A stretch of 46,152 nucleotides of DNA, taken from contig JAGAKF010000075.1 of NCBI GenBank assembly GCA_017625835.1, positions 1 through 46,152 on the forward strand. The letters run 5' to 3'. The translations under genes were made by a program, and so were the position numbers. Every line of letters starts with the position of its first letter. Position 1 is the first letter of the stretch. Below are positions 1 to 46,152 of the stretch, piece after piece. This stretch comes from Clostridia bacterium. GTDB taxonomy: Bacteria > Bacillota > Clostridia > Oscillospirales > Acutalibacteraceae. The notes beneath the pieces are model-generated. The model was not told the origin of the DNA, did no database searches, and worked only from the letters and a program-made list of their open reading frames with translations.

Positions 1-3
1 AAT

Positions 4-1290
4 TTAAATTTTTTCTTTTATTTTCGGCATTATCGGGAAGCTTGCCAGGATACCTGCCGCAAGATAAAATTTGTAGTTATCGAGGTAGAAAATTGTTTTT
101 TCGTCAAACAACTGGGCACCCGACATAAAGAACATTGTTTTAAGGTAACTGAGCGCATCGGCGATTGAATCCGAACGGAACAGAACCCAACCGATGATAA
201 CAAAAAGCATAGTGTAAATGTGGTTGAAAAACTTGACTTTTTCAGGGAATTTCGTAAGCTTTTCAAAAGCAAGAAGAAGAAAATAAAGAAGTCCCCACAC
301 GACAAAGGTCCAGTTCGCACCGTGCCATACACCCGTAAGAAGCCAGACGACAAAGAGGTTAAAAATGAGACGTGATTTTTTCTTAACACGGCTTCCACCG
401 AGAGGAAAGTACACGTAGTCTCTGAACCACGTACCGAGCGAGATGTGCCACCTGCGCCAGAATTCGCTTACGGATTTTGAAATATACGGATAGTCAAAGT
501 TTTCAAGGAAATGGAAACCGAACATTTTGCCCAGACCGATAGCCATTTCACTATAACCTGCAAAGTCGAAGAAAATCTGCAATGTGTATGCGATTGCACC
601 GACCCATGCTGTTGCAACAGAAATTTCTGAATTTCCGAAAATTCCGTCGGCAACTACAGCGACATTGTTTGCAATCAGAACTTTTTTGCAGAAACCGAGC
701 ATAAAGCGGTAAACACCGTTTGAAAAATCGTCAAAAGTTTCCTTGCGAAAATTTATCTGGTCGGCGATTGTCTGATAGCGTACAATCGGACCTGCAATAA
801 GCTGCGGGAAAAATGATATATACAGAGCAACATTGAACGGATTTTTCTGAACGGCACCGTTTCCGCGGTAAACGTCGATAACATATGACATAGCCTGAAA
901 CGTAAAGAATGAAATACCAATGGGAAGTGCTATATCGAGAGTGTCAAGGTTTGTCGAAAAAAGAGCATTGATGTTTTCAAGAGTGAACGTAAGATATTTA
1001 AAAACAAACATCATTCCGAGGTTTACGATCACTGACAAGCCGACAAACAGACGCGCTTTCGTCGGACTGCTGTCTTTGAACTTTGCAACTCCGAGACCGA
1101 AAAGCCAGTTAAGAAAAATTGAGGCGAGCATCAGAATAACGAAAAAAGGTTCGCCCCAAGCGTAGAAAAATATACTTGAGAATATAAGTATCGCATTACG
1201 GAAGGTAAGCGATTTAATTATCGGGTTGTAATAGAGTATGAGAACAGCAGGCAAAAACAGGAACAAAAACGTTGTTGATGAAAATACCAC
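4..1290 (-). CDS. MBOAT family membrane O-acyltransferase (AlgI/DltB-like)
   Basis: A 428-residue polytopic membrane protein of the MBOAT family, which transfers acyl groups (often acetyl) onto polysaccharides, teichoic acids or other surface glycans. The N-terminus has the family's MVFSS start followed by a hydrophobic helix. Also visible are the loop FWRRWHISLGTWFRDYVY, the PLGGSR motif and the active-site histidine in LTGVWHGANW near residue 321. An upstream GTG at 1296 is possible, but GTG 1290 sits about 9 nt after AGGAG and gives the canonical family N-terminus. The C-terminus ends soon after the last helices (MPKIKEKI), a little short for AlgI proteins. The acyl acceptor cannot be told. 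AlgI-type enzymes usually work with an SGNH-fold partner encoded next to them; here that would lie beyond the left edge. Confidence 0.9.
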   Translation of the reverse strand: MVFSSTTFLFLFLPAVLILYYNPIIKSLTFRNAILIFSSIFFYAWGEPFFVILMLASIFLNWLFGLGVAKFKDSSPTKARLFVGLSVIVNLGMMFVFKYLTFTLENINALFSTNLDTLDIALPIGISFFTFQAMSYVIDVYRGNGAVQKNPFNVALYISFFPQLIAGPIVRYQTIADQINFRKETFDDFSNGVYRFMLGFCKKVLIANNVAVVADGIFGNSEISVATAWVGAIAYTLQIFFDFAGYSEMAIGLGKMFGFHFLENFDYPYISKSVSEFWRRWHISLGTWFRDYVYFPLGGSRVKKKSRLIFNLFVVWLLTGVWHGANWTFVVWGLLYFLLLAFEKLTKFPEKVKFFNHIYTMLFVIIGWVLFRSDSIADALSYLKTMFFMSGAQLFDEKTIFYLDNYKFYLAAGILASFPIMPKIKEKI

Positions 1291-1323
1291 GGTCACACAC
1301 TCCTTTCTCGAATTTCAACCTTC

Positions 1324-1352
1324 ATTATACTATATATGAAAAATCTTTGCAA
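1324..1352 (-). promoter_or_regulatory. Sigma-A type promoter for the MBOAT gene
   Basis: On the minus strand, TTGCAA (1347-1352) and TATAAT (1324-1329) are separated by exactly 17 nt, about 30 nt upstream of the start codon. It lies between the terminator of the upstream gene and the MBOAT gene, so the MBOAT gene probably has its own transcript. Confidence 0.7.
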
Positions 1353-1358
1353 GCAACA

Positions 1359-1394
1359 AAAAGGACTGCTCCGCACAGGCGAAGCAGTCTTTTG
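1359..1394 (-). terminator. Intrinsic terminator of the FAD-dehydrogenase gene
   Basis: The arms 1364-1374 and 1379-1389 (GACTGCTCCGC / GCGAAGCAGTC) form a stem with one mismatch. On the minus strand it is followed by a T-rich tract, 15 nt after the stop codon at 1404. Confidence 0.8.
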
Positions 1395-1403
1395 AAAATA
1401 GTC

Positions 1404-2795
1404 TTAATAAATTTCGCGTCCCATAAGAACACCCATAACAGATGCCATCATAAGGCCTCTTGTCCAACCGCTGGAGTCACCGAGGCAGTGAAGATTTTCA
1501 ACGTTTGTGTTGAATTTAGAATCCATCTTGACTCGGTTACTGTAAAACTTCAGTTCGGGTGAATAAAGCAAGGTTTCGTATGAAGCGAAGCCGGGCGCAA
1601 CGTGGTCGACAGCCTGAATGAAGCCGATGATATTAGTCATCGCTCTGTAAGGCATAGCTGCTGTAATGTCGCCTGCAACGGCATCAGGGAGAGTCGGCTT
1701 AAGGTTGGAGAAATAAAGTTCCTTTTCCCAGGTGCGCTTACCGTCAAGAATATCGCCGAAACGCTGAACGAGAATGTGTCCCGTACCGAGCATATTCGTA
1801 AGCTCACCGACCTTCTGCGCATAAGAAATCGGTTGGTTGAAGGGGTGAGAGAAATTATGTGAGCAGAGAATCGCAAGGTTGGTGTTGTCAGATTTCAGCT
1901 CCTTGTATGAATGACCGTTAACAACTGCGAGATCGTTATCGTAGTTTTCCTGGCTTACAAAACCGCCGGGATTCTGACAGAATGTGCGAACCTTGTTTTT
2001 GAACGGACGGGGATAGCCGATGAGCTTGGATTCGTAAAGCACCTCGTTAACCTCTTCCATAACTTCGTTTCGTACTTCAACGCGAACACCGATATCTACC
2101 GTTCCGGGAAGATGTGCAATGTCGTGCTCGGCGCAGATTTTCTCAAGCCAGTCAGCACCTCTGCGTCCTGTGGCGACGATCGTCTTGTCAGCGTAGATTT
2201 CTGTTTCTTTGCCGTGGTTGTCGTGGATTATAACGCCGTTACACTTTTTTCCTTCGAGAATAATATCCGAACACTCACAGCCAAAATAAATTTCAACGCC
2301 GTTTGCAATAAGATATTTTTCAATCGCAAGGTAGATATCCTGTGCTTTTTCAGTTCCGAGGTGGCGTATGGGGCAGTCAACGAGCTTGAGACCCGCCTGA
2401 ATTGCACGTGAACGGATTTTCTTAACGGCATCTGGGTTGCTGATACCTTCGATTTTTGTATCCGCACCGAATTCGAGATATATTGAATCTGTGTAATCAA
2501 TTGTTTCCTGTGCAAGCACCTCACCGATAAGTGACGGAAGATCACCGCCAACCTCGTAACTTAATGAAAGCTTGCCGTCGGAGAACGCACCTGCGCCAGA
2601 AAAGCCTGTTGTAATATGGCAGTAGGGCTTACAGCTTACACACTTTTTGGTTTTCGATTTCGGGCAATGTCTGTTTTCAACGGACTGACCTTTTTCAACG
2701 ATTACGATATGCTTTTTTGTGCCTTTTCGAATCATTTCAAGAGCAGTAAAAATGCCCGCAGGACCTGCACCGATGATAACTACATCTGTTTTCAT
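1404..2795 (-). CDS. FAD-dependent dehydrogenase/oxidoreductase (COG2509-like)
   Basis: A 463-residue flavoprotein. The N-terminal dinucleotide-binding motif is VVIIGAGPAGIFTALEM. A Cys-rich segment follows (HCPKSKTKKCVSCKPYCH), then TTGFSGAGAFSDGKL, a signature I associate with the uncharacterised NAD(FAD)-utilising dehydrogenase group COG2509. A GDSSGWTRGLMMAS segment near the C-terminus fits the second FAD-contacting region. The start at ATG 2795 is placed by GGGAGG 5 nt upstream; a TTG 15 nt earlier would read through that ribosome binding site and is unlikely. The substrate is unknown and there is no signal peptide, so it is cytosolic. It is transcribed alone, from its own promoter and with its own terminator. 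Confidence 0.85.
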   Translation of the reverse strand: MKTDVVIIGAGPAGIFTALEMIRKGTKKHIVIVEKGQSVENRHCPKSKTKKCVSCKPYCHITTGFSGAGAFSDGKLSLSYEVGGDLPSLIGEVLAQETIDYTDSIYLEFGADTKIEGISNPDAVKKIRSRAIQAGLKLVDCPIRHLGTEKAQDIYLAIEKYLIANGVEIYFGCECSDIILEGKKCNGVIIHDNHGKETEIYADKTIVATGRRGADWLEKICAEHDIAHLPGTVDIGVRVEVRNEVMEEVNEVLYESKLIGYPRPFKNKVRTFCQNPGGFVSQENYDNDLAVVNGHSYKELKSDNTNLAILCSHNFSHPFNQPISYAQKVGELTNMLGTGHILVQRFGDILDGKRTWEKELYFSNLKPTLPDAVAGDITAAMPYRAMTNIIGFIQAVDHVAPGFASYETLLYSPELKFYSNRVKMDSKFNTNVENLHCLGDSSGWTRGLMMASVMGVLMGREIY

Positions 2796-2808
2796 AAAAC
2801 GACCTCCC

Positions 2809-2861
2809 AAAAAATAAAACCGCCGATAATCAATCCATCGTAATGGACCGATAACCGACGG
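2809..2861 (-). terminator. Long hairpin plus T-tract in the leader of the FAD-dehydrogenase gene
   Basis: Arms 2843-2861 and 2820-2838 can form about 18 of 19 pairs (several G-U) around a 4-nt loop. On the minus strand the T-rich tract 2809-2819 follows at once. It looks like an intrinsic terminator, but it lies between a good promoter (2883-2911) and the start codon (2795). It may attenuate this gene, terminate read-through from the esterase gene, or do both. Confidence 0.65.
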
Positions 2862-2882
2862 AAATCAATCTCGTTACAATCC

Positions 2883-2911
2883 ATTCTATCACTTGCAAAA
2901 AAATTTGTCAA
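2883..2911 (-). promoter_or_regulatory. Sigma-A type promoter for the FAD-dehydrogenase gene
   Basis: On the minus strand, a perfect TTGACA (2906-2911), a 17-nt spacer and TAGAAT (2883-2888). The expected transcript start near 2876 is about 15 nt before the leader hairpin. Confidence 0.75.
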
Positions 2912-2941
2912 CAAGCCCAAAGACGGATAAAAGAATATCTT

Positions 2942-3790
2942 TTATAACGATATTCCGAGAATAAAGCTGTAAATTGTGCCTGCAAAATGGAAGATGAAAC
3001 CGCAGATATCAAGGAACATCGTGAAGGTTTCGGGGATGTCAATATTCTCACCCTGCACAGAAATGATCGGTTGAACACTTTTACCGAGACCGTTATCATA
3101 AAGTGTGCTAAGAATTGTCTGTGCGATAATCTCGTTGCCCTTAACGCTCGGATGTATCTCATCACCTGCAAAGTTTGCAAGGTCATCGCCCAGTGCCGTT
3201 CCGACGTCAACGATAATAATTTCATCGGGATTTTCAGTTGCAAAACGTTCGATAGCTGAGTTAAGTCTGTCTGCCGCCTGCTGATATGGAGCACGAAGAT
3301 AGCCTGACTGAGGGTTATAAAGAGTCTGCATAAGAATGACTGCATCCTCGTTGTGCTCATTAATGATATCAACTATCGTGCTGAAATTCGAATAGAAGTT
3401 TTCAGCAATGCTGTCAAATGTAGTATAGTCGTTTTTAACCATCGCATCAAACATAAGATCGATAAGGTTATTCATAAGGAAATCGTTACCGCCGATTGAA
3501 ATGCTGATTATGTCTGCTTTTTCAAGGTCAGCAATAACCTCAGGATCAGAAAGGCGGTTGATAAGATTTGTTGTAGTGTGACCGGGGACAGCGTGGTTTG
3601 CATATTCGTAGCCGTTTGTATCGGCAACGATTTTTCCGTAGCATGCCTCAGGAGCATTGGTGAGGCCTGAACCGTAAGCGATTGAATCGCCTAGAACAAG
3701 GTAAAACGGCTTATCGGCTGCAAAAGCAGAAACACCTACAGCACATAAGCACATAACCAAAGACAAGACTATTGCGATAAATTTTTTCAT
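2942..3790 (-). CDS. Secreted SGNH/GDSL-type esterase/lipase
   Basis: A 282-residue protein with a signal peptide (MKKFIAIVLSLVMCLCAVG...AFA), so it is exported. The SGNH hydrolase blocks are clear: nucleophile Ser in LVLGDSIAYGSG, the Gly in NHAVPGHTT, Asn in SIGGNDFLMN, and the catalytic Asp/His in DEIHPSVKGNEII. These enzymes cleave esters, commonly acyl groups on carbohydrates or lipids. The start at ATG 3790 follows AAGGAG and begins a normal signal peptide; an ATG 36 nt upstream is less likely. The last 25 residues (from TMFLDICGFIF) are strongly hydrophobic, unusual for a soluble SGNH enzyme and possibly a membrane anchor. The substrate is unknown. Confidence 0.88.
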   Translation of the reverse strand: MKKFIAIVLSLVMCLCAVGVSAFAADKPFYLVLGDSIAYGSGLTNAPEACYGKIVADTNGYEYANHAVPGHTTTNLINRLSDPEVIADLEKADIISISIGGNDFLMNNLIDLMFDAMVKNDYTTFDSIAENFYSNFSTIVDIINEHNEDAVILMQTLYNPQSGYLRAPYQQAADRLNSAIERFATENPDEIIIVDVGTALGDDLANFAGDEIHPSVKGNEIIAQTILSTLYDNGLGKSVQPIISVQGENIDIPETFTMFLDICGFIFHFAGTIYSFILGISL

Positions 3791-3814
3791 TATAAACACT
3801 CCTTTTCTTCTGGA

Positions 3815-3843
3815 AATGTAACACACCGCCGACGTGCTGTCAA
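3815..3843 (-). promoter_or_regulatory. Promoter for the GDSL esterase gene
   Basis: On the minus strand TTGACA (3838-3843), a 17-nt spacer and TACATT (3815-3820), ending about 25 nt before the start codon. Confidence 0.65.
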
Positions 3844-3872
3844 TAGATAATAACCGCTGTATGTATGGTCAG

Positions 3873-3901
3873 TTGCATTTGAAAAAGAAAAATGGTATAG
3901 T
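3873..3901 (+). promoter_or_regulatory. Promoter for the GH5 gene
   Basis: TTGCAT (3873-3878), a 17-nt spacer and TATAGT (3896-3901), 31 nt before the GH5 start codon. It is divergent from the esterase promoter 30 nt away. Confidence 0.65.
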
Positions 3902-3932
3902 AATATAAAATACAGCAAAGTGAGGGTACGGT

Positions 3933-5396
3933 ATGGATAAAATCAGAGCTTCCGGAACAGTCCTTGTGGATGACAAGGGCAGAGAACGCATTTTCCACGG
4001 TGTGAATTTTGTGGATAAAAGCGACTATATTTTTGGCGAACAGAAGGTCCAGGACCTCGATGAAGAGATGATAAAGAAGATTGCCGAAAACGGCGTCAAT
4101 CTTATCAGACTCGGATTTACTTGGGCAAAGATTGAGCCTGCGCCCGGTGCGTACAACGATGAGTATCTTGATAAACTCGCAGAAACTATCGATCTTCTGG
4201 AAAAGTACAATATCTACGCTTTTCTTGATATGCATCAGGACCTATATTCTTCTACAACAAACTCGGACGGTGCTCCTGCGTGGGCAGTTCTTCTTGACGG
4301 TATTCCGGTTAAACCAATGAAGTTCGTCTGGGCAGAGGGTTATTTCTGGGGCAAAGCCTGCCACAGAGCCTTTGATAACTTCTGGGCAAATAAAAAGGTC
4401 AAAGGTAAAGGTTTGCAGGACTATTATGCGGACTGTTGGGCACATATCGTTGAAAGGCTTGGCGATAAACCTGCAGTTATCGGCTTCGATGTTATGAATG
4501 AACCTTTCCCCGGTTCACCCGGCGGTAAGGTGTTCAAAAGAATTGTTGCAGGCGCAGTCAAAACGATTCTTTTCGATTCGGAGATTAAACGTACCGATCT
4601 TATCAAAGAGCTTTTTGATAAAGAAGATCCGATCGGTAAAGTTCTTACACACATTGAATACGATCCGTTCCACAGGATTACAAGATCTTCTGAAGAGCTT
4701 ATCAGAATTTTCGACACGAGGGTTTATGCGCCTTTTCTTGCAAAGGTTGCAGCGAAAATCCGTGAGAAGAGTGCTAAACTGCTCTTTATGGAAAATTGCT
4801 ACTATTCAAATCTCGGAATTCCGTTCTGTGCACCGCCTATCAAGGTGAACGGCAAGCGTGACAATAACCAGGTTTTCGCACCGCACGCATACGACCTTAT
4901 GGTTGACACTCCGTCGTATAAGTTTGCACATAACGGAAGAGTTGCGGGTATCTTCGGTGAGCACAGAAAAAGTCAGGAGAGGCTTGATGTGCCCGTAATC
5001 GTAGGTGAGTGGGGCAGCTTTGGTGACGATACTGATGATTGGCTTCCGCATATACAGCATCTTTTCGAAGTTTTCGAAGGCTATAAATGGAGCCATACAT
5101 ATTGGGCATACATTCCCGGATTCTTTGAAAACCGCCTTATGAAAGTTTTCCGCCGTCCTTATCCGAAGGCAGTTGCAGGAAAGATTGAAAACTACCACTA
5201 TGACCTCGAAGAAAAAGAATTCACCCTCACATTCACACAGGGAGAGGATGATCATACTGACACCGTAATCGGCACACCGTTTGAGGTCGAAAGCGTAACT
5301 GTTGACGGAAAGGAAAGAAAAGGAACGTTTAAAAATTACGAGCTTGTTCTTAAAACAAAACCGGGCAAACACAGCGTAAAGGTCAAAGTTAAATAA
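3933..5396 (+). CDS. GH5 glycoside hydrolase, endoglycoceramidase-like
   Basis: A 487-residue glycoside hydrolase of clan A. The TIM-barrel motifs are GVNLIRLGFTWAKIEP, FLDMHQDLYSS and GFDVMNEPFPGSPGG, with acid/base Glu near residue 190 (NEP) and nucleophile Glu near residue 359 (VGEWGSFGDD). The DMHQDLYS and AFDNFWAN segments are those of the endoglycosylceramidase/glucosylceramidase branch of GH5 rather than of cellulases. A C-terminal beta-rich domain follows (about 410-487). The start at ATG follows GAGGG. No signal peptide is visible, so the enzyme appears cytosolic, which is odd for an endoglycoceramidase and could mean imported glycolipid or steryl/alkyl glycoside substrates. The gene is monocistronic, with its own promoter and terminator. 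Confidence 0.88.
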   Translation: MDKIRASGTVLVDDKGRERIFHGVNFVDKSDYIFGEQKVQDLDEEMIKKIAENGVNLIRLGFTWAKIEPAPGAYNDEYLDKLAETIDLLEKYNIYAFLDMHQDLYSSTTNSDGAPAWAVLLDGIPVKPMKFVWAEGYFWGKACHRAFDNFWANKKVKGKGLQDYYADCWAHIVERLGDKPAVIGFDVMNEPFPGSPGGKVFKRIVAGAVKTILFDSEIKRTDLIKELFDKEDPIGKVLTHIEYDPFHRITRSSEELIRIFDTRVYAPFLAKVAAKIREKSAKLLFMENCYYSNLGIPFCAPPIKVNGKRDNNQVFAPHAYDLMVDTPSYKFAHNGRVAGIFGEHRKSQERLDVPVIVGEWGSFGDDTDDWLPHIQHLFEVFEGYKWSHTYWAYIPGFFENRLMKVFRRPYPKAVAGKIENYHYDLEEKEFTLTFTQGEDDHTDTVIGTPFEVESVTVDGKERKGTFKNYELVLKTKPGKHSVKVKVK

Positions 5397-5416
5397 TTAA
5401 AGTCAGATTATTTTTG

Positions 5417-5449
5417 AATCCGTGATGCGAAAGTGTCACGGATTTTTTA
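5417..5449 (+). terminator. Intrinsic terminator of the GH5 gene
   Basis: A perfect 9-bp stem (AATCCGTGA 5417-5425, TCACGGATT 5436-5444) followed by a T-run, 20 nt after the GH5 stop. Confidence 0.9.
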
Positions 5450-5546
5450 TATCAAAAATGAGTAAATTAAAGAAAAAAGAAGAAAATTAAAGAAAATAAG
5501 AGTAAATTAAATATTATTCTTAAAAATCAAACCACCAAAAATAAAA

Positions 5547-5628
5547 TTTGACTTTTTCTGACCTTTGACGAAAGGTCAAAGAAGGTCTATAATTTATCAC
5601 AGAAAGGTCAAGGAAAGTCAAAGTCAAA
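5547..5628 (+). promoter_or_regulatory. ctsR operon promoter with several CtsR boxes
   Basis: The promoter is TTGACG (5565-5570), a 17-nt spacer and a consensus TATAAT (5588-5593). CtsR binds direct heptamer repeats of the form (A/G)GTCAAA-NAN-(A/G)GTCAAA. I see a match on the plus strand at 5606-5622 (GGTCAAG-GAA-AGTCAAA) with another half site overlapping at 5622-5628. A match on the minus strand lies at 5547-5563. A box covering the spacer and -10 (5574-5590, GGTCAAA-GAA-GGTCTAT) has a degenerate second half. CtsR bound here would block its own operon, and heat or McsB activity would release it. Confidence 0.85.
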
Positions 5629-5647
5629 AAAGAAAGGGGTTGATGAT

Positions 5648-6097
5648 ATGAGTATGAGTAACGTCATCGCGCAGATGATACTCGAAATGATGCAGGAGGC
5701 GGGCGAGACCGAAATCCAGCGTAACGAACTTGCACAGACACTTGGCTGTGTACCCAGTCAGATTAACTACGTCATATCGTCACGTTTTACACCCGAACAG
5801 GGGTATATCGTAGAAAGCAGACGAGGCGGCGGCGGTTATATCCGTATTGCGCGCATAAAATATGATAAAAGCACGATGCTGATGCACGTTGTAAATACGG
5901 TGGGCAACAGTATAGACGAAGCAACCTGCAGAGCGCATATCTATAATCTGAATTATCAGAATATAATTTCAGCAGATGCTTCAAGGCTTATTCTTTCAGC
6001 GGTAAGCGACAAATGCTACCGCGAGCTTGAGCCTCAGCTGAGGGACAGAGTGCGTGCAACAATTTTTAAACAAATGCTATTAAACGTGAAAGGATGA
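5648..6097 (+). CDS. ctsR: Transcriptional repressor CtsR
   Basis: A 149-residue CtsR, the repressor of class III heat-shock genes. The N-terminal winged helix-turn-helix is seen as NELAQTLGCVPSQINYVISSRFTPEQGYIVESRRGGGGYIRI, where the glycine-rich RGGGGYI loop is the DNA-binding wing. The C-terminal domain (LSAVSDKCYRELEPQLRDRVRATIFKQML) is the dimer and McsB-sensing region. Length is normal for the family. The start follows GAAAGGGG; an in-frame ATG two codons later is equally placed. It is the first gene of ctsR-mcsA-mcsB-clpC and is autoregulated through the boxes upstream. Confidence 0.96.
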   Translation: MSMSNVIAQMILEMMQEAGETEIQRNELAQTLGCVPSQINYVISSRFTPEQGYIVESRRGGGGYIRIARIKYDKSTMLMHVVNTVGNSIDEATCRAHIYNLNYQNIISADASRLILSAVSDKCYRELEPQLRDRVRATIFKQMLLNVKG

Positions 6098-6103
6098 TTA
6101 TAT

Positions 6104-6613
6104 ATGTTGTGTCAGAATTGCGGAAAAAATGAAGCAACAACTCACATCAAACGAGTTGTAAACGGTGAAACGGCTGAAATGCATCTTTGCGTTTCGTGCG
6201 CGGAACATCTTGGTTACGGGGATATGTTCTCGGGATTCGGTTTTAATCTGGACGGTCTTTTCGGCGGTCTGCTCGGCGAAAATCTTCCTTTGCTCGGTGC
6301 GGAGAGGGAAGAAAAATGCCCCAAGTGCGGTTACACTTTCTCTGACATCGCCAAAAGCGGAAAGTTAGGCTGTGCCGACTGTTACAGAAAATTTTACGAC
6401 AAGCTTTTACCGTCTTTGCAAAGAATTCACGGTAAAATCAAACACACGGGAAAACAGGCGATGGTACCTGTTCAGGTAAACCGTGAGCCGAAAATAAATC
6501 CGGTTGCAAAGCTCAAGGAAGATTTACAGAAAGCGATTGAAGAGCAGAACTTTGAGCAGGCGGCTGTTCTTCGCGACAGAATAAAAGAAATGGAGGCGGA
6601 CAAGAATGAATAA
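6104..6613 (+). CDS. mcsA: McsA, zinc-binding activator of protein arginine kinase McsB
   Basis: A 169-residue protein that binds and stimulates McsB and helps control CtsR. Four Cys-x-x-Cys pairs are visible (CQNCGKNEATTH, CVSCAEH, CPKCGYTF, CADCYRKF), enough for two zinc sites. A C-terminal UVR motif (LKEDLQKAIEEQNFEQAAVLRDRI) resembles the ClpC linker and UvrB/UvrC interaction motif. It starts 6 nt after ctsR and overlaps mcsB by 8 nt, so translational coupling with the kinase is likely. Confidence 0.95.
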   Translation: MLCQNCGKNEATTHIKRVVNGETAEMHLCVSCAEHLGYGDMFSGFGFNLDGLFGGLLGENLPLLGAEREEKCPKCGYTFSDIAKSGKLGCADCYRKFYDKLLPSLQRIHGKIKHTGKQAMVPVQVNREPKINPVAKLKEDLQKAIEEQNFEQAAVLRDRIKEMEADKNE

Positions 6614-7616
6614 GTGGTACGTTGAAAACGGCGAACAGGGTGATATTGTAATAAGTACCCGTGTCCGTCTTGCAAGAAATCTCGAGGATTATCCGTTCCC
6701 TTGCCGTCTTACCGTTAAGGGTAAGGAAAAAGTCTGCGAAGAAATCAAAGATGCGATTCTCTCTGACGACAGTTGGGGATTCGGCTACACATGGATGAAG
6801 GATTTTACAAGAGCGCAGTCAGTCTCTCTTGCGGAAAGACATCTCATCAGCCCCGAATTTGCGTCCGACAGAGCCGGAAGAGCCCTGCTCCTTACTGACG
6901 ACGAAGCTGTGAGCATTATGCTTTGTGAGGAGGACCATATCCGCCTCCAGGTAATGATGGCAGGCCTCGCGCTCAAGGAAGCATACAGTGTTGCCGACAA
7001 AATCGACAACATCATTTCCTCAAAGCTTAACTATGCATACGACGACAGAATCGGTTATCTTACGCAGTGTCCTACAAATCTCGGCACGGCTATGAGAGCA
7101 TCGGTTATGCTTCACCTGCCTGCACTTACACGTTGCGGACAGATCGGAAAACTCGCTTCAACCGTATCGAAGCTCGGTCTTGTTATCCGTGGAGCTTACG
7201 GCGAAGGCAGCAGTCCCAAGGGCGACGTTTATCAGCTCAGCAATCAGATAACTCTCGGAATTTCCGAAGAAGCTGCGCTTAACAATCTTCAGTCAATCAC
7301 ACTTCAGCTTGTAGCTCAGGAAAGAGCTGCAGCGGAAAAACTTATCGAAAATCCCATCGAGGAGGACAGAATCTTCCGCGCTTGGGGTATACTCAAAAAT
7401 GCAAGGGTGCTCAGCGGTGACGAGTTTATGGAGCTTTCGTCACTTTTAAGAATGGGTATCTCTAATAAGTCAATCAATTTTGACATCACAAAGCTCAATG
7501 AGCTTACAACAAGAGTTCAGCCCGCAACAATAAATGCTGCAGAGGGAAAAGAACTTACATCACAGCAGAGGGATATCCTTCGTGCCAAGTGGGTAAGAGA
7601 AGCTCTTGATTCATAA
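6606..7616 (+). CDS. mcsB: Protein arginine kinase McsB
   Basis: A 336-residue member of the phosphagen (guanidino) kinase fold that phosphorylates arginines on CtsR and on misfolded proteins, marking them for ClpCP. Visible motifs are ISTRVRLARNL at the N-terminus, SLAERHLISPEF, the CPTNLGTAMRASVMLHLPAL active-site loop with its conserved Cys, and RGAYGEGSSPKGDVYQLSNQ near the nucleotide-binding region. Length is normal. The start lies inside the 3' end of mcsA, with GGAGG upstream. A hairpin follows the stop. Confidence 0.96.
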   Translation: MNKWYVENGEQGDIVISTRVRLARNLEDYPFPCRLTVKGKEKVCEEIKDAILSDDSWGFGYTWMKDFTRAQSVSLAERHLISPEFASDRAGRALLLTDDEAVSIMLCEEDHIRLQVMMAGLALKEAYSVADKIDNIISSKLNYAYDDRIGYLTQCPTNLGTAMRASVMLHLPALTRCGQIGKLASTVSKLGLVIRGAYGEGSSPKGDVYQLSNQITLGISEEAALNNLQSITLQLVAQERAAAEKLIENPIEEDRIFRAWGILKNARVLSGDEFMELSSLLRMGISNKSINFDITKLNELTTRVQPATINAAEGKELTSQQRDILRAKWVREALDS

Positions 7617-7621
7617 TTTTT

Positions 7622-7652
7622 AAAGCTCCGTGAAAACGGAGCTTTATTTTTT
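7622..7652 (+). terminator. Terminator-like hairpin between mcsB and clpC (possible attenuator)
   Basis: A perfect 10-bp stem (7622-7631 with 7636-7645), a GAAA loop and six T residues at 7647-7652 immediately follow mcsB and precede the clpC ribosome binding site (about 7658-7665). It has the full form of an intrinsic terminator, so some transcripts should stop before clpC. Confidence 0.8.
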
Positions 7653-7671
7653 CAAAAGGGAGGAGATTTTT

Positions 7672-10113
7672 ATGTACAAATTCACAGGTTTCACCCAGAA
7701 AGCAAATAACGCACTCAATTCTGCAATTACTTTTGCGGAAAATCTCGGTCACACTTACATCGGCAGTGAACATCTGCTTCTCGGCCTTATTGCAAGCGAA
7801 GGAAGTGTAGCACAGTCCGTTCTTTCTTCGAGAGGAGTAACTTTTGAGAAAGCGGAGAGAGTGCTCAGAACCGAAATCGGTATGGGCACACCGACGGTGC
7901 TTTCTCCGAATGATTTTACACCGAGAAGCAAAAATATAATTGAAATTTCAGTGTCCCAAGCGAAGTCATCAGGTCAGAATTACGTCGGCACGGAGCATAT
8001 CCTGCTTGCACTCGTAAAGGATTCGGATTGCTTTGCGATGATGATACTTGAAGAACTCGGCGTTTCTTTAAACGATATATCAGGAGAGCTTAACCGCTTT
8101 GCTTCGGGATCTTCATCGTCGTCCAAAAAGAACGACGAAAGGAAAAATAATTCAGGCGGAAAAACACCGACGTTGGAACAGTACGGAAGAGATTTAACGG
8201 ATATAGCCAAACAGGGCAAAATCGACCCCGTAATCGGCAGGCAGAAGGAAATTGAGCGTGTGATTCAGATTCTCAGCAGACGTACAAAGAACAACCCGTG
8301 TCTTATCGGTGAACCGGGTGTCGGCAAAACGGCGATTGCCGAGGGTCTTGCGCTGAAAATATCTTCAGGAGAAGTGCCCGAACTGCTTAAGAATAAGCGT
8401 ATAATTTCACTTGACCTTACAAGTATGGTCGCAGGCACGAAATACAGAGGCGATTTTGAAGAGAGAATCAAAGCCGCAATAGAAGAGGTTTCAAATTCAG
8501 GCGACGTAATTCTCTTCATCGACGAGGTTCACAATCTCATCGGTGCAGGTTCGGCAGAAGGTGCCGTCGATGCGGCAAATATCCTCAAACCTGCACTTGC
8601 AAGAGGCGAAATGCAAGTCATCGGTGCAACGACACTTGAAGAATACAGAAAGAACATCGAAAAAGATTCGGCTTTGGAAAGACGTTTTCAACCCGTCGTT
8701 GTCGGCGAACCTAGCGCAGAAGAAGCCGTCGAGATTCTGAAAGGACTTCGCGACAAGTACGAGGCACACCACAAGGTGAAGATTACCGACGAAGCGATTG
8801 AAGCGGCAGTAAAAATGTCGGTACGTTATATCGGCGACCGCTTCCTGCCTGACAAGGCGATTGACCTTATAGACGAAGCGGCGTCAAAAGTAAGACTTCG
8901 CGCATACACACCGCCCGAGGAAGTCCGCGAGCTTGAGGATAAAATAAAACACATCACGGAAGAAAAGCAGACGGCAGTCAACAGTCAGGATTTTGAAAGT
9001 GCTGCAGCTTTGCGTGACGAAGAAAAAGAGATTCAGACACGCCTTGCACAGCTTCAGTCAGAATGGCAGAAGAAAACGACTGAAACCAACGGCGAGGTTA
9101 CGCCCGACGAAATTGCAAGCATTGTGTCCGAGTGGACGCACATCCCCGTTGTGCAGCTGACTCAGGAAGAAAGCCAGAGACTTTTGCATATGGAGGAAGA
9201 ACTGCACCGAAGAATTGTTGGACAGGATACAGCTGTTTCGGCTGTGTCAAAGGCGATACGCCGCGGCAGAGTCGGACTTAAGGATCCTAAACGTCCGACG
9301 GGATCGTTTATCTTCCTCGGTCCGACGGGCGTCGGCAAAACCGAGCTTTGCAAAACTCTTGCGCAGACGCTTTTCGGCGATGAAAATGCGATGATACGCC
9401 TTGATATGTCCGAATATATGGAGAAGCACAATGCTTCGCGCCTTGTCGGTTCACCTCCGGGCTACGTCGGTTATGACGAGGGCGGACAGCTTACGGAAAA
9501 AATCCGCCGTAAACCATACAGTGTAGTGCTGTTTGATGAAATCGAAAAAGCGCATCCCGATGTTTTCAATATGCTCTTACAGATTCTTGATGACGGTATT
9601 CTTACCGATTCGCAGGGAAGAAAGGTCGATTTTAAAAACAGTATCGTTATTATGACGTCAAATATCGGTGCGAAGCTTATCAGCAATTCGGGAGCGAAAT
9701 CTCTCGGATTCAGCGGCAACGAAAGCGGAGGAGTTATGAGCCAGGATGCTATCCGCGAGGCTGTTACGGGAGAACTGAAAAAATGCTTCCACCCCGAGTT
9801 TCTGAACAGAGTTGACGATATAATCGTTTTTGAACAGCTTTCAAAGGACAATATCAAAGAAATTGCAGGCAGGCTTCTCGATACTCTTTCAAAAAGGGTT
9901 TCCGAAATGGGAATTGAAATCGAGTTTGATGATTCTGCGATTGAAAAAATTGCCGACGAGGGATTTGACCCCGTATATGGTGCCCGACCACTGAAACGTG
10001 CGATTCAGTCCAAGATCGAAGATCCGCTCAGCGAAGAAATGCTTGAAGGCAAAATAAAAGCAGGCGAAAAATATACCTGCAGATTTGACGGCGAAAAGTT
10101 TTTATTTAAGTAA
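7672..10113 (+). CDS. clpC: AAA+ unfoldase ClpC
   Basis: An 813-residue HSP100 ATPase that unfolds arginine-phosphorylated or adaptor-bound proteins and feeds them to ClpP. Domain order: two N-terminal Clp repeats (residues 1-150), AAA+ domain D1 with Walker A GEPGVGKT near 213 and FIDEVHNLIGAG, a UVR/coiled-coil linker (DFESAAALRDEEKEIQ), and D2 with Walker A GPTGVGKT near 550, YMEKHNASRLVGSPPGYVGY, and the C-terminal DPVYGARPLKRAI. The start at ATG 7672 follows GGGAGGAG and gives MYKFTGFTQKA; a GTG 42 nt upstream lies inside the hairpin and is rejected. It is the last gene of the CtsR operon. Confidence 0.97.
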   Translation: MYKFTGFTQKANNALNSAITFAENLGHTYIGSEHLLLGLIASEGSVAQSVLSSRGVTFEKAERVLRTEIGMGTPTVLSPNDFTPRSKNIIEISVSQAKSSGQNYVGTEHILLALVKDSDCFAMMILEELGVSLNDISGELNRFASGSSSSSKKNDERKNNSGGKTPTLEQYGRDLTDIAKQGKIDPVIGRQKEIERVIQILSRRTKNNPCLIGEPGVGKTAIAEGLALKISSGEVPELLKNKRIISLDLTSMVAGTKYRGDFEERIKAAIEEVSNSGDVILFIDEVHNLIGAGSAEGAVDAANILKPALARGEMQVIGATTLEEYRKNIEKDSALERRFQPVVVGEPSAEEAVEILKGLRDKYEAHHKVKITDEAIEAAVKMSVRYIGDRFLPDKAIDLIDEAASKVRLRAYTPPEEVRELEDKIKHITEEKQTAVNSQDFESAAALRDEEKEIQTRLAQLQSEWQKKTTETNGEVTPDEIASIVSEWTHIPVVQLTQEESQRLLHMEEELHRRIVGQDTAVSAVSKAIRRGRVGLKDPKRPTGSFIFLGPTGVGKTELCKTLAQTLFGDENAMIRLDMSEYMEKHNASRLVGSPPGYVGYDEGGQLTEKIRRKPYSVVLFDEIEKAHPDVFNMLLQILDDGILTDSQGRKVDFKNSIVIMTSNIGAKLISNSGAKSLGFSGNESGGVMSQDAIREAVTGELKKCFHPEFLNRVDDIIVFEQLSKDNIKEIAGRLLDTLSKRVSEMGIEIEFDDSAIEKIADEGFDPVYGARPLKRAIQSKIEDPLSEEMLEGKIKAGEKYTCRFDGEKFLFK

Positions 10114-10118
10114 AACCA

Positions 10119-10147
10119 AAAGCTCCGTTCTTCGTGAACGGAGCTTT
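10119..10147. terminator. Bidirectional terminator between clpC and the glycan operon
   Basis: A perfect 12-bp stem (AAAGCTCCGTTC 10119-10130, GAACGGAGCTTT 10136-10147) lies between the convergent stops at 10113 and 10150, with T-rich flanks on both strands. Its outer arms carry the same ten bases as the hairpin upstream of clpC. Confidence 0.85.
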
Positions 10148-10149
10148 GA

Positions 10150-11094
10150 TTATTCCTGTCTGAAAATGATGAATGTAATTCGGGAAAAAAGATCGGATTC
10201 GAACGGTATCTGTCCGAAAATAAGCGGAAATCCTGCAACAAAAACAACAGCAAGCAAGAAAAGCAAAGTGTGGTTTTTGCAAAACAGACTGAAACGGTTA
10301 AACATGCTGTCCTTGTCCTGATCTTCTGCACCGAGCATAGCGAGAACTATAAAGGATGAAACAAGAATAAGAACAACTGCGTGGTAGTTTTCGCTCATCG
10401 CAAATCCCCAGAGGCTTAAAACGAATGAAACAACAATTGAGACAGATGCAACAACTTTTTTCTTTAAAGCCAGACTGACAACAAAGAAAAGTAAAATTGC
10501 AATAAGCGGAATTGATGCAACTGCATACTCACCGAGAACTTTCAGATGTGTGTTTGAAAAATGCACAAGGTGAACCGCAAGAGGGTAGGCGCTGAACTGA
10601 TCGGCATAAAAATCGTTTTCAGCTAAAAGATTTGTAACTATAAACGCGCCGATTGAACCCAATGCACTCAGCAATGCTAAAACTTTTTGCTTTGACGAAA
10701 GAAGATATCCTACAACCGACGGCACAAGCAGCAGAATTGATAACGGCTGAGCGAGAACGCAGAGCGCAGAAAAAATCGGAGTGATAAACCTGAACTTTTT
10801 TGAAAAAGCAAGGGACAGCATAAAAAACGAAAGGGAAAGAAGTATGTGTACGTCGCCCGTAAGAAAAATCAGGTTGCAGGAAGTGATGCTTAAAAAAGCA
10901 AAAGAATTAAGATAAATGTTATCGTCAGTTTTTGCCGAAAAAGAGAAAAACAAAGCTGAGCTGACGCAGACAAGCAGTCGCAGAGCAAACAGAACGGGAT
11001 CGTCAAACCTGCCGTAAATGATGCTGAGCAACGCAAGAACTGCGAAAGAAGACAGAGCATATTTGTTTTTAAAAAACAGAGCTTTGATTTTCAT
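10150..11094 (-). CDS. Polytopic membrane protein, possible GT-C type glycosyltransferase or glycan-assembly protein
   Basis: A 314-residue protein with roughly nine hydrophobic segments. I do not recognise a defined family. The pattern of many helices, a short acidic loop (LTGDVHILLSLSFF) and a proline in a helix (CVLAQPLSILLLVPSVV) resembles small polyprenyl-phosphate-sugar-dependent GT-C enzymes, but the similarity is weak. It starts 3 nt after the stop of another membrane gene and is the last gene of the sugar-nucleotide operon, which supports a role in building or moving the glycan. A different membrane function is possible. Confidence 0.7.
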   Translation of the reverse strand: MKIKALFFKNKYALSSFAVLALLSIIYGRFDDPVLFALRLLVCVSSALFFSFSAKTDDNIYLNSFAFLSITSCNLIFLTGDVHILLSLSFFMLSLAFSKKFRFITPIFSALCVLAQPLSILLLVPSVVGYLLSSKQKVLALLSALGSIGAFIVTNLLAENDFYADQFSAYPLAVHLVHFSNTHLKVLGEYAVASIPLIAILLFFVVSLALKKKVVASVSIVVSFVLSLWGFAMSENYHAVVLILVSSFIVLAMLGAEDQDKDSMFNRFSLFCKNHTLLFLLAVVFVAGFPLIFGQIPFESDLFSRITFIIFRQE

Positions 11095-11097
11095 TCT

Positions 11098-12246
11098 TCA
11101 CATTCCTAACAGCTTCGCAAATGAAGCAACATAAATAATATAAAAAACAACGATTGCGAGATGCTTTTTGAAAAATCCCGTAATCTTTTCAACAGAAGCC
11201 GAAACAGCTTCGTTTTTGCGGTAAAGCATAAAAAGATAAAGAATACACTGGCTTGTAATAATCGCAGAAGTCCAGCGGTTCCAGTTAAGTCCGAAAATAT
11301 AAGCGGGCACAGACGAAATCGGATGAATAAGGCAAAGGAAAAGAGCAAATTTTTCACCCTTGTCTGCGCTGTGCTTTATTGCTTTTATCCAACCGAAGGC
11401 AAAAAGCAACAGTAGAGGAGCAAAAATAGCAACTATTCCGAGCAGATTGAAAACGGACATTGTCGAAGTAACCGTTTCGCTTATGTAGTCCACACCCGTT
11501 GTATATTCGTTCGGGACAACGGATTGCAACCATTCTCTCGAAAGCGGTACTTCAGATTTTTCAAGCATAAAGTCAACCATTTCGTCAATAGAGCTGAATC
11601 CGTCTGCGGTTCTGGTTTTGACAGTAATAAGACCGAAAGCAATCAGTGAAACGTAGGTAACCGAGCAAAGCAAACCGTCGCGAAGATACTTCTTGTTTTT
11701 GAAAAGATCGTACAACAGCGCGATTGCCAGCGGAACCATGTAAAGGAAAAGATATGCGTGGTGAATTGCCGTGCACAAGAGTGCAATAATCGGCACGGTA
11801 AACCGCAGAACTTTGTTTTCGTTAAGCGTAAAAGCAATGATCGTAAGAAGGATGAGGTAGACGTCCATAAGACCGAGCCACGACGAAAACAACGGCATAA
11901 AAATCGGAGAACCGATCATTACCGCGATGATTGCCGTCACGGCAGATTTGTTTTCAATGTGTCTGATAAGGTAACCGCCGACCAGAGCGATTGCGACGCA
12001 AAGAAGAACAAGGACAGTTAATGACAAACCGAACAACAGCTCAAGCGAAACTGTGTCCGAAAACCACGAGATAATTTCGCCGAGGAAAGCTCTTGGCATA
12101 TATCCGTGGCTGTAGTCGCCGAGGTACGTCAGCAGCTGCCACAACGGCATTCCTTCCTTGTCCGGCACAAAAGCAATCAGCTGCGCGAGGAGAAAGAAAA
12201 GAATGCAGATTTCATATTTAGTTTTGTCGTAGATTTTTCTGAGCAT
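11098..12246 (-). CDS. Polytopic membrane protein, candidate GT-C glycosyltransferase
   Basis: A 382-residue protein with about ten membrane segments. The first periplasm-side loop reads GDYSHGYMPRAFLGEI. GT-C transferases keep their catalytic acidic residue in this loop, and an aromatic-rich G-x-x-PRA pattern is common in bacterial members. Later helices include LGLMDVYLILLTIIAF and TAIHHAYLFLYMV. I infer transfer of a lipid-linked sugar to a surface glycan; no exact family is claimed. The start at ATG 12246 follows GGAG by 7 nt. A longer reading frame reaches 12414, but that extension would overlap most of the cupin gene and is not hydrophobic. Confidence 0.75.
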   Translation of the reverse strand: MLRKIYDKTKYEICILFFLLAQLIAFVPDKEGMPLWQLLTYLGDYSHGYMPRAFLGEIISWFSDTVSLELLFGLSLTVLVLLCVAIALVGGYLIRHIENKSAVTAIIAVMIGSPIFMPLFSSWLGLMDVYLILLTIIAFTLNENKVLRFTVPIIALLCTAIHHAYLFLYMVPLAIALLYDLFKNKKYLRDGLLCSVTYVSLIAFGLITVKTRTADGFSSIDEMVDFMLEKSEVPLSREWLQSVVPNEYTTGVDYISETVTSTMSVFNLLGIVAIFAPLLLLFAFGWIKAIKHSADKGEKFALFLCLIHPISSVPAYIFGLNWNRWTSAIITSQCILYLFMLYRKNEAVSASVEKITGFFKKHLAIVVFYIIYVASFAKLLGM

Positions 12247-12259
12247 ATGAAATCTCCAT

Positions 12260-12616
12260 TTATTCCGAATAAATATCCTTTGTGCCGTCGGGCAGTTCAA
12301 CGCCCTTATCATAAGTGACGATGAGAGTCGTAAATTTTTTATAGTCGAATGAATGTATAACGTTTTTCTCAATCGAAAACATATCGCCTGACTTGAATAG
12401 ATGAGTTGCTTCATTACCGTCTTTTTTTACGGTAACGGCAACCTCACCGTCGATTATAAAAAATGTTTCTTTGTTGAGCTTGTGGTAGTGACCTCCGCGA
12501 AGGCTTGACGGATTCGATTCAACATAATTAACCTGTGCAATATCACCGTGAAGAAGCTGCATAAGCTTTCCACGGTCATCGTTGAATTCAAAATCAGGTT
12601 TTAAAATTTCGATCAT
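12260..12616 (-). CDS. Cupin-fold sugar isomerase/epimerase-like protein (FdtA/WxcM type)
   Basis: A 118-residue single cupin domain. The segment DIAQVNYVESNPSSLRGGHYHK with its HxH pair, followed by GEVAVTVKK and FSIEKNVIHSFDY, matches the FdtA/WxcM-like branch, whose members isomerise or epimerise nucleotide 4-keto sugars. The N-terminal FNDDRGKLMQL is also family-like. It lies 11 nt after an NAD-dependent epimerase gene and is probably its partner in making the final sugar. The exact reaction cannot be decided from sequence. AAGGTG precedes the ATG. Confidence 0.82.
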   Translation of the reverse strand: MIEILKPDFEFNDDRGKLMQLLHGDIAQVNYVESNPSSLRGGHYHKLNKETFFIIDGEVAVTVKKDGNEATHLFKSGDMFSIEKNVIHSFDYKKFTTLIVTYDKGVELPDGTKDIYSE

Positions 12617-12627
12617 AACAAGTCACC

Positions 12628-13566
12628 TTAAAAATTGGCAAAAGCCTTGTTTTTAACTATTGTGTAGGTTTTGATAAGTTCCTCAATTCCGTCGTCGAGA
12701 GAATATAAAGGCTTCCAGCCTGTGCTTTCAAGCCTCTCGTTGGAAACAATATAATTTCTCTTGTCGGGGTCTTTGTTGATTTCCGATTCAAAGAAAGTAA
12801 ACTGAGGAATGTGTTCTCTGATTTTTTCGCAAAGCTCGATTTTTGAAAGGTTGGCGTCGGAAAGTCCGCAGTTGTAAGCCTTGCCTTTCATTGTTTCAAA
12901 GTTGTTGATAGCGTGAATGTATGCGCCTACAACGTCACGGATGTGAATGAAATTCCGCTTGAAATGTCCCTCGAAAATAATCATTGTTTTGTCGTTTACG
13001 GCACGGTAAACGAAGTCATTTACGAGCAGGTCGAGCCTCATTCTCGGAGAAGCGCCGAAAACCGTAGCAAAACGGAAGGTGAGGGAATTACCGCTTGCAA
13101 GGATAGCTTTTTCTGCTTCGGATTTTGTTGTGCCGTAAAGAGAAATCGGGTTAAGCGGAGTTTCTTCCGTGCAGTAAATGCTTCCGTTGGATGTGCCGTA
13201 ACCGCTGTTTGTGCAGGGGAAAATAATCTTCTGTTCGGGCTTTCTTAATTCAAGAAGCATAAGGATTGCATCAAGGTTGGTCGTTTTTGCTGCAACCTTA
13301 TCATAATCGCAGAGAGGAAAGCCGACAATCGCTGCAAGCGGAATGATGAAATCTGCGCCATCAATAAAATTTTTTACGGTTTCACGGTCTCGTGCGTCAC
13401 CGCGGACCATGTGGAAGTTTTTGTCTGCGCAACAGTCAAGAAGAACTGTCTGGCCGAAGTAAAAGTTATCAAGCACGCTTACCTCGTGGCCGAGTCTGAG
13501 CAACTCAGGCACAAGCACGCAGCCGATGTAACCCGCACCGCCGGTAATTGCAATTTTCATAATCAT
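12628..13566 (-). CDS. NAD-dependent epimerase/dehydratase (extended SDR)
   Basis: A 312-residue extended SDR enzyme acting on a nucleotide sugar. The N-terminal Rossmann motif is [17 protein letters not shown]. The active site is SLYGTTKSEAEK (YxxxK), preceded by a PCTNSGYG segment in the position of the catalytic Ser/Thr. The substrate-binding HIRDVVGAYIHAI segment is typical for sugar epimerases and dehydratases. The start codon overlaps the kinase stop as ATGA; an in-frame ATG two codons later could also serve. In this operon it probably modifies the activated heptose or hexose. Confidence 0.88.
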   Translation of the reverse strand: MIMKIAITGGAGYIGCVLVPELLRLGHEVSVLDNFYFGQTVLLDCCADKNFHMVRGDARDRETVKNFIDGADFIIPLAAIVGFPLCDYDKVAAKTTNLDAILMLLELRKPEQKIIFPCTNSGYGTSNGSIYCTEETPLNPISLYGTTKSEAEKAILASGNSLTFRFATVFGASPRMRLDLLVNDFVYRAVNDKTMIIFEGHFKRNFIHIRDVVGAYIHAINNFETMKGKAYNCGLSDANLSKIELCEKIREHIPQFTFFESEINKDPDKRNYIVSNERLESTGWKPLYSLDDGIEELIKTYTIVKNKAFANF

Positions 13567-14543
13567 TTACCTCCGCCGTAAATAAGTTTTGTGCCGTCGT
13601 CTTCAAATTCGAACGGTATAATCCTCGAAGGATCAAATATGTTTTCAACGTCATTTCGTCTTTCTTGCGGAACATAAAGCAGCATAAATCCTCCGCTTCC
13701 TGCACCGAGTATTTTTCCGCCGAGCGCACCTGCTTTTCTGGCGGCGGAATAAAGCTCATCAATTTCGTCGGTGCTTATTCTGTCGGAAAGTGTACGCTTT
13801 AACTGCCAGGTATAGTCAAGAAGCTTGCCGAAATCGTCAAGATCAGTTCCCGAAACAAGGATTTTTTCTCCCTCGGTAACTAGAGACTTCATTTCGTTAA
13901 GCTCCGAAATCTTGTGCGGAATATTATTCTGCTGTGCGACGGAAACTTCGCCTGAAAAATGTGAAAATCCCGTAAAAACAAGCAGAAGGTTTTCATTAAA
14001 CTGTTTCTTGCTTTTATGTGAAATTTCAATCGGAAGAATTTTATATCCGTCAGCATCAAAAGTGATTTTGTTCAGTCCGCCGAAAGCAACGGCGAGCTGA
14101 TCCTGAACACCGCCTGCTTCGTTGCAAAGAACTCTTTCAAGGTAAATCGCTTCTTTTGCAAGCTCCATTTTGCTCAGCTTTTCACCTTTGAGCAAGTGAA
14201 GCTCGTTCAGCAGGCCGACTGCAAAAGAGGAACTTGAACCGATTCCCGAACGCGCGGGAAGGTCAGCGTCGTATGCAATCTGCACACGGTCGATATCAAT
14301 GTATTTGAGTGCTTCTCTCACAAGCGGATGCTCGAGCTCGTCGGGGGAATTGAAACGTTCGATTTTTGAGTATGTGAACTGATTTTTGTAATCAAAAAGT
14401 GCAGGCAATTCTCTTACGGTAACATAGGAGTATTTGTTAAAAGTTGCAGACAGAACACACCCGCCGTACTCATTGAAGTACGCAGGAAAATCTGTTCCTC
14501 CTCCGAGGAAAGACATTCTGAAAGGTGTTCTGGTCGTAAACAT
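13563..14543 (-). CDS. hddA: GHMP kinase, D-glycero-D-manno-heptose 7-phosphate kinase-like (HddA)
   Basis: A 326-residue GHMP kinase. The N-terminus TRTPFRMSFLGGGTDFPAYF is typical for HddA and related sugar kinases. The ATP loop is LPARSGIGSSSSFAVGLL (near 95-112) and GHMP motif 3 is GGKILGAGSGGFMLLY (near 275-290). HddA phosphorylates heptose 7-phosphate at C1 on the way to GDP-heptose. That assignment is supported by the preceding gene, which carries a nucleotidyltransferase and a heptose bisphosphate phosphatase. A fucose or other sugar kinase cannot be fully excluded. It starts one base after the stop of that gene. Confidence 0.85.
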   Translation of the reverse strand: MFTTRTPFRMSFLGGGTDFPAYFNEYGGCVLSATFNKYSYVTVRELPALFDYKNQFTYSKIERFNSPDELEHPLVREALKYIDIDRVQIAYDADLPARSGIGSSSSFAVGLLNELHLLKGEKLSKMELAKEAIYLERVLCNEAGGVQDQLAVAFGGLNKITFDADGYKILPIEISHKSKKQFNENLLLVFTGFSHFSGEVSVAQQNNIPHKISELNEMKSLVTEGEKILVSGTDLDDFGKLLDYTWQLKRTLSDRISTDEIDELYSAARKAGALGGKILGAGSGGFMLLYVPQERRNDVENIFDPSRIIPFEFEDDGTKLIYGGGK

Positions 14544-15815
14544 TTATTTAATCTCATCCTTTATAAAATCTGCAAGTTTTTTATATTTTCTTACGTCTGA
14601 TACGCTGACCGAATTGTCGCTGCCTGTCAGGAAAATCGGAGTGCATCCTGCGTCAATTCCTGCAAGGACATCCCGTTCCGAGTCGCCGACCATAAAAGAT
14701 TTTGAAAGGTCAATGTTGAAGTCCGCGGCAGCCTTTTTTATCATACCGCCCGAAGGCTTGCGGCAGTCACATTTTATTTTAAGCTCTGCGTTTTCTCCCT
14801 CAAAACCTTTGTCCGGGTGGTGCGGACAGAAATACAGCGCGTCGACGTATGCACCTTCTTCGCCAAGCAGAGTGTCAAGCTTTGCGTGAATTTCATCAAG
14901 AACGGCATAGCTCATCCTGCCCATAGCGATTGACGGCTGATTTGTAATTATGATTGCGAGATAACCGCTTCTGTTGATTTTTTTAATCGCTTCTGCGGCT
15001 CCGCTTATAAGCTCAAGCTGTTTCGGTGAGGTGATGTATCCCTTGTACTTGTTGATTGTGCCGTCACGGTCGAGGAAAATCGCCTTTTGCTTTTTGTCGG
15101 CTCTTTTTGCGAAAACAATATTGTTTTCAACGTCTGCCGTAACATGGCGAAGCCTGTCCGAAGTGCCCATATCTTTAACGTATTCCGCGGAATGGTAAGC
15201 GAAAATTCTGCCTGTATCGAGCAACGGCTCAACAACGTCGGCACGAAGATTAAGCTTGCCTTCTTCGTGTGTGCGGTAAAGGACTTCTTTTGAAAGAATA
15301 TGAATTCCTGCGTTTACACAGTTTCTGTAATTTCCGCGTCCGTCACTCTTGAACCAGTCTGTGATGACATTATTATCGTTGCATACGATGAGTTCGCTGT
15401 CATACGGGTGCGAGTTCGGATGCACAAAAAGAGTTGCAAGTGCATTGTTTTTGCGATGGAAATCAATCATTCTGCGAAAATCAACGCTGAAAATAAGGTC
15501 TCCGTTAATAAGAAGAAAATCTTCGCTGAGTTTGTCTTTGATTTTAAAAAGTGCACCTGCTGTGCCGAGCGGAGTTTCTTCCTCATAATAGGAGATGTTA
15601 ACACCAAGGTTTGAACCGTCTGCGAAGTAGTCCATGATGTAATCTTTCATATAGTGGACTACAAGGATGATGTCCGTGATGCCTGATTTCCTCAGGTTTT
15701 CTATCTGATATTCAAGGACGGGTCTGCCGCAGATATCAATCATCGGCTTCGGTCTGTCGTTGTAAAAACGGGCGATTCGTTTGCCGAATCCGCCGGCCAT
15801 AATAACAGCTTTCAT
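14544..15815 (-). CDS. Sugar-1-phosphate nucleotidyltransferase fused to GmhB-type heptose bisphosphate phosphatase
   Basis: A 423-residue bifunctional protein. Residues 1-230 are a nucleotidyltransferase: MAGGFGKRIARFYNDRPKPM (nucleotide loop), INGDLIFS (metal-binding Asp) and EETPLGTAGAL. Residues 240-423 are a HAD-IIIA phosphatase of the GmhB type: catalytic FLDRDGTINKY, IITNQPSIAMG, the zinc motif CPHHPD plus CDCRKPSGGM, and MVGDSERDVLAGIDAG. GmhB removes the C7 phosphate from heptose 1,7-bisphosphate, and the transferase then activates heptose 1-phosphate. These are consecutive steps and flank the HddA step. In the GDP-heptose pathway I know them as separate proteins (GmhB, HddC). GGGGTGATAAA precedes the ATG. 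Confidence 0.88.
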   Translation of the reverse strand: MKAVIMAGGFGKRIARFYNDRPKPMIDICGRPVLEYQIENLRKSGITDIILVVHYMKDYIMDYFADGSNLGVNISYYEEETPLGTAGALFKIKDKLSEDFLLINGDLIFSVDFRRMIDFHRKNNALATLFVHPNSHPYDSELIVCNDNNVITDWFKSDGRGNYRNCVNAGIHILSKEVLYRTHEEGKLNLRADVVEPLLDTGRIFAYHSAEYVKDMGTSDRLRHVTADVENNIVFAKRADKKQKAIFLDRDGTINKYKGYITSPKQLELISGAAEAIKKINRSGYLAIIITNQPSIAMGRMSYAVLDEIHAKLDTLLGEEGAYVDALYFCPHHPDKGFEGENAELKIKCDCRKPSGGMIKKAAADFNIDLSKSFMVGDSERDVLAGIDAGCTPIFLTGSDNSVSVSDVRKYKKLADFIKDEIK

Positions 15816-15836
15816 TTTATCACCCCGAAAGCAAAG

Positions 15837-16718
15837 TTAAATGTTTATCTTGATTTCATCGACGCCGAGAACGGATTTCAAAAGAGAGTTGTCCATAGCT
15901 GTCGACGAGGTTCGTGTTTCGTAAAAAAGTTTCATAATCTCTTCTTCGGGCGTTCTGACGATATTTCCCAAAGGCAGACTGTGCTTTTTTGCGATCATCA
16001 GCCCGACGTCGTATTTGCTCAGCGACTCATCACCGCAAAGATTGAGAATCTGCGGAACATTTTCTTTTTTGCTGAGTTTTACAAGTATATCGGCAACACT
16101 GCTGTAGTCAAGAGCCGAACGCCAAAGTCCGTCAGCAAGCGTAAATTTTTCACCTTGTGAAGATTTTTCAACAATGTTGTCGTAAAAATGCTTCTTGTTT
16201 TCGAGAATTGAAGGTCCGATCATAAACGGCAGTCTTACAACATTGAAATCGTATTCAGTAACAAGCCTTTCTGCCTCAAGTTTCTGTCTGCCGTATTCGC
16301 TGACAGGGGAGGTGATGTCGCTTTCCTTGAAACACGGAATCTCATCTGTGTTTTCACCGTACACACAGTCCGTGGAAGAAAAATAAAAGTTTTTCGCGGT
16401 CTTAAAAACTTCAAGGAATCTTTTGAGTGCGGTTATATTTATATTTCTTGCGAAATCGGGTTCTTTCTTTACAAGGTCGAGGTTGTGGCAGGCTGAAAAG
16501 TAAAAAATGCTACATTCAGCCGTATTGCCTGCAAGACTCACCAGGTTCTGCAAGTCGTTAACGTCTGTAACGTCATATCTGACCCACTCAACGCGATCGG
16601 GAAAAAGATTTTCTTTTTTGCCGTGGTAGGTAGCGATGATTCTCCCGTCAGTATTGCTGACGAGATTTTTTATAACATATGAACCTAAAAATCCGTTTCC
16701 GCCGATAACAATGTACAT
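15837..16718 (-). CDS. NAD(P)-dependent sugar reductase/epimerase (RmlD-like SDR)
   Basis: A 293-residue extended SDR. MYIVIGGNGFLGSYVIKNL is the nucleotide-binding start, FYFSSTDCVYGENTDEIP the catalytic Ser/Thr region, and SEYGRQKLEAERLV carries YxxxK. The general form is closest to dTDP-4-dehydrorhamnose reductases (RmlD) and related 4-keto-sugar reductases. The start at ATG 16718 follows AGAGGTGG; an ATG 57 nt upstream has no good binding site and adds a charged extension. It is the first gene of the seven-gene minus-strand operon. Confidence 0.85.
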   Translation of the reverse strand: MYIVIGGNGFLGSYVIKNLVSNTDGRIIATYHGKKENLFPDRVEWVRYDVTDVNDLQNLVSLAGNTAECSIFYFSACHNLDLVKKEPDFARNINITALKRFLEVFKTAKNFYFSSTDCVYGENTDEIPCFKESDITSPVSEYGRQKLEAERLVTEYDFNVVRLPFMIGPSILENKKHFYDNIVEKSSQGEKFTLADGLWRSALDYSSVADILVKLSKKENVPQILNLCGDESLSKYDVGLMIAKKHSLPLGNIVRTPEEEIMKLFYETRTSSTAMDNSLLKSVLGVDEIKINI

Positions 16719-16746
16719 ACTGCCACCTCTGAGCATATATATTTTA

Positions 16747-16775
16747 ATTCTAACATATTTGTCGTCTTTATTCAA
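16747..16775 (-). promoter_or_regulatory. Promoter of the heptose/glycan operon
   Basis: On the minus strand TTGAAT (16770-16775), a 17-nt spacer and TAGAAT (16747-16752), about 28 nt before the first start codon. It diverges from the heat-shock promoter about 90 nt away. Confidence 0.7.
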
Positions 16776-16865
16776 TATTAAAATGTTTAATTGACTGTCG
16801 GCAGAGCCATACTCTTATAAAAAGGAAAAATAACACAAAGTTAACAAAGAATTCATAAATAACTG

Positions 16866-16894
16866 TTGACAAATCGCCTTTAGAGTTGTATATT
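16866..16894 (+). promoter_or_regulatory. Sigma-A promoter of the hrcA operon
   Basis: A perfect TTGACA (16866-16871), a 17-nt spacer and TATATT (16889-16894). The expected transcript start falls just before the CIRCE element. Confidence 0.85.
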
Positions 16895-16905
16895 TATAAA
16901 TGTAG

Positions 16906-16932
16906 TTAGCACTCAACTTAAAAGAGTGCTAA
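16906..16932 (+). promoter_or_regulatory. CIRCE operator (HrcA binding site)
   Basis: A perfect consensus CIRCE: TTAGCACTC, 9 nt, GAGTGCTAA. It lies 11 nt after the -10 and 23 nt before the hrcA start codon. HrcA bound here represses the operon until GroEL is titrated by unfolded protein. Confidence 0.97.
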
Positions 16933-16955
16933 CGGTGCTAAAAGGCGGTGAGAGA

Positions 16956-17987
16956 ATGGAACTCAGTCAGAGAAAAGAAAAGATACTCGCTGCTGTTGTA
17001 GAGCATTATATAAAGACGGGCGAGCCTGTGGGTTCCAAAACTCTTTTGTCTGCGTTGGATATAACAGTGTCGAGCGCAACGATACGAAACGAGATGGCGG
17101 AGCTTGTTGCTTTCGGTTATCTGGAGCAACCCCACACATCGGCAGGACGAATTCCGACTAATGAAGGTTACCGTTATTACGTTGACCATCTTATGGGAGT
17201 GCGGCCTCTTGACGAATCCGTCAAAAGGCAGATTGAAGCCGGTGTCTCGCTTAAAAATGCAAGTCCCGAAGCAATCCTCGCGAAGGCAAGCGAATTCCTC
17301 GCAGATATGACGGACTGCGCCGCAGTTTCGACAACTCCTTCGGGGGAGAACGCAACCATAAAAAGAGTTGAGTTCGTACCCGTAGGCACAAGAACGGGAA
17401 TGATCGTTCTGCTTACCTCGACTGGAGTTATTAAAAGCAAGGTCTGCAGAAGCGATGTTGACCTTAACTCTTCAATGATCGAAAAGTTTTATAACATCGT
17501 AAAATCTTCTTTCCTTGGTTTGCCGCTTGATGAAATTGATACGGCAACGTTGCAGACGCTTGTGGCTTCGATGGGTATGGATGCACTGACGATGATTCCT
17601 TTCGTTTCGGCAGTTGCAGACCTTGCACAGGAAGCAATGCAGACGATGGTAATGCTCGGCGGACAGTCAAATATCCTTCGTTACCGTGAGGATTACGGCA
17701 CAACAGCTTACGAACTTATGGATTTCCTTCGCAGAGGTGAACCGATAAGTCAGCTCCTTGCAAACAGCAAGGAAGATTTTGACGTCAAAATCGGCGGTGA
17801 AAACAAATATAAACAGCTTGAAAATTCAAGCGTTATAATGGCACACTACAACATTGATGGCGATAATCGCGGTTCGATAGGTATTATCGGCCCGACAAGA
17901 ATAGACTATGCAAGTCTTATACCGAGCGTAAGGTACCTTACAAACTTAGTTGGTGAGTTGCTTACTCAGACGCTTAATGATGACTGA
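16956..17987 (+). CDS. hrcA: Heat-inducible transcription repressor HrcA
   Basis: A 343-residue repressor of class I heat-shock genes. The N-terminal winged helix is LSQRKEKILAAVVEHYIKTGEPVGSKTL, followed by VSSATIRNEMAELVAFGYLEQPHTSAGRIPT, a highly conserved HrcA segment. The GAF-like and dimerisation domains fill the rest, ending with GIIGPTRIDYASLIPSVRYL. The start at ATG 16956 is downstream of CIRCE and after AAAGGCGG; an upstream ATG at 16926 lies inside CIRCE and is unlikely. First gene of hrcA-grpE-dnaK-dnaJ. Confidence 0.97.
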   Translation: MELSQRKEKILAAVVEHYIKTGEPVGSKTLLSALDITVSSATIRNEMAELVAFGYLEQPHTSAGRIPTNEGYRYYVDHLMGVRPLDESVKRQIEAGVSLKNASPEAILAKASEFLADMTDCAAVSTTPSGENATIKRVEFVPVGTRTGMIVLLTSTGVIKSKVCRSDVDLNSSMIEKFYNIVKSSFLGLPLDEIDTATLQTLVASMGMDALTMIPFVSAVADLAQEAMQTMVMLGGQSNILRYREDYGTTAYELMDFLRRGEPISQLLANSKEDFDVKIGGENKYKQLENSSVIMAHYNIDGDNRGSIGIIGPTRIDYASLIPSVRYLTNLVGELLTQTLNDD

Positions 17988-18002
17988 AAGGAATGAAACT
18001 GA

Positions 18003-18518
18003 TTGGCAAAGGATAAGAAAAAGAACAATGCCGAAGAAGAAGTAATCGAGCAGGAAGTTAACGAAACTTCAGAAGTTTCAAAGGAAGAAGAACTTCAGAA
18101 ACAGCTTGATGAAAAAAACGATCAACTTTTAAGAATGGCTGCGGAGTACGACAATTTCCGTAAACGTTCACAAAGAGAAAAGGAAGCTCTTTACGCAGAT
18201 TGTAAAGCTTCTGTTATCAATGCACTTTTACCCGTGGCTGATAACTTCGACAGAATTTTTGCAAATCCCGACGGAACACTTGAGGATTACAAAAAGGGCG
18301 TTGAAATGACATTCAAACAGTTCAGCGACGTGTTTAAAAGCCTCGGCATCGAATCTTTCGGTGAAGTTGGCGAAGAATTTGATCCCAACATCCACAATGC
18401 AGTAATGCATACAGAAGATGATTCGGTAGGCGAGAATACAATCACAACAGTTATCGTCAAGGGCTATAAGCTCGGCGACAAAATTATCCGTCCCGCAATG
18501 GTTGCGGTGACAAACTAA
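18003..18518 (+). CDS. grpE: Nucleotide exchange factor GrpE
   Basis: A 171-residue GrpE, which releases ADP from DnaK. A charged, Glu-rich N-terminus leads into a long coiled coil (EELQKQLDEKNDQLLRMAAEYDNFRKR) and the C-terminal beta domain (FDPNIHNAVMHTEDD, GYKLGDKIIRPAMVAV). The start codon appears to be TTG, 10 nt after AAAGGA; the nearby ATG at 17993 is out of frame. The gene follows hrcA by 15 nt. Confidence 0.95.
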   Translation: MAKDKKKNNAEEEVIEQEVNETSEVSKEEELQKQLDEKNDQLLRMAAEYDNFRKRSQREKEALYADCKASVINALLPVADNFDRIFANPDGTLEDYKKGVEMTFKQFSDVFKSLGIESFGEVGEEFDPNIHNAVMHTEDDSVGENTITTVIVKGYKLGDKIIRPAMVAVTN

Positions 18519-18539
18519 ATAAATTGGAGGAAAATTATT

Positions 18540-20387
18540 ATGGCAAAGATTATTGGTATTGACTTAGGTACAACAAACTCATGTGTATCAGTTATTGAAG
18601 GCGGCGAGCCTGTAGTTATCGCAAACGCAGAAGGTGCAAGAACAACACCGTCAGTTGTAGGTTTCGGCAAGAACGGTGAAAGAATGGTTGGTCAGGTTGC
18701 TAAGAGACAGGCAATCACAAACCCGGACAGAACAGTAGCTTCAATCAAGCGTCAGATGGGTACAGACTACAAGGTTACAATCGACGACAAGAAGTACACT
18801 CCGCAGGAAATTTCTGCAATGATCCTTCAGAAGCTTAAGACAGACGCTGAAGCATACCTCGGCGACGTTGTAACAGAAGCTGTTATCACAGTTCCTGCTT
18901 ACTTCACAGATGCGCAGCGTCAGGCAACAAAGGACGCAGGTAAGATCGCAGGCCTCGAAGTTAAGAGAATTATCAACGAGCCGACAGCCGCTGCTCTTGC
19001 TTACGGTATCGACAAGGAAGACGACCAGAAGGTTATGGTTTATGACCTCGGCGGTGGTACATTCGACGTTTCAATCATCGAAATGGGCGACGGCGTTCAG
19101 GAAGTTCTTGCAACAGCAGGTAACAACCGTCTCGGCGGTGACGACTTCGACCAGAGAGTTATGGACTGGATGGTAAATGAATACAAGATGTCAAGCGGAA
19201 TTGACCTCCGCGCTGATAAGATGGCTATGCAGAGACTTAAGGAAGCTGCAGAAAAGGCTAAGATCGAGCTTTCAGGTGTTACATCATCAGACATCAACCT
19301 TCCTTACATCACAGTTGATGCAACAGGTCCGAAGCACCTTGAAATGACTCTTACAAGAGCAAAGTTCAACGAGCTTACAGCAGACCTTGTTGAAGCTACA
19401 ATGGCTCCCGTTCGACAGGCAATGAAGGATTCAGGCCTTTCAGCTTCAGAGATCGACAAGGTTCTTATGGTCGGCGGTTCTTCAAGAATTCCTGCTGTTC
19501 AGGAAGCAATCAAGAAGTTTATCGGCAAGGATCCGTTCAAGGGAATCAACCCCGACGAGTGTGTTGCAATCGGTGCATCACTTCAGGCAGGTGTTCTCGG
19601 CGGCGAAGTTAAGGGTCTCCTTCTTCTCGACGTTACTCCGCTTTCACTCGGTATCGAAACAATGGGCGGTATCAATACAAAGATTATCGACAGAAATACA
19701 ACAATCCCCGTAAAGAAGAGCCAGATCTTCTCAACTGCAGTTGACAATCAGCCTTCTGTTGAGGTTCACGTTCTTCAGGGTGAAAGAGAGTTCGCAAAGG
19801 ATAACAAGACTCTCGGTATCTTCCACCTTGACGGAATTATGCCGGCACGTCGCGGTGTTCCGCAGATCGAAGTAACATTCGACATCGATGCTAACGGTAT
19901 CGTTCACGTTTCAGCTAAGGACCTTGGAACAAACAAGGAGCAGTCAATTTCAATCACTTCTTCAACAAATATGTCTAAGGAAGACATCGAGAAGGCGGTT
20001 CACGAGGCTGAGCAGTTTGCACAGGAAGACAAGCAGCGCCGTGAGGAAGTTGACACAAGAAACAACGCAGACCAGATGGTTTACCAGTGCGAGAAGCTTA
20101 TCTCTGAGGAAGGAGACAAGTTCTCTGAGGAAGATAAGGCAGCTCTTACAGCAGACATCGAGGCTCTTAAGGAAGCTCTCAAGGGCAGCGATATCAACCT
20201 CATCAAGAACAAGCAGGAAGCTCTTCAGGCAAAATTCTATGAGGTTTCCGAAAAGATGTACAAGGCAGCACAGGCTGCTGCAGGTCAGCAGGGTGCACCC
20301 GATATGGGTGATATGGGCGGCGCTCCCAACGGCGGTAATGACGGCTTCTACGAGGCTGATTACACAGACGTAACAGATGACGAATAA
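18540..20387 (+). CDS. dnaK: Chaperone DnaK (Hsp70)
   Basis: A 615-residue Hsp70. The ATPase domain shows [48 protein letters not shown] and [11 protein letters not shown]. The linker [16 protein letters not shown] leads to the substrate-binding domain, and a disordered Gly/Asp-rich tail ends in YTDVTDDE. Length is normal. GGAGG lies 8 nt before the ATG. Codons are strongly biased (ACA for Thr, AAG for Lys, CTT/CTC for Leu), as expected for a highly expressed gene. Confidence 0.98.
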
Positions 20388-20397
20388 AATTTTCTGA

Positions 20398-20440
20398 ACA
20401 AGGGATTGCGGAGGATAATGTTTCTTCCGCAAGCCCTGTT
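20398..20440 (+). other. Stem-loop between dnaK and dnaJ
   Basis: Arms about 20399-20412 and 20426-20439 form a 13-bp stem with one bulge and one mismatch. No T-run follows, so it is not a typical terminator. It may be a processing or stability element that keeps dnaK mRNA above dnaJ. The dnaJ ribosome binding site (AGGGG) lies just downstream. Confidence 0.6.
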
Positions 20441-20460
20441 TCAAAGTCAGGGGCTTTACT

Positions 20461-21624
20461 ATGGCTGATAATAAAAGAGACTATTACGAGGTGCTTGGCG
20501 TTGACAAAAGCGCAAGCGCCGATGAAATAAAAAAAGCATACAGAAAAAAAGCTAAACAGTACCATCCCGACCTTAACCCGGGCGACACAGTCGCAGAAGC
20601 AAAGTTCAAGGAAGCGAACGAAGCGTATGAGGTGCTCAGTGACGACCAGAAGAAGGCTCGTTACGACCAGTTCGGTCACGCGGGTGTAGATCCTAACTAC
20701 GGCGCAGGCGGTGGCTTTGGCGGTGGCTTCGGCGGATTTGGTGACGACATCGACCTTGGCGATATTTTCTCAAGCTTCTTTGGCGGTGGCTTCGGCGGTG
20801 GCGGTTTCGGTGGCGGACGCCGTTCCAATCCAAATGCGCCGAGACGCGGTGAGGATTTACAGTCGACAGTTACGATTTCTTTCGAAGAAGCAGCAAAAGG
20901 CTGTAAGCGCAAGGTTGACGTTAACCGTGTTGAGATTTGTCCTGAGTGTAGCGGAAGCGGTGCAAAGAGCGGTACTTCACCGACAACTTGCCCCGAATGT
21001 CACGGCTCAGGCCAGGTAACTGCACAGCAGAGAACGCCTTTCGGTGTTATTCAGACTCAGCGTGCTTGCTCACGATGCGGAGGTAAGGGTACAATTATCG
21101 AAACACCGTGTCAGAAGTGCCGCGGAAGAGGCCGTGTTTCAAAGCACAACACTCTTGAAATTGATATCCCTGCAGGTATCGATGACCGTCAGACACTCAA
21201 GGTAAGAGGCGAGGGCAACAAGGGCATCAACGGCGGTCCCGCAGGAGACCTTCACGTTAACGTAAACGTTCGTCCTCATCCGTTCTTTGAACGTGACGGC
21301 TTCAACGTATGGTGCGAGGTTCACGTTTCAATCGTTCAGGCGACTCTCGGTGATACTCTTCAGGTGCCGACACTCGACGGTAAGGTTAAGTACGATATCC
21401 CCGCAGGTACACAGCCGGGTGCTGTTTTTGTGCTCAAGGGCAAGGGCATTCAGAACATACACACAAAGGTGCGCGGCAATCAGATGGTACGTATCATTGT
21501 TGATATTCCCACAAAGCTTAACGAACCGCAGAAGGAAGCTCTTCTCAGGTTTAATGAGACTATGGGTGGCAGAAAGCCTGATATTGATGATAAAAAAGGC
21601 TTTTTCGGAAAGAAGCGCAGATAA
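20461..21624 (+). CDS. dnaJ: Co-chaperone DnaJ (Hsp40)
   Basis: A 387-residue type I J-protein. The J domain (residues 5-70) contains the HPD motif in [10 protein letters not shown] Gly/Phe-rich linker (about 77-120) follows, then four zinc repeats: [24 protein letters not shown] and CQKCRGRG. The C-terminal substrate-binding domain is complete ([19 protein letters not shown]). It stimulates DnaK ATPase and delivers clients. Confidence 0.97.
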
Positions 21625-21627
21625 GCG

Positions 21628-22269
21628 ATGAAATATAATACTTATATTTTTGATCTTGACGGAACGATACTCGACACACTTCTTGATCTTGCAAATGCAG
21701 TTAATTTTGCAATGAAATCAAAAGGATTTCCCGAAAGAACCGTGGATGAAGTAAAAAGCTTTATCGGTAACGGAATAAAAGTGCTGATAAGACGTGCCGT
21801 TCCCGAAAAAACAAGCGAAGACGATTATGCCGAAGCGCTGGAGATTTTCACAAAATACTACCTTGAGCATATCGCGGACAACACAAAGCCATATGACGGC
21901 ATAATTGATGTCATAAATGAGCTTAAAAAGAAAGGCTGCAAAACGGCAGTTGTTTCCAACAAAGCACATTTTGCAGCTCAGGCAGTTGTAAAAGATTTCT
22001 TTGGTGAAATCTTCGATATCGTGGTCGGAAAAATGGACGAATTTCCGTCAAAGCCCGAACCTGATTCGCTCCTTTATACGATCAAATCGCTCGGTGCGGA
22101 TAAAGAAAAATGCATCTTTATCGGGGATTCTGACGTTGACGTGCTTACGGCACACAACGCAGGTCTTGAATGTATCGGCGTAACCTGGGGCAACCGTGAC
22201 GAGGATGTTTTGCTCGCAAGCGGAGCGGAGTTCATCGCACACAAACCTGAAGATATACTTGAAATATAA
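21628..22269 (+). CDS. HAD-superfamily phosphatase, phosphoglycolate phosphatase-like
   Basis: A 213-residue HAD hydrolase of the Gph/PpaX type. Motif I is FDLDGTILDTLLDL, motif II lies at KTAVVSNKA, and motifs III/IV are KPEPDSLLYT and FIGDSDVDVLTAHNAG. The cap domain sits between motifs I and II. It starts 3 nt after dnaJ with no strong ribosome binding site and is probably translated through coupling. Its substrate (2-phosphoglycolate, pyrophosphate or another small phosphoester) cannot be told. Its place at the end of a chaperone operon is noteworthy. Confidence 0.88.
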   Translation: MKYNTYIFDLDGTILDTLLDLANAVNFAMKSKGFPERTVDEVKSFIGNGIKVLIRRAVPEKTSEDDYAEALEIFTKYYLEHIADNTKPYDGIIDVINELKKKGCKTAVVSNKAHFAAQAVVKDFFGEIFDIVVGKMDEFPSKPEPDSLLYTIKSLGADKEKCIFIGDSDVDVLTAHNAGLECIGVTWGNRDEDVLLASGAEFIAHKPEDILEI

Positions 22270-22273
22270 AAAC

Positions 22274-22308
22274 ACACCGTACTTTCAGAAAAGAAAGTAC
22301 GGTGTTAA
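22274..22308. terminator. Bidirectional terminator between the dnaK operon and galE-hflX
   Basis: A perfect 13-bp stem (22274-22286 with 22293-22305) between convergent stops at 22269 and 22311, with T-rich flanks on both strands. Confidence 0.88.
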
Positions 22309-22310
22309 TT

Positions 22311-23561
22311 TTATCCGATAATATAATCCTTGTGCTTTTCGAGAAAACGTATGTCAACAATCGCTTTGATGTAAATTCCGTCGCCACGGTACTCTTCTTC
22401 AAGAAGCACACCGTCCTCACGGATGTAATTTACAAGCCCTCCGTCGCTGTACGGGATAAGCAATTCTGCTTTCTTTCTCGTTAATGGCAAAGCCAACTGA
22501 ATCTGCGCAAGGAGATTGTCAAATCCTCTCTCGTTAAGTGCAGAGATCATAACAAACTTACCCTCAGCAGGAAGAATGAATGAATTATCGCAAAGGTCAC
22601 ATTTATTAAGAACGGAAACGATAGGCTTTCCTTCGCAACCGAGAGATTCAAGCAGACTTTTTGTAACTGCAAGATGTTCTGCACAGCACGGGTCTGAAGC
22701 ATCGCACACGTTAAGGATAACGGAAGCTGATGCCGCCTCTTCAAGCGTTGAATGGAATGCCTGAACAAGGTGGTGCGGAAGTCTGCGGATAAGACCAACC
22801 GTGTCGATGAGCATAACACTTCGTCCGTCGGGGAGAATCAATGCTCTTGACGTCGGGTCAAGCGTTGCGAAAAGCTTGTTTTCGGCAAGCACACCTGCGT
22901 TTGTAAGCGCATTCATAAGCGTTGACTTGCCTGCGTTCGTATATCCGACGATCGCAACGGTTTCAACACCGTCTTTCTCTCGCCTTGTACGAAGCTGTTC
23001 GCGACGTTTCGCAATTTCCCTGAGGTCTTCCTCAAGGCTCTGGATTCGTCTGCGGATATGTCTTCTGTCGCTTTCGAGCTTTGTTTCACCGGGGCCTCGT
23101 GTACCGATACCGCCGCCAAGCCTTGAAAGCTGTGTGCCTTTACCGCCGAGACGGGGGAGAGAATACCTCAGCTGAGCAAGCTCAACCTGAATCTTACCTT
23201 CACCGCTTCTTGCTCTCGCAGCAAAGATATCGAGAATCAGCGTCGTTCTGTCAATAACACGGACATCTGTTTCATTTTCGATGTTTCTTTGCTGTGACGG
23301 AGTAAGCTCACCGTCGAAAATAAGAAGATCAACGTCGTTTGCTTCTGCAAATTCCTTAATTTCTTCAAGCTTACCGCTGCCGACGTATGTTGCCGAGTCA
23401 GGGCGGTCACGCTTCTGCAATGTCTTTGCACAAACGACTGCGCCTGCAGTACGGGCAAGCTCCTCAAGCTCATCAATCGAAACCTCGGCATCGTATGTGT
23501 CCATATCAATGCCGACGAGCATCGCGACTTCAGGAGACTGACTGTTTTCGTGTAATTCCAT
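22311..23561 (-). CDS. hflX: Ribosome-associated GTPase HflX
   Basis: A 416-residue GTPase that rescues stalled ribosomes, often under heat stress. The N-terminal HflX domain has YVGSGKLEEIKEF and DGELTPSQQRNIE, then the glycine-rich LPRLGGKGTQLSRLGGGIGTRGPGETKLE. The G domain starts near residue 200: G1 GYTNAGKST (206-214), G3 DTVGLIRRLP, G4 NKCD. The C-terminal domain is short. The gene begins 3 nt after galE, and its binding site (AAGGAT) lies inside the galE 3' end. Confidence 0.95.
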   Translation of the reverse strand: MELHENSQSPEVAMLVGIDMDTYDAEVSIDELEELARTAGAVVCAKTLQKRDRPDSATYVGSGKLEEIKEFAEANDVDLLIFDGELTPSQQRNIENETDVRVIDRTTLILDIFAARARSGEGKIQVELAQLRYSLPRLGGKGTQLSRLGGGIGTRGPGETKLESDRRHIRRRIQSLEEDLREIAKRREQLRTRREKDGVETVAIVGYTNAGKSTLMNALTNAGVLAENKLFATLDPTSRALILPDGRSVMLIDTVGLIRRLPHHLVQAFHSTLEEAASASVILNVCDASDPCCAEHLAVTKSLLESLGCEGKPIVSVLNKCDLCDNSFILPAEGKFVMISALNERGFDNLLAQIQLALPLTRKKAELLIPYSDGGLVNYIREDGVLLEEEYRGDGIYIKAIVDIRFLEKHKDYIIG

Positions 23562-23564
23562 AAA

Positions 23565-24575
23565 TTAATATCCTTCCGGATTGTTTTTCTGCCATCTCCA
23601 GGAATCTTCGCACATTTCGTCGAGACCTCTTTCTGCCTTCCAACCAAGTACTTCAAGAGCCTTGGACGGGTCGGAATAGCAGGTTGCAAGGTCGCCCGGA
23701 CGACGGTCAACGATTTTATAGTTAAGCGGTTTACCGCAAGCTTTTTCAAAAGCGTGAACGATGTCAAGAACGCTGTAACCGATGCCTGTGCCGAGGTTGT
23801 AAGCGTCAACGCCCTTGTCAGCAAGAACTTTACCGACAGCCTTAACGTGGCCGAGAGCAAGGTCAACAACGTGAATGTAATCGCGGACGCCTGTTCCGTC
23901 GTGTGTGTTGTAGTCGTCACCGAAAACGCTGAGGCAAGCGAGCTTGCCGACAGCAACCTGTGTGATATAAGGCATAAGGTTGTTCGGAATACCGTTCGGA
24001 TTTTCGCCGATTCTGCCGCTCTTGTGTGCACCGATGGGGTTGAAGTAACGAAGCAGAGCGATGCTCCACTCTTTGTCCGAAGCCCAGAGGTCGCGGAGAA
24101 TAAGCTCGATCATATACTTTGTTGTGCCGTAGGGGTTTGTTGTTCCGCCGATCTGCATTGTTTCCTTAAGAGGAGAGATGTTGTTCTCGCCGTAAACGGT
24201 TGCGGATGAGCTGAAAACGATCTTCTTGCATCCTGCGTCGCGCATAGCTTCGCAGAGTGTGATTGTACCGCCTACGTTGTTTTCGTAGTATTCAAGCGGT
24301 TTTGCACAGCTTTCACCAACAGCCTTAAGTCCTGCAAAGTGAATTACTGCATCGATTTTGTTTTCTGCAAATATTTTATCAAGGCCTTCTCTGTCGCGGA
24401 TATCGCATTCGTAGAATTTGAAATCCTTGCCTGTAAGCTCCTTGATTCTGTTAAGCGATTCGGGGCAACTGTTGTAGAAATTATCAACAATAACGATCTC
24501 ATAACCCGCATTGAGCATCTCAACGCAAGTGTGTGAACCGATGTAACCTGCACCGCCTGTAACTAAAATAGCCAT
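23565..24575 (-). CDS. galE: UDP-glucose 4-epimerase GalE
   Basis: A 336-residue extended SDR that interconverts UDP-glucose and UDP-galactose. Rossmann motif [31 protein letters not shown], catalytic SSSATVYGE and [11 protein letters not shown] (YxxxK), and [12 protein letters not shown] are all typical GalE segments. The start at ATG 24575 follows GGAG by 8 nt; an upstream start 21 nt away would include the binding site. It is the first gene of galE-hflX. Confidence 0.96.
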
Positions 24576-24589
24576 GTTAATCACTCCAA

Positions 24590-24618
24590 TTGACAAATTT
24601 TCACCGATACGATATTAT
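24590..24618 (+). promoter_or_regulatory. Promoter of ksgA
   Basis: TTGACA (24590-24595), a 17-nt spacer and TATTAT (24613-24618), 44 nt before the ksgA start. Its -10 overlaps the -10 of the divergent galE promoter. Confidence 0.8.
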
Positions 24619-24645
24619 TATATAGGTTTTAAAACTAAATTGCAA
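24617..24645 (-). promoter_or_regulatory. Promoter of galE-hflX
   Basis: On the minus strand TTGCAA (24640-24645), a 17-nt spacer and TATAAT (24617-24622), 41 nt before the galE start. Confidence 0.8.
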
Positions 24646-24662
24646 TAACAAATGAGGTTATT

Positions 24663-25523
24663 ATGGGTAATTTATCGGATATCGGAGTAATAAAAAGCGT
24701 TCTGCAAAAGCACGGATTCACTTTTTCGAAAGCACTCGGACAGAATTTTATAGTCAATCCGTCCGTTTGTCCGCGTATTGCAGAAGAGGGCGGTGCACGC
24801 GAAGGCGTCGGCGTGCTTGAAGTCGGCGCAGGAATCGGTGTTCTTACCGCCGAGCTTGCAAAGCGTGCGGACAAGGTTGTCTGTGTCGAACTTGACACGA
24901 GGCTTCTGCCTGTGCTTGACGAAACGCTTGCAGATTTTGACAATATAAAAATAATCAACGGTGACATTCTTAAGGTCGACCTGCACGAAATTCTTCGCGA
25001 AGAATTCGGTGATATGCCTGTTATAGTCTGTGCAAATCTTCCGTATTATATTACGTCTCCCGTTATAATGCGCTTGCTCGAAAGCAGACTGAATATCGAA
25101 TCGGTAACCGTAATGGTACAGAAAGAAGCGGCTGTCCGCCTTTGTGCCGATGTCGGAAGCAGAGATTCGGGAGCGGTAACGGTAGCGGTTAATTTCTATT
25201 CGGAAGCGCAGAAGCTTTTCGACGTTTCAAGAGGCTCGTTTATGCCTGCGCCGAATGTTGACAGCGCGGTAATCCGCCTTGATATCCGCAAGGAAGTACC
25301 CGTTGAGGTAACGGACGAAAAATTCTTCTTCTCTATGGTGCGTTCAGCGTTCAGCCAGAGAAGAAAAACAGCATCAAACGGTATCAGCTCAGGTCTCGGT
25401 ATACCGAAGCAAAAGGTAATCGAAGCAATTGAAAACGCAGGACTTCCTGCAACCGTCAGAGCTGAAAGCCTTACAATGGAAGAGCTCGGAACACTTTGCG
25501 AAGAACTTTATAAATTGAAATAA
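24663..25523 (+). CDS. rsmA: 16S rRNA dimethyladenosine transferase (RsmA/KsgA)
   Basis: A 286-residue methyltransferase that dimethylates two adjacent adenosines near the 3' end of 16S rRNA. The family N-terminus is FSKALGQNFIVNP, the SAM motif LEVGAGIGVLTAELA, the catalytic motif NLPYYITSPVIM, and the C-terminal domain holds RSAFSQRRKTASNGI. Length is normal. AATGAGGTT precedes the ATG. Confidence 0.97.
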   Translation: MGNLSDIGVIKSVLQKHGFTFSKALGQNFIVNPSVCPRIAEEGGAREGVGVLEVGAGIGVLTAELAKRADKVVCVELDTRLLPVLDETLADFDNIKIINGDILKVDLHEILREEFGDMPVIVCANLPYYITSPVIMRLLESRLNIESVTVMVQKEAAVRLCADVGSRDSGAVTVAVNFYSEAQKLFDVSRGSFMPAPNVDSAVIRLDIRKEVPVEVTDEKFFFSMVRSAFSQRRKTASNGISSGLGIPKQKVIEAIENAGLPATVRAESLTMEELGTLCEELYKLK

Positions 25524-25525
25524 AA

Positions 25526-25553
25526 ACGAGCGACGTGAAAACGTCGCTCGTTG
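25526..25553. terminator. Bidirectional terminator between rsmA and the N-dockerin cluster
   Basis: A perfect 12-bp stem (25526-25537 with 25542-25553) starts 3 nt after the rsmA stop and ends 16 nt before the stop of the last dockerin gene. On the minus strand it is followed by a clear T-run. Confidence 0.85.
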
Positions 25554-25568
25554 CTATTATTGAAAAGA

Positions 25569-26474
25569 TTACCAATTGATTTCATAAACGGACCTTGTTC
25601 CGCAGGGGAGAATAATGCCTGCCTTATCAAAGTGAATTGTCCATTTAAAGTCATACTCTGCCGTAAGAACGTTACCTGTCTGGGAATCTACTGTAACTTT
25701 GATTGTTGAAGAAGGATATGCGAGGGAAACTGTGCCGATCATATCCTTTGCGACAGGCGGAATATTTTCGTTAACGTCATCAGGAAGGATGATGTTGAAT
25801 GCTTTCGGATTGTGTCCCTGACCGTGTTGGTGCGAATCTGATTTAGCATCAGCAACTGTTACGATTGTGATTGTGTAGATACCATCTTTCTCTGTGCATG
25901 CAGCTGACTTAACATCTGACGGTGTAAGCTTACTTGCGTAGCTTTCTCCTTCAACAGGGAAGTGTGTCTTGATATCGGTGCCTTTGTATGTAGCAGAACC
26001 CTGAGAGTTTTCTTTAAGCATCTCGCCTAACCATTCGTCGCCACCGAGCATTTTATACACGCTTTGAATGCTGTTGGGGATAGTGGTTGGATTAGCCAGG
26101 TAGTTTGTAACTGACTTCTGGTTAACTGATTTAGCATCTGTTTTAACTTTATTGATTGCCGTGTTGAAATATCCAAGCGTTTCGGCTCCGTCTTTCGGAG
26201 TGGTCGGTTCAATATCAGGCTTGATCAATCCAACAGAAATCTGAAGCACGATGAGCGCGTCGGAAGAATTAACTTTTTTGTCTTTGTTCATATCAGCAAC
26301 GTTTTTGTTGAAATCTTTCGGACTTATACCGACAGCATACTTAAGAATTCCCAGAGCATCACCTGAATTAATTTTACCGTCAGAGTTAACGTCGCCTGCA
26401 GTTGCGGCAAAAGCGGTAAAGGTTGATGCGAAAATAATTCCGAGAACGAGTAGCGCACAAAGTATCTTTTTCAT
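25569..26474 (-). CDS. Secreted protein A with N-terminal dockerin
   Basis: A 301-residue exported protein. Residues 1-23 are a signal peptide (MKKILCALLVLGIIF...AFA). Residues 26-87 form a type I dockerin with two calcium loops, DVNSDGKINSGD and DMNKDKKVNSSD, each followed by an ILKYAVG/VLQISVG helix. Residues 100-301 are an alpha/beta region of unknown function that shares its layout with proteins B and C (a YFNTAINKVK start, SKLTPSDVKSA, and VDSQTGNVL near the C-terminus). No catalytic motif is recognised. Last gene of the D-C-B-A cluster. A dockerin would let it bind a cohesin on the surface. Confidence 0.85.
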   Translation of the reverse strand: MKKILCALLVLGIIFASTFTAFAATAGDVNSDGKINSGDALGILKYAVGISPKDFNKNVADMNKDKKVNSSDALIVLQISVGLIKPDIEPTTPKDGAETLGYFNTAINKVKTDAKSVNQKSVTNYLANPTTIPNSIQSVYKMLGGDEWLGEMLKENSQGSATYKGTDIKTHFPVEGESYASKLTPSDVKSAACTEKDGIYTITIVTVADAKSDSHQHGQGHNPKAFNIILPDDVNENIPPVAKDMIGTVSLAYPSSTIKVTVDSQTGNVLTAEYDFKWTIHFDKAGIILPCGTRSVYEINW

Positions 26475-26479
26475 TATAA
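26368..26479. repeat. Near-perfect DNA repeat, copy 1 (5' end of gene A)
   Basis: These 112 bp match 29235-29346 without gaps and with one difference that I can see (26454 against 29321). The segment covers the signal peptide, the first dockerin loop and a few bases upstream of the start codon. Confidence 0.9.
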
Positions 26480-26553
26480 ATTCTCCTCAAAAATTAATTA
26501 TACTGAAACTTCCTTATGGAAACTCGGCAAAACAGTCTCTTTTTTTGTTCGGT

Positions 26554-28374
26554 TTAGTTCCAGCAAACTCTTACTGTTACACCGTCCTCTTCAAGAACGA
26601 ACTTTGCTTTTGCTGCCTTTGTTTCATACTCTTCAACTGAAGACATTTCAACAAAAGAAATTGGACGTGTTGTTCCGTCTGCTGCGTTATTGTAAATTGT
26701 TGTAACGTTCTTAAGGCCTTCTATAAATGCCTGTGCCATTTCAGGAGTCTTGAGTGTAAGCTTAGAGTCAACACGGAGACGGTTTGTATAGTCAGCGTCT
26801 ACGTTATACTTAGCAAATGCAAGAGTTCCGGGAACGAAACCTGTGCACCACCATGTATATGAAGGACTTCTTGAGAAAATAAGGCTGAACTCGTTTGAGC
26901 TTGAAGTCTCACATCTGTAAACGTTCATGCTCTGAAGAAGCTTTGTCTCATCGTCTGCACAGTTGTAATGTGTGCTCGGTGTTGAGCTTGCAGGTCTGTT
27001 GTAAATACCGATCTCAGCACCAACAAGCACAAGACCGTACTGACCCTTCCAGTACTGGATCATCCACTGGAGTCCGTCATAGTCGAAGTATACACGGATT
27101 GTGTCGTATGTAATAGCAAGAACAGGAGCTGATTCGTCGTAGATCTCGTTATAACCGTACTGTCTCTGCCATGCATCCTCGGCTGTTATGAAGCACTTAT
27201 CCTTTGTTGAATACTTGAAGCCGAAAAGACCTGTGTCTTTGCCTTCAGTGCTTTCAACATTGATGTTTCCGTCTTCGTCAATTGCCCATTTAACCTCATT
27301 TGTAAACTTCTGCAATGATTCAATAGTATCTTGCAAAGTAACTACAGGTTTATTATTATTAATTATCTCATTGTTTTCGGTGTTCGGCTTTGTGTTCGGC
27401 TTGCTGTTTGAACCGCCTGAGTTGCTTGATCCGGCCATAAACTTCATTTTGTTCACACAGGTCCACTTGCCGTTAATTGAGCCTACCGTAATGTTGACAC
27501 CGACAGCTGTTGCTCGTGCGTTTGTAACGCTAAGGGGCATTTCTGTTTTTAAATCAGTAACTCTTCCTTGATCGTCAACAGTGGCGGTGATTTTTGTCCC
27601 GGGATAATTGAAGGTACATTCCTTGATTGTAACGGCCTGACCGAAATCTATAACGTTAATATCGAGAGGCCAGGAACAAGAAGCATTGTATTCTGCGGTT
27701 TCTGTATGCGCACAAGATTCAGAATTAAGAACAATAATGATCTGGTATCCTGTTCCGTTCTTCTGGATGTTAATGCTTTTTACAGCTTCATCATAGAGAT
27801 TTGACGGAGCAATAAAATTTTCGACGGGCGAATCGTCGTCCGTAGCCTTTCCGTCAACGAAGCTTTTTTCCTGGATAACACCGTTGTTTTTTGTGTTATT
27901 TGCGATGATTGCGTTTGCAAACTGGTCAGCATTGATCCCTGCTACGCCGACATCAATCCCTGAAACTTGCACATCAACCTGTTCAACCTTTATGGCATCC
28001 ATATTCTGCGAGTAGGAGCTTTTAAGGCAAGTGTTGTAGTAGTTAATAAGCTGGGATTTATTATATGTAAGCGGTTCGTCTGTGTCAGGCTTCTGAGTGT
28101 TTTCTTCAGAAGGTGGCTGAGGGAAAATTCCTACAGAAATCATAAGAACAATAAGAGCATCTGATGAGTTGATTTTGCCGTCATTATTCATATCGGCAAC
28201 GTCAGAATTAAATGTCGCAGGAATACTTCCTACGGCATATTTGAGAATAAATAAAGCGTCACTTGAATTAATTGTTCCGTCAGAATTGACGTCGCCCTGA
28301 GTTCTGGAAAATGCCATGACCGTCGAAGCGATAACAATTGTGAAGGCAAGCAACATACATAATGTTTTCTTCAT
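26554..28374 (-). CDS. Secreted protein B: N-terminal dockerin, shared central domain, C-terminal DUF4474-like domain
   Basis: A 606-residue exported protein. The signal peptide (MKKTLCMLLAFTIVIAS...) is followed by a dockerin (loops DVNSDGTINSSD and DMNNDGKINSSD). Residues 105-325 match the central domain of proteins A and C in layout (YYNTCLKSSYSQN, YQIIIVLNSES, ITATVDDQGRV). A Ser/Asn/Pro linker follows (SSNSGGSNSKPNTKPNTE). Residues 350-606 contain DAWQRQYGYNEIYD, FDYDGLQWMIQYWKGQYG and GAEIGIYNRP, which I recall as the DUF4474 family of Firmicutes; its function is unknown. The start at ATG 28374 is chosen over the GTG one codon earlier; AAGGAG lies upstream of both. Confidence 0.83.
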   Translation of the reverse strand: MKKTLCMLLAFTIVIASTVMAFSRTQGDVNSDGTINSSDALFILKYAVGSIPATFNSDVADMNNDGKINSSDALIVLMISVGIFPQPPSEENTQKPDTDEPLTYNKSQLINYYNTCLKSSYSQNMDAIKVEQVDVQVSGIDVGVAGINADQFANAIIANNTKNNGVIQEKSFVDGKATDDDSPVENFIAPSNLYDEAVKSINIQKNGTGYQIIIVLNSESCAHTETAEYNASCSWPLDINVIDFGQAVTIKECTFNYPGTKITATVDDQGRVTDLKTEMPLSVTNARATAVGVNITVGSINGKWTCVNKMKFMAGSSNSGGSNSKPNTKPNTENNEIINNNKPVVTLQDTIESLQKFTNEVKWAIDEDGNINVESTEGKDTGLFGFKYSTKDKCFITAEDAWQRQYGYNEIYDESAPVLAITYDTIRVYFDYDGLQWMIQYWKGQYGLVLVGAEIGIYNRPASSTPSTHYNCADDETKLLQSMNVYRCETSSSNEFSLIFSRSPSYTWWCTGFVPGTLAFAKYNVDADYTNRLRVDSKLTLKTPEMAQAFIEGLKNVTTIYNNAADGTTRPISFVEMSSVEEYETKAAKAKFVLEEDGVTVRVCWN

Positions 28375-28390
28375 CACAATTTCTCCTTAT

Positions 28391-29341
28391 TTAAGTTGCG
28401 CTGTAAGACCTTGAATCAATACTTGAATCTTTATATGTCACGTGTGAAATGCCTGAAGCGGTAGCGGACATGCCCATAAGATTTGAAATAGCAACCTGCT
28501 GATTCCACTCCACAAGAAGGTTTACAAGGTTTCCTGTTTTTGAATCAATTTCTGCTTTAACGATTGCGTTTGTATAGCTTTCTTTGATTTCAGCTCCTGC
28601 ATATGTACCTGCGATTGCATCATAGATAACGGAGGCGGTCTTGTGGTCAAAGCAAGCCTTATCCTCTGTTTCGACGCAGATGCCGCATTTGTCGAGAGCT
28701 GAGTTTGCGGGAGTTGTCGGGTTAGTCTTGTTTGCGGAACTTGAACCGTTTTTCAGCTTGAGCGTAATGATATAGTTGTTACCTGACTGTGTGCATGTTG
28801 CTGATGTAACATCAGAAGCTGTCAGTTTACTGTTGTAAAGGAAAGCAACGCTACCCCAATTACCTTTTGCAACAGTCTCGGTATAAGCATTTTCAGCGCC
28901 GATACCCATAAAAGTGTAAACAAGGCTCTTCATTGCTTGAAGCGCAACTGAACCATCCATTTTTTCATTGTCAGTTATTCTTGTTTTGCTGAATCCTGCT
29001 TTTGAAGATACGGCTTTATTTACTGCAGTGTTGAAATATTCAAGCGTTTCAGCTCCGTCTTTCGGAGCGGTCGGTTCAATATCGGGCTTAATCAATCCGA
29101 CAGAAATCTGAAGTACGATAAGAGCATCCGAAGAATTAATTTTATCGTCCTTGTTCATATCAGCAACGTTTTTGTTGAATTTTGAAGGGCTTGAACCAAC
29201 TGCATACTGCAGAATAAGTGATGCATCAGATGAGTTAATTTTACCGTCAGAGTTAACGTCGCCTGCAGTTGCGGCAAAAGCGGTAAAGGTTGATGCGAAA
29301 ATAATTCCGAGAACGAGTAGTGCACAAAGTATCTTTTTCAT
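28391..29341 (-). CDS. Secreted protein C with N-terminal dockerin
   Basis: A 316-residue exported protein. Its first 30 residues are almost identical to protein A at the DNA level. The dockerin covers residues 26-87 with loops DVNSDGKINSSD and DMNKDDKINSSD. The rest is the same class of unknown domain as in A and B: YFNTAVNKAVS, NSKLTASDVTSATC, YIITLKLKNG and IDSKTGNLVNL. Two Cys residues in DKCGICVETEDKACFD may form a disulfide. It begins 45 nt after D and ends 16 nt before B. Confidence 0.83.
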   Translation of the reverse strand: MKKILCALLVLGIIFASTFTAFAATAGDVNSDGKINSSDASLILQYAVGSSPSKFNKNVADMNKDDKINSSDALIVLQISVGLIKPDIEPTAPKDGAETLEYFNTAVNKAVSSKAGFSKTRITDNEKMDGSVALQAMKSLVYTFMGIGAENAYTETVAKGNWGSVAFLYNSKLTASDVTSATCTQSGNNYIITLKLKNGSSSANKTNPTTPANSALDKCGICVETEDKACFDHKTASVIYDAIAGTYAGAEIKESYTNAIVKAEIDSKTGNLVNLLVEWNQQVAISNLMGMSATASGISHVTYKDSSIDSRSYSAT

Positions 29342-29346
29342 TATAA
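29235..29346. repeat. Near-perfect DNA repeat, copy 2 (5' end of gene C)
   Basis: This is the partner of 26368-26479. The rest of the dockerin coding region is similar but with many silent differences, which suggests gene conversion or a recent partial duplication. Confidence 0.9.
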
Positions 29347-29386
29347 GTCCTCCTGTACGACAGATTTTAGAGAAATTTTACGCTTT

Positions 29387-30193
29387 TTAACCAAGTTGTT
29401 CAAAAGCGTCTTCTTCGAGCTTTGTGTAACCTGTAAGGTCGAAAAGTGATTTGTCTACACTGTCCCTAAGCTCGTGAATCTCACAGATTGAAACTGTATC
29501 GCCTTCGATAACTTCCTGACGAACCCATTTCTTGCCTTCAAAGTAGTACTTCGCTACGACTCCGTCAGCAGATCTGTATTCTTCACAAGTATATGTTTTA
29601 CTGCCTTCCTTAACGGTAGTAGTTTTTACATAAGTATCGTTGTTGGATCCTGCATTCATAAGGTCGCCTACGCCCATCTCGTCACCGTCGGCTTCCACGT
29701 ACATTTTTGTTCCCAAATAATCAAAGGCAATGTATGTTTTTCTACCCTTGGTAATAACTCTTGTGTTGATGCCGTCCAATGACATAGCTGTGGCAAAATT
29801 ATCGCCGTCCATAGTGATAGTTGCAGGTATTTTTTCGTCCTCACCAATGACGGTCAGCGAAAGAGTAAATTTCTTGTCGTTAACAACCTTACCGATAACT
29901 TCATCGCGGAGTGTAGTTTTGTTTGAATCTCCGTTGGGCTTAATCAATCCGACGGAAATCTGAAGCACGACAAGAGCGTCCGAAGAATTGATTTTTTTGT
30001 CATTGTTTATATCAGCAACGTTTTTGTTGAAGTCTTTCGGACTCATACCGACGGCATATTTAAGAATTCCCAAAGCATCGCCTGAGTTGATTTTGCCGTC
30101 AGAGTTAACGTCGCCTGCAGTTGCTGCAAAGGCGGTAACGGTTGAAGTAAGAAGAATTCCGAGAATAAGCAGTGCAGAAAAAAGTTTTTTCAT
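29387..30193 (-). CDS. Secreted protein D with N-terminal dockerin
   Basis: A 268-residue exported protein. The signal peptide (MKKLFSALLILGILLTST...) is followed by a dockerin with loops DVNSDGKINSGD and DINNDKKINSSD. The C-terminal part (about residues 95-268) is a beta-rich domain: KFTLSLTVIGEDEK, ATITMDGDNFATAMS, KTYIAFDYLGTKMYVE, and EGKKWVRQEV. It resembles small lipoprotein-type beta domains that bind hydrophobic ligands, but I cannot name a family. First gene of the cluster. Confidence 0.83.
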   Translation of the reverse strand: MKKLFSALLILGILLTSTVTAFAATAGDVNSDGKINSGDALGILKYAVGMSPKDFNKNVADINNDKKINSSDALVVLQISVGLIKPNGDSNKTTLRDEVIGKVVNDKKFTLSLTVIGEDEKIPATITMDGDNFATAMSLDGINTRVITKGRKTYIAFDYLGTKMYVEADGDEMGVGDLMNAGSNNDTYVKTTTVKEGSKTYTCEEYRSADGVVAKYYFEGKKWVRQEVIEGDTVSICEIHELRDSVDKSLFDLTGYTKLEEDAFEQLG

Positions 30194-30236
30194 ATCTATG
30201 TCCTCCTTGGTTAATTGATTTTATTTTCTTGCCTTA

Positions 30237-30265
30237 ATTATATAACACTGTAACCGTAAAAGTAA
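30237..30265 (-). promoter_or_regulatory. Probable promoter of the N-dockerin cluster
   Basis: On the minus strand a consensus TATAAT (30237-30242) with TTACTT (30260-30265) 17 nt upstream. The -35 is poor. It is 44 nt before the start of gene D. Confidence 0.5.
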
Positions 30266-30312
30266 AGCGTGAAGCAAAAATAATGAAAAAAACAGCAAAA
30301 ATATAAACAGAA

Positions 30313-30345
30313 AAAAACAAGCGGTCAAACGAACCGCTTGTTTTT
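30313..30345 (-). terminator. Terminator of the glycosidase-like gene
   Basis: An 8-bp GC-rich core stem (30318-30325 with 30333-30340) extended by A-T pairs, with a T-run on the minus strand, right after the stop at 30350. Confidence 0.85.
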
Positions 30346-30349
30346 GTAA

Positions 30350-32545
30350 TTATGCCTTTGTAAACCAGAACTCGCTTAACATAAAGCCGTCAATCGGTTC
30401 TGTAATTTCAAGAGTAGCGCTGCTGTTTACAATAAACTCTTCGGGAATATCGTAAACAATGCTCCGATATCCGTCTGCGAGATAAAGTTTTTCAAATTCT
30501 TCGTCTCTTACACCGCCGTACTGTTTACCGTCGTGGATAACATTGCCGTTAATTGTAACTTTGTGGTGAATGATATCGTCGTTCAGGTTGGTTTTGTAAG
30601 TGATTCGGAGCTTATAATCGCCGTTGGTAAGGCCAGCAACCGTAGTTTCAAAATTGAAATGGTCGTAAACCTTTGTCATACACATCGGAAGCTCTGCATC
30701 AAAGTTCATATCTCCGCGGAAATTCATATAGAATTCGCCCTTCTGCTTTCCGCAGACTTCGAAGCCGTGCTCGGCAAACGAAAAATAATACTCGTCGAGT
30801 TCAACCTTGTTTCTGTCGATGAGCTTCAATGCGTTTTCGGGATTCTTGCTCAGTTTTTCAAGCAGATAACGTCTGTCCGTAACGGGATTGTCGATTGTCA
30901 TAAGAGTACAACCACGCTCCCATTTCATGCCGTGATAATGCTCAACGTCAAGCTGAATGCCGATCTGATTGAAAAGGATTTCTGCAAATTCATCAAGCTT
31001 CTGACGGTTGGCTTTATATTCGTCGCTGAAATCTGTTGCAAGAATTTCAATCGCCTTGTCCGTTTCACCTTTGCGGATAAGAATTTCAGCCTCTTTAATA
31101 AGATCAAGCTCAAAAATTCTTCTGTCACGTACGATTTTGTCGCAGTAAGCTCTGAAAAGATGAAGAACAAATCTCCAGTTTTTCATAAGCTCGGGATATT
31201 TTTCAGCAAGGGCAACGAAACCTTCAAAAACAGCTTGAATATTACCGTTTTCTTTCGGGTCGCAGCTCCAGTTCTGCTCAAGCGAAATAATAAGTTCTGC
31301 AATAGCATCCGTGTCAGCACCGAAGAAGAACGTACGGCAATAATCCTGAACGCATTCTCTTAAATCGTAATTGAAATCAAGATCCATTGCGCCCCAGACC
31401 ATTTTGTTAAGGTCGTCATTAACGCCTTCTGAATATGTAACGCTGCCAACAGCATACTGACGTGTCAATCTGTGATACTGTCTGTATTCCGAAGGACGAG
31501 GATTGACTGCTTCACGGCTGAGCGTTGAAGCAAGTGCATAATGCCAGTCGTCACGGTCGAAGTGGACGGGTGTCTCACAACGCACGTTATGACCGATGTC
31601 GGGATAAAGGCGTATCGGATAACGCTTGTCGATCTTTCTGCGGAGCTCGTCAAGCGGCATTGCGTGGTTCGGCCCGTAGATAACACCGTCAATTTCCTCG
31701 GGAAGCTTTGACATTTCGTTTACAAATCTTTCACCCCAGTCGGGATATTCATGCGGAGCCTGAGCTGACGGCCACATCTGAACATTCGGGAAAACTTTCT
31801 GCAGCTCACGCTTCATTTTTACACAACGCTGAACAAAAGCTTCACCCTGCATATCGCCCGGGTCTCCTCCCGGTGGGAAAAGGACGTCAAGCTTCGGCAG
31901 GTCGTCGTAAAGCTTGTGCATTTTTGCGATTGTTTCTTCGTCGCTGTCCTTGGTCCAGAGCTCGTGCCATACGGAAAGGTCAATATCGTATTCGACGCAG
32001 ATTTCGGACATTGCGATAAGCATTTCTTTCTGTGAATATCGCATAAGGGTGCTTGTTTCTTCACGAACGCCTGAGTCAGCCTCGACCATATTTGTGCCGA
32101 AAAGCATAAGGTCGCGGATGTAACGCTCATATTCAGCCTTGCCCCACATATCAACGGTGTTGTTCATATCAGTGTAGCTGAGCTGATGACCGCGGATTTT
32201 CATTGAAGGTGTTCTTGAAATGCTGATGTTTTTCACAAGATATATTTTGTTGCCGTCGTAAACTGAACTCTTGATAAATTCAGCAAAGCCGTAAATAAGG
32301 CTTCTGAGTCTGTGCGCGATGATGAAGATTTTGTCTTCGTCGTGGTTTACGGTATATTCTTCGCTGTCACTCTCATCCTCTATTTTTAGTGAAACGAAGT
32401 TGTCTGCAGGAGTTTCGTTGACAATTTCAGGAGCAAAACCTGTCCTGAGTTCAACTTCCTCTGCAAAAAACTCTGCGGCTTTTATTTCCACAGGTGTATC
32501 TGCAATTATTTTGAAATCTGAAAAATCATATCTCACAAAAATCAC
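30350..32545 (-). CDS. Cytosolic glycoside hydrolase-like protein (GH20/GH67-type N-terminal domain plus barrel)
   Basis: A 731-residue protein without a signal peptide. The N-terminal 80 residues (KAAEFFAEEVELRTGFAPEI, then HRLRSLIYGFAEFIK) have the alpha/beta layout found before the barrel of GH20, GH67, GH84 and GH115 enzymes. The next part looks like a TIM barrel (TPSMKIRGHQLSYTDMNN, YERYIRDLMLFGTNMVE, LSVWHELWTKD, DVLFPPGGDPGDM). A helical region and a C-terminal beta domain (VKINGNV-like, ITEPIDGFMLSEFWF) follow. The exact family and substrate are unknown. The start may be GTG 32545 or GTG 32536; the latter has better spacing to AAGG. The gene is monocistronic. Confidence 0.8.
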   Translation of the reverse strand: MIFVRYDFSDFKIIADTPVEIKAAEFFAEEVELRTGFAPEIVNETPADNFVSLKIEDESDSEEYTVNHDEDKIFIIAHRLRSLIYGFAEFIKSSVYDGNKIYLVKNISISRTPSMKIRGHQLSYTDMNNTVDMWGKAEYERYIRDLMLFGTNMVEADSGVREETSTLMRYSQKEMLIAMSEICVEYDIDLSVWHELWTKDSDEETIAKMHKLYDDLPKLDVLFPPGGDPGDMQGEAFVQRCVKMKRELQKVFPNVQMWPSAQAPHEYPDWGERFVNEMSKLPEEIDGVIYGPNHAMPLDELRRKIDKRYPIRLYPDIGHNVRCETPVHFDRDDWHYALASTLSREAVNPRPSEYRQYHRLTRQYAVGSVTYSEGVNDDLNKMVWGAMDLDFNYDLRECVQDYCRTFFFGADTDAIAELIISLEQNWSCDPKENGNIQAVFEGFVALAEKYPELMKNWRFVLHLFRAYCDKIVRDRRIFELDLIKEAEILIRKGETDKAIEILATDFSDEYKANRQKLDEFAEILFNQIGIQLDVEHYHGMKWERGCTLMTIDNPVTDRRYLLEKLSKNPENALKLIDRNKVELDEYYFSFAEHGFEVCGKQKGEFYMNFRGDMNFDAELPMCMTKVYDHFNFETTVAGLTNGDYKLRITYKTNLNDDIIHHKVTINGNVIHDGKQYGGVRDEEFEKLYLADGYRSIVYDIPEEFIVNSSATLEITEPIDGFMLSEFWFTKA

Positions 32546-32549
32546 AACC

Positions 32550-32578
32550 TTGATTATTTTGATGATTTAGTATATCAT
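32550..32578 (+). promoter_or_regulatory. Promoter of the FkbM methyltransferase gene
   Basis: TTGATT (32550-32555), a 17-nt spacer and TATCAT (32573-32578), 35 nt before the start. It overlaps the divergent promoter of the glycosidase-like gene. Confidence 0.55.
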
Positions 32579-32597
32579 ATTTTTATACTTTAAACAA
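32569..32597 (-). promoter_or_regulatory. Promoter of the glycosidase-like gene
   Basis: On the minus strand TTGTTT (32592-32597), a 17-nt spacer and TATACT (32569-32574). Confidence 0.55.
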
Positions 32598-32613
32598 TAG
32601 AAAGTGACTTTTT

Positions 32614-33678
32614 ATGATCGAAAAGATTAAAGAAAAAAACGTCTGGGATTACCTTAAAGAAACGAGCTTGCCGATTGCACTTTACGGTATGGGTAACGGG
32701 ACGGATATGATAATTGAAAAACTCAGCGAAATCGGTGTAACTCCTGCCGAGATTTTTGCAAGCGACGAGTTTGTGCGTGGCCATAGCTTCCGCGGTTACA
32801 AGGTCATAAAATATTCAGACGTGTGTGAAAAATATGATGATTTTGTAATAGTCGTCTGCTTTGCTATGCACGATGAAGCTATGCTTGAAAAAATCCGCAA
32901 AATGTCAGAAGAACACACTCTTTTTGCACCGAATGTGCCGATCGTTGATGACGGAATCTTTACCCGCGAATTTATCGAAGAACACGATGCGGAGTTTGAT
33001 GAGGCTTATTCATTGCTTTCAGATGAATTTTCGCGTCAGAGTTACATTGATGTTCTCAATTTCAAAGTCAGCGGTAAAGTGGAATATCTTTTTAAATGCC
33101 AGAAAAACAAGGAAGAAATTTATTCGGAGTATCTGAATCTTGGCGAAAACGAGATTTTTATGGATCTGGGTGCATATGACGGCGATACTGTAAGAGAATT
33201 CTTGCAGGCGACAGACGGAAAATATGAAAAAATAATCGCGGTCGAGGCAGATGAGAAGAATTACAGAAAGCTGACGGATAAAACGAATGGGGTCGAACGG
33301 ATTGAAACACACAACCTCGCTGCGTGGAATAAAAAAGAGACCCTTTTCTTTGAAAAGAAAAAGGGCAGAAACTCAAAGCTTTCTTCTGCAGGCAAGGTTG
33401 AGGTTCAGGCGGACAGTGTCGACAATATCCTTGACGGTAATAAAATCACTGTCCTTAAAATGGATATCGAAGGCAGCGAGGAAATGGCTCTGGAAGGTGC
33501 AAAAAATACGATTGTAAACTACAAACCAAAGCTCTATGTCTGCGCATACCACCGAAACGACGATATGTTCAGATTGCCGTTGAAAATCAACGGAATTTGC
33601 AACGGATATAAATTCTATTTCTGCCATCATCCGTATATTCCTGCGTGGGAATCTAATTTTTATTGTGTTATTGATTAA
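32614..33678 (+). CDS. FkbM-family SAM-dependent methyltransferase with N-terminal Rossmann-like domain
   Basis: A 354-residue protein. The C-terminal half is an FkbM methyltransferase: SAM motif FMDLGAYDGDTVREFL near residue 185, IAVEADEKNYRKL, and the conserved VLKMDIEGSEEMALEGA near 285, followed by KPKLYVCAYHR. Residues 1-150 form a second alpha/beta domain (LPIALYGMGNGTDMIIEKL, then GVTPAEIFASDEFVRGHSFRGYKV), a nucleotide-binding-like fold often seen in sugar or glycan enzymes. FkbM enzymes usually methylate sugars or polyketides; a role in glycan methylation is inference. GAAAGTGA precedes the ATG. Confidence 0.85.
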   Translation: MIEKIKEKNVWDYLKETSLPIALYGMGNGTDMIIEKLSEIGVTPAEIFASDEFVRGHSFRGYKVIKYSDVCEKYDDFVIVVCFAMHDEAMLEKIRKMSEEHTLFAPNVPIVDDGIFTREFIEEHDAEFDEAYSLLSDEFSRQSYIDVLNFKVSGKVEYLFKCQKNKEEIYSEYLNLGENEIFMDLGAYDGDTVREFLQATDGKYEKIIAVEADEKNYRKLTDKTNGVERIETHNLAAWNKKETLFFEKKKGRNSKLSSAGKVEVQADSVDNILDGNKITVLKMDIEGSEEMALEGAKNTIVNYKPKLYVCAYHRNDDMFRLPLKINGICNGYKFYFCHHPYIPAWESNFYCVID

Positions 33679-33699
33679 ACAGCTTGTTTGTGGTATACT
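33671..33699 (+). promoter_or_regulatory. Promoter of the CPBP-like gene
   Basis: TTGATT (33671-33676), a 17-nt spacer and TATACT (33694-33699). The -35 overlaps the end of the methyltransferase gene. Confidence 0.6.
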
Positions 33700-33733
33700 G
33701 TGAACTGCAAAAATTGGGGAAGGGGGAATACAA

Positions 33734-35173
33734 ATGAGCAATCCGAAAGGAAGAACGCTGCCAAACGCAATATCGCTGTATTTTGTTATGCTTGCTGTTT
33801 ATTGTATGGACGTGTTTTTATTTAAGTCGGATCTTACTGTACTTGGTGATGCGTTTTTTGCACGTTGTATAAGTTTTATCGTTCTGTTTTTATTTCTTCT
33901 TGCTTCAAAAGAACCGATTGAAAGTCTCGGTCTGAGCAAAAAGAAAGAAAAGTTTATCAGCGGAATGTTATACGGCTCTTTGTTCGCCCTGATTCCGCTT
34001 GCAGTCGTAACAGTGTTTGAAATTATATATTATGCCTCAACGGATTCTACTGCGCTGGAGCTTCTTTTTGAAACACCGAATATGACTTATGTCAGGTCGC
34101 AGGAAAATCTTACTCCCGTTGCAGGAGTTGCGATTTATATTTTTACGTGCTTTTTCGGAAATGCGTTCAAGGAAGTTTTCTTCCGCGGTTTTCTGCTTAA
34201 AAAGTTCAATAAGGTTACGGATTTCGCGAAAGCGAATTTTATGCAGGCTGTGCTGTATATGACGTTCATTTTGCCGTATCTTGCGAGGAATATACCCGAC
34301 CAGCTGAGCCGCGACCGCCTTACTGTACCCATGGCAATTTTTATGATTGTTTTTTATATCATTCATGAAACCTTTGCCGGTCTTAAGTGGGGATTGATGA
34401 CGAGAATATCCGGCTCAACGTATATGGCAACTGTTGACCATTTCCTTTACGTGTTCCTTTCAAACAGTATTTTCATAACAAACCGCTATGTCACGTGGTC
34501 GTTTATGATTCATATGTTAGCGATTCAGATCGTTTCGTTCTTGTTTGTGTTAGTTTATTACCGCATAGGAATGAAAAAGATCAACGAAAAGAAGGCTCGT
34601 CAGCAGGCAAAAATCGAAGCTGAGCTCAAGGAAATTGAGGAAAGAAAAAAGCAAAGAGAAGCCAGCCGTTCCGTCAAGAAAAAGATCGACAAGCTTGAAG
34701 AAATCAGTCCTGCAAATTACAAGAATATTGTTAACGAGACGGCAAAGCAAAAACGTGTTGAAAAAGACGATGCGAGCGCACTTGAAAACAAAATTATTCT
34801 TGAACAAGCGCTTAAAGAAGATGTTTCGCACAAAAATGATGAATCAGTTGATGCTATTCTCCGTAAAGCAAGCAGAGAAATGCGTATGCGAGAAAATCCG
34901 TCAGGTTCAAATGACATAACGGAAGATTTTGACAGTGACGAATTTCTTAAAGCGTATCAGCGTCAGGACGGTTCACACCACCACACGAATCATCGTCACA
35001 GCCATCATCATAGTAATGATCATCACCGCCCAGATAAAGTAAAAAAAGAAAAGGAAAAGCAGGTTATCGTAGAGAAAAAGGATCCAATGGCGAAAAAGCC
35101 AAAAAGAACCTTTGCTCAGAAAATGCAGAGTCTTGGCGGAATTGACGATTCTTCATCAAATGATCTGATATAA
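33734..35173 (+). CDS. Membrane protein with CPBP-like domain, coiled coil and His-rich tail
   Basis: A 479-residue protein. Residues 1-280 carry about eight hydrophobic segments. NAFKEVFFRGFLLKKF resembles the first motif of CPBP (Abi/Rce1) intramembrane proteases, but the usual Glu-Glu pair is Lys-Glu, and the second motif (F-x3-H) is not obvious; TVDHFLYVFLSN may be the third. It may thus be a non-catalytic relative. Residues 285-400 are highly charged coiled coil (KKINEKKARQQAKIEAELKE). A His-rich stretch follows near residues 415-435 (HHHTNHRHSHHHSNDHH), then a basic tail. The cytosolic tail could bind metal. The long tail is not usual for CPBP proteins. Confidence 0.75.
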   Translation: MSNPKGRTLPNAISLYFVMLAVYCMDVFLFKSDLTVLGDAFFARCISFIVLFLFLLASKEPIESLGLSKKKEKFISGMLYGSLFALIPLAVVTVFEIIYYASTDSTALELLFETPNMTYVRSQENLTPVAGVAIYIFTCFFGNAFKEVFFRGFLLKKFNKVTDFAKANFMQAVLYMTFILPYLARNIPDQLSRDRLTVPMAIFMIVFYIIHETFAGLKWGLMTRISGSTYMATVDHFLYVFLSNSIFITNRYVTWSFMIHMLAIQIVSFLFVLVYYRIGMKKINEKKARQQAKIEAELKEIEERKKQREASRSVKKKIDKLEEISPANYKNIVNETAKQKRVEKDDASALENKIILEQALKEDVSHKNDESVDAILRKASREMRMRENPSGSNDITEDFDSDEFLKAYQRQDGSHHHTNHRHSHHHSNDHHRPDKVKKEKEKQVIVEKKDPMAKKPKRTFAQKMQSLGGIDDSSSNDLI

Positions 35174-35204
35174 AAAAGAGGCAGTTCACTGAACTGCCTC
35201 TTTT
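35174..35204. terminator. Bidirectional terminator between the CPBP-like and zinc-ribbon genes
   Basis: A GC-rich stem (GAGGCAGTTCA 35178-35188 with its complement 35190-35200; the innermost pairs must open to form the loop), with T-runs on both strands, between convergent stops at 35173 and 35228. Confidence 0.85.
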
Positions 35205-35227
35205 GTTAGTTTAATCAAATTTTATGA

Positions 35228-35506
35228 TTATGCTTCTTCCTTCATCTTTGCAAAGCATTCGCTGCAATAAACAGGACGGTCTTCTCTCGGACGGAAGGGA
35301 ACTTTAGCAGCACCGCCGCAGTTAGCACAAGTTGCATCAAACAACTCGCGTTCGCCACGGATTGCATTCTTTCTTGCATCACGGCAGCTCTTGCAACGCT
35401 GGGGCTCGTTTACGAAACCTTTCTCAGCATAAAATTCCTGCTCGCCTGCAGAGAAAATAAATTCCTCGCCGCAATCCTTACAGATTAAAGTCTTGTCTTC
35501 GTACAT
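35228..35506 (-). CDS. Small zinc-ribbon protein
   Basis: A 92-residue protein with three Cys-x-x-Cys pairs and extra Cys: LICKDCGEEFIFSAGEQEFYAEKG, EPQRCKSCRDARK, and ATCANCGGAAKVPFRP...VYCSECF. The first part matches the small zinc-binding domain found in many bacterial proteins with a C-x-D-C-G-x-x-F start. The start at ATG 35506 has GAGG 8 nt upstream; the frame stays open for 80 codons further upstream but overlaps the sigma factor gene. It lies 94 nt after that gene. Function unknown; nucleic-acid or protein binding is likely. Confidence 0.85.
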   Translation of the reverse strand: MYEDKTLICKDCGEEFIFSAGEQEFYAEKGFVNEPQRCKSCRDARKNAIRGERELFDATCANCGGAAKVPFRPREDRPVYCSECFAKMKEEA

Positions 35507-35600
35507 AATTCTTACCTCACTAACAATATTTTTGCAACCGTTTATGTTGCAGACACCTGTGGACGGGTAATCCGTTGTGTTTTTCACAAGCGTCAAGGTA

Positions 35601-36158
35601 TCATTTTTCCTTGAGTTTTTTTCTTGCTCTTTGCAAAGCGTTGTCAACGGTTTTTTCGGTGACAGAAAGTTTTTCGGCAATAGAGTTGTAGTTATGGCCC
35701 GCAATATGAAGTCTGAGTACATCCTGTTCGAGAGAAGAAAGCTCATTGCTTATCTTTTCGCGAAGCTGACCCATTCTGTCTTGCATCTCAACCACAACCT
35801 CGGGGTTTGCCTGACCGTCGGCCAGGTCAATACTGTCAATAAGCACGTAAGAATTGAGTGGAATGTGTTTATTTCGCAGTTGATTTCTGACTGCACTCAT
35901 AATGCAGTTTGAAATACATTTAACAGAGTACGTGGTGAACTCTGCACCTACGGATGATGAATACCCGTAAACAGAACTCAGAAGACCTATCATACCTTCC
36001 TGAATAAGATCACTGTGCGTCAACGGACAACGTCCGACGTAAGACGCGGCAATTCTCTCAACAGTAGGGGCGAAAGCCCTTATAAGTTCGTTCATTGCTT
36101 CATTATCGCCGTTCCGTGCCGCGTTAAGCGTATCCTCCTTTATCGAGAATTTACTCAT
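35601..36158 (-). CDS. RNA polymerase sigma-70 family factor
   Basis: A 185-residue sigma factor with regions 2 and 4 only. Region 2 is seen in NELIRAFAPTVERIAASYVGR, THSDLIQEGMIGLLSSVYGY (core-binding and -10 recognition) and FTTYSVKCISNCIMSAVRN. Region 4 is LSSLEQDVLRLHIAGHNYNSIAEKLSVTEKTVDNALQRARKKL, a complete helix-turn-helix. The form is close to SigH-like alternative factors. No anti-sigma gene is next to it. Region 3 is missing, as in small alternative sigmas. Confidence 0.88.
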   Translation of the reverse strand: MSKFSIKEDTLNAARNGDNEAMNELIRAFAPTVERIAASYVGRCPLTHSDLIQEGMIGLLSSVYGYSSSVGAEFTTYSVKCISNCIMSAVRNQLRNKHIPLNSYVLIDSIDLADGQANPEVVVEMQDRMGQLREKISNELSSLEQDVLRLHIAGHNYNSIAEKLSVTEKTVDNALQRARKKLKEK

Positions 36159-36190
36159 ACGGACACCTCACAGGACTAAGATACATAAAT

Positions 36191-36219
36191 AATATAGCGG
36201 ATTAGAAATTTAAAGTCAA
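36191..36219 (-). promoter_or_regulatory. Promoter of the sigma factor gene
   Basis: On the minus strand TTGACT (36214-36219), a 17-nt spacer and TATATT (36191-36196), 32 nt before the start. Confidence 0.75.
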
Positions 36220-36356
36220 CCGAATTTGTTTATTTCTCCGTTTACACCAAATCAAGAAGCTGCATTTTGTGCAAATTTGCAGACGGTTTTAAACCAAATT
36301 GGGATAAAAATATATTAATTACACAAAAAAACGATTTATGTTGCGGAAATTTTTTC

Positions 36357-36385
36357 TTGAATTTAAAGTTGGATTAATGTATAAT
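36357..36385 (+). promoter_or_regulatory. Promoter of truB
   Basis: TTGAAT (36357-36362), a 17-nt spacer and a consensus TATAAT (36380-36385), 29 nt before the truB start. Confidence 0.8.
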
Positions 36386-36414
36386 GATGGCATATTTTAC
36401 AGGGAGGAAGAGCA

Positions 36415-37305
36415 ATGACAGGCTTCATTTTTCTTGACAAACCCGAGGGTATAACATCGTTTACAGCGGTTAATAAAACACGCAGACTGCTTGGGATAAA
36501 GAAGGCGGGACACACGGGAACGCTCGATCCGATGGCGACGGGAGTTTTGCCTATTATGCTTGGCGGTGCCACTCGGTTTTCCCAGTATCTTCCTGTACAC
36601 GACAAGGCGTACCGTGCAAAAATTCTGCTCGGAACGGTTACGGATACCCTGGATACAACAGGTGAGGTACTGGAAACAAAAGAAGTAAATGTGACCGATG
36701 ACGAGTTGCGTGATGCGGTTATGTCTTTTATTGGTGAAATAAAACAGCTTCCGCCTATGTATTCTGCCGTCTCAAAAGACGGAGTAAGGCTCTATAAGCT
36801 TGCGCGCCAGGGCATAGAGATCGAACGGGAAGCCAGGGATGTTACGATTCATTCGATTAAAATTGTAAGCGGACTTGAAAACAATGAATTTGTGATTGAT
36901 GTATCCTGCTCTGCCGGAACATATATACGCTCTTTAGCCGCGGACATCGGTGAAAAACTCGGTTGCGGAGCTGTCATTTCTGAATTACGACGCACTTTTG
37001 CCAATGGAATAGAAATTGAGAGGACAGTAACCTTCGAAGGAATTGAAAAAGCTGTTGCTGACGGTAAAATCGAAGAGCTTATTGCTCCTTGCGATGAGAT
37101 GTTGTCAGCTTATCCTGCGGTACAGGTAACAGAAAAACAGGCTTTGTATTTTTCTAACGGAGGCGCGTTAGATCTCAACAGGGTAAAGGATAAGCAGTCA
37201 ATCGGTATCTGTAGAGTAAAAGCACCCGACGGAAAATTAATGGGTCTTGGAAATATTGACCGGGAAGATAACGTTTTACGTGTTGAAAGAATCCTGGTTT
37301 ATTGA
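36415..37305 (+). CDS. truB: tRNA pseudouridine-55 synthase TruB
   Basis: A 296-residue enzyme that makes pseudouridine 55 in the T-loop of tRNAs. The N-terminal FIFLDKPEGITSFTAVN and the catalytic segment HTGTLDPMATGVLPI with its Asp are clear. YSAVSKDGVRLYKLARQG and CSAGTYIRSLAADIG are typical. The C-terminal domain is complete (VKAPDGKLMGLGNI). GGGAGG lies upstream of the ATG. It is transcribed alone here; in many Firmicutes it is next to rbfA and ribF. Confidence 0.96.
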   Translation: MTGFIFLDKPEGITSFTAVNKTRRLLGIKKAGHTGTLDPMATGVLPIMLGGATRFSQYLPVHDKAYRAKILLGTVTDTLDTTGEVLETKEVNVTDDELRDAVMSFIGEIKQLPPMYSAVSKDGVRLYKLARQGIEIEREARDVTIHSIKIVSGLENNEFVIDVSCSAGTYIRSLAADIGEKLGCGAVISELRRTFANGIEIERTVTFEGIEKAVADGKIEELIAPCDEMLSAYPAVQVTEKQALYFSNGGALDLNRVKDKQSIGICRVKAPDGKLMGLGNIDREDNVLRVERILVY

Positions 37306-37330
37306 CAAAAAGCATCATTTTTCGTATACA
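37302..37330 (+). promoter_or_regulatory. Promoter-like sequence overlapping the truB stop codon
   Basis: TTGACA (37302-37307), a 17-nt spacer and TATACA (37325-37330). No reading frame follows; a terminator hairpin lies about 30 nt downstream. It could drive a short RNA of about 60 nt. Confidence 0.45.
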
Positions 37331-37363
37331 TTTTATAATATATATATTAACAGCACAAAATCT

Positions 37364-37397
37364 AAACGGCATCGTGGTTATCACGGTGTCGTTTTTT
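37364..37397 (+). terminator. Intrinsic terminator after truB
   Basis: A 13-bp stem with two G-U pairs (37364-37376 with 37382-37394) and a run of six T (37392-37397). Confidence 0.85.
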
Positions 37398-37545
37398 GTA
37401 GACATAAAACACCTTTTTGTCTATTTAAAATTGCTTCCTGAAAAGCAGTTAAATGAATCATAAAAAGTCAAGCATTTCGCGTGTAAAAAAACCCTATAAA
37501 ATACTGTGAAATATGTACAAATTAAAAATATTACATTAAAATTTA
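37398..37545. other. AT-rich spacer without recognised features
   Basis: The region between the truB terminator and the next promoter is AT-rich. A short inverted repeat (AGACA...TGTCT, 37399-37424) was the only structure seen. No gene of reasonable length or coding character is present. Confidence 0.6.
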
Positions 37546-37574
37546 TTGACTTTGACCGCAGAATAGTTTATATT
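37546..37574 (+). promoter_or_regulatory. Promoter of the leader RNA and surface-protein genes
   Basis: TTGACT (37546-37551), a 17-nt spacer and TATATT (37569-37574). The transcript would start near 37581, about 320 nt before the first start codon. Confidence 0.75.
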
Positions 37575-37580
37575 TAAACT

Positions 37581-37880
37581 AACCATAAGAGTGGTGTCAT
37601 TAGGGCAAGTATGCCCTGGTGTAATTCAGTGACCGCTGAAACACCGCTTAGACAGGATGTTTGAACATCCGGCTGGTTTAATTTTGCGTCGTATTGACGT
37701 AGAAATCGCGACCATCGGCACGGGCCAGGCACGCTGCTAAGGCGGGACGGCTTAGGTGGCGGGCGGCGGTTCGGATTCTGAGGGGGTTGATTTGCTAACG
37801 TAATAATGTCGCATCAGCAGCACACGGCTGACTAAACCTGTGTGCAACAAAATTGTACTATATTTGAATAGTATAAAATT
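37581..37880 (+). ncRNA. Structured GC-rich leader or noncoding RNA upstream of the surface-protein genes
   Basis: A segment of about 300 nt with dense local pairing in an AT-rich neighbourhood. Hairpins seen: 37602-37607/37612-37617; GGTGT-AA-TTCAG closed by CTGAA-ACACC (37618-37645); GGATGT/ACATCC with a TTGA loop (37655-37670); CGTC/GACG (37687-37699); CTAAG/CTTAG (37737-37755); GCACAC/GTGTGC (37820-37845); and TACTAT/ATAGTA before the ribosome binding site. The core 37700-37790 is very rich in G and C. It contains no good reading frame. It does not fit the c-di-GMP, cobalamin, TPP, SAM or ydaO riboswitch cores I know. In size and GC-rich core it recalls the large raiA-type noncoding RNA of Clostridia, but I cannot confirm this. 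It may be a 5' leader or a separate RNA. Confidence 0.6.
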
Positions 37881-37900
37881 TTATGGAGGTGCAATCCAAA

Positions 37901-40900
37901 ATGAGTAATGCAAAAAGATTTTTGAGTGTTATTCTTGCAATCGTAATGATGTGCTCAACACTCGTAATCGGTGCAAACGCTGCATACACTGCTTATAAGG
38001 ATTCTGCTATTGTTAATCAGTACAACAAGCTTGACAAGGCAGTTCTTACAACAGAACAGTATGCATCAGCAGCAATGGATGAAGTTGACCGTATGCTCAC
38101 AAAGGAACAGCTTAAGTTCACACGTGAGGATATCATCGTTGGTGATATCGATCTTACATCCATTGACGCAGCAATGGACTCTGTTTACGCAATCGTTAAC
38201 GGTGCTCTCTTCTCATCATTGAAGGGTATGCTCGGTGACCTTCAGAACTTGAATGCTGATGCATTCGCAACTGAAGCTAAAGGCGGCGTAAGAAGAGGTA
38301 CAGCAGGTAAGACTGACGCTGACATCATTTATGCAGTTCTTCAGTTCTTGCACGACAACACAGACCTTCTCGTTTCATTCGTAGAAGGCACCCTCGACAC
38401 AGGTTCTATCCTCAGCTCAATCATCGACCTCAGTGAGTTCATGGACGTTAACAAGCTCCTCAAGGGTCTCCTTTATGAGTTTGCTTACGGCGTAGAAGGA
38501 ACAGATGCTCAGGTAGCTGCTTCTTCTGTTGACACAATGGCTCAGGACCTTATCGACAAGTATGTTGTTACAGGTTATGACGAGGAAAACGATGACGGTA
38601 CAATTGAGCACGTAGATGGTCTTGTTCCCGCTCTTGCTGGTAAGACAAACATCTCAACAGGCACAATGTACACATTCCTCGATAACGTTATTAAGGTTCT
38701 CTACAATGAGCTTCTCGTTCCTCTTATGAACGGTGACCTTAAAAACACAATCAAGAGATTCTGTGGCGTTACTTACATCGATAATGGTGACGGTACATAC
38801 ACAGAAGATCGTTCAGCACTCAACGAGTACGCTGACCTTCTTAACATTGATTATGAAGTTCCTGTTTATGAATTCACAAGCGAAACATTCATCTCTCAGG
38901 GCAACAACATCATCAAGTCAATCCTTGATCAGCTCGTTAAGCCTGAAGTTATCGTATGGCAGGCTGGCGGCAAGGAAGCTTTCAAGCCGAACCTTGTAAG
39001 AGTTGCTAAGGAACTCCTTGAAAACGCAGGTGACGAACTCTTCGCAGATTACGTTGAGCTTGCTACTCCCGAAGAGCTTGAAGCTATGACAGACGTTGAA
39101 CTTGTTGTTTACGCAGTTCGCGCTATCGTTAACAGCTCAGCTTTCGGTATGTATATTCCTGAAACAGATACAATCCGTGAGTTTGCATTTATCGCTCTCA
39201 AGCAGATTCTTGCAACAGACGTTCCGGCTCTCGACTTCTCAAATCTTGATCCGAACAGCACAGATTCTCTCGTTATCATGGGTATCAACTATGCTATCCA
39301 TGCTGTAAGCGCAGAGCTTGACCTTGGCCTTGAGTTTGTTGACTCAATGGAAGGCGTTGACGCTCAGCTTAAGAAAGCAGCTGACTACGCAGTAGAAAAT
39401 TACGGTGGTCTCCTCAACGGTATCACATTCGAAGACGGTGCTTCAGGTTGGGATACAATCGACACAGTTATCTTCTCAATCATTCCTGAAAGCTGGCTTC
39501 CGACATCAGCTAACGGCAGCTTGAAGAACTTCATCTTCACTCTCGTTAACACAATCGCTGATCTCGAAATCGAAAACCTCTTCTCATTGTTTGAGTACCG
39601 TTCAGATTCAGAGCTTCAGAAGACTCCGAAGCAGGTTCTCATCAACCTTGTATCTCGCGTTATTAACATCATCTTCCCGGGTGCTTTTAAGGCAAGTACA
39701 ACAATCGACGGCCTTGTAACAAACGCTGCTCTCGCAGGTACAGTAAGAGCTATCTTCGATGCTCTCTGGAACTACAGAAAGAACCTTGTTAAGGCTATCC
39801 TCCCGACACTTTGCGGTATCCTTGATCTTACAAACGATCAGGAATTCGAATTCCCTGAACTTACTTGGGACCCGACAGACGCAAACGTTGACGGTAACTC
39901 AATCAGAACTGCTGGTTCAGTTGCTATCAAGCTTATGGTTCGTAACGGATCAACAGGTATCAACACTGGTTATACAGATACTAACGGTGTATTCCACCAG
40001 GATCAGCTCTATACATATGACATCCAGTCAGTTACAACAAACGTTTCAGGTATGAACGTAACATATCCTGATACAATCGCCGGTGGTCAGACAGTTGAAA
40101 TGGCATTCACAGGTGCTGTTAAGGCTTCAACACCGTTCGTTGTTACAATGACATACGACGTTCTTACTGAGGACGGTTCAACTCTTACAGAGGAACCCAT
40201 CACTGAGACAATGTATTCATACATCGCTTACAACGAGCAGCCCGACGACCAGACAAAGCTTACATCAACAACAGTTGGTAACTTCTCAATCATCGACGGT
40301 CCTCGTTACCTCTATGCAACAGGCATGGGCGATCTCGAAGACATCACAATCACAATCCAGAACGACAATGCTTCAGAAGCAACAGCTGTTCCTTACTACA
40401 CACAGCAGAAATCAACTGCTAACAGACTCCTCGGTGCAGCTTCAGATACAGACGTTTATCTCCAGCTCCTCACAGATGAGACAAAGATTATGCAGAAGGT
40501 TGAAGATACAGCAGGTATCGCAAACATGAAGATGTTTGAAACAACAGAAGCATACAACGCTCTTACAGGCGAAGAAAAAGACGCTGTTTGGGATCAGATC
40601 GTTACTTACGGTACAGTTACTAACCCGAACACAGGTGCTGTAACTCGTTACCCGAGAATTCAGCTTACACTTGGTGCTACAATCAACGGCTCAACAAAGG
40701 TTCAGAACACTGGTGTTCTCGTATACTGCTACAAGGATTACGGCCTTCCCGGAATGCTTGAAGACGAAATGGGCAAGCACCGTCAGCAGTCAGCTTATGC
40801 TACAGCTGCTTCAACAGTATTTGAAGGTTCAACAGTTTGGGAAGCATACACACAGGCTATGGAAGCTGCTTCAAAGGCTGTTTACAGCTGCTTCCGTAAC

Positions 40901-41950
40901 GGTACATTCATGACATTGACAGGTAAGTTCAGCCTCTATGAGCCTGCTTACAACAACCTCAAGGCAGCAATCGAAGAGCTTGATGCACAGGTTCTTTCAG
41001 CTGGTGTTGAGTCATCAGAATTGCTCATCGAGAAGTGCTATCCGTCAAATCCGGAAGACCTTATGTACTACGATCCTGCTTACATCCACCAGGGTGTATC
41101 AGACTATGTAGCATATACATACTACAACTTCCGTGACGAATTGAGAGCTCTCGAAGGTATGATCGAATCAGCTACAGTTCCTGACGAAGAAGGCAACGTT
41201 GCAGTTGTTAACGAACTTGATAAGGCTTATAAGGAGCACAGATTCTCACTTTACTTCTCAAGACTTCTTCCGGCTCCTGTTTACAAGTCACACCTTCAGG
41301 CAGAGCTTGCTAATCCGACACGTGAAATCGGTGACGAATCAGAGTACGATGCAGACGCATGGTACAACTACGAAGTAGCTCTTGCATTCGCAACAGCTAC
41401 AGCAAACGAAGCTGACGCTAACCCGACAAAGGTTAAGACAGCTTATCGTGAACTTCTCGAAGCTGAGAAGAGACTCGTTCCTCCGTCAGAGGACATCGGC
41501 GGCGGTGACGTTTCATACCTCCCGACTGAGACAGTTGAAATCATCGAAGCAATAGATGGTTCACAGATCATTACAGGTATAGACCCGAACAACGATCTTG
41601 CTGACTACTTCACATGCGAAGGCTGTTACGTAGAAGTAACTGCAAACGCAGCATTCGAAACTAACTCAACAGGTGCTGTTGTTGAAATCAAGAGTGAGGC
41701 AGACGATTCAGTTCTTGCAACATACACAGTTGCTGTTTTCGCTGACATCGACGGTGACGGCGTAACAGACATTAGTGAAGTTAACCAGGCTCTCCTTATT
41801 TCTGCAGGTTCAGTAAGCTACGACGATATCACCTTGACTTCAGCTGACATCACAGCCGACGGTATCGTTGACGTTTCAGACCTTGGTCCGTTCTTGCTTG
41901 TTGCATCTGGTTCAGCGATTGTTGATGCTGAAGCTAGAACAATTGGTTAA
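37901..41950 (+). CDS. Large secreted protein with C-terminal dockerin
   Basis: A 1349-residue exported protein. The signal peptide is MSNAKRFLSVILAIVMMC...NAA. Residues 30-670 are mostly helical, of a type I do not recognise. Residues 690-840 appear to be a beta-sandwich (SVAIKLMVRN, TMTYDVLTEDG). Residues 1000-1195 are helical again, with FIVAR-like pieces (AWYNYEVALAFATATANE). Residues 1203-1280 form a beta module before the dockerin. The dockerin-like end (about 1280-1345) has loops DIDGDGVTDISE and DITADGIVDVSD. The start at ATG 37901 follows GGAGGTG; an ATG at 37883 lies inside that binding site. Codons are strongly biased, as in dnaK. It is probably an abundant surface protein; function unknown. 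Confidence 0.85.
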   Translation: MSNAKRFLSVILAIVMMCSTLVIGANAAYTAYKDSAIVNQYNKLDKAVLTTEQYASAAMDEVDRMLTKEQLKFTREDIIVGDIDLTSIDAAMDSVYAIVNGALFSSLKGMLGDLQNLNADAFATEAKGGVRRGTAGKTDADIIYAVLQFLHDNTDLLVSFVEGTLDTGSILSSIIDLSEFMDVNKLLKGLLYEFAYGVEGTDAQVAASSVDTMAQDLIDKYVVTGYDEENDDGTIEHVDGLVPALAGKTNISTGTMYTFLDNVIKVLYNELLVPLMNGDLKNTIKRFCGVTYIDNGDGTYTEDRSALNEYADLLNIDYEVPVYEFTSETFISQGNNIIKSILDQLVKPEVIVWQAGGKEAFKPNLVRVAKELLENAGDELFADYVELATPEELEAMTDVELVVYAVRAIVNSSAFGMYIPETDTIREFAFIALKQILATDVPALDFSNLDPNSTDSLVIMGINYAIHAVSAELDLGLEFVDSMEGVDAQLKKAADYAVENYGGLLNGITFEDGASGWDTIDTVIFSIIPESWLPTSANGSLKNFIFTLVNTIADLEIENLFSLFEYRSDSELQKTPKQVLINLVSRVINIIFPGAFKASTTIDGLVTNAALAGTVRAIFDALWNYRKNLVKAILPTLCGILDLTNDQEFEFPELTWDPTDANVDGNSIRTAGSVAIKLMVRNGSTGINTGYTDTNGVFHQDQLYTYDIQSVTTNVSGMNVTYPDTIAGGQTVEMAFTGAVKASTPFVVTMTYDVLTEDGSTLTEEPITETMYSYIAYNEQPDDQTKLTSTTVGNFSIIDGPRYLYATGMGDLEDITITIQNDNASEATAVPYYTQQKSTANRLLGAASDTDVYLQLLTDETKIMQKVEDTAGIANMKMFETTEAYNALTGEEKDAVWDQIVTYGTVTNPNTGAVTRYPRIQLTLGATINGSTKVQNTGVLVYCYKDYGLPGMLEDEMGKHRQQSAYATAASTVFEGSTVWEAYTQAMEAASKAVYSCFRNGTFMTLTGKFSLYEPAYNNLKAAIEELDAQVLSAGVESSELLIEKCYPSNPEDLMYYDPAYIHQGVSDYVAYTYYNFRDELRALEGMIESATVPDEEGNVAVVNELDKAYKEHRFSLYFSRLLPAPVYKSHLQAELANPTREIGDESEYDADAWYNYEVALAFATATANEADANPTKVKTAYRELLEAEKRLVPPSEDIGGGDVSYLPTETVEIIEAIDGSQIITGIDPNNDLADYFTCEGCYVEVTANAAFETNSTGAVVEIKSEADDSVLATYTVAVFADIDGDGVTDISEVNQALLISAGSVSYDDITLTSADITADGIVDVSDLGPFLLVASGSAIVDAEARTIG

Positions 41951-41980
41951 TTATTAAGGTTCTTTACTACAATGCAAAAA

Positions 41981-42036
41981 TCCCTCGGAGGCGAAAGCCT
42001 CTGAGGGGAAACGGCGAGAGGTCAGCTCTATGCCGT
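41981..42036 (+). other. Two stacked hairpins between the first and second surface-protein genes
   Basis: Hairpin 1 is an 11-bp stem with one mismatch and a GAAA tetraloop (41982-41992 with 41997-42007). Hairpin 2 (42011-42036) has an outer ACGGC/GCCGT stem and an inner AGAG/CTCT stem. No T-run follows either. The second gene's ribosome binding site (AGGAGGA, about 42054-42060) is 18 nt downstream. This could be an mRNA processing or stability element setting the ratio of the two proteins. Confidence 0.6.
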
Positions 42037-42067
42037 GTATCAGAATGATAGACAGGAGGAATAAAAA

Positions 42068-43147
42068 GTGAAAATTTCTAAGAAAATTCTTGCTATTCTT
42101 CTTGCTGTAACTCTTGCTCTTTCCCTCTTTGCTGTCAGTGCATCCGCTGCAGGCACTCCGACGGGAACAGAAGCAATGACAGTAACAGTTACAACGGATA
42201 ATGAAACATATGAAGCAGAAGCTGCTGTTCAGGTTCGTGTAACAATTGCATGTAACTACAATGTTCCGTCTTTCCGTTTCCCGATTATGTTTGACTCATC
42301 AGTTTATGAGCTTCCGACAATTATCGGCCTTAAGGCACAGGGTACTTGTGCTTCTAAGGGAACAATCAACTCAAACACCACTAACGGTGGTGCAGATTTC
42401 ATTCCTGAAGCTTACGATTCATCAGCTTTCGGTTGCGTTCTCGTTCAGTGGACAGCAACAGTTGCTAACGGTGAAGTAGGTTATCTCAATAATGAAGCAG
42501 GCGAGCTCGCTTTCACATTCGAGCTCAAAACAAAGGCATCTGCTGTCGGCAAGACAGGTACGATTTTCATTCCTGCTGAGTCAGATCTTTTCTACTATCA
42601 GGCAATCGAAAATCCTGCAGATGCAACAACATTCTACTATCTCGATGCTGAAACATGTCCTATGACATTTGTTGAAGCTAATGCAATGGTAGTTGGTGAG
42701 CAGGTGGACCTTGTTCCTAACGAGGATTACGGCACACCCGCAACTATTGATGAAGAAAACCGTCGCGTTTACGGCTTTGCAGAAGGTATTTTAAGTAATG
42801 CTGAAATCAAGGAATATGTAAAGGCAACAGGCGGTGCAGTTATCCGTTCAACTCCGACAGATCTTGGTTACGGCACATGTACAAAAGTCAATCTCGCGAT
42901 TGATGGTACAACTGTTAAGTCATATGACCTCATTATCTTCGGTGATATCGACGGTGACGCAATCTGTGATATCAATGACTTACCATACGTCCTTTCTTAT
43001 ACTGCTGGTTCAACAATTTGTGATGATCCTGTTATCCTTTTTGCAGGTGATCTTACAAACGATGGTGTAATAGACGTTGATGACCTTTCAGTATTCTTGT
43101 TAGCAACAAATGGTTCTATAGTCATTGACCAAACAAATCCATACTAA
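42068..43147 (+). CDS. Secreted protein with N-terminal cohesin-like domain and C-terminal dockerin
   Basis: A 359-residue exported protein. A signal peptide (KISKKILAILLAVTLALSLF...ASA) is followed by a cohesin-like beta-sandwich (about residues 38-200): AEAAVQVRVTIACNYNVPSF, FPIMFDSSVYELPTI, and the late strand GELAFTFELKTKASAVGKTG. Residues 228-287 are a small beta module matching the one before the dockerin of the 1349-residue protein. The dockerin has loops DIDGDAICDIND and DLTNDGVIDVDD. Having both a cohesin-like and a dockerin module would let it link other proteins in a chain. The start is GTG 42068 after AGGAGG. Confidence 0.82.
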   Translation: MKISKKILAILLAVTLALSLFAVSASAAGTPTGTEAMTVTVTTDNETYEAEAAVQVRVTIACNYNVPSFRFPIMFDSSVYELPTIIGLKAQGTCASKGTINSNTTNGGADFIPEAYDSSAFGCVLVQWTATVANGEVGYLNNEAGELAFTFELKTKASAVGKTGTIFIPAESDLFYYQAIENPADATTFYYLDAETCPMTFVEANAMVVGEQVDLVPNEDYGTPATIDEENRRVYGFAEGILSNAEIKEYVKATGGAVIRSTPTDLGYGTCTKVNLAIDGTTVKSYDLIIFGDIDGDAICDINDLPYVLSYTAGSTICDDPVILFAGDLTNDGVIDVDDLSVFLLATNGSIVIDQTNPY

Positions 43148-43196
43148 TCAATTTTAAATTGATTATTTGGTAATATTAATTTAGGAGGATTATTCA

Positions 43197-46152
43197 ATGA
43201 AACTCACAAAAAAAGTTTTGAGTGTTGTACTTGCTCTTGTACTTGCACTCAGCGCTTTCGCAGTTGTAGGTTCAGCTAACGGTAATCCTGATACAGCCAA
43301 TTACAATGTTAAAATTTGGCTTACAGGTGCAGTTGGTGAAGTAAACTGGGAAACAAAAACTAGAGTATCCATTACTGAAGGTGATGAGTCAGCTCCTGGT
43401 GCTACTATCGAAGTACAGCCCGGCGACGAAGTAATCGTTCGTTTCTATATCACGAATGACTACTATGTTCACACTTTCCAGACAAACGTTTTCTATTCAT
43501 CTCGTCTTATCGACGCTGCTGAGTTGTATATGACTCAGACAGGTGCAACATCTTGTGCAACAGCACGTCTTGCAAAGATGCACCTTTGGAACGAAGATGA
43601 CCACACTTGGACTAACGACCAGGGCACATCAAACGCAGCAAACAATGCTTGGACTAACCAGGACCCGACATTCAACGCTAATGTTGAGCAGAACTGGCCG
43701 ACAGATGACGAGGGTAACAACCTCTTCAATATGGAAGACTGGAAGTTCAACCGTTTCAACAACCTTACACAGGAAAAGGCTGGCGTAACATATATTTGGG
43801 ATGAAGAAGTATGGCTCTTCAGCATGCCTGTTTCAGTTCCCACTGATGCTGAGCCGGGCGAAACATTCTATGTTACAATTCCTGAAGGCCTCGAGCAGAG
43901 AACAGCTAAGAAGTACGGCGCTCTCAGACTTTCTGAAATCGGTATCGCAGAAGGCGAATCAGAGCCCAGCGACATCGTTGACGCACAGGCACTTCTTACT
44001 CCGAATATGCAGTACGGCGACGACAACCAGTACTACGATCTTTCAGAAGCTACTCTTACTCTTCAGGTTCCTGGTGCTTCAGAGCCTGAACTCGATTACA
44101 CAAACATTGATGCAGCACTTGATGCAGCTTCAAAGGTAGATCGTTCAGACAAGACAGCAGCATCTCTTGCAGTGCTTGATCAGGAAATCAACGAAGCAAC
44201 AGAAGCTCGCTTGAACGCAACAGAGCAGGAAGCTCTTGAAACAGCAGCTACAGAACTCAACGCAGCTATCGCTAACCTTAAGGTTAAGGCTGACTATGAT
44301 AAGCTCACAGCACAGATCACAAGATACGAAGCAATCACAGATTCTTCTATCTATCCTGCAGCTGATTGGGCAACAGCAACTGATAAGTACAACGATGCTA
44401 AGGCAGTTGATACAGACCTTTCAGTTGACGATCAGGCTACAGTAGATGCAGCAGCAGATGCTCTTGAGGCAGCTCTTGATGCTCTTGCAGCTCTCGATTA
44501 CTCAGCTCTCGAAGCTAAGTACAACGAGCTCGCTGGTAAGGACGTTGCTAACTACACAGACGATACAGTTGCACGTTTCAACGCAGCTCTTGCAGCAGCT
44601 AACACTCTTATCACAGAGAAGAACGCAGCTAACCAGGATGCAATCAACGCAGTTTACAATGAACTCGTAGCAGCAGACGCAGCTCTTGCTCTTAAGGCAG
44701 CTGATTACACAGCTCTTAAGGCAGCTATCGCTAAGTACGAAGCTCTTGATGCTAAGGCTTGGACAACAGTTTCTTATGCAGCAGCAACAGAGAAGTACGA
44801 TGCAGCTAAGGGCATCGCAGAAGGTCTTGACATCACAGCTCAGCCGGCAATCGATAAGGCAGCAGCAGATCTTGAAGCAGCTATCACAGCTCTTGTTCCC
44901 GCAACAGGCGCTAACTACAATGAACTCAACGCAGCTAAGGCAGAGTTCGAAGCTCTCGTAGAAGAGTATTACACAGAAGATTCATATGCAGCAGCTAAGA
45001 CAGCATATGATGCAGCTTGTGAAGTTCCCGCTGATCTTACATCAGAGCAGCAGGCACAGATCGACGAGGCAGCAGCAGCTCTTACAAAGGCTCTTGGTGA
45101 ACTCGTTGAAGCAGACGCTGATTACACAGCAGTAGAAGCAGCTAAGGTAGCAGCAGCAGCTAAGGTTGCAGAAAACGATCAGGGTATCCTTCGTTACACA
45201 GACGATTCTATCGCAGCTATCAACGACGCTGTAGCAGCAGTTGTTGAAGGCCTCAAGAAGAAGGATCAGGCAACAGTTGACGGTTATGCAGAGGCTATCA
45301 ACGATGCTATCGATGCAGCTGAGTACAGACCGTACGACTACTCAAAGATCCTTGCTCACATCGAAGCTATCGAAGCTAACGATGCTGATTACTACGTTAC
45401 AAAATCTTATGAAGAGTATCTTGCAGCTAAGGCTGGCATCAACTGGGATTACACACATGAGCAGTTCGGTTTGGCTAAGCTTCAGGAAATCAACTTCTTG
45501 AAGGTTAACCCGGCAGTAGCTGGTCCGGCTGATTACACAGATGTTGATGCAGCTGAGGCAGCATTCGATGCTAAGAAGGCAGCAGCTAACTACACTGCAG
45601 ATTCAATCGCAGCTGTAGACGCTGAAATCGCTAAGGTTAACAGAGACCTTAACGAAAATCATCAGGCAGAAGTTGACGCTTATGCAGAAGCAATCTACGC
45701 AGCTATCGAAAAGATGGTAGAAGTAGTTGTTGAGTACGCTGATTACACAGCATACAACGAAGCTCTTGCAGCAGCAAAGGCAGTTGACGCAACACCTTAC
45801 ACAGCAGCATCATACGATGCATTTATCGCAGCTGTAAACGAAATCGATGCTGGTCTTGCTAAGGATCTCCTTGCAGCTGATCAGGCAACGGTTAACGATG
45901 CAACAGCAGCTATCGGTAACGCATATTCACTCCTTGAAGAAGTTGCTGATTACTCAGCACTTGAGGCAGCTATCCTTCGCGCTGGTACATACGACCAGAA
46001 CGTATGGACAACAGACTCATGGGCAGTTGTAGAAGAGAAGCTTGCAGCAGCTAAGGCAGTAGCTCCTGATCTTGGCGTATCAGCTCAGGACGAAATCGAT
46101 GCAGCAGCAGAAGCTCTTAACACAGCTCTTGATAACCTCAAGGCTAAGGAAG
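43197..46152 (+). CDS. Large secreted protein with N-terminal cohesin-like domain and many FIVAR-like repeats (partial, runs off the window)
   Basis: An open frame from ATG 43197 (after TTAGGAGG) to the window end, 985 codons with no stop. A signal peptide (MKLTKKVLSVVLALVLALS...) leads to a beta-sandwich domain (about residues 25-290; TIEVQPGDEVIVRFYITND, FQTNVFYSSRLIDA) similar to the cohesin-like domain of the preceding protein. From residue 300 on there are at least ten helical repeats of 62-72 residues, each starting with a D/N-Y pair (DYTALKAAIAKYEAL, DYSALEAKYNELAGK), of the FIVAR type found in long adhesins and extracellular sugar-binding proteins. The repeats probably form a stalk. 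The C-terminus is not visible. Codons are strongly biased (GCA/GCT, CTT, AAG). Confidence 0.85.
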   Translation, partial: MKLTKKVLSVVLALVLALSAFAVVGSANGNPDTANYNVKIWLTGAVGEVNWETKTRVSITEGDESAPGATIEVQPGDEVIVRFYITNDYYVHTFQTNVFYSSRLIDAAELYMTQTGATSCATARLAKMHLWNEDDHTWTNDQGTSNAANNAWTNQDPTFNANVEQNWPTDDEGNNLFNMEDWKFNRFNNLTQEKAGVTYIWDEEVWLFSMPVSVPTDAEPGETFYVTIPEGLEQRTAKKYGALRLSEIGIAEGESEPSDIVDAQALLTPNMQYGDDNQYYDLSEATLTLQVPGASEPELDYTNIDAALDAASKVDRSDKTAASLAVLDQEINEATEARLNATEQEALETAATELNAAIANLKVKADYDKLTAQITRYEAITDSSIYPAADWATATDKYNDAKAVDTDLSVDDQATVDAAADALEAALDALAALDYSALEAKYNELAGKDVANYTDDTVARFNAALAAANTLITEKNAANQDAINAVYNELVAADAALALKAADYTALKAAIAKYEALDAKAWTTVSYAAATEKYDAAKGIAEGLDITAQPAIDKAAADLEAAITALVPATGANYNELNAAKAEFEALVEEYYTEDSYAAAKTAYDAACEVPADLTSEQQAQIDEAAAALTKALGELVEADADYTAVEAAKVAAAAKVAENDQGILRYTDDSIAAINDAVAAVVEGLKKKDQATVDGYAEAINDAIDAAEYRPYDYSKILAHIEAIEANDADYYVTKSYEEYLAAKAGINWDYTHEQFGLAKLQEINFLKVNPAVAGPADYTDVDAAEAAFDAKKAAANYTADSIAAVDAEIAKVNRDLNENHQAEVDAYAEAIYAAIEKMVEVVVEYADYTAYNEALAAAKAVDATPYTAASYDAFIAAVNEIDAGLAKDLLAADQATVNDATAAIGNAYSLLEEVADYSALEAAILRAGTYDQNVWTTDSWAVVEEKLAAAKAVAPDLGVSAQDEIDAAAEALNTALDNLKAKE
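44094..46152 (+). repeat. FIVAR-like protein repeat array (at least ten units)
   Basis: Tandem coding repeats of about 190-215 bp. Unit starts were read at residues 300, 366, 434 and 503, and then at regular intervals marked by D-Y or N-Y. Each unit has a first helix, a Y-T-x-x-S/T turn, a second helix and a third helix ending in AAxxLxxAL. DNA identity between units is only moderate, so this is an old array that still evolves as separate units. Confidence 0.8.

Follow-up and report, generated by a model that had tools for sequence, protein, structure and literature searches.

Two co-varying dockerins and a divergent cohesin-like domain suggest a docking hub encoded by a three-gene operon of an uncultured gut bacterium

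Which cohesin receives which dockerin, if three neighbouring genes encode two of each? The question is raised by the distal part of contig C65, whose full 46152 bases are called the window here. It belongs to the genome (2.09 Mb, 77% complete) of an uncultured gut bacterium. The three adjacent ORFs, all on the + strand like their modules described below, are A1 (37883..41950, 1355 aa, with orthologs in 13 other genomes of the genus), A2 (42068..43147, 359 aa) and A3 (43197..46152, 985 aa up to the contig end). The initial annotation had seen cohesin- and dockerin-type modules in these genes and had proposed a dedicated multi-protein assembly, a linear chain without hydrolases. All module matches of the window proteins were below the Pfam cut-offs, the domain assignments therefore lean on relatives. 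With Pfam matches of orthologs and profile comparisons the claimed modules were recovered, the A3 cohesin as a likely one, and the idea of a dedicated assembly was supported. We consider it probable, at about 0.6, that the operon encodes a docking hub in which the A3 cohesin receives both the A1 and the A2 dockerin, while the A2 cohesin serves another partner. A Pfam scan detected neither hydrolase nor CBM modules in A1, A2 and A3, as had been claimed for the hydrolases. A cellulosome is defined by a multi-cohesin scaffoldin recruiting dockerin-bearing glycoside hydrolases; the three genes encode single cohesins without a hydrolase module, so the annotation was right not to see a cellulosome in them.

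The small protein A2 has the clearest architecture: a signal peptide (by eye) is followed by a cohesin (residues 34-205, 42167..42682), an X module (about residues 213-285, 42704..42922, from alignments) and a dockerin (42944..43111). Pfam listed no cohesin, dockerin or FIVAR match at E<=1 for the window protein. Among 14 A2 orthologs, Dockerin_1 was listed at this limit for nine (best E=1.5e-10) and Cohesin (PF00963) for seven (best E=6.9e-4). Comparison of the N-terminal domain by hhalign with 32 Pfam-detected cohesins yielded a probability of 96.7%, a score of 62.4 and an E-value of 4.4e-10; the maximal score of 60 column-shuffled controls was 21.6, and the C-terminal module of A3, aligned as a further control, scored 17.0. 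The domain is thus a cohesin by significant profile similarity. The A2 profile matched solved dockerins, among them 2ccl_B (E=6.8e-7), and by its two calcium loops and the Pfam matches of the orthologs the C-terminus is a type I dockerin (PF00404) with the residues IN in repeat 1 and VD in repeat 2 at positions 10/11. Both modules predicted for this gene were confirmed. Queried with one canonical cohesin from this genome, phmmer gave no PDB match at E<=0.001.

A1 starts with a signal peptide (by eye) and a region of about 1100 aa without known family, followed by a FIVAR-like module (residues 1136-1198, 41288..41476), an X module (about residues 1205-1280, 41495..41722, by alignment), named from its place ahead of the dockerin, and the dockerin itself (41744..41902). 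Only sub-cut-off Pfam matches were obtained with the window protein, namely to FIVAR (E=0.0047), FG-GAP, a methyltransferase and dockerin (E=0.19). Four orthologs presented matches of the FIVAR, dockerin and FG-GAP type; the FIVAR match of the ortholog L089 (E=2.3e-6) was slightly below the cut-off. In more distant orthologs the dockerin match reached 4e-10 and exceeded the cut-off in L186 and L144. The two calcium loops with dockerin spacing and the ortholog profile match assign the C-terminus to type I dockerins (PF00404), as had been annotated; positions 10/11 are occupied by IS in repeat 1 and VS in repeat 2. A profile of the N-terminal region matched no PDB chain at E<=1, and in a class-wide sample the region was present at E<=1e-10 in 2 of 391 genomes, the window's own genome included.

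A3 comprises a signal peptide (by eye), a cohesin-like domain (residues 30-295, 43284..44081) and a FIVAR-type stalk (residues 296 on, 44082..46151). Again, Pfam listed no cohesin, dockerin or FIVAR at E<=1 for the window protein. The stalk is 50.8% identical to gene 3 of L089, an A3 ortholog with five FIVAR stretches (Pfam E=2.1e-12), which supports this part of the annotated layout. The N-terminal domain was related to cohesins by hhalign with probabilities of 74-79% and scores of 37.7-41.2 over about 40 columns (shuffles at most 21.2), weaker than for A2, and with 91-95% to the A2 cohesin. A search of the PDB at E<=10 gave two matches, both non-significant, 2ww8 (E=0.17) and the ScaE cohesin 2zf9 (E=0.19). 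Because of the weaker cohesin match and the lack of a significant PDB match, the cohesin fold of this domain is graded as likely. The reverse strand of contig C68 starts with the same 112 bases that end the A3 contig, and the frame is open to a stop codon; very likely A3 continues on C68 and ends in a C-terminal module without known family. The two pieces were analysed separately. The C-terminal module matched no PDB chain at E<=1; an Ig-like nature, considered by eye, was backed by no search. Half of the module is also present on a CHAP protein of the same genome (L235, 1630-2580, - strand), and two of its large secreted proteins carry the module as well (L233, 1292-9196, - strand; L234, 1938-6293, + strand). 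The CHAP protein is the sole pointer, a hint, to a wall anchoring of A3. An LPXTG sortase signal, the mark of a ScaE-type anchor, was not seen by eye in the A3 ends inspected, including those from 10 genomes.

The operon is conserved within the genus. Some match to A2 was present in 17 of 18 genomes, and in all 14 with a full-length or nearly full-length A2 the three genes lie side by side on one strand (A3 of L097-L099 was identified in this check from the stalk alone). A wider contig scan revealed at least 79 loci, of which 23 were inspected. A2 was matched over most of its length in 11 more distant loci, nine of them with an A1-type N-region upstream (L136, L139, L140, L141, L144, L145, L156, L170, L186), separated from A2 by another gene in L144 and L145; no such region was present upstream of A2 in L155 and L204. 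The source titles among the scan matches listed included MAGs from cattle colon, sheep rectum, goat cecum, roe deer colon and horse feces. A paralogous block of an A1-like protein, a FIVAR-type protein with X-dockerin and a cohesin-like protein occurs on contig C2 and in relatives; at L052 (2091-13450, - strand) it consists of three genes, two for X-dockerin proteins and one for a protein with a cohesin-like part. In six sets from 17 scanned loci, one with a truncated third protein, co-variation of this block was weak for the second dockerin and the cohesin (30/720) and non-significant for the first dockerin and the cohesin (119/720).

The A1 and A2 dockerins were compared with each other within and between genomes. 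Positions 10, 11, 14, 15, 17, 18, 21 and 22 of each repeat, which we take to be the recognition positions, were fixed before testing. Parts of the literature on dockerins name residues 10-12, 15 and their equivalents (PMC5301203, PMC5429695). Over the 14 genus genomes, A1 and A2 dockerins shared an identity of 0.50 at the recognition sites within a genome versus 0.19 between genomes (0/5000 permutations), and the own A2 was the best partner of A1 in 12 of the 14. The other dockerin positions had 0.33 within versus 0.25 between (2/5000), while the X modules did not co-vary (0.17 versus 0.17; 2597/5000). When 25 positions of each repeat were scanned, the mean excess within a genome amounted to 0.32 for the chosen positions and 0.14 for the remaining ones, compared with an average of -0.001 for 64 X columns. 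The highest ranks were held by r2-18, r2-23, r1-10, r2-10, r1-22, r2-7, r1-11, r1-18 and r1-9, and all except r2-23, r2-7 and r1-9 belong to the chosen set. Positions 10/11 had no shared residue between A1 and A2 in four genus genomes (L088, L089, L090, L091). Over all 22 loci the values were 0.44 versus 0.14 for the recognition sites (0/5000) and 0.24 versus 0.20 for the X modules (26/5000, a small effect); a hand-picked subset of 14 loci, which is not relied on, gave 0.55 versus 0.16 (0/5000) and 0.27 versus 0.20 (15/5000). Outside the genus, the A1 and A2 dockerins mismatched in four of eight loci (L139, L156, L170, L186), and the A1 dockerin of L145 has a single repeat. The A1/A2 dyads recurred in none of the 31 further dockerins of the genome that Pfam detected and that were read (32 hits minus one overlapping; one second repeat was unread and a few registers were mis-set by the pattern). 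An X-dockerin protein outside these 31 (L053) has VS in the second repeat, as in A1.

Gene conversion offers another origin for this likeness: the variable segments may be surface domains that diversify and are swapped by recombination, with two dockerins that are alike as a remnant of conversion and not through a shared partner. Conversion does occur. In L144 the 3' ends of A1 and A2 (6818-7258 and 10577-11017) are 97.3% identical across 441 bases, and judging from this match the dockerin likeness in L144 is the result of a recent conversion, in L145 partly so; also the co-variation of non-recognition positions fits such a process. However, when the 3'-terminal 450 bases of the A1 and A2 genes were compared in each of the 14 genus genomes, DNA matches spanned 18-61 bases and were absent in six. 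With so little shared DNA, recent gene conversion does not explain the likeness in the genus set, and the concentration of the likeness at recognition positions speaks further against this explanation, which we regard as unlikely.

The partner of the matched dockerins was sought among the two cohesins. Partial Mantel tests over the 14 genus genomes related the dockerin sites neither to the A3 cohesin (rho 0.00, p 0.49) nor to the A2 cohesin (-0.06, p 0.63). We read this null result as a reflection of saturated dockerin distances; hence seven close genomes, a subset picked after the null test, were analysed. Within this subset the A2-dockerin sites tracked the A3 cohesin with a rho of 0.77 (4/5040), the A1-dockerin sites alone with 0.52 (71/5040) and both combined with 0.65 (28/5040), or 0.63 (38/5040) with the A1 N-region controlled. 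The combined sites did not track the A2 cohesin (0.20, 959/5040).

One pair of genomes presented the change most clearly. Between L097 and L098, differences were limited to 5% in the A1 N-region, 4% in the A2 cohesin and 6% in the A2 X module, with 28% in the A1 X module, versus 62% at the A1 dockerin sites, 88% at the A2 dockerin sites and 69% in the A3 cohesin. The operon DNA aligned by blastn in blocks of 93.0, 92.8 and 91.5% identity with two breaks, the first covering the A1 dockerin and the spacer after it, the second the A2 dockerin, the spacer and A3 to the end of the cohesin. Past the second break the A3 stalk is 75-97% identical per step of 40 residues. The sharpness of these breakpoints would also suit an exchange of diversifying surface domains. 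Since the A2 dockerin adjoins the A3 cohesin on the DNA, one exchange could carry both, but the A2 cohesin, itself unchanged, lies between the two replaced stretches, and a single exchange does not account for the A1 dockerin. The A2 cohesin was nearly constant between genomes with differing dockerins; when G000 is compared with L088, divergence extends to the A3 stalk. Nearby genes of L097 and L098 are 87-94% identical, save one 278-aa gene at 59.6% beyond the operon (L097, 3900-4736, - strand; L098, 12800-13636, + strand); its product, as seen in L137, comprises a profile-detected dockerin and, by eye, a cohesin-like part.

These observations bear on the chain of A3 stalk, A2 linker and A1 end piece that the initial annotation had put forward. 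The modules needed are present in a fitting order, and its first joint, the A2 dockerin in the A3 cohesin, agrees with the tracking in the seven close genomes. The second joint, the A1 dockerin in the A2 cohesin, is disfavoured by L097 and L098, where the A2 cohesin remained static (4%) as the A1 dockerin changed (62%), and by the co-variation of both dockerins. We hold the complete chain for improbable. A2 with its own cohesin and dockerin may also polymerize head to tail, with A3 as root and A1 as cap, which would agree with the co-varying recognition sites of both dockerins; the A2 cohesin stayed constant despite an exchanged A2 dockerin, and the unusual permissiveness required renders such a polymer the least credible arrangement. 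A hub, in which A3 has A1 and A2 as its alternative ligands, suits the data better than the chain does. The A1 dockerin, the A2 dockerin and the A3 cohesin were replaced together around an unchanged A2 cohesin, therefore both dockerins probably plug into the A3 cohesin: that the plugs and one socket seem to change jointly between related species suggests which parts fit.

In the proposed hub, A3 would be a stalk protein, probably cell-bound and perhaps held by its C-terminal module, that exposes one divergent cohesin as the common socket for two calcium-binding plugs. A1, a large secreted protein, would bear one plug, and the small adaptor A2 the other. The A2 cohesin would offer another socket, a conserved one, whose partner may be the dockerin class common in the genome. 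Adhesion or display is the presumed function.

Further dockerin proteins are encoded elsewhere in the genome. Ten proteins were scanned: eight have Dockerin_1, another is a papain-like protein whose end is of the X-dockerin type, and the last is the CHAP protein with half of the A3-type module. The eight also bear LRR repeats (three proteins), CotH, SH3, an M23 peptidase with cohesin, or nothing further known (two proteins). In the window, four tandem genes (25569-30193, - strand) encode strong N-terminal dockerins, one together with DUF4474; these proteins are possibly cargo of the A2 cohesin. Glycoside hydrolases were absent from the part of the genome's dockerin proteins covered, i.e., the eight Dockerin_1 proteins, one X-dockerin-type protein and the four window genes. 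Beside the tandem genes, an ORF at 30350-32545 (- strand) has a weak match to GH20 domain 2 below the cut-off. A conserved GQ-type X-dockerin class as partner of the A2 cohesin is kept as no more than a lead, with four of 19 listed rows fitting the class pattern. The M23 peptidase protein (L025, 9492-13802, - strand) combines its cohesin with a dockerin of the QL/TL dyad type, and its gene adjoins further cohesin ORFs.

FIVAR adjoins dockerin also in the cohesin/dockerin glycosidase complexes of Clostridium perfringens, and the X-dockerin profile reached the hyalurononglucosaminidase 2jnk/2ozn (E=3.7e-4). However, the cohesin-dockerin pairs described for C. perfringens join glycoside hydrolases (PMC12997984), a module lacking in A1-A2-A3. 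The single-cohesin protein ScaE of Ruminococcus flavefaciens is described as an anchored receiver of the X-dockerin dyads of CttA and ScaB (PMC5301203, PMC5429695, PMC3573020). The genes of this receiver, of the surface protein CttA and of the scaffoldin ScaB lie in a single cluster, the sca cluster, and its adaptor ScaC resembles A2 in pairing one lone cohesin with a dockerin (PMC5301203, PMC5429695, PMC3573020). The A3 cohesin is only weakly similar to that of ScaE (2zf9, mentioned above). The operon would probably work like the ScaE-CttA-ScaB hub (PMC5301203, PMC3573020). ScaE is LPXTG-anchored, whereas A3 has a FIVAR-type stalk; CttA is believed to bear CBMs and the ruminococcal system includes enzymes, in contrast to the operon. 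The gut mucinolysome of Limousia is likewise a cohesin-dockerin system, and its cSca5, with one sortase-anchored cohesin, is predicted to receive the dockerins of two scaffoldins, as proposed for A3, but also to bind most GH dockerins (PMC12997984). It differs by its enzymes, tandem cohesins and sortase anchor, and the main text on it does not mention FIVAR (PMC12997984). Among the titles and abstract beginnings of the literature matches listed, no account of this operon or of a joint switching of cohesin and dockerin was found; one query returned mostly papers on eukaryotic cohesin.

The A3 lock and both its keys would have been replaced together between species, so that each lineage has its own fit. 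Recombination that swaps the stalk socket and both plugs together may even serve self-recognition for shared surface parts, a tentative thought for which we see a modest chance. Secreted A1 and A2 would then be kept by the lineage of their maker and be unusable by neighbouring species. As a hub, the operon would represent a cohesin-dockerin assembly whose three genes show no hydrolase and whose largest protein contains about 1100 residues of no known family. The pair L097/L098 is a natural module swap that points to the cognate pairs, and the hub would make directly testable how cohesin-dockerin specificity changes without breaking the assembly.
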